This document shows, piece after piece, positions 1 to 59,773 of a stretch of 59,773 nt of DNA (position 1 is its first letter; each line of letters opens with the position of its first letter). The position numbers were made by a program, and so were the translations under genes. The stretch is from Cyanobium sp. T1B-Tous. GTDB taxonomy: Bacteria > Cyanobacteriota > Cyanobacteriia > PCC-6307 > Cyanobiaceae. The notes under the pieces are model-generated. The model saw only the letters and a program-made list of their open reading frames with translations. It did not search any database and was not told the origin of the DNA. The stretch is from NCBI RefSeq assembly GCF_024345475.1, contig NZ_JAGQBE010000010.1:1-59773 (forward strand), given 5' to 3'.

Positions 1-1051
1 GAGCCTGCACCAGCTCCTGCCCGAGCAGGGGCAGCACCAGGCCGTGGCGGGCCCCATGGCCGGCCAGGCCGGGGCGGCGCTGGTCGAGGGGGAGCAGCTG
101 CTCTTCCGCATCGAGGGGAAGGTGGTGCACCGCCACCGCGGTGATCACCCCATCGGCCAGGCCGGTGATCAGGGCTTCGCGATCCTCCGGAGCCCCCAGG
201 GAGGGCCGCAGCCGCCAGCCTTCGGCGGTTGGGTCGAGGTTGCCGCTGTCGGCCAGCAGGTGCCACCAGCCCACGGTGGCCTGGGGCCGCCGCCGGGCCT
301 GCCGCACCAGCGCCGTGCCGGCGGCGGTGGAGAGGTTCATCAGCACCAGCTTCACGGCGGGACGCAGCTCCGCCAGGGTGAGCAGGCTCTGCAGCGGCAG
401 GGTCTCGCTCAACACGGGATCGGGGGGCCAGCCGGCCCGCAGGGCCTCCACGCTTTCGCGCACGAAGCCGCCGCCGGTGAGACTGCCGTCGCGAGGCGCC
501 ACCAGCACAGGCTGGGAGCCCATTTCGGCCAGCAGCAGGCCGCGCTCCAGCAGGGCCAGGGGTGGGGTTTGGTCGGAGCCGGCCAGGCCAATGGCGCCAG
601 CCTCCAGCTGGTCGCGGTGGGGAGCCAGCTCCTGGTCGGCCCCCTCCTGGCTGAAGCTGCCCCAGAGGGAAAGGTGCATCGGGGCCGGCCAGCGGAGCCC
701 CAACCGCTCGGGCCTGTCACGCCACGGCGTGGCCCAGGGCAGCAGCCCCACGGTGCCGTATCCCCCCGCGGCGGCCGCGGCGGCCAGGCTGTCGAGATCC
801 TCCGCCCGTCCCCCCAGAGGCTGCTCCAGCACGCTGTGGGGATCCACCAGGGCGGGCGCCAGCAGCCAGTCCTGGGCGGCCGTGGGGCTCAGCTCGAGGC
901 CGGCCGCTTGCCGGGTGGCCTCCTCACCCCAGGCCAGCAGGGCGCCATCGGCGTCGATCAGGGCATCGCCAGGGGCCATCGCCTGGCCTGGACCAGCCAG
1001 CAGCTGCACCTGGTGAAGCCAGAGGGGGCGGGTCAAAACTTCAGAGGGCAC
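1..1051 (-). CDS. Dihydroorotase-like amidohydrolase, probably non-catalytic, partial at 3' end
   Basis: The minus-strand frame is open from a GTG at 1051 (or a TTG at 1036) to the window edge, so the C-terminus is missing. The GTG lies inside the last codons of the upstream phosphatase gene, which suggests coupled translation. The fold is recognisable as dihydroorotase-like by the motif LVDPHSVLEQP, equivalent to the family's metal-binding DPHVHLREP segment. The second metal-binding histidine of the HxH motif is replaced by valine, and the usual late DHAPH motif is reduced to VHHLP. From family knowledge these losses suggest an inactive paralogue rather than the pyrimidine-pathway enzyme; that is inference. 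Family assignment is moderately sure. Confidence 0.65.
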   Translation of the reverse strand, partial: MPSEVLTRPLWLHQVQLLAGPGQAMAPGDALIDADGALLAWGEEATRQAAGLELSPTAAQDWLLAPALVDPHSVLEQPLGGRAEDLDSLAAAAAAGGYGTVGLLPWATPWRDRPERLGLRWPAPMHLSLWGSFSQEGADQELAPHRDQLEAGAIGLAGSDQTPPLALLERGLLLAEMGSQPVLVAPRDGSLTGGGFVRESVEALRAGWPPDPVLSETLPLQSLLTLAELRPAVKLVLMNLSTAAGTALVRQARRRPQATVGWWHLLADSGNLDPTAEGWRLRPSLGAPEDREALITGLADGVITAVAVHHLPLDAEEQLLPLDQRRPGLAGHGARHGLVLPLLGQELVQA

Positions 1052-2375
1052 CCGCGGCGGTGCGATCCAACACGCCCCCAAGATGGGGGGTGAGGTTCAT
1101 GGCGGCCACCACCGGCCGGCCGTGGGCACCCTCGGGGTAGTCGATCACGGTGACGCCGCCGTTGCCCTGCTTGATCGCCCAGATGTCCGCGGGGCCCAGG
1201 CCCAGCAGCCCGCACAGGATCGTTTTATTGACGGCGTCATGGGCCACCACCAGGGCTGTTTCGTCGGCGTCCAGGCCAGCGGCGATGCGTTGCCAGGTGG
1301 CCAGGGAGCGGTCCCACACCTGCTGAAGGGTTTCCCCCTCCGGCATCTGCACGGTCTCGGGGGCCCGTTTCCAGTCGGCCAGCAACTCGGGCCAACCCTC
1401 GGCGATCTCCTGTTCGAGCCGTCCCTCCCAGAGCCCATGGCCGATCTCCACCAGGCCGGTGCTGCTGGTGAGCGGCACGCCGGGGTGGGCCGCCAGGATC
1501 GCCTCAGCGGTCTGGCGCGGCCGGGCCATGCAGCTGGTGTAGGCCCGGTGGATGGTCACCGGGGCCAGAAACCGGCCGGCGGCTTCGGCCTGGGAGCGGC
1601 CGGTGGCATTGAGGGGAATATCGATCTGACCCTGGAAGCGGCCTTCGCGGTTCCAGTCGGTTTCGCCGTGGCGCACCAGCAGCAGGCGCGCCCCGTCCCC
1701 TTTGGCAGGCAGGGGATCCCCCAGGTGGGCCAGCCCATTCAGCGACTCCACCTGAACGCCGCTGGCATTCAGGTTGAGCACCGAGATGCCGCAGTTGTCG
1801 ACCCGCAGCCGGCGAAAGCCGCTGACGGGCAGATCCAGCAGGGCCAGCAGCAGGCAGCGCAGGATGGCGTTGTGGCCCACCACCAGCACGGTCTGGGGGG
1901 CAGCCTGGTCGTCCGCCAGGGCGGCGGCATGGCGTTCCAGCAGCCGTTGGCGGAACCCCCGGGCCTGCCCCATCAGCTCCTCCAGGGGGCGGTAGGTGCT
2001 GCCATTGGCCCGCTGCAGCTCCAGCAGTTCGGGCGCCTGGCGCCACTGGCGCTCCTGCTCGCTGAACTGCTCCTTCAGCTCGCGGCGCAGCAGGCCGCTC
2101 CACGGTTCCAGGTCAATTTCCAGCAGCCCCTCATCGAGCTGGGCGTCCAGGCCCTGGCCCTGGGCTTCAAGGAGCAGCCGAGCGGTGTCGGCGGCCCGCC
2201 CCAGGGGCGAGCTGTAGGCCGCCGCAAAGGTGAGATCCCTCAGGGCGTCGCCGGTGGTGCGGGCCTGCTGTTGGCCGGTGTCCGTGAGGCTGGAGAGATC
2301 GTCGCGACCCTGGATCCGGTGCTCCACGTTGAAGCTGCTCAGCCCATGGCGCACCAACACAATCCGAAGGGGCAC
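1041..2375 (-). CDS. Two-domain histidine phosphatase (phosphoglycerate mutase superfamily)
   Basis: This is a tandem histidine-phosphatase protein of about 444 residues. The first domain opens with VLVRHGLSSFN and the second, near the middle, with LLVRHGETDWN; both carry the catalytic RHG, and each has a later VGHN or VAHD histidine. Cyanobacterial proteins of this layout are related to plant 2-carboxyarabinitol-1-phosphate phosphatase, so a sugar-phosphate phosphatase acting around Rubisco is possible, but the substrate cannot be read from sequence. I chose the GTG at 2375 because homologues begin a few residues before the RHG motif; an ATG at 2426 would add 17 unlikely residues. It is divergent from the CPBP protease gene and overlaps the next gene by a few bases. 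Confidence 0.8.
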   Translation of the reverse strand: MPLRIVLVRHGLSSFNVEHRIQGRDDLSSLTDTGQQQARTTGDALRDLTFAAAYSSPLGRAADTARLLLEAQGQGLDAQLDEGLLEIDLEPWSGLLRRELKEQFSEQERQWRQAPELLELQRANGSTYRPLEELMGQARGFRQRLLERHAAALADDQAAPQTVLVVGHNAILRCLLLALLDLPVSGFRRLRVDNCGISVLNLNASGVQVESLNGLAHLGDPLPAKGDGARLLLVRHGETDWNREGRFQGQIDIPLNATGRSQAEAAGRFLAPVTIHRAYTSCMARPRQTAEAILAAHPGVPLTSSTGLVEIGHGLWEGRLEQEIAEGWPELLADWKRAPETVQMPEGETLQQVWDRSLATWQRIAAGLDADETALVVAHDAVNKTILCGLLGLGPADIWAIKQGNGGVTVIDYPEGAHGRPVVAAMNLTPHLGGVLDRTAAGAL

Positions 2376-2452
2376 GGGCTGGAGGCTGCTCGCCACCCAT
2401 CGTATGGGAGGGGCCAGAATCCCCATTCCTGAGCGCCCCGGAGGGCCTGCGG

Positions 2453-3865
2453 TTGAACGTCAGTCCCCCGCCGCAACCCCGCCAGAGCGGGGGTTGGACC
2501 ACCGGACTGGCCCTGCTCAGCCTCGCGCTCAGCGGTCTGCTCTGGCTCAACGGCCTGGTGGACAGCCTGCAGCGCCCGTCGGTGGGGAACGCCCTGGAGC
2601 TGCGCCAGCTCGAGCTGACGGCCCTGGCCGCTCCGGCCCTGCCCGCCAGCCTCCGCTCCAGCCTGGCGGGGGAGCAGCCCCTCGACGCCCTGCGTCGGGC
2701 GTTGCGCAAGCAGCTCGACGACTCCCCGGTGCCGCCGGCACCCCAGCTCCAGCTGCAATTGGCCCTGCTGGAGCGTCAGGCGGGTGAGTCTGAGGAGGCC
2801 ACGCAACGGCTGCAGGAGCTGGGTCAGCAGGTGCCCCCCAGCCAGCGCCCCCTGCTGGAGGCCCTGCTTCTGCCCGCCAGGGGCCAGGACGCCCAACGGA
2901 CCGCCGTCGAGACGGAAGGACTGCTGGAGGGTTGGGAGGCATCGCCCCTCAGCCGCCAGCTGGTTTGCCAGGCCCTGGGTGGCCCCCCCGACGACTGCGC
3001 TGATCGGCCAGCCCAGCGGGCTGCGGTGGGGCGCCTGCTGGGCACGGCCGTGGCGCCCGTGCTGCTGCTGGTGCTCGGCACGGCGCTGCTGCTGCGCCAG
3101 CTGTGGCTGCGCTGGCGCGGCAAGGCGCCTGCCCCCTCCCCCCTGGCGGGCCCACCCCTGAACCTGGCGCAAGCCACCCTGCTCATTGCCGGGGGCTTCG
3201 TGGTGCTCGGGGAGCTGGTGATGCCCCTGCTGCTGGCCCCCCTGCTGCAGGGGGTGCTGAGCCCCCTGGCTGCCCAGCCGGCCCTGCAGCAAGGCTTGCT
3301 GGTCATGGGGCTCTATCTGGGCCTGATGGCCGTTCCCCTGGTGCTGTTGTGGAGCCAGCTGCGGCCCCATGGCTCGGCTCCGGCGGGAGGCTGGCTGCAG
3401 TGGCACTGGCTGCCGCTGGGCAGTGCCCTGCGCCGGGCCGTGGCCCAGGTGCTGATGGTGCTCCCCGTGGTGGCCCTGGTGGGTTGGCTGCTGGAGCGCC
3501 TGGTGGGCGATCCGGGCGGGAGCAACCCCCTGCTGGAGCTCGTGCTCACCAGTGCCAACCCCCTCGCCCTGCTGTGTTTTGCCGTCACGGCTGTGGTGCT
3601 GGCCCCCCTGTTTGAGGAAACCCTGTTCCGCGGCGTGTTGCTGCCGGTGCTGGCCCAGCGCTGGGGCGGTGTGGCCGCCGTGACGATCAGTGCCCTGGTC
3701 TTCGGCATCGCCCATCTCAGCCTGGGGGAACTGCCGCCTTTGTTCGTCCTGGGTCTGGGCCTCGGTTGGCTGCGGCTGCAGAGCGGGCGCCTCGGCGCCA
3801 GCGTGCTGATGCACAGTCTCTGGAACGGACTCACCTTCGCCAACCTGTTGCTCCTGGCGGGTTGA
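2453..3865 (+). CDS. CPBP family intramembrane metalloprotease
   Basis: This is a membrane protein of 470 residues. It has one N-terminal hydrophobic segment (about residues 15-32), a soluble region rich in Leu, Gln and Ala (about 40-195), then multiple C-terminal membrane segments. The CPBP/Abi signature is present: EETLFRG gives the EExxxR motif near residue 390, followed by FGIAHL and a later HSLWN histidine. From family knowledge these are CAAX-prenyl-protease-like enzymes with unknown bacterial substrates. The start is a TTG at 2453 preceded by no strong ribosome site, so the exact N-terminus is uncertain. It precedes the FtsL-like/ftsI pair by 34 bases in the same direction. Confidence 0.8.
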   Translation: MNVSPPPQPRQSGGWTTGLALLSLALSGLLWLNGLVDSLQRPSVGNALELRQLELTALAAPALPASLRSSLAGEQPLDALRRALRKQLDDSPVPPAPQLQLQLALLERQAGESEEATQRLQELGQQVPPSQRPLLEALLLPARGQDAQRTAVETEGLLEGWEASPLSRQLVCQALGGPPDDCADRPAQRAAVGRLLGTAVAPVLLLVLGTALLLRQLWLRWRGKAPAPSPLAGPPLNLAQATLLIAGGFVVLGELVMPLLLAPLLQGVLSPLAAQPALQQGLLVMGLYLGLMAVPLVLLWSQLRPHGSAPAGGWLQWHWLPLGSALRRAVAQVLMVLPVVALVGWLLERLVGDPGGSNPLLELVLTSANPLALLCFAVTAVVLAPLFEETLFRGVLLPVLAQRWGGVAAVTISALVFGIAHLSLGELPPLFVLGLGLGWLRLQSGRLGASVLMHSLWNGLTFANLLLLAG

Positions 3866-3899
3866 GAGGGCCAAGCACCCTTGCTGGCCCGCACCAGGG

Positions 3900-4454
3900 G
3901 TGGTTCAATCGCGCAGTGCTCGGCCCCTCCCCTTGGTTGCCTCCCCATCCCCACGGCAGGCTCCCGACGGTCCCGTTCCAGTGGCGCCCCGTCCCACCTG
4001 GGGCCTGACCCGATCCCCAGCCGCCACCGTGGCGGGGGGCGCTGGCAAGCGTGCTCAGCGCCGCACCCTGGAATTGATCCAGGGCTCCCTGTCGGGCCGC
4101 AAGCTGGAGCGCCGCGCCCCCTGGATCACCAGCCTGCACCGCGCCACCGACGGAACCCTGGCCGGGCTCGGGGTGTGCATGCTGGCCCTGAGTGCCCTCA
4201 CCCTGCACTGGCAGAACCAGTGGGGGGTGAGCTACCAGCAGATGGAGGCCGCCCAAGTGCTGGAGCACAAGCTGCAGGAATCGGCAGCTTTGCTGGAGCA
4301 ACACCACCTGGGGGCGGTGAAGCGGCCGGGTTGGTTGGTGCCCACCAGCAGCGAAAAGCTGATCTATCTCCCCAGCCCCAGGTCCGCTGCCACGGCGTCT
4401 GGCCTGCCCTTGCTGGGCAGCATCCAGTTGCGCCAGATCCGCTCGGGCTACTGA
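3900..4454 (+). CDS. FtsL-like small membrane protein upstream of ftsI
   Basis: This is a protein of 184 residues from a GTG start. A long proline- and arginine-rich cytoplasmic segment is followed by a single membrane helix at about residues 85-102 (LAGLGVCMLALSAL), then a short periplasmic region with heptad-like leucines and glutamines (about 108-135). That layout and the position directly before ftsI resemble FtsL-type divisome proteins, which form a coiled coil with FtsB. Sequence similarity to FtsL is not evident, so this is inference from topology and context. Its TGA overlaps the ftsI ATG (TGATG), implying translational coupling. Confidence 0.65.
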   Translation: MVQSRSARPLPLVASPSPRQAPDGPVPVAPRPTWGLTRSPAATVAGGAGKRAQRRTLELIQGSLSGRKLERRAPWITSLHRATDGTLAGLGVCMLALSALTLHWQNQWGVSYQQMEAAQVLEHKLQESAALLEQHHLGAVKRPGWLVPTSSEKLIYLPSPRSAATASGLPLLGSIQLRQIRSGY

Positions 4455-6271
4455 TGACGCCGAGCCGTCACCGGGGACCGACGCGCGGCCGGACGGGGAG
4501 CCAGCAACGGGTGGTGGCGATCCAGCCGGTGCCCACCGGGCGGTTGCTGGCGGTGTACGGCCTGCTCTGTGCCGGCTTGGTGGGGCTGGCCTGTCGGTTG
4601 GCCTGGCTGCAGGTGGTGGATGCCACCAACCTCCAGAACCGGGCCCACGCCATCCAGACCCAGACCACCAAGCCGATCGGCAAGCGCCGCACGATCGTCG
4701 ATCGCAATGGCCGCTTGGTGGCCCTCGACGAGCAGCGCTTCACCCTCTGGGCCCACCCCCGCTATTTCAACTTCCCGGGCGATGACCCCCAGAAGGTTCG
4801 CAGTGCCGATGAGGTGGCCGGCAAGTTGGCGGCCGTGCTGGCGCTGCCCAAGCCGGTGCTGCTCCAGACCATGGCTGGCCGTCGCAGTGGCGTGAAGCTG
4901 CGCACCGATCTCGATCCTGAAACGGCCGAACGGGTGCGCCAGCTCGGCATCAGCGGCCTGGATCTGGAGGCCTATCCCCACCGGATCTATCCCCAGGGCC
5001 CGCTGTTCGCCAACGTGGTGGGCTTCCTCAATCTGGAGCGCGTACCCCAAGCCGGCCTGGAGCAGAGCCGCGACAGCGACCTCAAGCGCCAGGAAACGGC
5101 CCTGCAGATGCGCCGGGGTGCCGATGGCACTCCCCTGCCGGCTGGCCTGACGGCGGGCTCGCTCTATGGCGACGACCTGCGCCTGCAGCTCACGCTGGAT
5201 GCCCGCCTGCAGCAGGTGGCCCAGCAGGCCCTGGTGAAGCAGGTGAAGAAGTGGAACGCCAAGCGCGGCGCAGCCCTGGTGATGGACGTGCGCAACGGCG
5301 AGATGCTGGCACTCGCCTCCACCCCCACCTACGACCCCAACCAATTCTGGAAGTTCAATCCCGGGCTGTTCCGGGAATGGTCGGTGCAGGACCTCTACGA
5401 ACCGGGCTCCACCTTCAAGCCGATCAACCTGGCCCTGGCCCTGCAGGAAAAGGCCATTCAGGCTGATGGCCGCGTGTCCGATACCGGCCAGCTCACCATC
5501 GGCGGCTGGCCGATCTTCAACCACGACAAGCGGGCCAACGGTCTGATTGATTTCCCCACCGTGCTTCAGGTGTCGAGCAACGTCGGCATGGTGCAGGCCA
5601 TGTCCCAGGTGAAGCGGGATCGCTTCTGGCACTGGCTGCACACCCTGGGCATCGATGGCACCCCTGACACCGATCTGCCTGGCGCCGTGGCCGGTGAGCT
5701 CAAGTCCCGCAAGGCCTTCACCAGCCAGGCCATCGAACCTGCCGTGGCAGCCTTCGGCCAGGGCTTCTCCCTCACCCCCCTGAAGCTGCTGCAGCTCCAC
5801 GCCATGTTGGCCAATGGCGGCTGGTTGGTGAGTCCCCACATCACGCGGGGGCTGCGTTCCGGCGATGCCCTGGCCAGCTCCCCGGCCAGTGGCGGCCTGC
5901 GGCTGCTCGATCCCACCGTCACCCGCACCGTGATGGGCTGGATGGAGTCGGTGGTGGAGAACAGCAGCGGCCTGGGCATGAAGATTCCTGGCTACCGCAT
6001 CGGTGGCAAGACCGGCACCGCCCAGAAGGCCGAGCGCGGGGTCTACATCCCAGGTGCGCTGATCACCAGTTTTGTGGGCCACTTGCCCATCGACGATCCC
6101 CGCTACGTCGTGCTGGTGGTGGTGGATGAACCCAAGGGCGGCAACACCTTCGGCTCCACGGTGGCCGCACCCGTGGCCCGGCAGATCATCGATGCCCTGC
6201 TGGTGCTGGAGCGCATTCCTCCCTCCCGCCCCACGGCAGCCCAAAAACCGCCCACCAAGCCGCCGGCCTGA
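4454..6271 (+). CDS. ftsI: Peptidoglycan transpeptidase FtsI (penicillin-binding protein 3-type)
   Basis: This septal D,D-transpeptidase has about 605 residues. It shows an N-terminal membrane anchor (about residues 28-50), a dimerisation domain, and a transpeptidase domain with all three penicillin-binding motifs: the active-site STFK with Ser near 319, SSN with Ser near 374, and KTGT with Lys near 519. The protein cross-links peptidoglycan at the division site, in complex with FtsW. I used the ATG at 4454 because it overlaps the stop of the preceding FtsL-like gene; the frame remains open upstream to 3881 but that stretch codes for the other gene in another frame. Confidence 0.95.
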   Translation: MTPSRHRGPTRGRTGSQQRVVAIQPVPTGRLLAVYGLLCAGLVGLACRLAWLQVVDATNLQNRAHAIQTQTTKPIGKRRTIVDRNGRLVALDEQRFTLWAHPRYFNFPGDDPQKVRSADEVAGKLAAVLALPKPVLLQTMAGRRSGVKLRTDLDPETAERVRQLGISGLDLEAYPHRIYPQGPLFANVVGFLNLERVPQAGLEQSRDSDLKRQETALQMRRGADGTPLPAGLTAGSLYGDDLRLQLTLDARLQQVAQQALVKQVKKWNAKRGAALVMDVRNGEMLALASTPTYDPNQFWKFNPGLFREWSVQDLYEPGSTFKPINLALALQEKAIQADGRVSDTGQLTIGGWPIFNHDKRANGLIDFPTVLQVSSNVGMVQAMSQVKRDRFWHWLHTLGIDGTPDTDLPGAVAGELKSRKAFTSQAIEPAVAAFGQGFSLTPLKLLQLHAMLANGGWLVSPHITRGLRSGDALASSPASGGLRLLDPTVTRTVMGWMESVVENSSGLGMKIPGYRIGGKTGTAQKAERGVYIPGALITSFVGHLPIDDPRYVVLVVVDEPKGGNTFGSTVAAPVARQIIDALLVLERIPPSRPTAAQKPPTKPPA

Positions 6272-6416
6272 GTTCGGCCTGGGGCGCCCCGCCTGTTGCC
6301 GTTCCCTCAAGGATCGCCATGGCCCTCTGGGTGAGCCCGGAAACGCTGGCTAGCGTGACGCCAACCAGGGTTGTGCGTCTGCCATCCCCACCTACCTGCT
6401 GTCCAACCCGCTGTCC

Positions 6417-7598
6417 ATGGCCAACCTGCTCGATCAACTCGCCGCCATGACCGTGGTGGTGTCCGATACCGGCGACATCGACGCGATCAAGCAGTTCACA
6501 CCCCGCGATGCCACCACCAACCCGTCGCTGATCCTGGCGGCGGCCCAGATTCCCACCTACCAAAACCTGATCGATCGCTCCCTGCAGGAGTCGCGTCAGG
6601 TGATGGGCGTGGATGCCGGTGCCGATGCCGTGGTGCGGGAAGCCCTCGATGAGATCTGCGTCACCTTCGGCAAGGAGATTCTCAAGATCGTGCCGGGGCG
6701 GGTGTCCACGGAGGTGGATGCGCGGCTGAGCTACGACACCGAGGCCACCATCACCAAGGCCCGCAAGCTGATCGGGCTCTACAACCAGGCCGGCATCAGC
6801 AACGACCGGGTGCTGATCAAGGTGGCTTCCACCTGGGAAGGCATCCGGGCCGCCGAGCAGCTGGAGCGGGAAGGCATCCACTGCAATCTCACCCTGTTGT
6901 TTGGTTTTGCCCAGGCGGTGGCCTGTGCCGAAGCGGGGGTCACCCTGATTTCCCCGTTTGTGGGTCGCATTCTCGATTGGTACAAGAAGAGCACCGGCCG
7001 TGACGGCTACCCCGGTCCCGAGGATCCCGGCGTGGTGTCGGTGACCCAGATCTTCAATTACTTCAAGACCTACGGCTACAAGACCGAGGTGATGGGGGCC
7101 AGCTTCCGCAACATCGAGGAGATCATCGAGCTGGCGGGCTGCGACCTGCTCACCATCTCCCCGGCCCTGTTGGATCAGTTGCGCCACACCGAAGGGGAAC
7201 TGGAGCGAAAGCTGAACGCCTTTGATCCCGCCCCCACGGAAGCCCAGATCCATCTCGACGAGGCCCATTTCCGCCAGATGCTGGCGTCTGACCCCATGGC
7301 CACCGAAAAGCTCGATGAGGGCATCCGGGGCTTCTGCAAGGCGATCGAAACCCTGGAAGCCCAGTTGGCCCATCGCCTGGCCGAGCTCGAGGGCGGTGCC
7401 GCCTTCAGCCATGCCGTGCACGAGATCTTCCTGCTCAACGACCTCGATGGCGATGGCTGCATCACCCGTGAGGAGTGGCTCGGCAGCGATGCGGTGTTCG
7501 ATGCCCTCGACACGGACAACGATGGCCGCCTCGCTCCTGAGGACATCAAGGGTGGTCTGGGCGCCGCGTTGGTGGGCGCAGGCATGGGCCAGCCTTAA
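6417..7598 (+). CDS. tal: Transaldolase with C-terminal EF-hand pair
   Basis: This pentose-phosphate/Calvin-cycle-linked enzyme transfers a dihydroxyacetone unit between sugar phosphates. The TalB-type barrel fills about residues 1-325; the Schiff-base lysine is Lys135 in LIKVAST, and the TTNPSL motif lies near residue 40. The remaining 65 residues carry two calcium-binding-like loops, one starting at Asp342 ([12 protein letters not shown]) and one at Asp365 ([12 protein letters not shown]). The fusion is, as I recall, known in marine picocyanobacteria and could couple the enzyme to calcium, which has not been shown here. The start ATG fits the usual N-terminus. Confidence 0.93.
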
Positions 7599-7645
7599 CC
7601 GGCTTCAGGCACACTGGCGGCATCCGACCTCCCCTCTGTCGCCCT

Positions 7646-8023
7646 GTGAACGCCCTCGACACCATGCGCGCCCTGGCCAGCAACGGGGAGGTGGTCACGG
7701 TGGAACCCGGTGCGCTCATCTTTTCCTCCGGGGAATCGGGGGAGTGCATGTTCGGCCTCTTGGAGGGGTCCGTTCAGCTGAGCTGGAACGGAGACCAGGG
7801 CCATGAGCAGATCAATGCGGGCGATGTCTTTGGTGCCGGGGCCCTGGTCACCAACGATCACCGCCGCTACGGCAACGCCCGGGCCCTGACCCCCTGCAAG
7901 CTGCTGGTGATGAACCGCGAGAAATTCCTCTTTGCGGTGCAGGAGTCGCCCATGTTCGCCATCGAGCTGCTGGGATCGATTGATCAGCGGCTGCGGCAGC
8001 TCAAGGACTGCACCAGGATTTAG
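7646..8023 (+). CDS. Stand-alone cyclic nucleotide-binding-domain protein
   Basis: This protein of 125 residues from a GTG start consists almost entirely of a CRP-like beta-roll: EVVTVEPGALIFSSGE and later GDVFGAGALV match the cupin-like cNMP-binding fold. The usual phosphate-binding arginine segment is not clear. There is no helix-turn-helix, so it is not a transcription factor by itself. It ends head-to-head against the reductase gene (their stops adjoin at 8023/8024). Function unknown; it may be a ligand sensor acting with partners. The nucleotidyl cyclase encoded at 48.5-49.6 kb could supply a ligand, which is speculation. Confidence 0.75.
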   Translation: MNALDTMRALASNGEVVTVEPGALIFSSGESGECMFGLLEGSVQLSWNGDQGHEQINAGDVFGAGALVTNDHRRYGNARALTPCKLLVMNREKFLFAVQESPMFAIELLGSIDQRLRQLKDCTRI

Positions 8024-9190
8024 CTAACGGCGCTGGAACAGCAGCCGTCGGATCACCCGCTGGGCGATGTCGCCGTAGCCCATCTCCCCCGAGAGGATCT
8101 GGGCGATCCGCTGGGGTGCCGTGGGGCGTTTGATGCCGAGTTGGTAGCCCACCCTTGGCACCCGGTAAAACACCTGGGCCATCCGTTTGCCCCAGGCCAT
8201 CGACTCGCCCCAGTCCTGCCGCATGCGGCGTGAATAGTCCGCCAGGGCCGCGGGATCCCCATCCAGCCAGGGCCCCAGGGCCTCGGCAGCCCGGCAGCCG
8301 CTGATCAGGGCGGGCCGGATCCCCTCCGCCAGGAAGGGATCGCACAGGGACGCCGCATCCCCCACAACCACCAGGCCGGTGTTGTCCCCCTGGCCATGGA
8401 GGGGATGGTGGCCATCCCAGATGCGCAGTTGGCCGCTGCGCCGGTCGCCCGCATCCGGTGGCAGGCCCAGGCTGGGCAGCAGCTGGGTCAGCACCGCGTC
8501 GGCATCGGCGGGATCGCGGCCGATGAAGGTGCCCACACCGATGCTGTAGCCCCCCTGGCGGGGGAAGGCCCAGCAGAAGCCATGGCGCACCAGGCCGAAT
8601 TCAAAGCGGGCGGTGCTGGGCTCCGCCACGGCACAGTCCACTTCCACCGACACCGTGTCGGCAAAGCGGGGGCGGGCAGGCCCCAGGCCGTGGCGGCCTG
8701 CCAGCTCGGATCCGGAGCCATCGGCGAGCACCACGGCCCGCGCCTCAAACTCCTGGGCCTCGCCACCAGGCCCCCGGCAGAGCAGGTGCCAGCGATCGCC
8801 GCTGCGCCGCAGCGCCTGCACCGTCACCCCCACCTGAAAGTCGGCACCGGCGGCCCTGGCCTGCTCCACCAGGTAGGCATCGAGCACGGAACGGCGCACG
8901 ATCCAGAACGGTGCATCCCCCGGCAGTTCGGCGGTAACCGGGTCGCCCAGGCACCAGGTGAATCGCACCCGTTCGATCACCGCATCGACGGCCGGGCTCA
9001 GATCGAAGGGAAACAGCGCCTGCATGGAGGCGGCCATCCCCCCCCCACAGGGTTTGGCCCGGGGGTAGGGGCCCCGTTCGAGCAGCAACACCCCGCGTCC
9101 CTGCTGGGCCAGATGAAAGGCGGCGGTGGCGCCGGCCGCGCCGGCCCCCACGACGATCACATCGGGGTGCCCGCTGGCGGAGTGGCTCAC
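8024..9190 (-). CDS. FAD-dependent oxidoreductase of the geranylgeranyl reductase family
   Basis: This protein has 388 residues. The N-terminal dinucleotide-binding motif [12 protein letters not shown] (about residues 11-22) is followed by an acidic [17 protein letters not shown] stretch typical of geranylgeranyl reductase-family flavoproteins, and a later [15 protein letters not shown] motif binds FAD. It is shorter than ChlP and may be a paralogue acting on another isoprenoid; the substrate is unresolved. The GTG start overlaps the frr stop (GTGA), so it is the last gene of a pyrH-frr-reductase operon. Confidence 0.8.
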
Positions 9191-9726
9191 ACCTTGAGGA
9201 TGTCGGCTTCCTTCTCGGCCAGAAGCTTTTCGAGTTCGGCGATGTACTTGTCGGTGAGCTTCTGCACCTTGTCCTGCTCATCGCGGCTCTGATCCTCCGA
9301 GAGCTCGCCGTCCTTTTCCTGCTTCTTCACCTTGTCAATCGCGTCGCGCCGCACGTTGCGCAGGGCCACCTTGCCCTCTTCGGCGTACTTGGCGGCGAGT
9401 TTGCACAGCTCCTTGCGGCGATCTTCGGTGAGGGGTGGGATGTTGATCCGGATCACCTTGCCGTCGTTGTTCGGCGTGAGGCCCAGGTCGCTCATGGCGA
9501 TGGCCTTCTCGATCAAGGCCATCGAACTGGTGTCGAAGGGCTGGATCTGGATGGTCTGGGAGTCGGGGATGGAGAGGGTGGCCAGCGACTTGAGCGGGGT
9601 GTCGGCGCCGTAGTACTCCACCGACAGCTTGTCGAGCAGGGAGGGGTTGGCGCGGCCCGTGCGGATGGTGTTGAAGGTGCGCTGGGTCGCGTCGAGCGAC
9701 TTGCGCATGCTGGCGTCCAAATCCAT
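9187..9726 (-). CDS. frr: Ribosome recycling factor
   Basis: With 179 residues this is a full-length ribosome recycling factor, which together with EF-G splits post-termination ribosomes. Typical sequences are visible: the N-terminal [11 protein letters not shown], the YYGADTPL hinge region, and the C-terminal helix with DEVQK-like residues. It lies 8 bases after pyrH and overlaps the downstream reductase, so these genes are co-transcribed. The pyrH-frr pairing is conserved in many bacteria, which supports both calls. Confidence 0.97.
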
Positions 9727-9734
9727 GGCTGGGG

Positions 9735-10442
<708 letters not shown>

Positions 10443-10525
10443 CGACCCCACTGATTTGCCGCACCGTAGCAACGGCCTTGCGTCCTGCCTTCCCCGCCGC
10501 TTCACTGCTGCAAAGCGACCGTGCC

Positions 10526-10714
10526 ATGGCCCACCCTCCCTCCGGCACCCCCAGGCCGAGCAGTGTGATGGCCCGGTTGACGCTCTCGGCCCTGGAGCGG
10601 GCCAGCCAGGATCCGGCCATCTGGCGCCAACCCGATGTGCACCGGGCGGTGCTGGTGACGGGTCTCACCGTGCTGGTGAGTGCCCTGGCCCAGCTCCAGG
10701 ACGACCTGGGCTGA
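10526..10714 (+). CDS. Small conserved-looking protein, possible membrane-associated
   Basis: This protein has about 62 residues from an ATG at 10526; an in-frame ATG at 10478 would add 16 residues. It contains a hydrophobic C-terminal stretch ([16 protein letters not shown]) after a polar segment with [14 protein letters not shown] do not recognise a family. It is placed between divergent pyrH and convergent cobO, and the frame fits the gap between those two genes without overlapping either. Real gene status is likely but not certain. Confidence 0.5.
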
Positions 10715-10721
10715 CCGGGGC

Positions 10722-11423
10722 CTAGAACTCGATGCCCCGCTGGGCCTTCACGCCCTGTTCCCGGAAGGGGTGGCGCACCAGTTTCATTTCGGTCACCAGG
10801 TCGGCCCGCTCCACCAGGCCCGGCGGTGCGCCCCGACCGGTGAGGGCCACGTGGGTGAGCTCGGGCCGCAGGGCCAGGCCCTCGAGCACCTGGTCCAGGG
10901 CGAGATAGCCGAGCTTGAGGGCCACGTTCACCTCGTCGAGCACCACCAGCTTGCGGCTGGCGTCCGCCAGATAGCTGCGGGATTGCTCCCAGGCGGCCTG
11001 GACCAAGGCCCGATCCCGCTCCCGGTCCTGGGTTTCCCAGGTGAAGCCTTCGCCGAGGGCGTGCCAGGCCAGGGCGTCGCCAAACAGCTCCAGGGCCTTG
11101 GCTTCGCCGGGCTGCCAGCCCCCCTTGATGAACTGCACCACCGCCACCGCATCGCCGTGGCCCAGGGTGCGCAGCACCAGCCCCAGGGCCGCGGTGGTCT
11201 TGCCCTTGCCGTCGCCGGTGAACACCAGCACCAGGCCCTTTTCCAGGTTGCGTTCGCCCACCCGCTGCTGCTGGACCTCCTTGCGGCGGGCCATGCGGCG
11301 GCGGTAGCCATCGGCATCCCCCTCCGGGGCCAGGTCACCACCGGGGCCGAGTTCGGCGGCCACCGCGTCCAGGCCAGTGGCGGCCGCTGGGGCTGGGGCG
11401 GGATCGGCGGGGGGCAGGCTCAC
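10722..11423 (-). CDS. cobO: Cob(I)yrinic acid a,c-diamide adenosyltransferase
   Basis: This enzyme adds the adenosyl group to the cobalt of corrinoids during cobalamin synthesis. A P-loop GDGKGKTTAALG lies at about residue 75, followed by VVQFIKGGW, VLDEVNVAL and TGRGAPPGL, all matching CobO/BtuR. The protein has about 233 residues from a GTG at 11423. That GTG overlaps the stop of the upstream integrase gene (GTGA), which fixes the start and implies a two-gene operon. The frame extends far upstream but that part overlaps the integrase and is not coding. Confidence 0.92.
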   Translation of the reverse strand: MSLPPADPAPAPAAATGLDAVAAELGPGGDLAPEGDADGYRRRMARRKEVQQQRVGERNLEKGLVLVFTGDGKGKTTAALGLVLRTLGHGDAVAVVQFIKGGWQPGEAKALELFGDALAWHALGEGFTWETQDRERDRALVQAAWEQSRSYLADASRKLVVLDEVNVALKLGYLALDQVLEGLALRPELTHVALTGRGAPPGLVERADLVTEMKLVRHPFREQGVKAQRGIEF

Positions 11424-12676
11424 GGAACGGCTAGGGCAGGGTCTCCACTCTGGCGGCGGCGGGAGAGGGCCGCATCCACGGCCTGTTGCTGATCCCGGCG
11501 GGTGATCCAGTGGTGGTAGGTGCGGGTGTGAATCGCCACCGAGTGGCCCATCATCCGCGCCGCCACCGTGTCGGGCAGCCCGATGTGAATGGTGCGCACG
11601 GCCCAGGCATGGCGCAGGTCGTAGGGCGTGATCGGCAGCGCGTAGCGACGGAACTGCTCGGCCACCCGCCGGCCCACCTGCTGCAGGGTGGTGCGGCGCA
11701 GGTCGGTGGTCACCGGCGGCAGGGGGGGCTGGAGGGCACCCAGCTGCTCGAGGCCAAAGTGCTCCACCCATTCCGGTTGGAAGGGCCACACCTGGTGTTC
11801 GCCCGTCTTGCTGGTGGGCAGCACCCGGATCACCCGGTCGCCCCCGGGGGCCAGGGCGGAGAGGTCGCAGAAAAACACCTCGTGGTTGCGCAGGCCGTAG
11901 GTGGCCATCAGGCCGTAGGCCAGCCGCCAGGCCGGGTTGGGGATCTGCTCCACCAGGGCGAGGATCTGGGGATCGCCGGGCAGCCGCCGGAATTGGGCGG
12001 CGTGCAGGCCATAGCCCGCGGCCCGGACGCTCCAGTCGTCGGGCAGGGGTTCCCCCAGGTGGCGGGCCAGGGCGGCCAGGGCGATGCCGCACTGCTGGCG
12101 CCCGCGGCTGGTGGGGGGGTAGCTCTCCAGCACCGCTTCCAGCAGGGGCAGTCCCATTGGTTGCCCGCGGCCCTCCGCCATCGCAGCCAGCCGCCGCAGG
12201 TAGGGGCGGTAGGCGCCGGTCCAGGTGGTGCGGCAGCCGGCCGGGTTGCGGCGGCGACGCGGATCGGCGAAGAAGGCGGTCTGGAAGCTCTCCAACCCCA
12301 GGGGATCCGTGGAGGGGGTGGCAACCCGCCGGGGGACGGTCGGGTTGCTGCGGCCCCACTCCGACCAGTCGAAGCGCCCCTGCTGCAACTGGCGTACCAC
12401 CTCCTTGAGCCGCTCCCTGGCCCGGTCCAGCCCCGCCCCGTCGGCGTTCAGCCCCAGGCTGATGCGTTGGACGGGATGGCCGCCGGATCCCCGCCGGCAG
12501 GGCAGGGGGCCGCGCAGCCCCAGCCGCTGGCCGCGCAGCTCCAGCCGCAGCGAAACCCCCGCCGCCGCCAGTTGGCTGTTCTCCTGGGCCAGGCGGGCCT
12601 GGATGGCCAGAGTGCTGGCCGGGCTGATCGGCTCCGCCGTTCCCTCCAGATCGGGCTCCCCAGCTCCGCTTGCCAT
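11420..12676 (-). CDS. Tyrosine recombinase/phage-type integrase
   Basis: This protein has 418 residues. The C-terminal catalytic domain shows the first arginine in GLRNHEVFF, box II as YDLRHAW (tyrosine replaces the usual first histidine of HxxR), then MGHS and the nucleophile region TRTYHHW. The N-terminal part (about 1-180) has the helical features of a core-binding domain. No other phage genes, att repeats or islands are visible beside it, and it is translationally coupled to cobO. It may be a resident recombinase or the relic of an old element; its target is unknown. Confidence 0.8.
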   Translation of the reverse strand: MASGAGEPDLEGTAEPISPASTLAIQARLAQENSQLAAAGVSLRLELRGQRLGLRGPLPCRRGSGGHPVQRISLGLNADGAGLDRARERLKEVVRQLQQGRFDWSEWGRSNPTVPRRVATPSTDPLGLESFQTAFFADPRRRRNPAGCRTTWTGAYRPYLRRLAAMAEGRGQPMGLPLLEAVLESYPPTSRGRQQCGIALAALARHLGEPLPDDWSVRAAGYGLHAAQFRRLPGDPQILALVEQIPNPAWRLAYGLMATYGLRNHEVFFCDLSALAPGGDRVIRVLPTSKTGEHQVWPFQPEWVEHFGLEQLGALQPPLPPVTTDLRRTTLQQVGRRVAEQFRRYALPITPYDLRHAWAVRTIHIGLPDTVAARMMGHSVAIHTRTYHHWITRRDQQQAVDAALSRRRQSGDPALAVP

Positions 12677-12780
12677 GGGCTTTGCACAGGCCCCGACCTT
12701 ATCGATCCTGGACCGATGCCGCTAGAGGCGAGCTTGCAGCGTTACGCTCCTGCTCTCCCTGAGCCGCACGGAACGAAGGC

Positions 12781-13956
12781 ATGGCCAAGGTTGGCGTGCT
12801 GTTGCTGAACCTCGGGGGCCCCGAGCGGATCCAGGACGTCGGTCCGTTCCTTTACAACCTGTTTTCCGATCCGGAGATCATCCGGCTGCCCAATCCCGCC
12901 CTGCAGAAGCCCCTGGCCTGGCTGATCAGCAGCCTGCGGGCGGGAAAATCCCAGGAGGCCTACCGCTCGATCGGCGGCGGCTCGCCGCTGCGCCGGATCA
13001 CCGAGCAGCAGGCCCGTGAACTGCAGAGCGAACTGCGGTCCCGGGGCATCGAGGCCACCAGCTATGTGGCCATGCGCTACTGGCATCCGTTCACCGAATC
13101 GGCCGTGGCCGACATCAAGGCCGACGGGGTGGATGAGGTGGTGGTGCTGCCCCTCTACCCGCACTTCTCGATCAGCACCAGCGGTTCGAGCTTCCGCGAG
13201 CTGCAGCGTCTGCGCCAGGCCGACACCGGCTTCTCCCGCCTGCCGATCCGCTGCATCCGCAGTTACTACGACGACCCCGGCTACATCGGCGCCATGGCCG
13301 GCCTGATTGCCAAGGAGATCCAGGCCTGCCCCGAACCGGCCACGGCCCATGTGTTCTTCAGCGCCCATGGCGTGCCCAAGAGCTATGTGGAGGAGGCTGG
13401 CGACCCCTACCAGCAGGAGATCGAAGCCTGCGCTCGCCTGATCATGGAGCGCCTCGAGCGCGATCTTGGCCACCCCAACCCCTTCACCCTGGCCTACCAG
13501 AGTCGGGTGGGCCCCGTGGAGTGGCTCAAGCCCTACACCGACGACGCCCTGCAGGAGCTGGGCGAGGCCGGCGTGAACGATCTGGTGGTGGTGCCGATCA
13601 GTTTCGTCAGCGAGCACATCGAAACGCTCGAAGAAATTGATATCGAATACCGGGAAATTGCCACCGAAGCGGGCATCATCAATTTCCGCCGGGTTCCGGC
13701 TCTGGACACCACACCCGCCTTCATCCATGGCCTGGCCGACCTCGTGCAACACGCCCTGGAGGGCCCGGAGGTCAACCTGGATCAGGCGGCCGAGTTGCCC
13801 ACCAAGGTGAAGCTCTATCCCCAGGACAAGTGGGCCTGGGGCTGGAACAACAGCTCCGAGGTCTGGAACGGTCGCTTGGCGATGGTGGGTTTTTCCGCTT
13901 TCCTGCTGGAGCTGATCAGCGGACGGGGACCGCTTCATGCGCTCGGCCTGCTTTGA
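12781..13956 (+). CDS. hemH: Ferrochelatase with C-terminal chlorophyll-binding-like segment
   Basis: This enzyme inserts ferrous iron into protoporphyrin IX to make haem, the precursor of biliverdin. The N-terminus [11 protein letters not shown], the catalytic-site [13 protein letters not shown] and the late [18 protein letters not shown] are diagnostic. The last 40 residues ([18 protein letters not shown]) form a single helix with the ExxxxR/NGRxAM pattern of Hlip/CAB proteins, which is usual in cyanobacteria and anchors the enzyme to thylakoids. Its position beside the bilin-reductase genes makes biochemical sense, since haem feeds phycoerythrobilin synthesis. Confidence 0.97.
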
Positions 13957-13963
13957 TCTCGGA

Positions 13964-16075
<2,112 letters not shown>

Positions 16076-16106
16076 GGTTGCAGAGGCAGCAGTGAATGGG
16101 AAAGGG

Positions 16107-16361
16107 CTAGGCCAGCTCAGCGATCTGGAGCTGGAGCTGGGCCAGAACCGACTCGATCCTCTGAAGCTCGGGATGCTGGGACAGGGTGAAGGCCACCTGC
16201 TGCTGTGGCATTTTCAGCTTCTGGCCCATGCCCGTGACGTCGCTCACAATCCGATCTCGGAATGCCTCGAGCTGCTCAATGGCCTCCTGCAGCTCCTCCC
16301 GGCTCGGAGACGGCTCAGCAATGGCGTCGGCCGCGACCGCATCAAAACTGGCGCTGGACAT
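16107..16361 (-). CDS. Small hypothetical protein at the head of the peb operon
   Basis: This protein of 84 residues is mostly helical: it is rich in glutamate, glutamine and leucine with heptad-like spacing (REELQEAIEQLEAFRDRI and ESVLAQLQLQIAEL), suggesting a coiled coil. No family is recognised. It begins divergently from cpeB and lies 31 bases before the CpcS/CpeS-type lyase gene, so it is probably co-transcribed with the lyase and pebAB. A role in phycobilisome assembly is suggested only by location. Confidence 0.62.
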   Translation of the reverse strand: MSSASFDAVAADAIAEPSPSREELQEAIEQLEAFRDRIVSDVTGMGQKLKMPQQQVAFTLSQHPELQRIESVLAQLQLQIAELA

Positions 16362-17281
<920 letters not shown>

Positions 17282-17311
17282 ACAAATTAAGGGATCAATC
17301 CTGATCTTTAA

Positions 17312-17836
<525 letters not shown>

Positions 17837-17860
17837 GCCTCATTTTTGATGATGCCATCT

Positions 17861-17883
17861 GGGGGCCGAAAGGCCCCCTTTTT
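17861..17883 (+). terminator. Rho-independent terminator of cpeBA
   Basis: A perfect 7-bp stem GGGGGCC/GGCCCCC with a GAAA tetraloop is followed immediately by five Ts. It lies 25 bases after the cpeA stop and before cpeZ, so it should end the abundant cpeBA message. Confidence 0.9.
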
Positions 17884-17964
17884 CATGTCTTGTTTCAGGC
17901 TTTCCATCGGCGGGTCGTGGCGGTCTAGGTTCCCCTTCCCAGCCTCAAAATAGCGACTTCTTCG

Positions 17965-18585
17965 ATGCCACACCCCCCCGATCTCGATCAACTGTTTGCA
18001 GATCTTGCCCATCCCAACCCCTACATTCAAACGCGCGCCTTCACGGCTATGGTCGAACATTGGCCAGACGAAGCAATCCCGCGTTTGATCGCGCTCCTGG
18101 ATCAGCCGGATGTCTCTCTGCGTCGAGCTTCTGTTCGGGGGCTTGGGGCCTTCGGTGCGCGCTCGATGCAGCCGATTGCAGTGTGCTTCAGCACCAGTAG
18201 CGATGACACGGTGAGGGCAAGTTGCATTAAAGCCTACGCCCAGTTGGCTTCCAACTACGCAGGTCAGGCGTTTACTGAGCAGGCCATGGCGGTTTTGCGT
18301 GAAGCCCTTGATGATCGCTCACCTGTGGTTGCGGTCGCAGCCGTCATGGCGTTAGGTCAGGTGGGTCGCCAAGCGGTGCCTCTCTTGCTGCAGGTGAGTC
18401 GCGGTAACAATCCAGCTCAAGGAGTTGCAGCGGTCAATGCGTTGGCACAGATCGATCATCCTGATATTGAGCCAGTCTTACAGCAGCTGCTTGATGACCC
18501 GGCAACTGATGATTACGTGCGGGAGACTGTGAGCTCGGCCCTGATCAGGATCGAGGATCTAAAGGCCCGTCAATACGGGGGCTGA
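17965..18585 (+). CDS. cpeZ: HEAT-repeat phycoerythrin lyase subunit/chaperone CpeZ
   Basis: This protein of 206 residues is built of HEAT-like repeats, for example IPRLIALLDQPDVSLRRASVRGLGAFG and VVAVAAVMALGQVGRQAVPLL. Size and the opening LDQLFADLAHPNPYIQTRA match CpeZ of the E/F-type lyase clan. Published work on CpeZ shows it acts with CpeY and as a chaperone-like partner in adding phycoerythrobilin to phycoerythrin alpha. It follows the cpeBA terminator, so it probably has its own promoter in the 81-base gap. CpeY is encoded 1.8 kb downstream. Confidence 0.85.
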   Translation: MPHPPDLDQLFADLAHPNPYIQTRAFTAMVEHWPDEAIPRLIALLDQPDVSLRRASVRGLGAFGARSMQPIAVCFSTSSDDTVRASCIKAYAQLASNYAGQAFTEQAMAVLREALDDRSPVVAVAAVMALGQVGRQAVPLLLQVSRGNNPAQGVAAVNALAQIDHPDIEPVLQQLLDDPATDDYVRETVSSALIRIEDLKARQYGG

Positions 18586-18604
18586 CTTGGCTTGAGGATC
18601 AAGA

Positions 18605-19498
18605 TCAGATCCTTTCGAGCTGGCTGATGGAAACTCGTAACACGGCCGTCACATCTGATTCGTGCTCGCACTGGAGGTGCTCGCGCAGGGCTGGTAACGC
18701 GTCGCTTGCTTTTAGCTTCATCAGTGAAAGAGCTGCGTTCTTGCGCACCTGGCCCGCTTCGTCATTGAGGAGCGGGATGAGGTGTGGTGTTGCCCAACAA
18801 GAATCATGCAGCTTGCCGAGCAAGGTGGTTGCCTCGGCCCGCACATCGACATGCTGATCGCTGAGCGCACGAATCAGGAGATCTCTTGCGGCTTCATCCC
18901 CCTGAGCTTGGATTTGATCGCCTAGTGCAGCAATTGCAGCAGCTCTGATCTCCGCATGCTCGGAGCCTGCGGCCTCGCGCAAGGCTTCAGGGGCCCTCGC
19001 GCCAACAAAAGCAAGCCCCCAACTGGCCAAGCCCAGCTGCATTGAACTGCTTTTGGGGTTGATCAGGACACCCAGGAGTGCATCAACGGCTTCCGCGCCC
19101 AGTGCAGCCATCGCTCCCACGGCAGACCCCTGAACCACTGGGTCAGGGTCATGCAGGAGGGCGTTCAGCAGGACTGGCAAAGCCTGTGGATCTTCGATCA
19201 GCGTGAGGGTCTTGGCGGCAGCACGCCGCACTGTGACATTGTCGTGGCCTTCAAGGGCCTGGCAAAGGGCTGGCACGGCTGCTTTGCCAACGACCCCGAG
19301 GCTTTCGGCGAAGGTGAGTCGCATCAGACCACGCCGGTCGCCCAGGCCCGCCACCATTTTTTCGATGCTGCTGCTGTTGGCATCAGGCACCTCTCCACAC
19401 CGGAGCTGGTGCTTGAGCTCCTCCGCCAGTTGGCTGGCTTCGTCTTCGCTCAGTTGGAGTGGGTGCCCGCTGATCGGCGAGCATTGGCTGTCATTCAC
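18605..19498 (-). CDS. HEAT-repeat phycoerythrin lyase of the CpeF/MpeV/MpeU group
   Basis: This protein of 297 residues has an N-terminal segment with EDEASQLAEELKHQL and KMVAGLGDRRGLMRLTFAESLG, then about five HEAT repeats including VRRAAAKTLTLIEDP. These match the CpeF/MpeV family as I remember it. CpeF was reported to attach phycoerythrobilin to the doubly linked Cys50/61 site of CpeB, which this window's CpeB has; MpeU and MpeV members are alternatives, but the absence of class II phycoerythrin favours the CpeF role. It is convergent with cpeZ and divergent from the DUF2656-like gene. Confidence 0.78.
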   Translation of the reverse strand: MNDSQCSPISGHPLQLSEDEASQLAEELKHQLRCGEVPDANSSSIEKMVAGLGDRRGLMRLTFAESLGVVGKAAVPALCQALEGHDNVTVRRAAAKTLTLIEDPQALPVLLNALLHDPDPVVQGSAVGAMAALGAEAVDALLGVLINPKSSSMQLGLASWGLAFVGARAPEALREAAGSEHAEIRAAAIAALGDQIQAQGDEAARDLLIRALSDQHVDVRAEATTLLGKLHDSCWATPHLIPLLNDEAGQVRKNAALSLMKLKASDALPALREHLQCEHESDVTAVLRVSISQLERI

Positions 19499-19577
19499 GG
19501 TTGCTGGCTAGCGGGTGGAAGCATTATCAAGTTCCATTGGCGGCCGCCTAGGGTCGTCGTAACACACGGCATCCGGC

Positions 19578-20003
19578 ATGACCTGCTTCGTTCTGTCCCA
19601 TAACCTCCAGGTACAAGAGCCGGGCGTACCACCCTTCAACGCGGTGGACCTTGCAGCAGGGTTGAAGGCGCACGCTTCTGCGATTGTTTCGGCAGAGCCG
19701 TTGGATCATCCCCATTGGCTCATTCGCATCGAATCGGATCTAGCACCTGCGGATCTGGCCCTTGACTTGATCCAGGCATGGCGGGGGTTTCGGCGGGCCT
19801 GCGGCCATACCGATGGGCATCAGTTGCTGGCCCTTGGCGGGCGCAAGGACAGTCCCAGCTCAGCGGGTTCTCCCCTGACGCTGGGGGCCTGGGGTGTGGA
19901 TGTGGTGGAAACGATGGACGGCCCAACGTTTTTGCGCGCTATCGGCTGGGAGGCCCTGAAGCAGGGGCGTCCTGCCGATGCCGTGTTCGCGATGCAAGGC
20001 TGA
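19578..20003 (+). CDS. Conserved hypothetical protein of the phycobilisome region (DUF2656-like)
   Basis: This is a protein of 141 residues with no membrane segment. Recognisable blocks are FVLSHNLQV at the start, HPHWLIRIESDL in the middle and TLGAWGVDVVET near the end. I believe this is the DUF2656 family seen next to phycobilisome genes, but the assignment rests on memory of the pattern. Its stop is directly followed by the stop of the small CpcD-like gene on the other strand (20003/20004). Function unknown. Confidence 0.6.
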   Translation: MTCFVLSHNLQVQEPGVPPFNAVDLAAGLKAHASAIVSAEPLDHPHWLIRIESDLAPADLALDLIQAWRGFRRACGHTDGHQLLALGGRKDSPSSAGSPLTLGAWGVDVVETMDGPTFLRAIGWEALKQGRPADAVFAMQG

Positions 20004-20276
20004 TTAGGAGACGCGCGACCGACGCTGCCTCGTTCCACCAACCCGAGGCTGTTTCTCCGTTGACACCGCTTCAGGGGGGGTCTGGGCTGGAGGAGCTTGA
20101 GTGCTTGTGGCCCCCTGCACGGAAACATCCTGCACCTCTGCTCCTTGGTGATTGATGAGATCCAGTGTGCGGCTGAGTAGTTCGTAAGGAACGCACAACT
20201 TTTGTGGTGAATTCAGCCTTGCACCCTTGCCAAGGCTCAATTTGATCACATAGGAGTTGGTTAGAAAAGGCCCCAT
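20004..20276 (-). CDS. Small protein with CpcD-like capping-linker domain
   Basis: This protein has 90 residues. The first 45 resemble the CpcD domain that terminates rod linkers: SYVIKLSLGKGARLNSPQ then VPYELLSRTLDLINHQGAEVQDVSV parallels FVPYNKLSEQYQRIHREGGKIASIT at the end of CpeC in this window. The remainder is a low-complexity Pro/Thr/Gln tail ending in arginines. From family knowledge, isolated CpcD proteins cap phycocyanin rods. Here the gene lies inside the cpe region, between a DUF2656-like gene and cpeY, so it may cap phycoerythrin rods; that is inference. Confidence 0.6.
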   Translation of the reverse strand: MGPFLTNSYVIKLSLGKGARLNSPQKLCVPYELLSRTLDLINHQGAEVQDVSVQGATSTQAPPAQTPPEAVSTEKQPRVGGTRQRRSRVS

Positions 20277-20422
20277 GCTGGCAGGAACAACGATGTCCCA
20301 TGGTGCACCAACATCAAGCAGACCGCCAATATATGGAAAGTTCTTAACGAACGGCCTGCTTGGGTGACCTGACCTGCAATGGTGCTAGGTGTGAATCTAG
20401 GGCCCGCCCTGCAGCGCCATCC

Positions 20423-21727
20423 GTGAGCCGTTTCGACAACATCCATCTTGGCCTCACCCAGCAGGAGGCTCTGCGGATTTTAGAACAGCCTCTTGAAGCA
20501 CTTGAATCGGCCAGCGATTACTACATGGCGGCCTCCCACCTGATTAATTTTCCTGGAGACTCCACCGAGAAAGCCCTCCTGCAACTCCTTGCCGTTGATT
20601 CCGAAGAGCAGCCCATCCGTTTAGCCCAGCGTAAGGCGGTGGAGGTGCTTGGTCGTCTGAATGCACAACAAGCAATATCGGCCATCGGTTGTTGCCTCAA
20701 GAGTGAAGATCCCTACCTCGTTGAAAATAGTGCCTGGGCTCTTGAGCAATTGGGTTGTATGGATTCAATGTTGCATCAGGTGATGATCGATTGCCTGGCT
20801 GATCCTGCCCAGAATCGTCGGGTTTTGATCCAGAGCCTTGCTGGATTGAAGGTTCGCTCTGCCTTGGCAGCAATTGAAAGCCTCCAGAACGATTCCAATC
20901 CTGGTGTGCGCGGGGCAGCTCTGTGTGCCATTGCCCAGCTATCAGGTCAGCGTGATCAGCTACTGGCCCTTGAAGACCATCTCACTCTGCCAAATCAGAT
21001 GGATCGCCAGTCTGCTATCCAGGATGTGATCAATGCTGGTGCCATTAATCTTCTCCAGAGTGTCCTCCAGGCACCGGTTTCCCCCGTATTTCGGATGCGT
21101 GCTCTTAAGGCTCTCTGGCCGGAGAGTGCCACGTCCTGTGAGGGCATGGTATTGACAGATGCGCTTGATGCCTTGGTGCGTGATGATCCAAGTACTTTGG
21201 TGTTGGTACATCGCTATGACGATGAGCCTGACAATGCATTCCTGATCCAGGAGTTTTTTGGAACTGACTTCAGCCGTTGCTATCTGGCACTTCAGACACT
21301 GCGTCAACGGCCAGCTGAGGCTCTCTGGCCGCTGTTGCGGCGGGGCTGGCTCGAGGATGCGCATAACGATTATGGTGCGCATTACTTTTTTATTCGACTT
21401 TTTGGTTCCCATAAAGGATGGCCGGTGGAAGCTATGGCGATGATTACAGAGTGGCTCGTCGAGGCGGTTGATAACCAAAGGCCGCAATTCGTCAAATCAA
21501 AAGCTGCAGCACTATTGGCTCTGGCCTCATTAGATCCCCTGCTGTGTAAGCGGCATCTCAGCCGATGGGAAGATGTCGATCGCACGCCCTGGTGGGAATG
21601 CCGCTACGCGGCAGCAATGGCTCAAGAATTGATCGATTCTGGCGAAGATAGTAAAGTATTCAATGGCAAAGAAGCCCATCCCTACGTGAAGGCTCGCCTT
21701 CAATTGTTGCGGGCCATCAGTGGTTGA
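20423..21727 (+). CDS. cpeY: HEAT-repeat phycoerythrin lyase CpeY
   Basis: This bilin lyase of about 434 residues is built from HEAT repeats. The start GTG at 20423 gives SRFDNIHLGLTQQEALRILEQPL; an upstream ATG at 20360 adds a low-quality segment. Repeats such as LAQRKAVEVLGRLNAQQAI and VRGAALCAIAQLSGQ are clear, and the long C-terminal half with FIRLFGSHKGWP fits CpeY rather than CpeZ. CpeY with CpeZ adds phycoerythrobilin to Cys82 of CpeA in studied strains. It converges with cpeR, overlapping by 11 bases. Confidence 0.85.
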   Translation: MSRFDNIHLGLTQQEALRILEQPLEALESASDYYMAASHLINFPGDSTEKALLQLLAVDSEEQPIRLAQRKAVEVLGRLNAQQAISAIGCCLKSEDPYLVENSAWALEQLGCMDSMLHQVMIDCLADPAQNRRVLIQSLAGLKVRSALAAIESLQNDSNPGVRGAALCAIAQLSGQRDQLLALEDHLTLPNQMDRQSAIQDVINAGAINLLQSVLQAPVSPVFRMRALKALWPESATSCEGMVLTDALDALVRDDPSTLVLVHRYDDEPDNAFLIQEFFGTDFSRCYLALQTLRQRPAEALWPLLRRGWLEDAHNDYGAHYFFIRLFGSHKGWPVEAMAMITEWLVEAVDNQRPQFVKSKAAALLALASLDPLLCKRHLSRWEDVDRTPWWECRYAAAMAQELIDSGEDSKVFNGKEAHPYVKARLQLLRAISG

Positions 21728-22028
21728 TTTCCGAGAAACGGGTGCTCCTGCCTCCACGGCTGGCCCAGTACTGGACAAGTTCTTCTCCGCCAGGCCTTGG
21801 TATAGATGCCACAGCTCTCAACACTTTGAATGATCGGTTCGGTCCCATTGGCCAATTTCCCACGGCGCGCACTTCCCTCACATGTCCACCACAATCCAGC
21901 ATGCACTGCTCGAATCGTTCCACGTGTGATTGATCAACGGTTTCAAAGATGAAGTCTGTGCCTAGGCAGATCAGATGCTGAGATCGGATCCACGCTTTGA
22001 GCAACTTATGTGCATCATTTGCGTGCAT
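21717..22028 (-). CDS. cpeR: Phycoerythrin operon activator CpeR
   Basis: This protein of 103 residues has the segment KAWIRSQHLICLGTDFIFET and a later ERFEQCMLDCGGHV, which resemble CpeR. CpeR activates cpe genes in Fremyella diplosiphon, where it is encoded at the end of the cpeCDESTR operon. Here it follows linkers, cpeS and cpeT in the same order, which is the strongest support. Gap to cpeT is 27 bases. No DNA-binding motif is obvious, as is true of the family. Confidence 0.75.
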   Translation of the reverse strand: MHANDAHKLLKAWIRSQHLICLGTDFIFETVDQSHVERFEQCMLDCGGHVREVRAVGNWPMGPNRSFKVLRAVASIPRPGGEELVQYWASRGGRSTRFSEINH

Positions 22029-22055
22029 TAGAGCGCATCTCCACGGATCATCTTG

Positions 22056-22655
22056 TTATGATTGGACCCAGCTTTCGTCTAACTGGTCCGAAAAGGATGA
22101 AATCCTTGCAAAGCGGAGCATCCCATGCTCTGAACCCCAGATCGGGGCGTCAGTGAGTGGGTCAAAGCCACGATCTCGACTGCTCCAACGGTCCTGATTG
22201 AGCTCCACTTCGCTGACGAGATAGGTTAGTTTCCCATCGCGGGGAATCAAACACTTTTGACCCGGCTCAAGTTCACCAAGGTAGGATCCAGGCTCAACAC
22301 ATCGAAAATGCATGGCGCAGCCGCATCTCTCGATGAGGGCATTGGCATCAATCGTTTGGAGAAGTTTAGGATGCAGCCCAGCTCCGGCTGTCCGTTCCGG
22401 CTGCTCAAGCCCAAAATTCTCAACAATGTGAATATCATCACATCGGCTTAGGCGATGAACTCCTTGTCGGTATGGGCGCCACGGATCATGGTCATAACTC
22501 TGTTCAGAATAAATGCCCGGTGCGCGGAGCACCTCCCAGGGGAGGGGCATGAAGAAGATATTAATGCGCGCGAATTTTGAAGGATCTTGCTGGGCCTGAT
22601 CAAGGTTGCTATAATGGCCGCAAAGAGTTTTGGCGAAGAGTAGAGAGGGATCCAC
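22056..22655 (-). CDS. cpeT: CpeT-type phycoerythrin chromophore lyase
   Basis: This CpcT/CpeT-family lyase of about 199 residues attaches bilin to the third site of a beta subunit (Cys165 of CpeB in studied cases). The N-terminus LLFAKTLCGHYSNLDQAQ and the WRPYRQGVHRL and GELEPGQKCLIPRDGKLTYLVSE blocks are typical. I chose the GTG at 22655 because it begins just before that first block; the frame remains open to 22724 but the extra residues are not family-like. It lies between cpeS (19-base gap) and cpeR. Confidence 0.85.
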   Translation of the reverse strand: MDPSLLFAKTLCGHYSNLDQAQQDPSKFARINIFFMPLPWEVLRAPGIYSEQSYDHDPWRPYRQGVHRLSRCDDIHIVENFGLEQPERTAGAGLHPKLLQTIDANALIERCGCAMHFRCVEPGSYLGELEPGQKCLIPRDGKLTYLVSEVELNQDRWSSRDRGFDPLTDAPIWGSEHGMLRFARISSFSDQLDESWVQS

Positions 22656-22674
22656 GGCTAGAACAGCTCTTGTT

Positions 22675-23208
22675 TTAGAGAGTAAGTCGCCGGACTTCTG
22701 ACGAAAATGAAGTCTGTAGAACACCAGAGCCTTCCGAGGTTCTCAGCACCGAGGAACGACAGCGCACATGTTCTGATACGAACCAGATTCTCTCCTCTGC
22801 GATGGATTGCCCGTAGCGCGTTGTGAGTGTAAACGTGCCATCGGAAAGAAAGCAATATTTACCGATAGCTTGCTCAGGTTCAGCATACCCTACACTGCGC
22901 AGCAAATACCCTTCATCTGCATTTGTCGGAAATGGAATCAGCACACATGACCCCTGACTGACAAGCGATGGATCATCAGGCTCCCAGTCACTTTCTGCGC
23001 TCCACTCCATAAAAAAAGGTGAGCAAGGCTTACCCTCTGGCTCATCAGCTGTTGCTATCAGATCGGTTACCCGTGGATCGTCAAGTGAAAGCCGCTTGAT
23101 CGTGATATGGCTAAGTACTTCCTCAAACTGCCGAAATGCAAGCGAGTGGCCACTTCTCATACAGCGCCAATTTCCTTCGCTCTGCAAGACAAATGTTTCG
23201 AGATTCAT
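22675..23208 (-). CDS. cpeS: CpeS-type phycoerythrin lyase
   Basis: This lipocalin-like lyase of 177 residues has the opening MNLETFVLQSEGNWRCMRS, the helix that begins CpcS/CpeS proteins, followed by SEHVRCRSSVLRTSEGS near the end. It is more divergent than the member at 15.5-16.1 kb. Its position before cpeT and cpeR, after rod linkers, matches the cpeCDESTR operon, supporting CpeS. CpeS adds phycoerythrobilin to Cys82 of CpeB in studied strains. It is preceded by a 311-base gap. Confidence 0.82.
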   Translation of the reverse strand: MNLETFVLQSEGNWRCMRSGHSLAFRQFEEVLSHITIKRLSLDDPRVTDLIATADEPEGKPCSPFFMEWSAESDWEPDDPSLVSQGSCVLIPFPTNADEGYLLRSVGYAEPEQAIGKYCFLSDGTFTLTTRYGQSIAEERIWFVSEHVRCRSSVLRTSEGSGVLQTSFSSEVRRLTL

Positions 23209-23519
23209 TCCTTACCTCGATTTCGAAGCGTCAGATTCAACGTTCGCCTTTCTGCAGAGCTTGAGAGTTGTGTACCATGTAAACCATGGACTCCACCATT
23301 AGGGCCGTAGCCATGGAAACGCCACTCCCTAAATGGCCCGCAGGCTTTTCACATGGGCCCTTTTTCTGATTGTATTGGCGCGGCGATAGAGGCATTTGAG
23401 TTGTCCTGATCAGAATTCGATGGCGATTGAATTTTGGGAAAACAATCATTCCCAACTATCCAGCCGTTTACTGATGCTACTTGGAAAGGGGGCCTGGATT
23501 GTCTCCAGGCCCGTGGTCG
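23209..23519 (-). promoter_or_regulatory. Gap between third rod linker and cpeS
   Basis: No gene is supported in this 311-base stretch. A strong hairpin lies just after the linker stop (listed separately). The rest is of lower GC content than the flanking housekeeping DNA and may hold a separate promoter for cpeSTR. I could not define -10/-35 boxes with confidence. Separation of linker and lyase-activator messages here would make sense, since linkers are needed in much larger amounts. Confidence 0.45.
23490..23512 (-). terminator. Hairpin after the third linker gene, possible attenuator
   Basis: A perfect 9-bp stem GGGCCTGGA/TCCAGGCCC with a five-base loop lies 8 bases after the linker stop. 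On the minus strand it is followed by CCTTTCC, so the U-tract is weak. It probably reduces read-through into cpeSTR or protects the 3' end of the linker message. Confidence 0.65.
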
Positions 23520-24260
23520 TTAAGTGTTTGCAACAGAAAGGATGCGTCCGCCTCTTTTCTGGATCCCTTGAATCGTTGTCGTCAGGGAACTGTAGGGAGC
23601 GATCGATGTCTGCATGGAACGGCGACGCATGCCCACTGGGTTCGCAGTGGTCCAGGTGATGGCGTAACGCTTGCTGTCTCGATTTCCGGGGCCAGGGACC
23701 TTGCTGCCGGCGGATAAGGCAGCGCCACTGCCGATGCTGCTCAGAAGCACGGATTGATGGCTTCCGTCAAATCCGGCAAAGCCATTGTCAAGGGCCTTGG
23801 AACGGACATAAGTGGCGTTGCTTTCACCGATTAGGCTTTGGCTGCCGCGCATGTGGGGTACATCATCGAGCCCAAAGGCGTTGATGTATTCCACGCTGAA
23901 AGTGTAGCTGTTGATTTCAGCTTCATAACCTTCTTTTGCAAGTCGCTGCACATGCTCGCTAACCTCAGCTTGATTTCGGGGTGCGCGACCTAGGAGGTGC
24001 TTGAAGTTGAGCTCCACGAAGCGATAGGGCCCATTCTTGTCCAGAAAAAGACGGCGGTAGCTGTCTGATAGGGCAAGGGCGGTCACCAGCCCCTGGACGT
24101 TGAGATCGCCGTTGATGTAAAGGCTTTCAGCAGTAGCACTACGATCTTCCTCCATCAGATGGGCATTGCCGAACACCTGGCGGTAGGCCGCACGAATGGT
24201 GGCTTGTGCCGATTCTTGACGGAGACCGGTATTAGCTATAGCGATTGTAGCTGCAGGCAT
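23520..24260 (-). CDS. Phycoerythrin rod linker (CpeD/CpeE type), one linker domain
   Basis: This protein of 246 residues has one PF00427-type linker domain (about residues 18-150) with VELNFKHLLGRAP and EVSEHVQRLAKEGYEAEINSY, and a C-terminal CpcD-like end (IQGIQKRGGRILSVANT). It organises phycoerythrin hexamers in rods. Its linker domain is very close to the second domain of the neighbouring double linker, so one probably arose from the other by duplication. CpeD and CpeE cannot be told apart from sequence here. It is the last linker before the cpeSTR genes. Confidence 0.88.
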   Translation of the reverse strand: MPAATIAIANTGLRQESAQATIRAAYRQVFGNAHLMEEDRSATAESLYINGDLNVQGLVTALALSDSYRRLFLDKNGPYRFVELNFKHLLGRAPRNQAEVSEHVQRLAKEGYEAEINSYTFSVEYINAFGLDDVPHMRGSQSLIGESNATYVRSKALDNGFAGFDGSHQSVLLSSIGSGAALSAGSKVPGPGNRDSKRYAITWTTANPVGMRRRSMQTSIAPYSSLTTTIQGIQKRGGRILSVANT

Positions 24261-24325
24261 GGGAGGAGATAGATTGAATGTGGTGTTGAATTAGAGTGAG
24301 CTAAGTTTCGATCGTGTTGTAGCAA

Positions 24326-25948
24326 TCAGAGCACTTCAGTGATCGAGAGGATCCGACCACCTCGGCGATGGACATAACCGAGCTGGCTGGTCATGTCTTT
24401 CCCTGAGACGAGATAGGTCGCATTCGGCGTGCGCTGCCGGCCTCCCGCAGGCTGGGCCTGAACGACAATCCGATAGCGCTTGCCTGTTGGCTCGGTGGTG
24501 CCAGCGTTGGCACCGATGCGGTTGATCCTTTGCGACGTGTTTGACCAATTGCTGGGCACCGTATTGGTGGCCACCGACATCACCAGATTCGATGCAGATT
24601 GGACTGTGTCGCTCGATGCGTAGCCCCCTGCCAGCGAAAGATGACGGTTGAATGCTAGTTGGGAGCGACCTTGTTCTGAGCTGATACGAGCAAACGGGAT
24701 GGTGTTCTCGCCAAACAAATTCTGGTATTCATCGCTATCAATATAGCTGTTGATTTCGGCTTCGTAGCCTTCGTTGGCGAGTCGTTGGATGTGCTCGCTT
24801 ACCTCTGCTTGAGTGAGTGGAGCTCGACCCAGAAGATGTTTGAAGTTGAGCTCCACAAAGCGATAGGGCGCGTTGCTCTCAAAGAAGCGGCGCCGGTAAT
24901 CAGGAGAAAGAGCAACTGCGCGTACAAACTCACGCGTGTTGAGCCGACCCTCCGCGAACTGGCTCTCTGCTGTGAGGCTGCGCTCGCTTTCCATCAGATG
25001 GGGGTTTCCCATCACTTGGCGATAGGCTGCACGTATCAGCCCGGCAATTTGATCAGCGGACTCACCACCGCTGCGCTCAAACACCTCCTGATCTCGTTGG
25101 CCAAGACCGAAGCCGACGTAAAGATCGCCGCGCATCGGTGCGGAGTCAGCCCCATCGGCATTGATACGCCTGACGGGCTCAAACATCCCACGGGTACCTC
25201 CCGCCAATGATCGATTCACGCTGCCTGCGTTTCCAGACCTGTAGACTTGAGCCGGGACCTTGATCGAGAGGCTGTAGCCCCTTGCAAGGTTACCCAATAG
25301 CTGACTCTTATTCCCCACAGCGGTATCACTTCCTGCGAAGTTCTGCTCAAGAGCCGCCATCCGGTTGAAGGCAGACTGTGGCTGACCCAGAGGAGAATTC
25401 CAGCTGGTGGGATAAGGAACAGTGTCTTCACCAAATGTCTGCAAATACTCATCGGAATCAAGGTAGCTGTTAATCTCACCTTCAAAACCAGTGGTGGCAA
25501 CTGTTGCTACATGGGCACTGATCTCGGCTTCGTCCTGCGGCGGGCGACCAAGTAGATGCTTGAAGTTGAGTTCAACAGCACGATGCGGAGACACCGCATC
25601 AAAATAGCGAGAGCGATAAAAACTTGATAGCGCGAGGCGGCGCACGAATTCACGAACGCTGATATCTCCATTGCGGAGTTGTGATTCGGCACTCAGCAGG
25701 CGCTCACTCTCCATCGGCTGAACATTGCCGAATACTTGGCGATAGGCAGCAATCACCGCTAGCTGATAGGAGGCGTTATCGCTGGCTGTGAACGCCCCAG
25801 GATGGTTTAGGTCTTGCTGGTTTCTGTATCGATTATTGCTCGTTGCTGCTTCTGTAGCCTCATGGTTCAGCCTTCGCGAAAACCTGGCAGGTGCGTCTAG
25901 TAATTGAATGGCACCGAATCCAAGCGCCGGAGATTGATTCATTGACAT
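24326..25948 (-). CDS. cpeE: Phycoerythrin rod linker with two linker domains (CpeE type)
   Basis: This protein of about 540 residues has two complete PF00427-type linker domains, each with VELNFKHLLGR (one near residue 115, one near 340 of the open frame), and a C-terminal CpcD-like end (YVHRRGGRILSITEV). Double-domain linkers of this size are, from recalled literature, CpeE or MpeD/E types in marine Synechococcus; with no class II phycoerythrin here CpeE is the best call. It should hold two phycoerythrin hexamers. The start could be the ATG at 25948 (used) or one at 25990; neither has a clear ribosome site. Confidence 0.8.
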   Translation of the reverse strand: MSMNQSPALGFGAIQLLDAPARFSRRLNHEATEAATSNNRYRNQQDLNHPGAFTASDNASYQLAVIAAYRQVFGNVQPMESERLLSAESQLRNGDISVREFVRRLALSSFYRSRYFDAVSPHRAVELNFKHLLGRPPQDEAEISAHVATVATTGFEGEINSYLDSDEYLQTFGEDTVPYPTSWNSPLGQPQSAFNRMAALEQNFAGSDTAVGNKSQLLGNLARGYSLSIKVPAQVYRSGNAGSVNRSLAGGTRGMFEPVRRINADGADSAPMRGDLYVGFGLGQRDQEVFERSGGESADQIAGLIRAAYRQVMGNPHLMESERSLTAESQFAEGRLNTREFVRAVALSPDYRRRFFESNAPYRFVELNFKHLLGRAPLTQAEVSEHIQRLANEGYEAEINSYIDSDEYQNLFGENTIPFARISSEQGRSQLAFNRHLSLAGGYASSDTVQSASNLVMSVATNTVPSNWSNTSQRINRIGANAGTTEPTGKRYRIVVQAQPAGGRQRTPNATYLVSGKDMTSQLGYVHRRGGRILSITEVL

Positions 25949-26091
25949 GGCTAGGGAGGAATGAGGGCTTTGGTGTGGTCGTACCGACATTTAACAGTCT
26001 TTTGGAGCTGTCATAGTGCTGGCGTGGATGCACAGAAGTCTATGGACATTCATGAACAGGAGCGCTGATCTCTGCCCGCACTCGGAACTTG

Positions 26092-26973
26092 TCATGCAGG
26101 GGTAATACTAGCTATTTTCCCTCCCTCACGATGAATGCGCTGATACTGCTCTGATAGCTTGTTGTAGGGAACAAAATAGACACGATTGGACTTCGTGTAT
26201 CGGGAGACACGCCGTACATTATTTGCACGATATGCTGTGACTTCAACCCGATAGACCTTTCCTTCTTGCCCTGCGCCAACGCCACTGCGAGTAGCGGCAT
26301 CGCCGAGGTTTGGTGATGGACGAAAACTCCATCCCTGTGAATCGATCGATGACGGTGCTACCACCGGGAGTGGGCGGTTTTGGTAGGCTGCACCGCCCAG
26401 CCGACTCTGGATCCCAGCGAGGTTTCCCTTCAGGCTGCTGCTGCTGTTTCCCCGCAGTAGCTGGAACGACCATGTGAACTCCTGGAGAGTGGCGCAGGAT
26501 TCAGTCCTCCAGCCCCGCTGGTACGGAACTGTCCATTCACCAAAGGTGTTCTGGTATTCATCACAGTCGAGAAAACTGTCGATGTCTGATTCATATCCGC
26601 TTGCATCAAGTCGCTCTGCGTGGCGGCGCATTTCCTCAAAGCTAGCCGGCGCACGCCCAAGCAAATGGCGAAACGCCAGTTCTATATAGCGGTATCGAGC
26701 GCACGCATCAAAAAAACGTGTGCGATAGAGTTCACTTTTTGCAATGGTGCGCACGAATTCACGCACGCTGATCTCGCCTAATTTGAATTGTGATTCGGCA
26801 ACCAGCTGACGCTCGCTGTCCATGACATAAGCATTTCCGAGGACCTGCTTGTATACAGCACGGATCAGAGCTTCCTTGGTGGCGTCATCATCACCAGGCA
26901 CGAGCTCCTGGGGGGCCTCGCAGTCTTGAGCGAAGCGTTCAACACCGAGTATCGAGGCGGGGCCGAAGGGCAT
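26092..26973 (-). CDS. cpeC: Phycoerythrin-associated rod linker CpeC
   Basis: This protein of 293 residues begins MPFGPASILGVERF, a typical CpeC/CpcC N-terminus. A linker domain (about residues 30-165) carries YRYIELAFRHLLGRAP and ESDIDSFLDCDEYQNTFGEWTVPY, and a CpcD-like domain at the end has YFVPYNKLSEQYQRIHREGG. It is expected to join the phycocyanin disc to the first phycoerythrin hexamer. It heads the linker-lyase-activator run on the minus strand and follows a pentapeptide-repeat gene. Confidence 0.88.
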   Translation of the reverse strand: MPFGPASILGVERFAQDCEAPQELVPGDDDATKEALIRAVYKQVLGNAYVMDSERQLVAESQFKLGEISVREFVRTIAKSELYRTRFFDACARYRYIELAFRHLLGRAPASFEEMRRHAERLDASGYESDIDSFLDCDEYQNTFGEWTVPYQRGWRTESCATLQEFTWSFQLLRGNSSSSLKGNLAGIQSRLGGAAYQNRPLPVVAPSSIDSQGWSFRPSPNLGDAATRSGVGAGQEGKVYRVEVTAYRANNVRRVSRYTKSNRVYFVPYNKLSEQYQRIHREGGKIASITPA

Positions 26974-27144
26974 GGGTGCGTTGGCGAAACCTCACAATTA
27001 TCCGTGATTTATCGGCCAGGCTTGCAGGTTGCTTTATGAAACTCAACTCCTTCTGACTGACCGCACTCTCCAGCTGGTGTCCGCTTGTCCTCCGGTCGCC
27101 CTGATTGGCATTGCAGCGCTTCGCAGTTTTCGTGTCGCTTTCCC

Positions 27145-27840
27145 TCAGCACCGAAGCGACTCCAGAGAGTCCCGAGTTGTCGTACGAGTGAATGGGTTCC
27201 AGCAATCAAGTTCCGTGTGTGGCCGTGATAAAAGGTTTATAAGCTGCTCAGAACTGATCCCTGAGGCACAACTAAAATCGGCTCCCTGAATGCTATCTGC
27301 AGTATCGATGGATGTGTTAATGAAGTTAGCTGTGCGCAAATCTGCTTGATTCAATTGGCTACCCGTAAAGCGCGCTCCTTTGCAGCTGCACCCCTGTAGT
27401 CTGGCAAAGCGAAGATCGGCCCCCACAAAGTTTGCACCATCAAGCACAGAGCCGCTAAGGTCGCAACCACTGAGATAGGCCCCCATGAAACTACTTCCAC
27501 TCAGGTCCATCCCCCTTAAGTCGGCACCATTAAAAAATGCCCCATTCAGATAAGCCTTTGGTCCGACTGCTCCTGATTTGAAATGATTGAATCCCTCGGG
27601 AAACTTGCTGTCCATATCATAACGCGCTAACTTGAGATCACAGCCATCAAGCCGGCAGCCAGAGAGATCAGCACCTCTTAGATCTGCTCGGCACAGTTTA
27701 GATTCTCTTAAATCTAGAGGGGGTAGAGCTCGATGTGACCAGCAGGCTCCGCGGGCATCAAGTGCCACCTGATTAATCATATCAGGTACGCATGTCTCCG
27801 GGGGATGCCACTGCTGTGGATTCTCTGGTAATAAATTCAT
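27145..27840 (-). CDS. Pentapeptide-repeat protein of the pigment cluster
   Basis: This protein of 231 residues has A(D/N)LxG-type pentapeptide repeats between about residues 45 and 190 (for example ADLRGADLSGCRLDGCDL and GAYLSGCDLSGSVLDGANFVGADL). They predict a right-handed beta-helix. Function is unknown. Such genes occur in phycobilisome regions of marine picocyanobacteria as I recall, so a role in assembly is possible. It sits 139 bases after the phycobiliprotein-like gene and 171 before cpeC, all on the minus strand. No signal peptide. Confidence 0.8.
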   Translation of the reverse strand: MNLLPENPQQWHPPETCVPDMINQVALDARGACWSHRALPPLDLRESKLCRADLRGADLSGCRLDGCDLKLARYDMDSKFPEGFNHFKSGAVGPKAYLNGAFFNGADLRGMDLSGSSFMGAYLSGCDLSGSVLDGANFVGADLRFARLQGCSCKGARFTGSQLNQADLRTANFINTSIDTADSIQGADFSCASGISSEQLINLLSRPHTELDCWNPFTRTTTRDSLESLRC

Positions 27841-27979
27841 CTTGAGTTGGGATTCGGGATGGCTTGGAAGTTCGTTCTGTTAACGTTAGTATTTTTTTGG
27901 CTTTGGCATTTTAGGACTAAACTGCGCTGGTGGAATGTATGTTGAATATCTTGATTGCTTGATTGTGGCTCTTGAGCCG

Positions 27980-28567
27980 TCATTCGCTTTTTGGGTTTAG
28001 CGCAAAGATCAAGTCGTTAAATGCATTTTCAGCGCTAAAGCTTTCACTCTCATAGCCTGATCTTCGAAGACTATTGACCGAGAGAACCTTTAATTCTGAT
28101 ATGACGTACAAGAGTGCTTTTACGGGTACTCTCAAAAACGTATAGAGTTCCAATAATGCCTTCATGCCTTCTTTGTCGGTGATTTCTGTGCAATTACATG
28201 CTACCCCGTAAGTCACTACCCTCATAAACTGCTCGCAGTCTCTCCAGCACGCCATGGCTCTATGCTCAGGGAAAAGCTCTCCTCCTTGCATTATCAACCC
28301 TGGTTGTTTATATAGTAATGACGCTCTCGCTCTGGCGATCATCTTTGGTGACTGCTCGATTAGTTCGGCAACAGCTCTTTCTGAGACTTCGCAAATAGTG
28401 CAGATATGCTCTATTTCATTTTGACTCAGTGCGCATCGCGCTCCATCTGCAATCACGATAATCTTTCTAACTTCTATAGGTATAGTTTCTCTAGCGCCAA
28501 GCCCACATACGTTGGCTTGCGCGATAAGACGGCTAATCTCGGCTTTGTATTCCGTTCCTGTTGTCAT
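27980..28567 (-). CDS. Divergent phycobiliprotein-like protein
   Basis: This protein has about 195 residues. Its C-terminal two thirds match the phycobiliprotein globin fold by pattern: IMQGGELFPEHRAMACWRDCE parallels the CpeB/CpcB segment around [11 protein letters not shown], and LLELYTFLRVP parallels [14 protein letters not shown]. The chromophore-type cysteine of the CWRD motif is kept. The first 60 residues fit neither alpha nor beta subunits well. The ATG at 28567 overlaps the stop of the upstream gene (ATGA), fixing the start and implying coupled translation. The segment is visibly more AT-rich than cpc genes beside it. It could be a phycobilisome accessory, a sensor or a bilin carrier; this is unresolved. 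Confidence 0.7.
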   Translation of the reverse strand: MTTGTEYKAEISRLIAQANVCGLGARETIPIEVRKIIVIADGARCALSQNEIEHICTICEVSERAVAELIEQSPKMIARARASLLYKQPGLIMQGGELFPEHRAMACWRDCEQFMRVVTYGVACNCTEITDKEGMKALLELYTFLRVPVKALLYVISELKVLSVNSLRRSGYESESFSAENAFNDLIFALNPKSE

Positions 28568-28986
28568 AAAATAGAGCCAAGTGGAGTTGCGGACAATGTA
28601 TTTTTTCGGTCCAAGTAGAATGCCCATATAGTCGACTCGCCTAATCCATAGCAGCGATCGCATGCAAGACTGGCTAGCTCGGCCACTATACCGATTGATT
28701 CCAAGAGCGCTTGAGCTTCTTTTTTACCAGATACGAGAGTGGTCCGAATCGAAGAGCCTACGACCCATGTGAGTTGTGTCTGCATTAGATCGCCATCACT
28801 ATCTTGGCATGCAACGAGGAGATTCGCATTATTATAATGAGCCATAAAATGCGATCTCCAAAGGGATATGTCGTCACTCCTAAGGTCAATGCGAAGATGC
28901 ATATCTCCCGACTTGTATACGATTTCCTCGCTTTCTCCTGCTTGTCTTATCAAGTTTATGATCTGCTCGGGCTGCTGGAACGTCAT
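28564..28986 (-). CDS. Unknown protein coupled to the phycobiliprotein-like gene
   Basis: This protein of 140 residues has no recognised domain, signal peptide or membrane segment. Visible features are charged and polar N-terminal half (EEIVYKSGDMHLRIDLRSDDI), a hydrophobic-to-aromatic centre (LWRSHFMAHYNNANLLVAC), and the cysteines in LACDRCYGLG. Its TGA overlaps the ATG of the phycobiliprotein-like gene, so the two form a coupled pair. AT-rich composition suggests both came in together. Function unknown; partner of the phycobiliprotein-like protein is the simplest inference. Confidence 0.6.
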   Translation of the reverse strand: MTFQQPEQIINLIRQAGESEEIVYKSGDMHLRIDLRSDDISLWRSHFMAHYNNANLLVACQDSDGDLMQTQLTWVVGSSIRTTLVSGKKEAQALLESIGIVAELASLACDRCYGLGESTIWAFYLDRKNTLSATPLGSIL

Positions 28987-29194
28987 GCTCTTGGCAAGGA
29001 GAAGGGGGTGGGCGATGCGGGCTTATGTCTGCTTATATACATGATGTCGAATGGCCAATGGGAAAAATTCTTCCTTCAAATAGCACTACTCAAATCTTAT
29101 GGCTTTGAGTATTCATGGTTGACTGGGCTGTATGTATTCATTGCAATGATAGTTTCTTAGCTGCAAACTCTTAGCTTTGGCTTGCAAAAACAAA

Positions 29195-29215
29195 GGGCTC
29201 CCGCATGGGGAGCCC
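29195..29215 (-). terminator. Rho-independent terminator of cpcBA
   Basis: An 8-bp stem GGGCTCCC/GGGAGCCC with a short loop lies 26 bases after the cpcA stop on the minus strand and is followed by TTTG and TTTTTG. It should end the cpcBA message and insulate it from the phycobiliprotein-like pair. Confidence 0.85.
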
Positions 29216-29240
29216 GAGAATGAAAATCTTTTGTATGCAA

Positions 29241-29729
29241 TCAAACTAGGGCGTTGATTGCATAGTCTAGATAGTTATTTGCTTCGGTGGCTGGCTCGCC
29301 AGTGAGACCATGATTGGCTTTGATGTAATTGAGAGCTTCAACGTACCACGACGGAGACAGCTCAAAGGCACGGTTGATTTCATCGATGCCAGCAATCAGA
29401 TACTCATCCATCGGCCCAGTGCCACCGGCCACGAGGCAATATGTAACCATTCTCAGGTAGTAGCCGATATCACGGCTGCATTTTGCTTTGCCACGCGCAT
29501 CAGCAGCGTAGTTGGCACCCTGCATCTGGGTGGTGTAGGGGAACTTGCTGTAAACGGCTTGTGCAGCACCATTGACAAGACTATCTGCATTCGCGGTTAA
29601 TCCCTTTGCTGCTGCAAGGGCGCTCTTGGCACGGTTGTATCGACCGAATGCCGAGTTGATCTCCGTGTTGCTCAGAAAGCGGCCTTGGGAATCAGCTGCT
29701 GAAACAGCTTCGGTGAGAGGGGTCTTCAT
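29241..29729 (-). CDS. cpcA: Phycocyanin alpha subunit
   Basis: This protein of 162 residues begins [18 protein letters not shown]. It carries one chromophore cysteine, in [14 protein letters not shown] (Cys84 type), and the conserved [19 protein letters not shown]. Bilin identity (phycocyanobilin or another) depends on the lyase, which is not in the window, so R-phycocyanin (rpcA) is an alternative name. It follows cpcB by 38 bases and ends with a terminator. The operon sits between the decayed linker/IS element and the phycobiliprotein-like pair. Confidence 0.95.
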
Positions 29730-29767
29730 GGGAGTACCTGGCTAAAGAATTAGTTTTTGCTTAAAAT

Positions 29768-30286
29768 TTAGGCTACTGCCGCAGCGGCACGATCGAAGTA
29801 GGTGCCGATCTCGCTCATCAGTGCAGAGCAGTCGCCGGCGGTGATGCCATTGCGATCGTTGGCGATGGCGATGGCGGCTTCTTTCATCTTGCGTACGCCT
29901 TCGGCTACGGAAGCACCGGGAACGCCGAGGGCCAGGTAGGTCTCACGCAGGCCGTTCAGGCAGCGGTCTTCCAGCACGGAGGCGTCGCCGTTGAACACGG
30001 AGTAGGTGATGTAGCGGAGGATGATCTCCATGTCGCGCAGGCAGGCAGCCATGCGGCGACTGGTGTAAGCGTTGCCGCCTGGGGCTGTCAGGGCAGGTTG
30101 TGCCTCAAACAGGTCGCGGGCCGCGTTGGTGACGATCTTGGACGCGTTGGAGGTGATGCGGTTGACAGCATCCATCCGCTTGTTGCTTTCGGCGACCATT
30201 GCCGCGAGGGCGTCGATCTGGCCAGCGTTGATGAATTCGCCACGGGCATCAGCCTGGGCAACCACCTTGGTGAAGGCGTCAAACAT
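29768..30286 (-). CDS. cpcB: Phycocyanin beta subunit
   Basis: This protein of 172 residues begins [16 protein letters not shown]. Two attachment cysteines are visible: [11 protein letters not shown] (Cys82 type) and [13 protein letters not shown] (Cys153 type). CpcT encoded nearby is the expected lyase for the second. Absence of the Cys50/61 pair separates it from CpeB. The ATG at 30286 fits the family; the frame upstream is leader. It is first in cpcBA. The 300-base upstream stretch has been shortened from its old neighbours by an IS3 insertion. Confidence 0.96.
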
Positions 30287-30586
30287 TGTTAGTGCTCCTG
30301 TTCTCGACGGAGGGGTCGGGGAGGGGATTGTGGTTCCAGGCTGGCGTTCACCCAGAGGCGGTGGACCGTCGGGTCCGCTGCAGCTAGGTGCTCGACAACT
30401 CGGTAGGTCCATTCTCGTCTCCTGGCGGGGGTTGGCTGAGTCAGGGTTAACAAATGGTCACCCCGAGTACCCAAGTGCTGCCAAGCGATCTGCTGGCCAG
30501 GCGTGGGGCTTACAAAAAAGGCCCGTGAGAGCGGGCTTTGTGGTCACGGCGATGCCGACGGCTATTCACGCTTGCCCCGGTCACAG
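30287..30586 (-). promoter_or_regulatory. Upstream region of cpcBA
   Basis: No gene is supported here. The stretch must hold the cpcBA promoter and a leader, but I could not define -10/-35 boxes. A hairpin (GCCCG/CGGGC, about 30,519-30,537) with an adjacent run of six As on the plus strand reads as a minus-strand terminator, ending transcripts that come from the linker remnant or the IS element. The region ends at the IS3 insertion. Confidence 0.5.
30583..30586. repeat. Target-site duplication ACAG, left copy
   Basis: The 4 bases ACAG flank the IS3-family element at 30,583-30,586 and again at 31,876-31,879. IS3 elements of the IS407 group make 4-bp duplications, so this is the expected footprint of insertion. 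Confidence 0.75.
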
Positions 30587-30636
30587 TGACGTGACCCCCT
30601 TCATCGGTCCAGGCCTTATGAGAGTGGGTGGGTTGG

Positions 30637-31398
30637 TCATGCGGCAACTCCCTGTTGAGCTGCCTCCAGGGGCGTACGCCCCTGGAGGGCCGAGTGCGGC
30701 CTGAGAGAGTTGTACTCCCAGCGCCAACGATCGGCCAGGATTTGCGCCTCCGGAGCTGTGGTGAACAGCTCGGTGTTGAGGAACTCATCCCGGAACCGGC
30801 CATTGAACGATTCCGCGAATCCGTTCTCCCAGGGGGATCCCGGCGCGATGTACGCCGTGCTGGTGGTGGTGCTGGCCTCACACCAGTCCCGTAGGGCCTG
30901 GGCGATGAATTCCGGACCGTTGTCGCTACGGATGAACGCCGGGGCCGGGTAAAAGCTGGTGAGCTCCTCCAGCACCGCCACCACGTCCTTGGCCTTGCAG
31001 CGTCTGCCCACCCGGATGGCCAGGCAGAGGCGGCTGTGCTCGTCGATCACGTTCAAGAACTTCAGTCTGCGGCCGTCGGCGGTGGCGTCGAACTGGAAAT
31101 CCATGGCCCACGCCTGGTGGGGATGCTCGGCCCGGTGACGCCGCACCGAACCATCTGCGGGCCGTGCCCGCTTTCGCTTCCGGGGAGTGGGCCGCTGCAG
31201 GCCTTCCTCCCGCCAGAGCCGTTGCACCCGCTTGTGATTGACGGTCCAGCCCTCCCTCCGCAGCAGGCGGTAGGCCATCCGCCGGCCCCAGCGGATGTGC
31301 TCAGCGGCAATATCCCGGAGGCGTTGGCGCAGCTTGGCCTCCTCGATATCGACAACCTTGCCCCCATGGCGCTGGGTGCTGCGGTGCTGCCCCGCCAC
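30637..31398 (-). CDS. IS3-family transposase OrfB
   Basis: This is the catalytic part of the transposase, with at least 253 residues. The integrase-core DDE residues are visible: [13 protein letters not shown] (first Asp), [10 protein letters not shown] (second Asp) and [15 protein letters not shown] (Glu). An N-terminal helix-turn-helix-like [15 protein letters not shown] precedes the core. The listed GTG start is a minimum; the same frame is open back to about 31,560 (including GKLLSPERR), overlapping the end of orfA in another frame. A fusion OrfAB by ribosomal frameshifting is usual in the family. Confidence 0.88.
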
Positions 31399-31546
31399 CC
31401 GGCAGACAAAGCGTTCAGAAGCCCGGTAACGATCCTGCAGAACCTTGACGGCTCTGTCGCACCGCGAGGTGCGCTTTGCAGCGCAACGGCGTTCCGGGCT
31501 CAGAAGTTTCCCTCGGCAAGGTCCTACGGCTTCGCCGGGCCTGCGG

Positions 31547-31801
31547 CTAGAGCATCGCCTTCTCCAGCTCCGCCTCCGCCAGAAGCTTCTTGAGCCGGGC
31601 GTTCTCCTTCTCCAGCTGAGTCAGCCGCCTGGCTTCCTCGGCCTGCATTCCGCCGTACTGCTGCCGCCAGCGGTGGTAGGTCGGCTGCGTCACCTCGATG
31701 ACGCGGCAGACCTCGACGACGGTCTTGCCTTGGGCGATCAGCTGCTCGGCGGTCTTGAGCTTGCGGATGATCTGCTCCGCCGTGTGCCTGGTGCGTTTCA
31801 T
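31547..31801 (-). CDS. IS3-family transposase OrfA
   Basis: This DNA-binding subunit of about 84 residues starts at [12 protein letters not shown]. It has a helix-turn-helix ([20 protein letters not shown]) and a leucine-zipper-like C-terminus ([17 protein letters not shown]) that mediates OrfA/OrfAB multimerisation. The frame ends LEKAML then TAG; orfB continues in a different frame, so fused transposase requires frameshifting. An in-frame ATG at 31843 gives 14 more residues that are not family-like. Confidence 0.85.
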
Positions 31802-31875
31802 GGTGAAGTCCCCGGCCCAGTCTGGCCGGATGAGGACTCTCATTCACCCTGGACCGACTTCCGGGGTCCACGTCA

Positions 31876-31879
31876 ACAG
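31876..31879. repeat. Target-site duplication ACAG, right copy
   Basis: This matches the ACAG at 30,583-30,586 on the other side of the IS3-family element. The downstream bases continue the original sequence that ran between the linker gene and cpcB. Confidence 0.75.
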
Positions 31880-31971
31880 TGAATGTCACCTGATGGCCGC
31901 TGCTGAACCTGGTGCCGCGAGTGCCTGCAGAAACCTTCGTCGTGTGATGGGCATAAGGGTTGGATGGGAGC

Positions 31972-32340
31972 TCAGTTCACAGGGGTAATGCTGGCGATGC
32001 GCCCCCCTCCCGCTGAATTTGCTGCTGGTACTGCAGCGGTTTGTTGAAGGGGATGAAGCGCACTCCCTTGCTGCTCTCTGGGGTGCGCGACCCAGCAGAT
32101 GCTTGAAATTGAGCTCGATCAACTGGTAGGGATTGCAGTGTTCGAAGGATTTCTGCTTGTAGAGGCCGCTCTTGGCCGCCTGGCGCACAAACTTACCCAC
32201 GCTCAGGTGGCCACGATTGAACAGGGACTCTTGCCCTTTCAGCCGCTCGCTGGCCCTAACGAACTGGTGACCCAGCACATGCTTGTAGACCGCGCGGATC
32301 AGGACAGCTTTGTCATTTTCAGTGGGACAGCTGCAAGCGG
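31972..32340 (-). pseudogene. Decayed phycobilisome rod-linker gene
   Basis: The N-terminal half of a linker domain is readable: AVLIRAVYKHVLGHQFV, SVGKFVRQAAKSGLYKQKSF and LIELNFKHLLGRAPQ. Straight after that, the middle of the protein is missing, and a CpcD-like end follows in another frame (GVRFIPFNKPLQYQQQIQREGG). One more frameshift in a G-run then gives RIASITPVN and a stop. Upstream of the linker domain the frame is closed by a TAG, so no good start remains. A normal CpcC/CpeC-type linker has about 290 residues. It was probably a phycocyanin rod linker upstream of cpcBA. Confidence 0.8.
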
Positions 32341-32453
32341 GTTCCTACGGGCGCGTTTTGGCTGGATCACATGGATTTCGGAATCGTTACAAACCTGGCG
32401 CTGGCGCCTCGCTGCAGCGCCGATACCATCCGCCCAATCCACCGGCATTGGCC

Positions 32454-32885
32454 ATGGCTGTTGAGCTGAAGGTCGCAGATTGCACCCAGCGGCTGGCTGA
32501 CCAGCTGCAGACCCTCTCCGAGGTGGCTGAAACCCTCACCTTTCGCCTGCTGGAGCTGGAGGAGCGCCTCGCGGCCCAGGAGCTGAAAGTCCAGTCCCTG
32601 CTGGAGGACCAGGGAGGCGCTTTGGGTGAGATGGCGGAGGACACCGAGCTGCGGCTGGGGGATACGGAAGACCGGCTCGCTCGCCTGGAGGGTCTGCTCA
32701 GCGGCATGGAGAGCCCCGGCGCGGCCCGCCATCTCCACCCTGTGGACAGCCCGGCGGCGGCTCGCGAACCCCAACCCCACCAGGACACGTTCCCCGACGA
32801 CACCTTGACGGAGGAAGCGTTCCTCGATGAGGAGGAGCAACCCTTCCCTGAGGATCAGCCGTTCCTCGATGAGCTGAGCGCCTGA
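32454..32885 (+). CDS. Acidic coiled-coil hypothetical protein
   Basis: This protein of 143 residues starts at ATG 32454 (an upstream in-frame ATG at 32310 gives an implausible N-terminus over the linker remnant). Residues 5-90 are strongly heptad-like with Leu, Glu and Gln (ETLTFRLLELEERLAAQELKV), so a coiled coil is likely. The C-terminal 50 residues are acidic and rich in Pro and Asp. No family is recognised. It converges with cpcT (gap of 3 bases). Confidence 0.6.
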   Translation: MAVELKVADCTQRLADQLQTLSEVAETLTFRLLELEERLAAQELKVQSLLEDQGGALGEMAEDTELRLGDTEDRLARLEGLLSGMESPGAARHLHPVDSPAAAREPQPHQDTFPDDTLTEEAFLDEEEQPFPEDQPFLDELSA

Positions 32886-32888
32886 GCC

Positions 32889-33506
32889 TCAGCGGCTGAG
32901 CAGCTCTGTCCAGCTCGCGGGGATGTCGTTGCTGTAGTCGTCGGTGCGGGCAAATTCAAACGGTCCGGGCAGCGATCCCCAGAGATGCTCATGGGTCACC
33001 GGGTCATGGCCCCGGTCGATGGTTCGCATGCCATCGCGGTTGAGTTCCAGTCGGCTCACGAGGTACGACGTGGCCCCTTTGCGCTCCACCAGGCAGCGGC
33101 AGCCGGGCTCCACTTCGCCCACAAAACCGTCGCCCTCTTCTTTCACCAGATAGGCGCACCCCTCCAGAAGGCGCAGGTCGCCTGGCTGGATCTGGCTGCG
33201 GAGCTCCGCATCGTCCACGGCGCCCCAGAAGCGCTGGTCATTGACCAGGGCCTGGTTGTGAATGATCAGCTGGTCGCCCTGACGTTCGGCTCGCAGCACC
33301 CGGATCCGATAGGGCGCCGCTGGATTGATGGCATAGCTCTGCTCCAGTAGCAGGGATCCTGGTGCCAGCTGGGGTAGGGGGCGGAATTTCACCAGGATGT
33401 GGGCATAGAGCGGTGGGTTTTCAAAGGCCTGCACCTGGTTGCTGAAGCCCCCGCTCAGCATCCGTACCAACCGCTCCAGGGAGCTCACCATCGCGCCAGA
33501 CGTCAC
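32889..33506 (-). CDS. cpcT: CpcT-type phycocyanin chromophore lyase
   Basis: This protein of 205 residues belongs to the CpcT/CpeT family, which loads the Cys153/155 site of phycobiliprotein beta subunits. Typical blocks are LSGGFSNQVQAFENPPLYAHILVKFRPLP and GEVEPGCRCLVERKGATSYLVSRLEL. The first is closer to CpcT than to CpeT, and location near cpcBA supports that. An internal start at about residue 7 is possible. It follows an 82-residue gene by 14 bases. Confidence 0.87.
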   Translation of the reverse strand: MTSGAMVSSLERLVRMLSGGFSNQVQAFENPPLYAHILVKFRPLPQLAPGSLLLEQSYAINPAAPYRIRVLRAERQGDQLIIHNQALVNDQRFWGAVDDAELRSQIQPGDLRLLEGCAYLVKEEGDGFVGEVEPGCRCLVERKGATSYLVSRLELNRDGMRTIDRGHDPVTHEHLWGSLPGPFEFARTDDYSNDIPASWTELLSR

Positions 33507-33520
33507 CTGCGAACCTGACG

Positions 33521-33769
33521 CTACCGGCTCGGGCCGGCCAGCCCCAACAGCCGCAGTCGGAATCCAGCCACTTGCCGGGCCAGATCCGGTTCGTTCTGGA
33601 GAAAGGGGTGGTCGGCGAGGCGCTCCAGCATCAGGTCAACCTTGGCCCCCGGATCCAGGCCATGGTGCGGGTCGCGCTCTTCGTGCTGTTTCCAGGCGTC
33701 ATCAAAGGCCTGGGCAAAGCTGTCGGCGTTGTTGAACAGCCGGTTGGAGGCTTCGGGTGGCTCGCGCAT
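33521..33769 (-). CDS. Small hypothetical protein upstream of cpcT
   Basis: This protein of 82 residues is mostly helical and charged (FAQAFDDAWKQHEERDPHHG and VDLMLERLADHPFL). No family is recognised and no signal or membrane segment is seen. It lies 14 bases before cpcT on the same strand and starts at an ATG at 33769, so it is probably co-transcribed with cpcT. Confidence 0.55.
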   Translation of the reverse strand: MREPPEASNRLFNNADSFAQAFDDAWKQHEERDPHHGLDPGAKVDLMLERLADHPFLQNEPDLARQVAGFRLRLLGLAGPSR

Positions 33770-33852
33770 CGATTCGGGGTCGCGCCCGGGACCCCAAGGA
33801 TCAACCGGGATGGCCGAGTCCTAGCACTGGGGCAGATCCGTGCCGGAGCCGA

Positions 33853-34461
33853 TCAGGAGCCGAACAGGTTCTGCAGCAAGCGCTCGATCAAGGCAGGCTG
33901 GTCGTCCGCAGGGATCGGCACGCTGCTTTCGTTTCCGAGGATCTGGCAGTACTGGTGGATGAGCGATCGCCAGGTGTCGCCGAGATGGCTCTCGCCCCAA
34001 GGGTCGAGCTGGTCCACTTTGATCAACACCCGGGTGATGGTCTGGGCCACGGTCATCCCTCCCCGACTGCCCAGGAGTCGTTTGAGGGCCAGGGATTTGC
34101 TGTCTGTGGCACCCAGTCCATCACCCTCGTGATCGCAGACCACCGCATGGATGGTGCTGGCGGCGTCATAGAGGTTTTTGTCGCTGCTGCCGCCATGGGC
34201 AAGGTCGCAGAAGCCGAGAGCGATCTCCAGCAGGGCCCGGCCCATGGTGGGACTCACCAATTCGGGATCGCTGCTCGGTTCAGCCTTGTAGCTGAGGCGG
34301 TTGCAATGCTCGATGAAGGCCTGGTCACATTCGAGCAACTGGCGAATGTTGTCCCCCCGAAAGAAGGCCTGGATCTGGCTCTTCTGTTCAGGAGGCAGGG
34401 TTGTCTCGCCTTGGGGTGCGCCTGGCGGCACAGGGTCGTCCGGAGGAGTTGCGATCACCAT
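33853..34461 (-). CDS. Hypothetical protein next to tRNA-Phe
   Basis: This protein has about 202 residues from an ATG at 34461; the open frame continues upstream into the tRNA gene, so that extension is rejected. The body is helical and soluble with FIEHCNRLSYKAEP, GRALLEIALGFCDLAHGG and VCDHEGDGLGATDSKSLALKRLLGSRGGM. The phrase pattern suggests a conserved cyanobacterial family but I do not recognise it. It is the gene nearest to the 3' end of tRNA-Phe, at the border of the pigment island. Confidence 0.6.
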   Translation of the reverse strand: MVIATPPDDPVPPGAPQGETTLPPEQKSQIQAFFRGDNIRQLLECDQAFIEHCNRLSYKAEPSSDPELVSPTMGRALLEIALGFCDLAHGGSSDKNLYDAASTIHAVVCDHEGDGLGATDSKSLALKRLLGSRGGMTVAQTITRVLIKVDQLDPWGESHLGDTWRSLIHQYCQILGNESSVPIPADDQPALIERLLQNLFGS

Positions 34462-34568
34462 AGGGTCGCTCACCAGCGGAGATAGGGCACTGATCCCATG
34501 GTCTTTGGAGCCAAGGAAGCCTGGAGGTCTGGGATCCACACCACCAGAAACACCACCAGAAACAAGCA

Positions 34569-34641
34569 TGCCAGGACCCAGATTTGAACTGGGGACACGG
34601 CGATTTTCAATCGCCTGCTCTACCAACTGAGCTATCCCGGC
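34569..34641 (-). tRNA. tRNA-Phe (anticodon GAA)
   Basis: The minus strand folds to a full cloverleaf of 73 bases without encoded CCA. The acceptor GCCGGGA pairs with TCCTGGC (one G-T pair), the D arm is GCTC/GAGC, the anticodon loop is TTGAAAA and the T arm contains GTTCAAATC. Its 5' end overlaps the stop codon of the comF-like gene. Its 3' end faces the pigment gene cluster, the orientation expected if islands integrated here. Confidence 0.95.
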
Positions 34642-35315
34642 CCGTCGCCTGAGCGACTTGGCGATCTTAGATCACGGCCCTTCGGTGGGGTGCGCCCCAG
34701 GCAGGCCATCCCCACCACCAGCCAGCCCTGCTCCCCGAGGGCCGTGGCGGCAGCACAGGCGGTGGCCCCTGTGGTGAGGATGTCGTCGATCAGCAGCACC
34801 GGGGTCCGCGTGTTCCCTGGCCGCTCTGGGGACGGCACAGCGTTGAAAGCCCCGGCCTGGTTGGCCCAGCGCAGGTCGCGGCCCAGGTGGTGCTGGCCCA
34901 GCACCGGCCGACTGCGTTTCAGCAGCTGGGCTGGGCGCCACCGGAGCTGCCAGGCCAGGGAGCGCACCAGCAGGCCTGGCAGGGGATTGGCCCGTTTTTT
35001 CCAGCTGGGGATGGGCACCAGCAGGGGTGGTGTGGTCCATGGTTCGGCCCGCAGGCCCGCGGCCAGGTTCTGGACCAAGGCTCCGATCAGCGGCCCCTGG
35101 GGGGATTGGCGCAGCTGAAGCAGCTGGCGCCGCAGCCGATCCTGGTAAAGGCCCGAGGCCCACCAGGGAACTGGGCTCGTCCCGTGGATCCCACCTGGGG
35201 CCAATTCCGCCTGCAGATCGGGGGCCAGGCGTGGCGGTGCGGCCAGCCAATGCAGGGGGAGGAGCTGCAGCAGGTCCTGGAGCAGGGGCGTTGTGCTGGC
35301 GCTGGAGGCAGCCAT
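34632..35315 (-). CDS. comF: ComF-family phosphoribosyltransferase-like protein
   Basis: This protein of 227 residues has the PRPP-binding motif VLLIDDILTTGATACAAA near residue 175 and the preceding RANPLPGLLVRSLA and RPVLGQHHLGR, which are ComF-like. The zinc-binding CxxC motif of many ComF N-termini is absent. ComF is associated with DNA uptake in transformable bacteria; dprA is also in this window. The last residues and the TAG stop lie inside the 5' end of tRNA-Phe. Confidence 0.8.
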   Translation of the reverse strand: MAASSASTTPLLQDLLQLLPLHWLAAPPRLAPDLQAELAPGGIHGTSPVPWWASGLYQDRLRRQLLQLRQSPQGPLIGALVQNLAAGLRAEPWTTPPLLVPIPSWKKRANPLPGLLVRSLAWQLRWRPAQLLKRSRPVLGQHHLGRDLRWANQAGAFNAVPSPERPGNTRTPVLLIDDILTTGATACAAATALGEQGWLVVGMACLGRTPPKGRDLRSPSRSGDGPG

Positions 35316-35366
35316 GGCTCAGGGAAGGCGGCAGTGGCTCCAGGGTTCCCACGGCAGCCCAAGCCC

Positions 35367-35633
35367 CTACTGGGGCAGGCTGCGCAGCATCGCCACCAGG
35401 GTGCGGTGGGCATCTTCGCTGTCGCTGAGGGGATGGTCGAAGGCGACGGCAACGGGCTGACCATCCACCTCGAGCTCCATCGCCTCGGCGGTCACCGCCA
35501 CCATGCGCGCCGCGCTGGCTGCCTCGATGCCGCCGTAGTGACGGGCGTAGGCCAGCACCGCTTCGGCATGGTCGTCGTTCATGTGTTTGCAGATCCGATC
35601 ACTCACGACGGGGGTGAGGGGGTCGGCAGCCAT
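35367..35633 (-). CDS. DUF2470-like small protein
   Basis: This protein of 88 residues starts at ATG 35633. The segment ICKHMNDDHAEAVLAYARHYGG with the later VAVTAEAMELEVDG fits the DUF2470 domain that forms the C-terminal part of haem-utilisation HugZ-like proteins. It lacks the flavin-binding split-barrel, so it is a domain on its own. It might bind haem or tetrapyrroles; that is inference. It is 37 bases from the small membrane gene upstream. Confidence 0.72.
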   Translation of the reverse strand: MAADPLTPVVSDRICKHMNDDHAEAVLAYARHYGGIEAASAARMVAVTAEAMELEVDGQPVAVAFDHPLSDSEDAHRTLVAMLRSLPQ

Positions 35634-35670
35634 GGCGCAGTGCAGCGGGGGGTCGGGGCGGATTCTGGCG

Positions 35671-35790
35671 TCAGCCGGCTCCGAAACGCTGCCAGAGCAG
35701 CAGGCCGAGACGGATCGCACTGAAGCCCACGTAGCCGGCCAGCACCACGAAGAGCCCCATGGCGATCACGGAGCGCAGGCGTTCATTCAT
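35671..35790 (-). CDS. Small single-span membrane protein
   Basis: This protein of 39 residues starts at MNERLRSVIAMGLF. One membrane helix covers about residues 8-30, with two arginines before it, and a short positively charged end (WQRFGAG). Its ATG overlaps the stop of the sugar-kinase gene (ATGA), which supports it being translated. No family is recognised. Confidence 0.6.
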   Translation of the reverse strand: MNERLRSVIAMGLFVVLAGYVGFSAIRLGLLLWQRFGAG

Positions 35791-37049
35791 GGTTGGAGGA
35801 GGGAGGAAGCCGCCAGTCTGGCCATGCCGAGGGCGGCGGAAAGCCCAGGACGATTCAGCACCGGTATCCCCAGAAGCTGCTGCCGCAGCCGCCGCCATTG
35901 GGGATTGCGGGCCCCGCCCCCCAGGGTGATCACCCGGCGCAGGGCTGGCGCGCCGGCCTGGTGCAGCCGCTGCCAGCCCTCCCGCTCGATCGCCGTGAGC
36001 CCCTCGAGCAGGGCCTGCACATAGCGCGCATCACTGATGGGCCTGGGCTCCAGAATCGGCTCCAGCTCTGGATCGTCCACGGGAAAGCGTTCCCCGCGCG
36101 CTGGCAGGGGGCGCAGCGTCAGGCCGCTGGGCTGGTGAGGGTCAATCTGGCGGCTCAGGGCGGCGATCTGGTCGTCACAGAAGAAGCGGCGCAGGATGCC
36201 GGCCCCGGCATTGGAGGCGCCCCCCACCAGCCAGCGTCCGTTCACCCGGTGGCAGCTGATCCCTGCGCCTTCGATCGGCACTGGACTGAACTGTTTCAGC
36301 ACCAGGGTGGTGCCCAGCACGGTGATGCCATCACCGCTCTGGGGCTCTGCGGCCAGAACGCCGGCATTGGCGTCGGTGCTGCCAGCCACCACCTGGGCGT
36401 CACTGGGCAGCCCCAGTTGGGCCGCCACCTCAGCTGTGAGGGTTCCCAGCACCGTTCCACTGCGGCACACCTCCGGCAGGGCTGGCGCCCAGGGCTGCTC
36501 GCCGATGGTCCCAGCCCAGGCCTGGCGTTGCAGGTTCCAGCCCAGGCGCAGGTTGTTGCCCTCCTCCCCCCAGCGCCAGTCGCCCAGGAGCCAGCCCATC
36601 AGCCAGTCGGCCTGGTGGCGCAGCAGCCAGGGCCCGCTCTCCGCGGCCTGGGACGCCGCCGCCAGCAGGTGCAGGGCCCGGGCCAGGCTGCCGCTGGCGC
36701 TGCAGGCGGGGCCATGCTCGGCCAGGGCCGCTGCAGCGGCGGCCTGCTCCCCGCAGGCCTGGTGATACGGAAGGGCCAGGCCGAGGGGGCCGGGGCCGGG
36801 TTCGCCGTTGGGGCGGCAGAGCAGCAGGGTGCCGGAGGTGCCGTCGATGGCGATGGCGCCCACCCGGCGGCGCAGCTCTTCTGGCAGGCGAGCGCAGAGT
36901 GCTTCCAGGCCGCTCATCCAGCCCCAGGGATCGTCGAGGCTGCTGGGGTACGGGCTGGCCTCCTCAACCAGGCGTGGACCGCCCGGCGCCACCAGGGCGA
37001 TGCGTAGACCACTGCTGCCGAGATCGATGCCCAGCCCCAGTTCGCCCAT
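35787..37049 (-). CDS. FGGY-family carbohydrate kinase
   Basis: This protein of 420 residues has the two-domain FGGY fold. The N-terminal LGLGIDLGSSGLRIAL is the phosphate-binding motif, DGTSGTLL follows near residue 70, and TLGGGARNPQWRRL near residue 385 is the C-terminal FGGY-like motif. A homologous cyanobacterial/plant group (Arabidopsis XK-1 and its Synechococcus counterpart) phosphorylates D-ribulose, and this gene probably belongs there; substrate is not proven. Its stop overlaps the small membrane gene. It lies 20 bases after metK. Confidence 0.82.
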   Translation of the reverse strand: MGELGLGIDLGSSGLRIALVAPGGPRLVEEASPYPSSLDDPWGWMSGLEALCARLPEELRRRVGAIAIDGTSGTLLLCRPNGEPGPGPLGLALPYHQACGEQAAAAAALAEHGPACSASGSLARALHLLAAASQAAESGPWLLRHQADWLMGWLLGDWRWGEEGNNLRLGWNLQRQAWAGTIGEQPWAPALPEVCRSGTVLGTLTAEVAAQLGLPSDAQVVAGSTDANAGVLAAEPQSGDGITVLGTTLVLKQFSPVPIEGAGISCHRVNGRWLVGGASNAGAGILRRFFCDDQIAALSRQIDPHQPSGLTLRPLPARGERFPVDDPELEPILEPRPISDARYVQALLEGLTAIEREGWQRLHQAGAPALRRVITLGGGARNPQWRRLRQQLLGIPVLNRPGLSAALGMARLAASSLLQP

Positions 37050-37069
37050 GGGCCGCCCGATCGGTGGCG

Positions 37070-38317
37070 TCAGACGGCCACGCGTGCGGCGGTGGCCTGC
37101 TGGAGCGTCTTGGCGACGGCGTCCACGTCTTCCCAGGGCAGGTTGAGGTCGCTGCGGCCGAAGTGGCCGTAGGCCGCCACGTCCTGGTAGAAACGCCCGC
37201 CCCGTTGCTGGGGCAGGTTGCGCAGGCCGAAGATCTCAATGATGGCGCCTGGGCGCAGGTCGAAATGCTCCTGCACCAGGGCCGTGAGGTCGGCGTTGCT
37301 GATGGCGCCGGTGCCGAAGCTCTCCACCAGGATGCTCACGGGCTTGGCCACACCGATGGCGTAGCTCAGCTGCACTTCCACCTTCCTGGCCAGGCCGGCG
37401 GCCACGAGGGCCTTGGCCACGTAGCGGGCGGCATAGGCGGCCGAGCGATCCACCTTGGTGGGATCCTTGCCAGAGAAGGCACCACCGCCATGGCGGGCGT
37501 AGCCGCCGTAGGTGTCCACGATGATCTTGCGGCCGGTGAGGCCGGCATCCCCCTGGGGACCGCCCACCACGAACTTGCCGGTGGGGTTCACCAGGAAGCG
37601 GGTGTGCTCCTTGGAGGGCTTGAGATCCAGATCGGCGGTGGCGGGTTCCACCACGTGGCTCCAGAGGTTGGCAGCGATGCGCTCGCGCAGGGCTTTCTCC
37701 TCGCTGATGCCGTCAATCTCAGCGGTGTGCTGGGTGGAAATCAAGATCGTGTCGATCGCCACCGGCACGTCGTTCTCGTACACCACGCTCACCTGGGTCT
37801 TGCCGTCGGGCAGCAGGTAGCCGAGGCTGCCGTTGTGGCGCACTTCCGCCAGGCGTCGGGCCAGCCGGTGGGCCAGGCTGATGGGCAGCGGCATCAGCTC
37901 GGGGGTTTCGTTGCAGGCGTAGCCAAACATGATCCCCTGGTCGCCCGCCCCCACCAGATCGAGCGGGTCGCCGTCGTGGTCGTCCGCTTCGTTCACCCCC
38001 TGGGCGATGTCGGGCGACTGCTGATCCAGGGCCACCAGCACGGCACAGCTGTTGGCATCGAAACCGCCAGCCCGAGCTCCGGAGTAGCCGATCTGGTTGA
38101 TCACGCCCCGCACCAGGGTGTTGAAGTCCACCCGGGCGGTGGTGGTGACCTCACCGGTGATCAGGCACAGGCCCGTGTTCACCACGGTTTCGCAGGCCAC
38201 CCGCGAGGCGGGGTCCTGGGCCAGCAGGGCATCCAGCACCGCATCGCTCACCTGATCACAGATCTTGTCGGGGTGGCCTTCGGTGACCGACTCAGACGTG
38301 AAGACGTAGCGGCTCAT
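37070..38317 (-). CDS. metK: S-adenosylmethionine synthetase
   Basis: This protein of 415 residues forms S-adenosylmethionine from methionine and ATP. The motifs [26 protein letters not shown] and [16 protein letters not shown] are all intact. Length is normal. It is followed 20 bases later by the sugar kinase, and preceded by a HAD-family phosphatase gene 26 bases upstream. No SAM riboswitch is visible in that short gap, so expression probably comes from further upstream. Confidence 0.97.
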
Positions 38318-38343
38318 TTAGCCCAATTCAACGTTGGGAAAGC

Positions 38344-39153
38344 CTATGCGGCCGCGGTGCGCACCTCCAGCTCCTGCCAGTGGCTGAGGCAGGGGAAGCA
38401 GGGGTCGAGTGGAGGGGTGGTACTCCAGCCCGCCCGATAGCCAAGGACCACGGGCACTCCGGCCTGTTGGGCCATGCGCAGGTCGCTGTTGGCATCTCCG
38501 ATCAGGGCGCATCGCTCCACGGGCACCCCAAGGGCAGCGCAGAGGGCCAGCACCGCGGCCGGGTCCGGTTTGCGGGGGCTGTGGTCGGCACTCCAGCAGG
38601 CCTGAAAACGGCCGCTGAGCTCCTGGCTGGCCAGAAATGCCGTGATGCCGGCTCGATCATCGTTGCTGATCACGGCGCAGGCCACGGCGGCGGCTTCCAG
38701 GGCCTCCACCAGGTCGTGCAGTCCCTCGGTAGCGATCGGTCGCTGCTGGCTGCCCTGCCCATGCAGGCCATCGGTGGCCGCAAAGATGGCCTCGCTCAGT
38801 TCGAGGGCTTCAGGCCAGCCCAACCCCACCTGGGCCAGGGCCGTGGCGGTGGAGATCAGGTTGTGGCTGCGGGAGCCAACGGCCGTGGCGCCGGCCGGAT
38901 GGATGGCCTGCTCGGTCAGGCCGTAGGCCCGCTGGAGCAGGTCTGCCAGCTCGTCGCCCCTGCTGGCTGGCAGCTCCGGGTGGCGTTGCTGCAGCAACGT
39001 GCGGGCATGAAAAACCCTGGCCGAGGCCAGGGCGTGGAGCATGGGCTCACTGATCGAGAGGGTGCCGTCCTTGTCGAACAACACCGCGTCAATCCGGTGG
39101 GGATGGCCGTTGGCATCAGCCAGGAGTTGACCCCGCAGAAGCAAATGTGCCAT
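38344..39153 (-). CDS. HAD-family hydrolase
   Basis: This phosphatase-like protein of about 269 residues starts at the ATG at 39153. Motif I is FDKDGTLS with the nucleophile Asp, motif II is ISNDDRAG, the Lys of motif III is in RKPDP, and motif IV is IGDANSDL. The cap domain is inserted between I and II, as in phosphoglycolate-phosphatase-like proteins. Substrate unknown. It lies between rpsA (25-base gap) and metK in the same direction. Confidence 0.8.
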   Translation of the reverse strand: MAHLLLRGQLLADANGHPHRIDAVLFDKDGTLSISEPMLHALASARVFHARTLLQQRHPELPASRGDELADLLQRAYGLTEQAIHPAGATAVGSRSHNLISTATALAQVGLGWPEALELSEAIFAATDGLHGQGSQQRPIATEGLHDLVEALEAAAVACAVISNDDRAGITAFLASQELSGRFQACWSADHSPRKPDPAAVLALCAALGVPVERCALIGDANSDLRMAQQAGVPVVLGYRAGWSTTPPLDPCFPCLSHWQELEVRTAAA

Positions 39154-39178
39154 GGGCGCCTCCGGGGCCGCTTGGCCC

Positions 39179-40267
39179 TCAGTCGAGGGTGACACCCATC
39201 GGCTCGTTGTCTTCGGCCTGCTCGAGCAGCATCTGCTTGTAGCGGGCGGCCATCTCCTCGGCCTTCTCGAACACCTTCTGGGGATCAGTGAGCATGTCGC
39301 CGGGCTCGGGCTCGAGGGCCTTGGTGGAGAGGGAGATCCGGCCCCGCTCGGCGTCGAGGTCGATGATCATCACCTTCATCTGGTCGTTCACGTTGAGCAC
39401 CGTGTGGGGTGTCTCGATGTGCTCGTGGCTGATCTCGGAAATGTGCAGCAGGCCGCTGACCCCGCCGATGTCGATGAAGGCGCCGTAGGGCTTGATGCCA
39501 CGGACGGTGCCGAGCACCACTTCGCCCACTTCGAGGCGATTCATCTTGCGCTCCACCAGGGCGCGGCGATGGCTGAGCACCAGGCGGTTGCGCTCTTCGT
39601 CCACCTCCAGGAACTTGAGCGGCAGGAAGTCGGCCACCAGCTCTTCCTTCGCCTTGCGGGTGCTGATGTGGCTGCCGGGGATGAAGCCGCGCAGGCCCTC
39701 CACCCGCACCAGGGCGCCACCGCGGTTGGTGGCAAACACTTCGCTGTAGATGGTGGCGTCTTCCTTCTGAAGCTGGCGCACCCGCTCCCAGGCCCGCTGG
39801 TACTCGATGCGGCGGATGGAGAGCGAGAGCTGGCCGTCCTCGTTCTCCTCACTCATGATGAAGAACTCCCGGATTTCGCCGGGCTGGAGCACGTCGCTCA
39901 GGCCCTCGACCCGGTTGATCGACACCTCCTGCAGGGGCATGAAGGCGGCGGTCTTGGCGCCGATGTCGATCATGGCGCCCTTCGATTCCAGGGCGAACAC
40001 GGTGCCGTTGACCACGTCACCGGGCTTGAAGTTGTAGTCGTACTTGCTCAGCAGTGACGCGAACTCATCCAGCGTGAACCCCACGCCGTCGACGTCGCTG
40101 CGGGAGGCGGCACGGCTGCTGGGGTCGTCGGCGGTGGGAACCTCTTCCGGAATGGCCAGATCAAGATCGTCGCCATCGTCGGCGGCGAGATCCAGATCAG
40201 TGGCGGCACTGAGGGTGTCAGGGTTGCTGAGCACCTCAGCGGTGGTGTCGGAAGGGGTCACGGTCAT
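39179..40267 (-). CDS. rpsA: 30S ribosomal protein S1
   Basis: This protein of 362 residues has three S1 RNA-binding domains at about residues 85-155, 175-235 and 255-325, as in cyanobacterial S1 (six in E. coli). Segments KPGDVVNGTVFALES, RGGALVRVEGLRGFIPGSHIS and KPYGAFIDIGGVSGLLHISEISH mark them. The first 60 residues are acidic. It supports translation initiation. It is followed by the HAD gene and preceded by nrdR with a 124-base gap. Confidence 0.95.
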   Translation of the reverse strand: MTVTPSDTTAEVLSNPDTLSAATDLDLAADDGDDLDLAIPEEVPTADDPSSRAASRSDVDGVGFTLDEFASLLSKYDYNFKPGDVVNGTVFALESKGAMIDIGAKTAAFMPLQEVSINRVEGLSDVLQPGEIREFFIMSEENEDGQLSLSIRRIEYQRAWERVRQLQKEDATIYSEVFATNRGGALVRVEGLRGFIPGSHISTRKAKEELVADFLPLKFLEVDEERNRLVLSHRRALVERKMNRLEVGEVVLGTVRGIKPYGAFIDIGGVSGLLHISEISHEHIETPHTVLNVNDQMKVMIIDLDAERGRISLSTKALEPEPGDMLTDPQKVFEKAEEMAARYKQMLLEQAEDNEPMGVTLD

Positions 40268-40391
40268 GGAGAGATGGCGGCCTGCCGGTTGGCAGTGCGA
40301 AGGAAGGAACGACCTGCCCGCCAGCAGATCGAGCGCAGTCGATCACTGTACCAACGGGACAGCCCCAGAATCCTCAGCGCCTCTGGTGCCT

Positions 40392-40889
40392 CTAGCTGAT
40401 AGCCGCGAGGCTGGGCTTCTCCCGCAGGCGACCACCGCCACGCTTGTGCAGGCCCTCGAGGGTGGCGACGAAGTCACTCACCCCCTGGAACTGGCGGTAC
40501 ACCGAGGCAAAGCGCACATAGGCCACTTCACTCATGTCGCTCAGTTGCTGCAGCACCAGCTCACCGATTTCGCCGCTGGTCACTTCGCGGCCGCTGCGTT
40601 GCTGCAGCTGGAGCTCGATTTCATCCACCACCACCTCCAGCCTGGAGGGCTCGAGGCCGGTCTTCTCACAGGCCCGCAGGACGCCGTGCAGCAATTTGGC
40701 GCGGTTGAAGGTTTCCCGGGTGGAGTTGCGCTTCACCACCGTGATCGGCACCGTTTCCACCCGCTCGTAGGTGGTGAACCGGAATTCACAGTTGAGGCAC
40801 TCACGCCGCCTCCGCACGCTGCGTCCGCTGTCGGCCGCCCGCGACTCGAGCACCCGACTATCGGTGTGTTGGCAGGAGGGGCATTGCAT
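40392..40889 (-). CDS. nrdR: Ribonucleotide reductase regulator NrdR
   Basis: This protein of 165 residues has an N-terminal zinc ribbon ([17 protein letters not shown] and [16 protein letters not shown], four cysteines) and an ATP-cone domain that senses dATP/ATP. NrdR represses ribonucleotide reductase genes. The ATG at 40889 is the family start; the frame is open to 41009 but that overlaps the psbBT terminator. It lies between psbT and rpsA. Confidence 0.95.
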
Positions 40890-41012
40890 CCCCGAACGTC
40901 CGGGTGGGTGTTCTTCAGTGTAGACAGCACTTTTTCGTTTGGAAAGGGCTGCCATTTCCGTGAAGGCCGATAAGGCTCTGTTGGTCCTCTCGAGCCACTC
41001 AACCAACAAAAA

Positions 41013-41034
41013 AGCCCCTGCCGAAGCAGGGGCT
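41013..41034 (-). terminator. Rho-independent terminator after psbB-psbT
   Basis: A 9-bp stem AGCCCCTGC/GCAGGGGCT with a four-base loop, read on the minus strand, is followed by a run of six Ts. It lies 14 bases after psbT and ends the psbB-psbT message. Confidence 0.9.
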
Positions 41035-41048
41035 GTACAGGGGTCTGG

Positions 41049-41144
41049 TTATTTGCCGATTTTCGGGGGATCGCGGAAGGCGATGGCGAAAAACAGCGTG
41101 GAAATGGCCAGAGCCAGGATCAGGATGTAAGCGAAGCTTTCCAT
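41049..41144 (-). CDS. psbT: Photosystem II protein T
   Basis: This single-helix photosystem II subunit has 31 residues: it begins [19 protein letters not shown] and ends PPKIGK. It stabilises the dimer interface. It follows psbB by 24 bases in the same direction, the usual cyanobacterial arrangement, and precedes a strong terminator. Confidence 0.95.
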
Positions 41145-41168
41145 GGATGTCCTCGAAGGGTCTGGCGG

Positions 41169-42728
41169 TCAGCTGAGGGGGGCGCCAGCCGGGGGCACAT
41201 AGCCCTCGGGCAGGCGGCGGGTCGACTTGTCGCCCAGCTTCTGGAAGAGGCCGAACTCCACCTGCTCGCCCAGGTCGGGGTCGATGCCGGCGAACACATC
41301 GCGGTAGAGGGTGCGGGCACCGTGCCAGATGTGGCCAAAGAAGAAGAGCAGGGCGAAGGTGGCGTGGCCGAAGGTGAACCAGCCGCGGGGTGAGCTGCGG
41401 AAGGTGCCGTCGGAGTGGTAGGTCTCGCGATCGAATTCGAAGGCCTCACCCAGCTGGGCCTTGCGTGCCAGGCGCTTCACGTCGGCGGGGTCGGTGAACG
41501 TCTGGCCGTTGAGGGCGCCGCCGTAGACGGTGGCCGTTACACCGGTCTGTTCGAAGGAGTACTTCGCTTCAGCCCGGCGGAAGGGGATGTCGGCCCGAAC
41601 AATGCCCTCCTGGTCTTGGAGAACCACAGGGAAGTTCTCGAAGAAGTTGGGCAGGCGGCGCACTTCGAGGTCGCGGCCGTCTTTGTCCGTGAAGCTGATG
41701 TGGCCGAGCCAGCCGGTGGGCAGGCCGTCGCCGTTCACCATCGGACCGACGCGGAACAGACCGCCTTTGGCCGGGCTGTTGCCGACGTAGTCGTAGAAGG
41801 CGAGCTTCTCAGGGATCGAGGCGTAGGCCTGTTCCTTGGTGGCACCGTTGTCGAGGGCGGTCTGCACACGGCGGTTGATCTCCGCCTTGAAGTAGCCCTG
41901 ATCCCACTGGTAACGGGTGGGGCCAAACAGCTCCACGGGGGTTGCCGCGGCGCCGTACCACATGGTGCCGGCCACGATGAAGGCGGCAAAGAAGACGGCG
42001 GCAATGGCGGAAGCCAGCACCGTTTCGATGTTGCCCATCCGCAGAGCCTTATAGAGGCGTTCCGGCGGCCGGGTGGTGATGTGGAAAATGCCGGCAATGA
42101 TGCCGACGATGCCAGCAGCAATGTGGTGGGCCACGATGCCCCCGGGATTGAAGGGGTTGAAGCCCTCTGGTCCCCAAGAGGGTTGTACGGGCTCCAAGTG
42201 CCCGGTGATGCCATAGGGATCGCTGATCCACATCCCCGGTCCGAAGACGCCTGTGAGGTGGAAGGCTCCGAAGCCGAAGCAGCCGAGGCCAGCCAGCAGG
42301 AGGTGGATGCCGAAGATCTTGGGCAGGTCCAGCGCCGGCTCACCGGTGCGGGGGTCTTGCCAGATTTCCAGATCCCAGTAGGTCCAGTGCCAGATGGCGG
42401 CCAGGAAGAGCAGGCCGCTGAAAATGATGTGGGCAGCGGCCACACCTTCAAAACTCCAGAAGCCGGGGTCAACGCCGGTTTCTCCGGTGATGCTCCAGCC
42501 GCCCCAGCTGCCGGTCACGCCAAGGCGGGCCATGAAGGGCATGACAAACATGCCCTGGCGCCACATCGGGTTGAGCACCGGGTCGGAGGGATCAAAGATG
42601 GCGAGCTCATAAAGCGCCATGGAGCCGGCCCAGCCGGCAACCAGAGCGGTGTGCATGAGGTGCACGGCGAGCAGTCGGCCCGGGTCGTTGATCACGACCG
42701 TGTGCACCCGATACCAGGGCAATCCCAT
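41169..42728 (-). CDS. psbB: Photosystem II chlorophyll-binding protein CP47
   Basis: This core antenna protein of 519 residues begins [20 protein letters not shown] and has six membrane helices with histidine-rich chlorophyll sites, a large lumenal loop between helices V and VI, and the usual length. It transfers energy to the D1/D2 reaction centre. The ATG start is shared with a divergent region upstream of a ferredoxin gene. It is cotranscribed with psbT. Confidence 0.97.
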
Positions 42729-42844
42729 GGGGGGTAGTTCTGGGTGGGTTGGGCGATCGTAAGGGGAGCCCCGGCCGCCGTGCGGCCCAGGTAACGGACC
42801 GCAACGGCCTGGCTCACAATGGGGGCCTCATTAGGGAGTGCCCC

Positions 42845-43312
42845 ATGCCCGTGATCCGGTTTGTGCGCGAGGGTCGGGATGTGGAGTGCTACCCCGGCGA
42901 GAACCTGCGCGAGGTGGCCCTGCGGGAGGGCATTCAGCTCTATGGGCTCAAGGGCACCCTGGGCAACTGCGGCGGCTGCGGCCAGTGCATCACCTGTTTT
43001 GTGGCCATTCCCGAAGGCAGTGGCGGCCAGGCGCTGAGCGGCCGCACTGGCGTGGAGGATCAGAAGTTGCGCCGCAGGCCCCAGACCTGGCGCCTGGCCT
43101 GTCAGGCCATGGTGCAGGAGTCGGTGCTGGTGTTGACCCGTCCCCAGGTGGGCATGGCTGATCAGGAGGCCTTGGTGGCCGCCGCCCAGGCCCAGCCCTT
43201 GCCCCCGGGGCCCACCGCCTGGCCCGCTCCGCCGGTGGAGGAGGGTGATGACGAGGAAGACGGGGAGGGCGCCAGCGAGGAGCCAACCGCAACGAGCGAT
43301 GAAGCCTCCTGA
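42845..43312 (+). CDS. 2Fe-2S ferredoxin with acidic C-terminal tail
   Basis: This protein of 155 residues has a plant/adrenodoxin-like ferredoxin fold at about residues 1-100. Cysteine ligands are in GNCGGCGQCITC with the last ligand in WRLACQA; the C-x5-C-x2-C spacing resembles the adrenodoxin type. The last 50 residues are Pro/Ala-rich and then acidic (EEGDDEEDGEG), which is unusual in length. Redox partner unknown; the gene is divergent from psbB and precedes psbM by 48 bases. Confidence 0.82.
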   Translation: MPVIRFVREGRDVECYPGENLREVALREGIQLYGLKGTLGNCGGCGQCITCFVAIPEGSGGQALSGRTGVEDQKLRRRPQTWRLACQAMVQESVLVLTRPQVGMADQEALVAAAQAQPLPPGPTAWPAPPVEEGDDEEDGEGASEEPTATSDEAS

Positions 43313-43314
43313 AA

Positions 43315-43331
43315 ACCGCCCATTTGGCGGT
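43315..43331 (+). other. Short hairpin between ferredoxin and psbM
   Basis: A 6-bp stem ACCGCC/GGCGGT with a five-base loop starts 3 bases after the ferredoxin stop. No T-run follows, so it is more likely an mRNA stabiliser or weak pause site than a terminator. Confidence 0.4.
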
Positions 43332-43360
43332 GATACCCTCCCAGCACTTCCCCAACAGCC

Positions 43361-43468
43361 ATGGAAACCAACGATCTCGGCTTTGTCGCCAGCCTGCTGT
43401 TCGTTCTGGTTCCCGCGGTCTTTCTGATCATCCTGTACATCCAGACCAACAGCCGTCAGGGGGGCTGA
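43361..43468 (+). CDS. psbM: Photosystem II protein M
   Basis: This single-helix subunit of 35 residues begins [20 protein letters not shown] and ends NSRQGG. It sits at the photosystem II dimer interface. The sequence is near-canonical. It lies between ferredoxin and the UspA-like gene, which converges on it with a gap of 20 bases. Confidence 0.95.
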
Positions 43469-43488
43469 GCCCTAGGGGCCGAGGGGGC

Positions 43489-44337
43489 CTAGCGGCGCCC
43501 CTCGGGTTCGCGCACCAGCAGCACCGGTGCCGGGGCATGCACCCGGATGTAGTCACTCACCGAGCTGCCCAGCAAGCGGTCGATGTCGACAAGCCCCCGG
43601 GCCACTACGGGGCGTCGGTCCTGGGAGGCGATCACCAGCAGGTCGGCCTTGAGGTCGTCGGCGGCAGCACACACGGTGCGGCCCACATCCCCGTTGCGAT
43701 GCAGGGCTTTCAGTTCCACGCCGTAGCCCCGGGCGCGTTGGGTTGCCTTCTCCAGCACCTCATCGGCTGGCGATTTGCCCCCACGGGAGGGGGTGATGTC
43801 CTGGCGGGTGACATGCACCCCGGTGAGGCTGCCCCCGGGGATCTCGCGCACCAGTTCACAGGCCAGCTTGAGGGCGTCATCCCCGACGCCGGTGCCGTCG
43901 ATGGTCACCATCACCCGGTTGATGTGGCGGATGTAGAGGTCGTCGCGCACCAGCAGCATCGGCCGGGTTGAGAGCTGGAAGACGTATTGGCTGGCACTGT
44001 TGCTGAGGATGGCCTGCAGCCGGTTCATGCCGCGGGACCCCATCACGATCAGGTCGCTGTTGAGCTCGTCGGCCACCTTCAGCACCGTTTGCTTCGTGTC
44101 GCCCTGGCGAATGATCGTGTTCACGTCGCTGGGGTTCAGCCCCAGGCGCTGCACCGCTTCTGCGGCGATCGCGGCGGCTTTCTGGGAGTGCTCGGTGAAG
44201 CTTTCGCCCGCCTGCTCGGGCACCACATGCAGCAGGTTGATGCGGGCCTGACGAACGGCGGGGATGTCGCGCAGCATGCGCACCATCTCCTCCACATGGC
44301 CCTTGCCGGAATCGGCGATCAGAACGTTGCGAAACAC
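43489..44337 (-). CDS. Tandem universal stress protein
   Basis: This protein of 282 residues has two UspA domains, about 1-135 and 140-275. The ATP-binding-type motif is clear in the first (GSRGMNRLQAILSNSASQYV) and partly in the second (ASQDRRPVVARGLVDIDRLLGSSVSDYI). Domain starts are NVLIADSG and RVMVTIDGTG. Tandem Usp proteins occur in many cyanobacteria. Role in stress is by family only; no regulatory site was seen. It is convergent with psbM. Confidence 0.85.
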   Translation of the reverse strand: MFRNVLIADSGKGHVEEMVRMLRDIPAVRQARINLLHVVPEQAGESFTEHSQKAAAIAAEAVQRLGLNPSDVNTIIRQGDTKQTVLKVADELNSDLIVMGSRGMNRLQAILSNSASQYVFQLSTRPMLLVRDDLYIRHINRVMVTIDGTGVGDDALKLACELVREIPGGSLTGVHVTRQDITPSRGGKSPADEVLEKATQRARGYGVELKALHRNGDVGRTVCAAADDLKADLLVIASQDRRPVVARGLVDIDRLLGSSVSDYIRVHAPAPVLLVREPEGRR

Positions 44338-44404
44338 GGGAACTACAGGTTGAAGCAGGCTCTCGGGCAGCCTATGGCTGATCTGTGGTCGTCACCCATC
44401 CGCC

Positions 44405-44863
44405 ATGCAGACCGTGATCATGCCGAGCGATCCAGGCGGGTGGCTGCTGGAGCGCCGGGTGCTGCCCCAGCACACCGACCATGCCGGGGTGATGTGGCAC
44501 GGCGCCTATGTGGCTTGGCTGGAGGAGGCGCGGGTGGAGGCCCTGGCGGCGGCGGGCCTGGCCTACAGCGATCTCTCCGCCCGGGGCCTGGAGCTGCCGG
44601 TGGTGAGTCTGACCATCGACTACCGGCAGGCCCTGTTCCACGGGGATGCCGTGCGGCTCTGCAGTGAGGTGCTGCCCCGTCAAGGCGTGAAGTTGCCGTG
44701 GCGGAGCCGCTTCCTGGCGTCGGATGGGGGTGTGGCCGCCGAGGCACGGGTTGAGCTGGTGCTGGTGGATGGGTCCGGCGGGCCTGGCCAGCGCCGCTTG
44801 CTGCGCCGCCTGCCGGCCGACCTGGAAGCCGCTGTGGCGACCCTGGTGCGCGGCCCGCATTAG
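44405..44863 (+). CDS. Hotdog-fold acyl-CoA thioesterase
   Basis: This protein of 152 residues has the 4HBT-type hotdog motif QHTDHAGVMWHGAYVAWLEEARVE with the catalytic Asp-in-TDHAG and the helix that follows. From family knowledge such cyanobacterial proteins include DHNA-CoA thioesterase for phylloquinone synthesis; identity is likely but unproven. Alternative starts are ATGs at 44405 and 44420. It precedes dprA by 27 bases. Confidence 0.75.
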   Translation: MQTVIMPSDPGGWLLERRVLPQHTDHAGVMWHGAYVAWLEEARVEALAAAGLAYSDLSARGLELPVVSLTIDYRQALFHGDAVRLCSEVLPRQGVKLPWRSRFLASDGGVAAEARVELVLVDGSGGPGQRRLLRRLPADLEAAVATLVRGPH

Positions 44864-44890
44864 GATTGGTACATCTGTACTGAATCTCGC

Positions 44891-46120
44891 GTGGCGGTCT
44901 GTGGCGGGCGTGGGGCTGGGGGAAGGCCAGGTGGTGGGGGAAGGCCAGGCGGTGGGGCCCAATCGGCTCCGACTCCCTGGTCGTTGCTGCGGGCGGCCGA
45001 TGCGGGCGGCTGGGATCGGGAGCAGCGCCTCTGGTGGTTGCTCTGGTCGGGATGTCCTGGGCTGGGTCTCCGGCGGGTGGTGGCCATTCGCGACAGCTTC
45101 TGCAGCCTGGCCGTGGCCTGGGCGTCGCCCCCCGAGCCCTTTGCAGCCCTGGCGGGGCTGGGTCCGGTGGCCTGCCGCCAGCTGGAGCGCTACCGCGCCC
45201 ACTGGGGGCCCGATCCCCTGCCCCGTTTGGCTCGGGAGAGTGCCGGTGGGCGGCGGGTGCTGTTGCCTGCCGATCCGGCCTTTCCCCCGGCGTTGCTCGC
45301 GCTTGAGCGGCCCCCCCTGCGCTTGCACTGGCAGGGGCGAGGGGGGCTCTGGCCCCTGCTGCGCCGCCGTCAGGCCATTGCGGTGGTGGGCACCCGCCGT
45401 CCCTCGCGGCATGGGATCGGTATGGCCGAGGCGATCGGGGCGGCCCTGGCCCAGGCCGGCTGGCCGGTCGTGAGCGGCCTGGCTGAAGGTATCGATGGGG
45501 CTGTGCATCACGGCTGCCTGGCCCGGGGCGGGCAGCCTGTGGCGGTGTTGGGCACTCCCCTGGAGCGGGTCTATCCCCGCCATCACAGGGAGCTCCAGGC
45601 AGAGGTGGCCGCCCAAGGGCTCCTGCTCAGTGAGTTGTCCCCAGGCACGTCGGTGCAGCCGGGCCATTTCGCAGCCCGCAATCGTCTTCAGGTGGGCCTG
45701 GCCCAGGCCGTGGTGGTGGTGGAGTGCCCCCTGCGCAGCGGTGCGCTCCACTCGGCGGCCCTGGCCATGCAACAGGAGCTCCCGCTTTGGGTGGTGCCGG
45801 CCGATGCGGGGAAGGCCTCGGCCGCTGGAAGCAACCGCCTGCTCGCCCAGGACGCCACGGTCCTGCTGGACCCGGCTGACCTGATTCGCCAGCTGGGTCC
45901 AGGTCCCTTGGCTCCTGCCGATCCCTCCGCCCCCTTGGGCGCCGGGGCTCCGCGGGCCGCCGATGCAGCCCTGTTGTCGGCCCTGGGCCATGGCGCTTCG
46001 CTCGAGCAGCTCTGCCTGGCCCTGGAGCAGTCCGCATCCGTCCTGGCCCCCCGCCTGCTCGCCCTGGAGCTCAATGGGGTGGTGCGGGCGGAGCCTGGCC
46101 TCTGCTGGCGCCCCGTTTAG
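44891..46120 (+). CDS. dprA: DNA processing protein DprA
   Basis: This protein of 409 residues has the Rossmann-like domain that binds single-stranded DNA and loads RecA in natural transformation: VVGTRRPSRHGIGMAEAIGA, SGLAEGIDGAVHHG, LGTPLERVYP and VVECPLRSGALHSAALA. A C-terminal winged-helix-like segment (LLSALGHGASLEQLCL) follows. The glycine/proline-rich first 30 residues are unlike the family, so a later start is possible. Cyanobacterial competence genes usually act together; comF is also in this window. Confidence 0.9.
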   Translation: MAVCGGRGAGGRPGGGGRPGGGAQSAPTPWSLLRAADAGGWDREQRLWWLLWSGCPGLGLRRVVAIRDSFCSLAVAWASPPEPFAALAGLGPVACRQLERYRAHWGPDPLPRLARESAGGRRVLLPADPAFPPALLALERPPLRLHWQGRGGLWPLLRRRQAIAVVGTRRPSRHGIGMAEAIGAALAQAGWPVVSGLAEGIDGAVHHGCLARGGQPVAVLGTPLERVYPRHHRELQAEVAAQGLLLSELSPGTSVQPGHFAARNRLQVGLAQAVVVVECPLRSGALHSAALAMQQELPLWVVPADAGKASAAGSNRLLAQDATVLLDPADLIRQLGPGPLAPADPSAPLGAGAPRAADAALLSALGHGASLEQLCLALEQSASVLAPRLLALELNGVVRAEPGLCWRPV

Positions 46121-46129
46121 CCTGATTCC

Positions 46130-47029
46130 ATGGGGCAAAGGCAGCTCAACGGGGAGCAGTGGTTGGCCTGGCGGCGGCAGCAACTGGCCCGGGGCGGCAG
46201 CCCGGCAGATCTCGACTGGCTGGTCGATCTGGCAGGGGGCCTCTCCTGGCAGAAGCAGCAGGAGCTTCGGCTCCATCCCGATCAACCGGTGGTGCTCGCC
46301 TGCGAGCTGCCAGGGCTGGAGATGCTCTGGCATCGCCATCTTCAGACCCATGAGCCGCTCCAATATCTGGTGGGCCGCTGCCCCTGGCGGGATTTGGAGC
46401 TTGCCGTGGCCCCCGGTGTGTTGATCCCGCGCCAGGAAACCGAAATCCTGGTGGAGTGGGCACTGGAGCTGGCCTCCCCCAGGCCGGCGCTCTGGGCGGA
46501 TCTGGGCACGGGTTCGGGCTGTGTGGCCCTGGCTCTAGCCCGGGCCTGGCCCGGCAGCCGGGGCTGGGCTGTGGACCGCAGCTCCGAGGCCCTGCGCCAG
46601 GCCGCCTTCAATCTCGATCAGGGTGGCGCCGGCGGGCAGGTGCAGTTGTTGGAGGGCAGTTGGTGGGAGCCGCTAAGGGCCTGGTGGGGCCAGCTCGAGC
46701 TGGTGGTGAGCAATCCCCCCTACATCCCCACGGCTGTGTGGGCAGAGCTCGATCCGCTCGTTCGGGAGCACGAACCGGCCCTCGCCCTCGATGGCGGCAG
46801 CGATGGACTCGAGGCCCTGCGCGTGTTGGCTGAGGGTGCCGCCACCGGCCTGGCCCCGGGGGGGCTGCTGGTGCTCGAACACCATCACGACCAGAGTGAG
46901 GCCGTGCTGGATCTGCTGGCGATGGCTGGGCTGGAGCAGGTGCAACGCCACGCCGATCTGGAAGGCCAATGGCGCTTTGCCTCGGCCCGGTGCGTGCCCA
47001 TCCAGCCCCTGCACCGGGCTGCCCCCTGA
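46130..47029 (+). CDS. prmC: Peptide chain release factor N5-glutamine methyltransferase
   Basis: This SAM-dependent enzyme of 299 residues methylates the GGQ glutamine of release factors. The motif NPPYIP (in LVVSNPPYIPTAVW) is the active site, the SAM-binding ADLGTGSGCVALALAR lies near residue 128, and the N-terminal helical domain contains RCPWRDLELAVAPGVLIPRQETEILVEW. It follows dprA by 9 bases and precedes the Sua5/YrdC gene by 10. Confidence 0.93.
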   Translation: MGQRQLNGEQWLAWRRQQLARGGSPADLDWLVDLAGGLSWQKQQELRLHPDQPVVLACELPGLEMLWHRHLQTHEPLQYLVGRCPWRDLELAVAPGVLIPRQETEILVEWALELASPRPALWADLGTGSGCVALALARAWPGSRGWAVDRSSEALRQAAFNLDQGGAGGQVQLLEGSWWEPLRAWWGQLELVVSNPPYIPTAVWAELDPLVREHEPALALDGGSDGLEALRVLAEGAATGLAPGGLLVLEHHHDQSEAVLDLLAMAGLEQVQRHADLEGQWRFASARCVPIQPLHRAAP

Positions 47030-47039
47030 TGCCACGCCG

Positions 47040-47633
47040 ATGACACACGCCGCCCCCACCGCGCTCTCGGCTCCAGACCTCGCCGCCCGTCTGCAGCAGG
47101 GCTCGCCGGGGCTGTTCCCCACCGACACCCTGCCGGCGCTCGCGGCCGCCCCCGGCCATGCCCACCGCCTCTGGACCTTGAAGCAACGGCCAGCGGACAA
47201 GCCCCTCATTTTGATGGCGGCCACGGCTGAGGCCTTGCTGGAGGCCACCGGGATGCCGCCCCGGCCCGAGTGGCTGGCCATGGCGGCCTGGGCCTGGCCG
47301 GGCGCCGTCACCCTGGTGTTGCCGGCTACGGGGCCCGTGGCCGCTGCCCTCAATCCCGGCGGGGACAGCCTGGGGCTGCGCCTGCCGGCCTGCGCTGAAG
47401 CCCAGGCCTTGTTGCGGCTCAGTGGTCCCCTGGCGACCACCAGCGCCAACCTGTCCGGAAGGCCAGCCGCCACCACGGCTGAGCAAGCCACCCTGCAGTT
47501 CCCGGGGGTGCCCTTGTTGGCTCCACTGCCCTGGCCGGTGGCCGGCGGCCAGGCCAGCACCGTGGTTGCCTGGCGGGAGCCAGGGGGCTGGCAGGTGCTA
47601 CGGGCCGGTGCTCTACTGCCACCAGGGATGTAG
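47040..47633 (+). CDS. Sua5/YrdC-family threonylcarbamoyl-AMP synthase-like protein
   Basis: This protein of 197 residues has the YrdC fold: LFPTDTLPALAA near the N-terminus, TLKQRPADKPLILM, WPGAVTLVLPAT and TTSANLSGRPA. From family knowledge it makes threonylcarbamoyl-AMP for the universal t6A modification of tRNA. The start ATG at 47040 lies 10 bases after prmC. Proteins with this fold may have other substrates, but context with prmC is common. Confidence 0.85.
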   Translation: MTHAAPTALSAPDLAARLQQGSPGLFPTDTLPALAAAPGHAHRLWTLKQRPADKPLILMAATAEALLEATGMPPRPEWLAMAAWAWPGAVTLVLPATGPVAAALNPGGDSLGLRLPACAEAQALLRLSGPLATTSANLSGRPAATTAEQATLQFPGVPLLAPLPWPVAGGQASTVVAWREPGGWQVLRAGALLPPGM

Positions 47634-47642
47634 CGCAATCGC

Positions 47643-47807
47643 ATGGTGGCCCTTGCCCTGGTGGTGCTTCTGGCGGCAGCGGCCTTCCACTGGTTGATGG
47701 AGTCGCTCCTCAACGTGCTGCCGGTCGTGATGGAGCTGCAGGCCCTGCCCTGGGTGCTGGTGGGCCTGGGGATGTGGTTGTTGGCGGGTCGGCCGGCAGA
47801 CCGTTAG
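47643..47807 (+). CDS. Small two-helix membrane protein
   Basis: This protein of 54 residues starts MVALALVVLLAAAAFHW and has two hydrophobic stretches (about 2-18 and 24-47) separated by ESLLNVLP, then a polar end (GRPADR). No family is recognised. It follows the Sua5/YrdC gene by 9 bases and ends in a 4-base overlap with the secreted-protein gene on the other strand. Confidence 0.5.
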   Translation: MVALALVVLLAAAAFHWLMESLLNVLPVVMELQALPWVLVGLGMWLLAGRPADR

Positions 47808-48385
47808 GGGCGCGCGGCAGCCGGTTTCGAGCTGCTGGCCTTGGGCGTTCCAGCCGGGGTGGCGGCTGGTGTCGCCGGCGGGGCTGGAATCGGCTTGGCG
47901 TTGGCGCAGAGATTGGCCACCATCAGGTCTTCGCCGCCCTCGCTTTTGGATTCCTCCTGGGACAGGGGCAGGCGCCACTCTCCCCAGGTTCCCTGGCTGG
48001 ATTGATGGCTCACCCGCAGGGTGTCGCAGTGCACGGCCACCTTGCTGGTCACCTCCGGGGATCCGCAGATGCTGGTGGTGGTGCGCACGCCCCCGTCCGC
48101 GATGCGCCAGGCGCTCCAGTCGTAGCGACAGCTGCCGAAGCTTTTCCAGCGGGGAGCCTTGAGCTGGCGAATCTTGTCGAGCAGAACCTGCTCTTTGGCG
48201 CTGGTCTGGCTCGGGGATGCCGTTCCCGCCGGGGCCGTGCCGGAGGGAGTGACGACTTGGGCCAGGGCGGCTCCGATGGGCCCCACCGGCAGAGCGAAGG
48301 CCACCAGGCCCAGCAGGCTTGCGAGGAGGCCTTGGTGATTGCGCTGGGGCCGGTCAGGGCGTTGCAGGGGGGACTTCAGGGTCAT
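47804..48385 (-). CDS. Exported hypothetical protein
   Basis: This protein of 193 residues has a hydrophobic segment (LLASLLGLVAFALPVG, about 20-36) followed by an Ala-Gln-type cleavage region, so a signal peptide is likely. The body has a cysteine-containing core (FGSCRYDWSAWRI, TSICGSPE, VHCDTLRV, ANLCANAK) and a low-complexity Pro/Ala/Thr tail. No known family was recognised. Confidence 0.65.
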   Translation of the reverse strand: MTLKSPLQRPDRPQRNHQGLLASLLGLVAFALPVGPIGAALAQVVTPSGTAPAGTASPSQTSAKEQVLLDKIRQLKAPRWKSFGSCRYDWSAWRIADGGVRTTTSICGSPEVTSKVAVHCDTLRVSHQSSQGTWGEWRLPLSQEESKSEGGEDLMVANLCANAKPIPAPPATPAATPAGTPKASSSKPAAARP

Positions 48386-48459
48386 CGGCTTGGGCCAAGC
48401 AAAGAACCAGGACCTTCAGCCTCGCCCATCCGGTCGCCGCTGACCAGTCCACCAGGGTG

Positions 48460-49575
48460 TCAGTGGCCGGAAATCAGCCGGTTCACCAGATCATTGATCA
48501 CCTGTTGGCTCTCTTCGTCGATGGACGTGAACTCAATTCCATAGCCAAAGCCTTGCTCCAATGGACGAACGCTGGTGATTTTGGCGTAGATCTCTGAGGT
48601 GATATCACTGAGGATCGAGAGCGACATCACCAGCCGGATGTTGGTCAGGGGCTCGAGTTCAATGGTGCTGGTTGCAAACATGCCATTGCTGCTGAGATCC
48701 TGAATCTTGGCGCGATGAATCTCGGGCAGCACCCGCTTGTCCTGAAGAACCTGAAAAGAGACGTCGGCGGAGAGTTCAACCCGTAGGTTCTTTCGGATTT
48801 CCCGTCTTGGAACCGTCATGCTGGGGTCCCCGGCGAGTCCGATGACATCGAACAGGTCGACCGGGTCAGACTTGCCTTTGACGCGGACACGATTGACGGC
48901 TTCGACAGTCAGCGCGGAGTGGGTGCGCTCCAGGGTCTGGGCGCTGATCAGCACCTGGCCCCTCAGGCAGTGGCATTCGATTCGCGATGCGAGATTGACC
49001 CCGTTGCCAATCACGGTGTATTCCGAATGCAATTCGGAACCCAGCAAGCCTGCGGAGACGATGTCGGAATTGACGCCGATGCCGATGAATATTTCGGGAT
49101 AGCCATGGCTGCTGTTCTCGGCATTCACCGATTCCATCTCAATCTGCATCTCAATGGCACAGGTCACGGCCCGAAGCGCATGCTCTTCGGGTTGGTCGCC
49201 TACGCCAAAGACGGCCAGAATGGCGTCTCCCATGTATTTGTCGATCAGCCCACCATGCTTTTGGATGATTGAATTCATCCGCCGGAAGAAGATGTTCAGG
49301 ATTTTGACGACATCTTCTGCGGTGCGCATTTCCGCCAGTGCGGTGAAGCCCCGGATATCCGCGAGCAGCACCGATACCTCACGGGTCTGGGCTTTGGATT
49401 GACGTTGGAGGAATCCGTCGATGCAGTCACCGATCCGTTCGCGCAAGTCCGGCTCGGCAGGCGAATCGCTGGGGGGAATCAGGGTGAGGATCTGCTCGAG
49501 GAGCTCGTCCCGTCGGCTTTCAAAGCCCAGATCTGGGCTGGGCTCAGCGTTGGAAGGGGGGGATGACGTCTTCAA
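48460..49575 (-). CDS. Class III nucleotidyl cyclase fused to PilZ domain
   Basis: The catalytic domain (about residues 60-240 of the listed start) has the metal-binding aspartates in VLLADIRGFTAL and MGDAILAVFG, and the later NGVNLASRIE. The C-terminal part (about 260-371) has RREIRKNLRVELSADVSF and DLSSNGMFATSTIELEP, which match the PilZ c-di-GMP receptor fold (RxxxR and (D/N)xSxxG). The protein could make cAMP or cGMP under c-di-GMP control. The frame continues upstream into tRNA-Thr; I used a TTG at 49575, but the exact start is uncertain. Confidence 0.82.
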   Translation of the reverse strand: MKTSSPPSNAEPSPDLGFESRRDELLEQILTLIPPSDSPAEPDLRERIGDCIDGFLQRQSKAQTREVSVLLADIRGFTALAEMRTAEDVVKILNIFFRRMNSIIQKHGGLIDKYMGDAILAVFGVGDQPEEHALRAVTCAIEMQIEMESVNAENSSHGYPEIFIGIGVNSDIVSAGLLGSELHSEYTVIGNGVNLASRIECHCLRGQVLISAQTLERTHSALTVEAVNRVRVKGKSDPVDLFDVIGLAGDPSMTVPRREIRKNLRVELSADVSFQVLQDKRVLPEIHRAKIQDLSSNGMFATSTIELEPLTNIRLVMSLSILSDITSEIYAKITSVRPLEQGFGYGIEFTSIDEESQQVINDLVNRLISGH

Positions 49576-49622
49576 GCCTGGATTCCGAAGGAGCTTGGCG
49601 TCTGGGGCTGGGAGTTGCGGGA

Positions 49623-49694
49623 AGCCGGCTAACGGATTTGAACCGATGGCCTTCGCTTTACAAAAGCGCTGCTCTACCACTGAGCTAAGCCGGC
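49623..49694 (-). tRNA. tRNA-Thr (anticodon TGT)
   Basis: The minus strand folds to a 72-base cloverleaf: acceptor GCCGGCT/AGCCGGC, D arm GCTC/GAGC, anticodon loop TTTGTAA (TGT, threonine) and T arm with GGTTCAAATCC. The stem has one G-A and one T-T mismatch, but overall shape and invariant bases are intact. It lies upstream of the cyclase-PilZ gene and downstream of a LuxR-type small gene. Confidence 0.93.
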
Positions 49695-49718
49695 CTGGGC
49701 CCAGACCCCCCAGTGACT

Positions 49719-49931
49719 TTATCGCTCAGCCAAGGCCCAGAGCACCAGTTGGGTGCGGTTCTGGCAGCCGGTTTTGGCCAGCAGGCTCGAGAGGTGGCTC
49801 TCCACCGTGCGCGGACTCACGATCAGCACCGCTGCGATGCCCTTGTTGCTCAAGCCAAGTTCCAGTTCCCGGAGCACGCGCCGCTCGGCCGGGGTGATGT
49901 CAAGTCCGGAGCCCTGAAGAGGGAGAGCCAT
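49719..49931 (-). CDS. Stand-alone LuxR-type helix-turn-helix protein
   Basis: This protein of 70 residues is essentially one GerE/LuxR DNA-binding domain: LTPAERRVL-like ITPAERRVLRELELGLSNKGIAAVLIVSPRTVESHLSS, where TVESHLSSLLAKTGCQNR forms the recognition region. No receiver or ligand domain is present, so it is either constitutive or works with a partner. It lies between tRNA-Thr and minE on the same strand. Confidence 0.85.
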   Translation of the reverse strand: MALPLQGSGLDITPAERRVLRELELGLSNKGIAAVLIVSPRTVESHLSSLLAKTGCQNRTQLVLWALAER

Positions 49932-49981
49932 GGTGCTGAAGCCGGGGACTTCAGGGTTCCCACGGTGGGCCGTCGCCGGGG

Positions 49982-50296
49982 TCAGGAACTGGCGTTGGCT
50001 TCCAGGGCCGGTGTCGCTTCGGGTGCAGGGGGCGGAAGTTTGGCCCGACGGATCGGCAGGTTGGCCACCAGCGCCGTGACCCGGTCTTCCGTTTCCAAGG
50101 TCACATCTCCCTCTTCCAGGTCGATCTCGACGTAACGGCTCACCACCTCCAGAATCTCGCGCCGCATCTGCTGGAGGAGTTCGGGGTTGAGGTCACTGCG
50201 GTCGTGGGCCAGCACCAGCTGCAGCCGCTCCTTGGCGGTGTTGGCGCTGGCGGGTTGCCGGCCCAGCAGTTTGTTGATCACATCGCGCAGGGTCAT
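49982..50296 (-). CDS. minE: Cell division topological factor MinE
   Basis: This protein of 104 residues has the MinE pattern: a short amphipathic N-terminus, the MinD-activating segment [29 protein letters not shown] and the C-terminal dimerisation domain. It stimulates MinD ATPase and drives oscillation. It follows minD by 5 bases. The C-terminal tail of Pro/Ala-rich sequence is longer than in E. coli. Confidence 0.95.
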
Positions 50297-50301
50297 CGGC
50301 T

Positions 50302-51120
50302 TCAGAAGAGCTTGGTTTGCATCAGGCGACCGATGGTGGCGCGCAGGCCCTGGCGCTCCTTGCTCGGGTCAATCAGGGGCACCTCTTCGCCCTGCAGGCG
50401 GCGGGCCACGTTGGTGTAGGCGCGGGCTGCTGGAGAGCCATTGCCGTTGAGGGTGAGGGGCTCGCCCCGGTTGGTGCTCACAATCACCTGCTCGTCTTCC
50501 AGCACCAGTCCGAGCAGGGGCAAGGCCAGGATGTCGGTGACATCAGTCACCGCCAGCATTTCCTGGTTCGCCATCATCTTGGGGCGCACCCGGTTGAGCA
50601 CGAGCTGAATGGGCTTGACCCCTTCGCTGTTGAGCAGGCCGATCACCCGGTCGGCATCCCGCACGGCCGACACCTCGGGGGTGGTGACCACAATCGCTTC
50701 GCGGGCCGCCGCCATGGCGTTCTTGAACCCTCCTTCAATGCCGGCTGGGGCATCGATGAGCACATAGTCGAAGTGCTCGCCGAGCATGGCCGCGATTTTC
50801 TGCATGTCGTCGGGCTGGAGCCACTCGAGCATGCGCGGGTTGCCCGCGGGCAGCAGGGCCAGGTTGGGTTCCTGCTTGTGTTTCACCAAGGCCTGCTCGA
50901 GTCGGCAGCTCTCGGAGAGCACCTCCTGGGCGGTGTAGACGATGCGGTTTTCAAGCCCCAGCAACAGGTCGAGGTTGCGCAGCCCGAAGTCGGCATCGAG
51001 TACGGCGGTGCGGGCCCCCTGCTTGGCCAGCGCGATGCCCAGGTTGGCGGTGAGGGTGGTTTTGCCCACGCCCCCCTTGCCGGAGCAGATCAGGATGTAG
51101 CGGGTTGACGCGGCGGCCAC
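50302..51120 (-). CDS. minD: Septum site-determining ATPase MinD
   Basis: This protein of 272 residues has the deviant Walker [17 protein letters not shown] near residue 15, the [14 protein letters not shown] switch and the C-terminal amphipathic membrane-targeting helix near RLMQTKLF. It recruits MinC to membranes. minC is not its neighbour here; it lies 2.3 kb away beyond opposite-strand genes. minE follows by 5 bases. Confidence 0.97.
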
Positions 51121-51237
51121 GGCGAAGGCTGGAGTGCCGGCAGGTTAAGGCCAAAATCCTGGCTTGCCGGTGTTCTGGCTGGCATTGCCCCTCCTGGCCC
51201 AGGGTCTACAACAGGACAAACCGGTGCCTCCGCAGGG

Positions 51238-52272
51238 ATGACTCTGTCGATGGAATTCGCGGCGATGCCGCCAGCGCCGGGTGAGCAGCCATCCCCCCAG
51301 CAGCTGTTGGTGATGCCCGATGACGGAGCCGAGGCCGTGGTGGCCCTGATCGATGGCGCCGCCGAAACCCTGCGGCTCAAGCAGTTCAAGCTGCAATCGC
51401 CCACCATTGAGCAGGCCCTGCTGCGGGCCCACCAGCGCGGCGTGCAGGTGCGGGTGATGCTCAACCCCCACACCTCCGGCGGCGACCGCTGGAATGATGA
51501 GGCCCATGCCCGCCTGGAGGGTTGGGGCATCCAGGTGGCCTGGACCAGCGAGGCCTTCCCGGTGACCCATGAGAAGTCACTGGTGGTGGACCGCAGCGCC
51601 GTGCTGATCTCCACCTTCAACCTCAGCGACAAATACTTCACCGAGACCCGTGATTACGGGATCGTCAGCCACAACCCACCGGTGGTGGAGGAGGTCATCG
51701 CCGGCTTCGAGGCCGACTGGAACCGCAGCTTCTTCCACCCCGACCTCACGGTGGGGCTGGTGTGGAGCAGCGTGCACAGCCGCGGTCAGATGGCCCGGAT
51801 CATCGACATGGCCAGGCAAACGCTGTGGATCCAGCACCCCAAATTTGTCGATGCGGTGATCCTGGAACGGATCATTTCGGCCCGGGAGCGCGGAGTGAAG
51901 GTGCGCCTGCTCTGCGGCGGCAAGCACGGCATCTCCGACTGGGACATCTACGACACCTTTTCGTCGCTGCGGGTGATGGAGCGCTTCGGCGTCAAGGTGC
52001 GGCGCCAGAAACACCTGAAGTTGCACGCCAAGCTGCTCTTGGTGGATGGGGCCTTTGCCCAGACCGGCTCGATGAACATCGACCGCAGTGCCTTCGACCT
52101 GCGCCGGGAACTCGGCATTGAGTCCGATGCCCCCGAGGTGGTGGCCCGCCTGCGCAGCACCTTTGAGGCCGACTGGGCGGCGGCGAAGAAGTACCACGCC
52201 CCCGATCCCCTCGATCCGAGCCTCCATGAGGCGGGTGAATTGCCGCCGGATCCCCATTTCGTCCATGACTGA
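51238..52272 (+). CDS. Phospholipase D-like domain protein
   Basis: This protein of 344 residues has two HKD motifs: HEKSLVVD near residue 113 and HAKLLLVD near residue 263, each with a downstream asparagine/serine pattern (STFNLSD and SMNID). From family knowledge such proteins are phospholipases, cardiolipin synthases or nucleases; the substrate cannot be decided. No signal peptide. It lies between minD and the chromate-transporter genes on the opposite strand to min genes, and overlaps the next gene by 8 bases. Confidence 0.85.
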   Translation: MTLSMEFAAMPPAPGEQPSPQQLLVMPDDGAEAVVALIDGAAETLRLKQFKLQSPTIEQALLRAHQRGVQVRVMLNPHTSGGDRWNDEAHARLEGWGIQVAWTSEAFPVTHEKSLVVDRSAVLISTFNLSDKYFTETRDYGIVSHNPPVVEEVIAGFEADWNRSFFHPDLTVGLVWSSVHSRGQMARIIDMARQTLWIQHPKFVDAVILERIISARERGVKVRLLCGGKHGISDWDIYDTFSSLRVMERFGVKVRRQKHLKLHAKLLLVDGAFAQTGSMNIDRSAFDLRRELGIESDAPEVVARLRSTFEADWAAAKKYHAPDPLDPSLHEAGELPPDPHFVHD

Positions 52273-52828
52273 GCCCGCCTTGGCCCCCCGCCCCAGCCTC
52301 CGCCAGCTGTTCTGGGGCATGTTGCAGGTGGCGCTCTCCTCCTTTGGCGGCGGCCTGTCGGCCTGGAGTCAGCGGATCGTGGTGGAGCAGCGACGCTGGA
52401 TGACCAACGAGCAGTTCCTCACGGGGCTCACCGTGGCCCGGCTGTTCCCGGGGCCGAACCAGATCAACATGGCCGTCTACATCGGCGCCGACTTCCATGG
52501 CCTGGCCGGGGCCCTGGTGGCCCTGGCGGGGATGTTGCTGTTGCCGTTCACGCTGTTGATGGCCTTGGGCCTGGCCTATTTCCAGTTCCACACCCTTCCT
52601 GCGGTTGATCGGGTGCTGGCGGGGGTGGTGGCCGCGGCGGCCGGCATGGCCCTCTCGATGGGCTTCAAGATCCTCGATCAATACTGGAATGATCGGGTGG
52701 CCCTGCTGCTGGCGGCCCTGGTGTTTGTCGCCCTCACCTGGTGGCATGTGCGCCTCATTCCGGCCGTGCTCGTGGCCGGTCCGTTGGCCATGGCTTGGTA
52801 CTGGCCCCATCGGTCGGGCCAGCCATGA
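52265..52828 (+). CDS. Chromate transporter, first half (short-chain ChrA)
   Basis: This protein of 187 residues has about five membrane segments and the ChrA motif FGGGLSAW near residue 27 and LTVARLFPGPNQINM near residue 55. Short-chain ChrA proteins come in pairs, each equal to one half of long ChrA. It overlaps the PLD-like gene and, by ATGA, its partner. Chromate or sulfate transport is by family. Confidence 0.85.
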   Translation: MTEPALAPRPSLRQLFWGMLQVALSSFGGGLSAWSQRIVVEQRRWMTNEQFLTGLTVARLFPGPNQINMAVYIGADFHGLAGALVALAGMLLLPFTLLMALGLAYFQFHTLPAVDRVLAGVVAAAAGMALSMGFKILDQYWNDRVALLLAALVFVALTWWHVRLIPAVLVAGPLAMAWYWPHRSGQP

Positions 52829-53427
52829 GTGGGCTGGTCGCCTCAGCGGCTGTTTGCGAGCCCGCCCGCCTCTCTGACCTCGGCACCCTGCTGCAGGTGC
52901 TTTGGGAATTTCTGTCGCTGTCGCTGTTTTCCCTCGGCGGCGGCAACACCTTGCTGGCGGAATACCACCATCTGGCCGTCAGTCAGTTCTGCTGGCTCAG
53001 CAATGCCCAGTTCGCCGATCTCTATGCCCTGGCCGAAGCAGCGCCGGGCCCCAGCTCCATGCTGGTGGGGTTGTTGGGTCTCGGGGCCAGTTGGCGGGAA
53101 GGACCGTTTTGGTCCCTGCTGACCGCCTATGGAGCCGAGGCCGCCATTTTGTTGCCGTCCACCCTGGTGATGGTGCTGGCCTGCCTCAGCTGGAAGCGGC
53201 TCGAGCACTCCCCGTGGCGGGTGGCCTTTGAGCGGGGGCTGGGGCCGATCACCTTGGGCATCCTGTTTGCTGTGGGGCTCAAGATCCTGCGCACGGCCGA
53301 CACCAATACCCCTGGGGTGTTGGTGTCGCTGGTGGTGTGTGGGTTGATGCTGCGCACCCGCATCTCGCCGCTCTGGTTCATGGCGGTGGCCGGGGTGCTG
53401 GGTGGCCTGGGGCTGATCAACCGCTGA
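52825..53427 (+). CDS. Chromate transporter, second half (short-chain ChrA)
   Basis: This protein of 200 residues is the partner of the preceding gene. It has FSLGGGNTLLAE and LAEAAPGPSSMLVGLLG, equivalent to the ChrA motif, and about five membrane segments. Its ATG overlaps the stop of the first half (ATGA), so the two are translated together. It converges with minC, the ends overlapping by 11 bases. Confidence 0.85.
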   Translation: MSGLVASAAVCEPARLSDLGTLLQVLWEFLSLSLFSLGGGNTLLAEYHHLAVSQFCWLSNAQFADLYALAEAAPGPSSMLVGLLGLGASWREGPFWSLLTAYGAEAAILLPSTLVMVLACLSWKRLEHSPWRVAFERGLGPITLGILFAVGLKILRTADTNTPGVLVSLVVCGLMLRTRISPLWFMAVAGVLGGLGLINR

Positions 53428-54124
53428 GGGGCCAGCTCGGTTGGGCCGGGTCGATCTGAATGGCCCCATTCACGATCCGGGCCTCCTCCGCCAGCCCTTC
53501 CGGAGGTAACCCCTCCGGCCCCCGCGCCACTGCTGTGGCGATGCGCAGCTGCACGGGCCGCAGTTGCAGCGCCACGATGCGGGCCGTGTTGTCGCCGTGG
53601 CAGCCGGCATGGGCGATGCCCCGCAGGCGACCCCACACCAGCACGTGGCCGCCGGCGGAGATCCGTGCCCCAGGGTTCACGTCCCCCAGCAGCAGCACCG
53701 TTCCCTCCACTTGCAGATGGTCGCCGGAGCGCAGCGTGCCCTGGTGCACCACCAGCTCCACGACTGGATCGGCATCACCCCCCTGGCCCCCGTTTGGGTC
53801 GCTGGCGTGGGGCCAGCGGCTCTCGATGCCCAGGGCCGCGGCCGCCACGTGGGTGTGGGGATGGCTGCTGGTGAGCTCCACCAGGTCCAAGTGCTGGCTG
53901 GCCAATTGATCCCTCAGATCCCTGAGGGGGGTGAGGCTGAGGCGCCAGGCACCGGCCTCCAACCGCACGGGGCCCCGCAACGGGCTGTCGCCCAGCAGGG
54001 CCGCACTGGTGAGGGCCCCCTGCACCAGGGCGGCCACGTCTTCAACTCCAGCGTCCTGGGGCTCCGGCAGCCGCAGGAGATGGGCTCCCAGGCTTGAGGA
54101 ATCTGGAATCAACACGGCTTGCAT
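53417..54124 (-). CDS. minC: Septum site-determining protein MinC
   Basis: This FtsZ inhibitor has about 235 residues. The C-terminal beta-helix domain is clear: VEGTVLLLGDVNPGARISAGGHVLVWGRLRGIAHAG. The N-terminal domain is poorly conserved, as is normal for the family. I used the ATG at 54124 (frame open to 54157). It is separated from minDE by the opposite-strand PLD-chrA block; in many cyanobacteria the three min genes are contiguous. It follows the HD gene by 29 bases. Confidence 0.85.
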   Translation of the reverse strand: MQAVLIPDSSSLGAHLLRLPEPQDAGVEDVAALVQGALTSAALLGDSPLRGPVRLEAGAWRLSLTPLRDLRDQLASQHLDLVELTSSHPHTHVAAAALGIESRWPHASDPNGGQGGDADPVVELVVHQGTLRSGDHLQVEGTVLLLGDVNPGARISAGGHVLVWGRLRGIAHAGCHGDNTARIVALQLRPVQLRIATAVARGPEGLPPEGLAEEARIVNGAIQIDPAQPSWPLSG

Positions 54125-54153
54125 CGCTGGCCCTCTCCCATCAGCCAACCGGC

Positions 54154-55395
54154 TCAACGGTTCAGCAACTGGCGCAACTTAGGTGCCACCTCTGCGGGAT
54201 GGATCAGCCAGGCGAGTTCCACCGGCACCGTGAGGCTCTGCACCAGGGTCGACCGGTGCTCCAGGGCCTGCAGGTGCTCGCCGTCCCAGAGCCGCAATCC
54301 CCCCTTGTAGGGGTGATAGCCGCGGCTCTGGCGCTGCTGCAGCCCACAGCTGGTTTCGGCGCTCAGGCCCTCGGCTTCGCTCAGTTGCCGCGCCGCCGCC
54401 AGCAGCTCCAGTCGACGACCCGGCTCCACGTGGCTCACATCGGTGGCTTTGAGCAGACGGCGCTCCAGCAGCCGGCGGCAGGGGTCCTGCAGCTCGGCCG
54501 GGCCCTCCTCCATCCAGCGCATCAGGTGGTAGCCGGTGCGGATGTCGTCGTTGGCCAGGAAGGTTTCCAGATCGAGCTCCGGGCCATGCCACAGCCAGCG
54601 CTCCATCACCCGGTCGGCCCACACCCGCTCCGGCCCCAGCCGCCGGGCGGTGGCGATGGCCTGGTTGAGCAGCCAGTTGCACACCACGTTGAGCCGGTGG
54701 TTGTAGACGCTTCGGTACATCAGGTTGCGCACCACCAGGTAGTGCTCCACGGCCATGAGTCCTTTGGGGGTGATGGCCAACTGGCCGTCGGGGGCCAGGG
54801 TGAGGGCGGCCAGGATCCGCTCCAGATCCAGTCGGCCATAGGTCGCTCCGGTGCTGTAGCTGTCCCGCAGCAGGTAGTCGAGCCGGTCACAGTCGAGCTG
54901 GCTGCTCACCAGGGCCTTGATGGCGCTGCAGGGGTGCTGGCCGTGTTCGAGCAGATCGGCCACGGCGGTGGCGCTGCCGGGCCCCTGGGCCTCCAGGCAG
55001 TCCCGCAGGGCCGGATGCTCCCGGATCAGCCGGCCTGACCAGGCTTCGTGATGGAGGCCGTACATCTCTTCGCCCGAGTGGCTCAGGGGGCCATGGCCCA
55101 CGTCGTGCAGCAGGGCGGCGGCGTAGAGCACGGCCCGGTGCTCCGCCAGGTCGGGATGGTGGCGCTCCAGCTGCCGCAGCGCCAGGCGGGCCAGGTGCAG
55201 CACCCCCAGTGAGTGGGTGAAGCGGCTGGATTCGGCCCCATGGAAGGTGAGGAACGCGGGCCCCAGCTGGCGCACCCGGCGCAGGCGCTGGAAGGGGGCC
55301 GTGTCAATCAGGTCGATGGCCAGGGCTTCGGCTGGATCGGAGCGATCGAGCCGGATGGCGCCGTGCAGCGGATCGTGATAGGTGCGTTCCCCCAT
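54154..55395 (-). CDS. HD-domain phosphohydrolase
   Basis: This protein of 413 residues has the HD metal-binding motif in AALLHDVGHGPLSHSGE near residue 95 and the upstream RFTHSLGVLHLA. The N-terminus DPLHGAIRLDR and the helix pattern resemble dNTP triphosphohydrolases and SAMHD-like enzymes. Substrate unproven. It lies 2 bases after the protease gene's stop, on the same strand as minC. Confidence 0.82.
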   Translation of the reverse strand: MGERTYHDPLHGAIRLDRSDPAEALAIDLIDTAPFQRLRRVRQLGPAFLTFHGAESSRFTHSLGVLHLARLALRQLERHHPDLAEHRAVLYAAALLHDVGHGPLSHSGEEMYGLHHEAWSGRLIREHPALRDCLEAQGPGSATAVADLLEHGQHPCSAIKALVSSQLDCDRLDYLLRDSYSTGATYGRLDLERILAALTLAPDGQLAITPKGLMAVEHYLVVRNLMYRSVYNHRLNVVCNWLLNQAIATARRLGPERVWADRVMERWLWHGPELDLETFLANDDIRTGYHLMRWMEEGPAELQDPCRRLLERRLLKATDVSHVEPGRRLELLAAARQLSEAEGLSAETSCGLQQRQSRGYHPYKGGLRLWDGEHLQALEHRSTLVQSLTVPVELAWLIHPAEVAPKLRQLLNR

Positions 55396-55397
55396 GT

Positions 55398-56699
55398 TCA
55401 GAGGGTCGCGTCCAGGCGGCTCGCCAGCAAGCGGCCCGCCTGCTCCAGCCAGGTGTCCGCCTCGCCTCCGGGATCCAGGGGTTCGGGTTCGGCCAGCACC
55501 ACATCCGGCGCGATGCCCTGGTTCTGGATGTCCCGACCACTGGGGGTGAGGTAGCGGGCCACGGTCACCGCCAGGCCACTGGTGTCGCCCAGGGGAATCA
55601 GGGTCTGAATCAGACCCTTGCCGAAGGTTCGGCTGCCCACCAGCGCGCTGCGGCCGTTGTCCTGCAGGGCGCCGGCCAGGATTTCGCTGGCACTGGCCGT
55701 GCCGCCATTCACCAGGGTGAGGATCGGTCCGCCGTAGAGCGTGCCGGGGCCCGCCTGGGCGGGGGAGCGGAGTCCGTCGCGGTCCTGGGTTTCCACGATG
55801 GGAGCGCCATCGAGGAGGTCGTTGGCCACGGCCAGGCCCGCACTCACCAGTCCCCCGGAGTTGTTGCGCAGATCGAGGATCAGCCCCTCAATCTCCTTGG
55901 CACTCAGGGCGTCGAGGGCGTCCTGGACGTCCTGGGGCACCGGTTCGGAGAACTGGGTGATCCGGAGATAGCCCAGGGTGTGGTCACCCACCCGGATCCG
56001 CTTGCTGCGCACGGGCCGCAGGTCCACCTGGCGGCGTTCCAGCTCCACCTCCCGTGGGGTTCCCTGCACCGCGAGCTGCACCAGAACCTTGCTGCCCGCC
56101 GCCCCCCGCAGGGCGGCGGCGGTGCGCTCCAGTCCGAGCTCGCTGGTGGTCTGGCCATTCACTTTCACCACTTCAGCCCCGCTCGGGATCTGGGCCTCGG
56201 CGGCGGGTGAGCCGTCGAGGGGGGCGATCACCACGATGGTCTGGTCGCTGCTGCGCAGGCCCAGTTGCAGTCCCACCCCGGTCACGGTGCCCTGGGTGTT
56301 GGAGCGCAGGGTGGCGTAGTCGTCCGGCCGCAGCAGGCGGGTGTAGGGGTCACCCAGGGGCGTGAGCATGGCCTCGATGGCGTCGTAGGCCGCGGCGGAG
56401 CTGGTGATGGGTTGCTCGAGGGCCTTCTGGCGCAGGCGTTTCCAGTGCACCTGCTCAAAGCGGCCCGGATCCACATAGCTCTGGTTCACCAGCCGCCAGG
56501 CTTCCACCACCAGCTGCTGGGTGTCGCTGAGGGCCTGAACCCCCGCGGCGGGGGCCGCCAGCAGGGCCAGGGCCAGGGCCAGTCCCAGGCCCTGGACCAG
56601 GAGTGGCTGGAGCAGGGGGTGAAGCCAGCGTTTCAGCAGGGGTTTCCGCGCTGTTGCAAAGGGTTGAGAAGGCCTGGTCCTGGGGCGCGGAGCACTCAC
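55398..56699 (-). CDS. Carboxyl-terminal processing protease (S41 family)
   Basis: This protein of about 433 residues has an N-terminal export/anchor segment, a PDZ domain (GTVTGVGLQLGLRSSDQTIVVIAPLDGSPA) and the S41 domain with the catalytic Ser in NGGTASASEILA and Lys in RTFGKGLIQT. Cyanobacteria have several such proteases; one (CtpA) matures the D1 protein of photosystem II, others have different substrates, and I cannot assign this paralogue. I used the GTG at 56699; an ATG at 56741 would leave only 8 bases to divergent petB. Confidence 0.85.
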   Translation of the reverse strand: MSAPRPRTRPSQPFATARKPLLKRWLHPLLQPLLVQGLGLALALALLAAPAAGVQALSDTQQLVVEAWRLVNQSYVDPGRFEQVHWKRLRQKALEQPITSSAAAYDAIEAMLTPLGDPYTRLLRPDDYATLRSNTQGTVTGVGLQLGLRSSDQTIVVIAPLDGSPAAEAQIPSGAEVVKVNGQTTSELGLERTAAALRGAAGSKVLVQLAVQGTPREVELERRQVDLRPVRSKRIRVGDHTLGYLRITQFSEPVPQDVQDALDALSAKEIEGLILDLRNNSGGLVSAGLAVANDLLDGAPIVETQDRDGLRSPAQAGPGTLYGGPILTLVNGGTASASEILAGALQDNGRSALVGSRTFGKGLIQTLIPLGDTSGLAVTVARYLTPSGRDIQNQGIAPDVVLAEPEPLDPGGEADTWLEQAGRLLASRLDATL

Positions 56700-56749
56700 G
56701 AGCGGCTCGGGTTCATCGGTAGACTCTCGCAACCAAACCACCCAGCTGC

Positions 56750-57433
56750 ATGGCGAACACTCCTGCTGGAAACTCCGGACAGGCTTCGAACCCGGTTTAC
56801 AACTGGTTCGAAGAGCGCCTTGAGATCCAGTCGATTGCCGACGACATCTCCGCCAAGTACGTGCCGCCCCACGTCAACATTTTTTATTGCCTGGGCGGCA
56901 TCACCCTGGTCTGCTTCCTGATCCAGTTCGCCACTGGGTTTGCGATGACCTTCTACTACAAGCCCACGGTGGCTGAGGCCTACGCCTCGGTCCAGTACCT
57001 GATGACCGACGTCAGCTTCGGCTGGCTGATCCGCTCGGTGCACCGCTGGAGTGCCTCGATGATGGTGCTGATGCTGATCCTGCACGTGTTCCGCGTGTAC
57101 CTCACCGGTGGCTTCAAACGCCCCCGGGAGCTCACCTGGGTCACCGGCGTCACCATGGCCGTGATCACCGTGTCCTTCGGCGTCACCGGCTACTCCCTCC
57201 CCTGGGACCAGCTGGGCTACTGGGCAGTGAAGATTGTTTCGGGTGTTCCCGCCGCCGTCCCCGTGGTGGGCGACTTCATGGTGGAACTGCTCCGCGGTGG
57301 TGAAAGCGTGGGCCAGTCCACCCTCACCCGCTTCTACAGCCTCCACACGTTCGTCATGCCCTGGCTGCTGGCCGTGTTCATGCTCATGCACTTCCTGATG
57401 ATCCGGAAGCAGGGCATTTCCGGTCCCTTGTGA
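56750..57433 (+). CDS. petB: Cytochrome b6
   Basis: This b6f-complex subunit of 227 residues has four membrane helices. The haem-ligating histidines lie in [21 protein letters not shown] and in [23 protein letters not shown] short N-terminal extension ([11 protein letters not shown]) precedes the usual [12 protein letters not shown]; an internal start is not obvious. It is followed by petD 88 bases later with a hairpin between them. Confidence 0.96.
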
Positions 57434-57442
57434 CCCATTGAT

Positions 57443-57462
57443 GCGGCGGTCCCATCCGCCGC
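57443..57462 (+). other. Hairpin between petB and petD
   Basis: A perfect 7-bp stem GCGGCGG/CCGCCGC with a six-base loop lies 9 bases after petB. No T-run follows, so it is probably an mRNA stabiliser or processing site inside the petBD operon. Confidence 0.5.
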
Positions 57463-57521
57463 TCCATCCCCTTTAGGCTCCACTCACTGTCCCCTGAGAT
57501 CCCTGCTCCCGGCACCCAGCC

Positions 57522-58004
57522 ATGCACATCCTCAAGAAGCCCGACCTCACCGATCCCAACCTGCGCGCCAAGCTGGCCAAGGGCATGGGCCACAACTATT
57601 ACGGCGAGCCCGCCTGGCCTAACGACCTGCTCTACATGTTCCCGGTGGTGATCCTCGGGACCATCGGTTGCATGGTCGGTCTGGCCGTGCTCGACCCGGC
57701 GATGCTGGGCGACAAGGCTGATCCCTTCGCCACCCCGCTCGAGATCCTTCCCGAGTGGTACCTCTACCCGGTGTTCCAGATCCTGCGGGTGGTTCCCAAC
57801 AAGCTGCTGGGCATCGCCCTGCAGACCATGATCCCCCTGGGCCTGATGTTGGTTCCCTTCATCGAGAGCTTCAACAAGTTCCAGAACCCCTTCCGCCGTC
57901 CGGTGGCCATGGCCGTGTTCCTGTTTGGCACCGTCTTCGCCATCTACCTCGGCATTGGCGCCGCTCTGCCCATCGACAAGTCCCTCACCCTCGGCTTGTT
58001 CTGA
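57522..58004 (+). CDS. petD: Cytochrome b6f subunit IV
   Basis: This protein of 160 residues has three membrane helices. It begins [21 protein letters not shown] and carries [12 protein letters not shown] with the conserved PEWY quinol-site motif. With cytochrome b6 it forms the bc1-type cytochrome b equivalent. It is cotranscribed with petB and followed by a strong terminator. Confidence 0.97.
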
Positions 58005-58052
58005 GCAGGTTGCCCTGACGGGTCTGCTCAGATCAGCTCGATCCCCTTATCT

Positions 58053-58078
58053 AGCCGCGGCTTCGGTCGCGGCTTTTT
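58053..58078 (+). terminator. Rho-independent terminator of petBD
   Basis: A 9-bp stem AGCCGCGGC/GTCGCGGCT with one G-T pair, a TTCG tetraloop and a run of Ts. It also lies 8 bases after the end of the convergent invertase gene. Confidence 0.88.
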
Positions 58079-58085
58079 GCTGTCT

Positions 58086-59546
58086 TCAGCCCTGGCGCCC
58101 GCTGGCATGGAGATCGAGCAAGGCCACATCGTCGGGGTTGACCCGCAGGATGTGGTGCAACAGCAGGAATCCCACGATCGTCCAGGTCTGGTAGGTGCGG
58201 GCCTGCTGGCCCACCCAGGTGCCGGTGGGGCCGTCGAAGTATTCCGCCCACTGCTGGCGGGGCAGCTGGTTGAGCTGGCTCCAGTAGCACTCTTCGAGCA
58301 TGGCCTTCATCTGGCCCATCAGCAGCACGTCGGCGGAGGGATGCTTCTGTTCGTGCAGCAGGATGGCGCCGCCGAGATACCAGAGCAGGCTGGGCCAGTG
58401 GCCGCCGTTGTGGTAGCTCCAGGGCCAGTTTTTCGGGTCGGAGCCGGTTTTTTCGGCCCACTCCTCCACCTCCATGGGGGGGTGGCAGATCCGCATCGGC
58501 ATCTGGGCCATCAGGTGCTGGCGGTTGTGCAGCACCAGGCGGAACAGGGCCCGTTGCTGGGGGGCCGTCAGCAGGCCGAACAGGCAGCCGAGGGAGTTGC
58601 CCAAGCTGTAGAAGCGGAAGTCAGGTCGGCCGGTGCGCATGTTGCCGATCAGGTAGCCGCCGCGGTTTTCCAGCCAGTCCTGCAACCACGGGGGCACCAC
58701 CTGGGGCTGCACGTTGAATTCGTTTTCGTGCTGCTGATCCCCGTACTGCTCGGTGGGTCTGCGCCGCAGCACCTGCATGGTTTTGCTGGTGACCCAGTAG
58801 TGCTTCAGCAGAAAGGAGCGCAGATCGTGCAGCCACTGGCGGGTGAGCACTAGCCGCTGGTCGAGCAGTCGGCTCATGGAATTCTTCTGGGCCAGTTCCA
58901 TCAGCTGGCAGCAGCTGCGCAGGCAGCCGAACAGCAGCACCTCCACCTCCAGAGGAGCCCCCCACACGTCCATGGGACGGTCGATCATGAAGGAGCAGTC
59001 GGGCACGAACAGCACCGGGGTGCCTTCGAAGGTGGGATGCAGCACCAGATCCAACAGCAGTTGCACGCCCCGTTGCACCTTCTGGCTGGAGCCAAACTCC
59101 TCATCGCGGCTGTGCTGGACGTAGAGCCAGCACAGCACCGGCCACCAGAGGCTGGCGTCCACCGAGCTGATCCGGCCAATCGAGCGCTGGCCGTAGTCGG
59201 CGATCAGTTCGCCGTTTTGCTCCACGAAGCTGGTGGGGAAGACGCCCCGGGTCTGGTAGGTGCTGCTCTGGAGGTCGAGGCACACCGTCAGGAAGTTGCG
59301 CACGATCTCGAAGCGCCCCTGCACGAGCAGGTAGAGCATCACCGGCACGTTGTCGCGGAGGAACACCTCGCCGTAGTTGGCGGCATCGCTCTTGTTGGGG
59401 TGCTCCAAGGCGGCCACTGAGCCCACGACCTCGCCGCGCACCCGCACCAGGGTGCGTTCGAAGTGCTCGCGTGCGCTGGCCACCACCGCTTCTTCCTTGG
59501 AGCTGGGGCGCACCCGCAGTTGCTCCTGGCTGAAATGCCTTGCCAT
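58086..59546 (-). CDS. Neutral/alkaline invertase-like glycoside hydrolase (GH100)
   Basis: This protein of about 486 residues starts at MARHFSQEQLRVRP. The GH100 pattern is visible in VFLRDNVPVMLYLL, DASLWWPVLCWLY, RMLPEG-like segments replaced by NWPWSYHNGGHWPSLLWYLGGAI, and FDGPTGTWVGQQARTYQTW. Cyanobacterial members hydrolyse sucrose to glucose and fructose, linking to the osmolyte or carbon-storage pool. The frame is open to 59597 but I chose the ATG at 59546. The gene is convergent with petD. Confidence 0.85.
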   Translation of the reverse strand: MARHFSQEQLRVRPSSKEEAVVASAREHFERTLVRVRGEVVGSVAALEHPNKSDAANYGEVFLRDNVPVMLYLLVQGRFEIVRNFLTVCLDLQSSTYQTRGVFPTSFVEQNGELIADYGQRSIGRISSVDASLWWPVLCWLYVQHSRDEEFGSSQKVQRGVQLLLDLVLHPTFEGTPVLFVPDCSFMIDRPMDVWGAPLEVEVLLFGCLRSCCQLMELAQKNSMSRLLDQRLVLTRQWLHDLRSFLLKHYWVTSKTMQVLRRRPTEQYGDQQHENEFNVQPQVVPPWLQDWLENRGGYLIGNMRTGRPDFRFYSLGNSLGCLFGLLTAPQQRALFRLVLHNRQHLMAQMPMRICHPPMEVEEWAEKTGSDPKNWPWSYHNGGHWPSLLWYLGGAILLHEQKHPSADVLLMGQMKAMLEECYWSQLNQLPRQQWAEYFDGPTGTWVGQQARTYQTWTIVGFLLLHHILRVNPDDVALLDLHASGRQG

Positions 59547-59637
59547 GGCCGCACCATAGAAGCGCTGGTCGATTTGGTCAGCAGCCCTGTGCTGCAAGGG
59601 TTTTGCGGCGATCTGCTGTCGCCTTCGACACCGTTGC

Positions 59638-59667
59638 TTGCAGTGGGGGCAACTGAGGTGTTATGTT
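59638..59667 (+). promoter_or_regulatory. Putative promoter at window end
   Basis: A -35-like TTGCAG (59,638-59,643) is followed after 17-18 bases by a -10-like TTATGT/TATGTT (59,661-59,667). The sequence beyond it, to the window end, is gene-free and rich in short palindromes, so it may be the leader of a stable RNA operon such as rrn; the window stops before this can be seen. Confidence 0.4.
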
Positions 59668-59773
59668 TTTGGACTGCGCGCGGAAGGGAGACCTGAGCGA
59701 GCAGGCTTACGACAGAAGGAGGCGCGAGCCGACGGTGTTGTAAGTTTTCTGAGTCGCCGGAAGGCGGCGTTTC

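Follow-up and report, generated by a model that had tools for sequence, protein, structure and literature searches.

The unk4-aplA gene pair of a picocyanobacterial phycobilisome cluster and the association of AplA with phycoerythrin

The stretch of DNA that we analyzed (59,773 nucleotides from Cyanobium sp. T1B-Tous; the window) contains an island of pigment genes, and inside it lie two genes that do not look like ordinary antenna genes. What are they, and what might they do? A sequence-only reading had proposed that a divergent phycobiliprotein and an unrecognized protein act together, as a bilin-binding accessory protein, sensor, or assembly factor with a dedicated partner, and that this would be new. 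Those roles are live hypotheses, but the family is not new: the two genes almost certainly correspond to unk4-aplA as it occurs in phycobilisome clusters of type IIB, and their host is a picocyanobacterium near Vulcanococcus limneticus. AplA with unk4-aplA is described in PMC2246261, cpcA-unk4 in PMC4139726, and aplA of type IIB in PMC6363710.

Both open reading frames are real, with products of 195 and 140 amino acids, and the start codon of aplA overlaps the stop codon of unk4 (Table 1). The longest frame for aplA begins at 28663, encodes 227 amino acids, and reaches into unk4; we placed the start at 195 amino acids because homologues support it. The ATGA overlap suggests that the two genes are translationally coupled. 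We compared 19 of the 33 genomes that have both genes: with start codons that we chose ourselves, the genes overlap in 15 of them, and the remaining 4 have a gap of 3-9 nt. As had been noticed, the pair lies inside the pigment island; it stands behind cpcBA and in the same cluster as cpeB. The gene after aplA encodes a pentapeptide-repeat protein and is followed by a linker with a CpcD domain; cpcGII does not come next.

Table 1. Features of the pigment island in the window
Feature	Coordinates	Strand	Remarks
aplA	27980..28567	-	195-aa allophycocyanin-like protein; PF00502, E 9.7e-23
unk4	28564..28986	-	140-aa picocyanobacterial protein, no domain match; phycoerythrin/rod cluster
ATGA stop/start overlap of unk4 and aplA	28564..28567	-	4 nt, read from the sequence
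cpcB-cpcA (phycocyanin)	29241..30286	-	Upstream of unk4-aplA, same strand
Pentapeptide-repeat gene (fits unk5)	27145..27840	-	Downstream of aplA; PF00805, E 1.1e-27
cpeB (phycoerythrin beta)	16721..17281	+	NF058508, 338.9 bits (cut-off 275); same cluster; co-occurrence marker
hemH	12781-13956		One end of the pigment island
tRNA-Phe	34569-34641		

The two genes are indeed AT-rich: their G+C content is 44.4% (aplA) and 45.9% (unk4), versus 52.1% for cpcA and 62.2% for cpcB in the window. In five other loci, from four relatives and V. limneticus LL, both genes are also below both cpc genes. Because the relatives share it, the low G+C content is not special to this stretch, and we did not adopt a recent gain of unk4 and aplA as its explanation. 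A search for similarity to phage DNA gave no match for the locus, and profiles of Unk4 and AplA found no relative in viral contigs.

We assigned the cluster to type IIB because of the cpcA-unk4 order and the presence of tRNA-Phe and hemH. In the available text of Larsson et al. 2014 (PMC4139726), type IIB clusters show the cpcA-unk4 order, hemH lies within type II and IIB clusters, and a repeated segment includes tRNA-Phe; for type IIB, Sanchez-Baracaldo et al. 2019 (PMC6363710) describe cpcBA as lying upstream of aplA. The nearest named genome that we found is V. limneticus LL, whose AplA and Unk4 are 93% and 94% identical to those in the window. PMC4139726 also reports transposases between unk5 and cpeC, whereas here a transposase pair (30637-31843 and 31886-32278; rve/HTH_21 and HTH_Tnp_1) sits upstream of cpcB instead, between it and a truncated linker gene. 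The match to this linker spans 68 of the 126 positions of PBS_linker_poly, and another locus (L169) likewise has two linker fragments ahead of cpcB. Elsewhere in the window, 11420-12676, beside hemH, weakly matches a phage integrase, with a score of 27.1 bits that lies at the cut-off, and a cyanobacterial ribosomal protein S1 leader RNA lies at 40274-40355 (RF03151, 42 bits).

In marine Synechococcus, according to the accessible part of Six et al. 2007 (PMC2246261), strains with PEII all have an aplA orthologue upstream of cpcGII, with unk4 upstream of aplA, and unk5 encodes a pentapeptide protein near cpcGII. Thus, Unk4 of the window and of marine Synechococcus, which we liken by position, both lie directly upstream of aplA in organisms with phycoerythrin, but here the pentapeptide gene and the CpcD-domain linker follow aplA instead of cpcGII.

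The phycobiliprotein similarity, which had been judged by eye, is clear. An HMM search, proposed by the sequence-only reading as a check, matched residues 36-170 of AplA to PF00502 with 81 bits (cut-off 22), and a search of the PDB returned allophycocyanin chains with E values down to 6.7e-14. The best matches in PDB and NCBIfam are ApcA or allophycocyanin alpha. AplA is nevertheless not an antenna subunit, of either the alpha or the beta type: in all six subunit models that it matched, it fell below the curated cut-off (at best 56.1 versus 270 bits, for ApcA), and against another allophycocyanin equivalog model it scored 51 bits versus a cut-off of 228. When we scanned its own genome, nine ordinary-looking subunits scored higher than AplA (81.7 bits), and two partial matches, which share one 1308-residue frame that we took to be ApcE, scored lower. 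The first 60 residues had been called unfamiliar. They consist of about 28-30 residues that extend the N terminus and, after these, a divergent start of the domain; residue 33 aligns to residue 4 of ApcA, and the Pfam alignment begins at 36.

AplA of Fremyella diplosiphon reportedly extends beyond allophycocyanin by about 28 residues at its N terminus. AplA is said to have been described by Montgomery et al. 2004, and reported there as not linked to phycobilisomes. We built a profile from 31 picocyanobacterial AplA sequences and applied it to 386 genomes from across the phylum. The scores fell into three classes: 235-267 bits for AplA of picocyanobacteria, 126-173 bits for AplA-type proteins from the remaining cyanobacteria, which include the N-terminal extension, and 103.5 bits or less for ordinary subunits. 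Full-length matches above 120 bits were counted as AplA.

A phylogeny of homologues, another check that had been suggested, set AplA apart. In a tree of 56 rows (trimmed by us, and with the named Fremyella AplA not among them), 39 AplA rows were split from 17 ordinary subunits by a branch with 100/100 support and did not group with any subunit clade. Picocyanobacterial and other AplA rows each lay on one side of a branch (96/88 and 95/94). The N-terminal extension is 23-39 residues in the 39 AplA rows, five of which were trimmed to 200 or 205 residues, versus 0-1 in 16 of the 17 ordinary subunits; the exception, cpeA of L148, has an over-long start.

The residues of the bilin site are also conserved. 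The equivalents of Cys84, Arg86, and Asp87 (C107, R109, and D110 here) are invariant in all 39 AplA rows, and position 85 (W108 here) is Trp in 39 of 39 AplA rows versus none of the 17 ordinary subunits. All four residues are invariant in the 31 rows of the picocyanobacterial profile alignment as well, and a Trp after the bilin Cys marks the AplA family. From these comparisons, AplA likely binds a bilin, and the protein in the window, which would carry a bilin too, fits the AplA class. The equivalents of Arg93 and Tyr97 are present in 39 of 39 AplA rows and that of Asp12 in 34 of 39. A Tyr or Phe at the Tyr17 position is missing from 20 of 21 picocyanobacterial rows, but all 18 of the other AplA rows have one, as do 14 of 17 ordinary subunits. 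We take these four positions to be alpha-beta contact residues, and altered contacts would be expected of AplA.

How does this protein compare with known ones? Like AplA of Fremyella diplosiphon and marine Synechococcus, it is allophycocyanin-like, keeps the bilin residues, and is encoded in the rod cluster behind unk4. As a difference, picocyanobacterial rows have mostly lost the aromatic residue at the Tyr17 position, and 16 of 21 have a second Cys at position 88. AplA shares its family and the bilin Cys-x-Arg-Asp with ApcA, ApcB, ApcD, and ApcF, but it has the extra N terminus, scores far below their cut-offs, and is separate in the tree. The bilin biosynthesis-associated globins (BBAG), to judge from the description in excerpts of PMC10151467, are likewise bilin-binding proteins outside the antenna that belong to the wider family, whereas the matches of AplA are to PF00502 and allophycocyanin chains.

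Which cyanobacteria keep AplA? CpeB (NF058508) was above cut-off in 61 of the 386 genomes. Both proteins were present in 48 genomes, AplA only in 5, CpeB only in 13, and neither in 320. For the 125 non-picocyanobacterial genomes that were listed, the corresponding counts were 28, 5, 2, and 90. Fisher values for these counts ignore phylogeny, and our control is the contrast within genera. Within the genomes listed in the AplA profile search, seven non-picocyanobacterial genera vary in CpeB, and in all seven, every genome with CpeB has AplA and every other genome lacks it. In genus g87, AplA varies without CpeB and is present in 4 of 7 members.

Because the phylum-wide scoring took the best 8 candidates (the searches for Unk4, AplA, and CpeB considered only the best 8-10 for most genomes), we rechecked absences with every candidate scored. 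None of 38 AplA-negative genomes gave an AplA match at E <= 1e-28, and none of 37 CpeB-negative genomes had CpeB above the cut-off. The rechecks cover every negative genome of the seven genera (nine in all), and the five AplA-only genomes as well as G241 and G422 are included where applicable; as a positive control, the same AplA profile matches in 53 genomes of the phylum sample.

The genomes with CpeB and no AplA are 10 Prochlorococcus-type genomes plus G081, G241, and G422. AplA occurs without CpeB in G186 and in the four g87 members G366, G368, G383, and G432. In these five, a bilin-reductase query scored 44-56 bits (the level of PcyA), whereas it reached 176 and 186 bits in two genomes of phycoerythrin makers. 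Therefore, AplA does not need phycoerythrobilin in those genomes, and we ruled out a strict need for it, as the five lack reductases at the level of PebA. We also considered a sample of 151 genomes from the window's own family, in which AplA was counted at E <= 5.1e-18, plus G084, which was confirmed by the profile; G150 (E 4.3e-16) was dropped when the profile showed it to be an ordinary ApcA. In this sample, 38 of the 40 genomes with AplA have CpeB, and 60 of the 98 with CpeB, many of them Prochlorococcus-type, do not have AplA. Thus, the link between AplA and phycoerythrin is strong in phycobilisome-bearing cells, but it amounts to a tendency, not a rule.

What is new here is that, across the phylum, it is mostly the phycoerythrin-making cyanobacteria that keep AplA. 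The portions available under open licence of PMC2246261, PMC6363710, PMC4139726, PMC5478717, PMC2327270, PMC10151467, PMC8622606, PMC6776005, and PMC4390838 do not state a phylum-wide link. It may be in print already, in Montgomery et al. 2004 or elsewhere.

Genes near aplA outside the picocyanobacteria point in the same direction. Of the 28 non-picocyanobacterial genomes that have both genes, 11 have cpeB at a distance of 1.8-11.4 kb from aplA; in 6, cpeB is on the same contig but at least 81 kb away, and in 11 it is on another contig. Of the 33 non-picocyanobacterial aplA loci, we read 20 neighborhoods, plus those of G366, G432, and G383. The 20 include a bilin reductase of the PebA/B type in 11 cases, a CpeS-type protein in 9, and a CpeT-type protein in 9. 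A 220-amino-acid HEAT-repeat protein (such as L131:6616-7278) is encoded within 1.2 kb of aplA in 18 of the 33 genomes, always on the opposite strand (18 of 18). We considered whether it might be a dedicated lyase for AplA and searched 63 genomes, namely all 33 with AplA and 30 without, for orthologues (170 bits or more). Of the 30 genomes with phycoerythrin, 27 have one, among them the 2 that lack AplA; of the 33 without phycoerythrin, 6 do. The HEAT protein's distribution tracks phycoerythrin rather than AplA, so we rejected this idea. A 103-amino-acid gene after cpeT in the window (21717-22028), with no match in Pfam or NCBIfam, has a homologue in 7 of the 20 neighborhoods and is another unexplained gene of the phycoerythrin cluster.

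Turning to Unk4, the sequence-only reading was right that the 140-residue protein has no recognized domain: searches of Pfam, NCBIfam, PHROGs, and PDB gave nothing significant for it, and neither did a search of PDB with its profile or of Pfam with 30 relatives. We considered whether it might be a relative of DUF2656 or CpeS, but rejected this since hhalign gave a probability of just 0.2% against the window's own proteins of these kinds. A structural model from 3 sequences (pLDDT 65.7, pTM 0.56) had no Foldseek match under E 0.05 (the best was 0.056), and the best match with VIA, to succinyl-CoA synthetase chains, had a Z score of 6.5, which is below the level that counts as telling for this tool; we claim no fold. 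Similarly, the prediction for AplA from 3 sequences had a pLDDT of 42, and neither model informs the mechanism. Relative to V. limneticus, dN/dS is 0.31 for aplA and 0.51 for unk4, compared to 0.02 for cpcA; constraint on the pair appears loose, judged on few differences.

Is Unk4 dedicated to AplA, as its lyase, inhibitor, or signal partner? The overlap or short gap (9 nt or less) in all 19 genomes compared, of the 33 with both, speaks for such a partnership, as does a correlation at position 88 of AplA. In picocyanobacteria, this position (C111 here) is Cys where unk4 abuts aplA, but it is Leu in the seven genomes that lack Unk4 (G049 and six of genus g9) and in G083 and G084, where unk4 is 6-8 kb off. 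C111 is one helical turn from C107, and a second bilin link through C111 would be possible. However, the correlation mostly reflects one clade. In the 18 rows from other cyanobacteria, position 88 is Phe in 16, Leu in one, and Cys in one, and that one (G186, locus L147) has the second Cys without Unk4. For both reasons, the idea that a second Cys marks Unk4 was kept only as a lead. In G083 and G084 (L152 and L153), aplA lies within a block of cpe lyase genes, between a HEAT gene and a DUF2656 gene, and unk4 adjoins bilin-reductase genes, which is an alternative arrangement.

The distribution of Unk4 speaks against a dedicated partnership. In the family sample, Unk4 is present in 52 genomes and AplA in 40; 33 have both, 19 have only Unk4, and 7 have only AplA. 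Strain WH7805 has unk4 without aplA, according to part of PMC2246261. The profile search found Unk4 in just 23 of the 386 phylum genomes, each of which belongs to the same family as the window and has CpeB, and none of the non-picocyanobacterial AplA genomes had a match. In the family sample, 50 of the 52 genomes with Unk4 have CpeB, and the other two are an assembly that is 85% complete and one that is 4% contaminated. Of the 19 genomes with Unk4 only, 16 have a single phycobiliprotein match and are presumably Prochlorococcus; G080, G081, and G105 have several. The order cpeY-cpeT-cpeS-linker-unk4 is present in 12 of the 13 Prochlorococcus-type loci that we read (in L171, the stretch from cpeS to unk4 showed no linker), and in the 12 such loci with cpeB on the same contig, Unk4 is about 5.5-6.6 kb from it. 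Some copies of Unk4 are damaged (split in G029, with 8 stops in G058, and with stops in G020, G055, and G073) and apparently decaying; these genomes have one phycobiliprotein match or CpeB only. Therefore, Unk4 belongs to the phycoerythrin cluster of picocyanobacteria, often in the operon of aplA, but does not need AplA. This comparison does not support the claim of a dedicated partner, and we consider such a role quite unlikely; any contact between AplA and Unk4 would be conjectural.

What, then, might AplA do? We propose that it is a protein of the phycobiliprotein fold that would hold a bilin on C107 with the help of R109 and D110, that it would not serve the antenna, and that it would report on or assist the production of phycoerythrin. 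Most likely it would be a bilin-loaded regulatory or sensor protein of phycoerythrin-making cells. Unk4 would be a separate factor of the picocyanobacterial phycoerythrin cluster, translated together with AplA in many genomes yet independent of it. As a whole, this account is probable, with appreciable room for doubt: the five genomes with only AplA, the 13 with only CpeB, the 60 CpeB genomes in the family without AplA, the loose constraint, and the low pLDDT of the AplA model all count against it. The specific role as a regulator or sensor tied to phycoerythrin is more tentative, at somewhat under an even chance.

The main rival is that AplA is an assembly or maturation factor for phycoerythrin, that is, an alpha- or beta-like chaperone that docks CpeA or CpeB or passes bilin along with lyases. 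AplA follows phycoerythrin within genera, its neighbors include bilin reductases and the lyase-like HEAT proteins, and it retains the Arg93, Tyr97, and (mostly) Asp12 equivalents, presumably contact residues. However, some genomes have AplA without phycoerythrin, G241, G422, and G081 have CpeB without AplA, and a pure chaperone would not need an invariant bilin Cys. We think this rival is on the unlikely side and favor a regulator over it, although these data cannot separate the two. A role within the phycobilisome, as a minor antenna subunit or a terminal emitter, is far less probable. AplA does belong to the phycobiliprotein family with an intact bilin site, and its gene lies inside a rod cluster, but the N-terminal extension, the loss in picocyanobacteria of the Tyr17-position aromatic (though other AplA proteins keep it), and the separation from every subunit clade all argue against antenna service. 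The available part of PMC2246261 also calls AplA a photosensor of unknown function (as of 2007) that is not linked to phycobilisomes. A bolder version of the regulator reading, which we regard as rather unlikely, is that AplA is a general companion of phycoerythrin in cyanobacteria with phycobilisomes, a bilin protein outside the antenna that would sense bilin or green light and so gate the synthesis or assembly of phycoerythrin, and that in most picocyanobacteria it became a two-Cys protein (C107 and C111) with a reversible second bilin link, Unk4 being recruited to its operon.

Overall, both genes are already known as kinds, and the phyletic pattern is our addition: it is a testable lead on the job of AplA. 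Unk4 adds another unexplained gene to the phycoerythrin pathway, and several Prochlorococcus-type genomes whose only phycobiliprotein match is CpeB keep it. If AplA follows phycoerythrin across the phylum, then its role should be sought in the synthesis, maturation, or light control of phycoerythrin, and knockouts would have a clear phenotype to look for.
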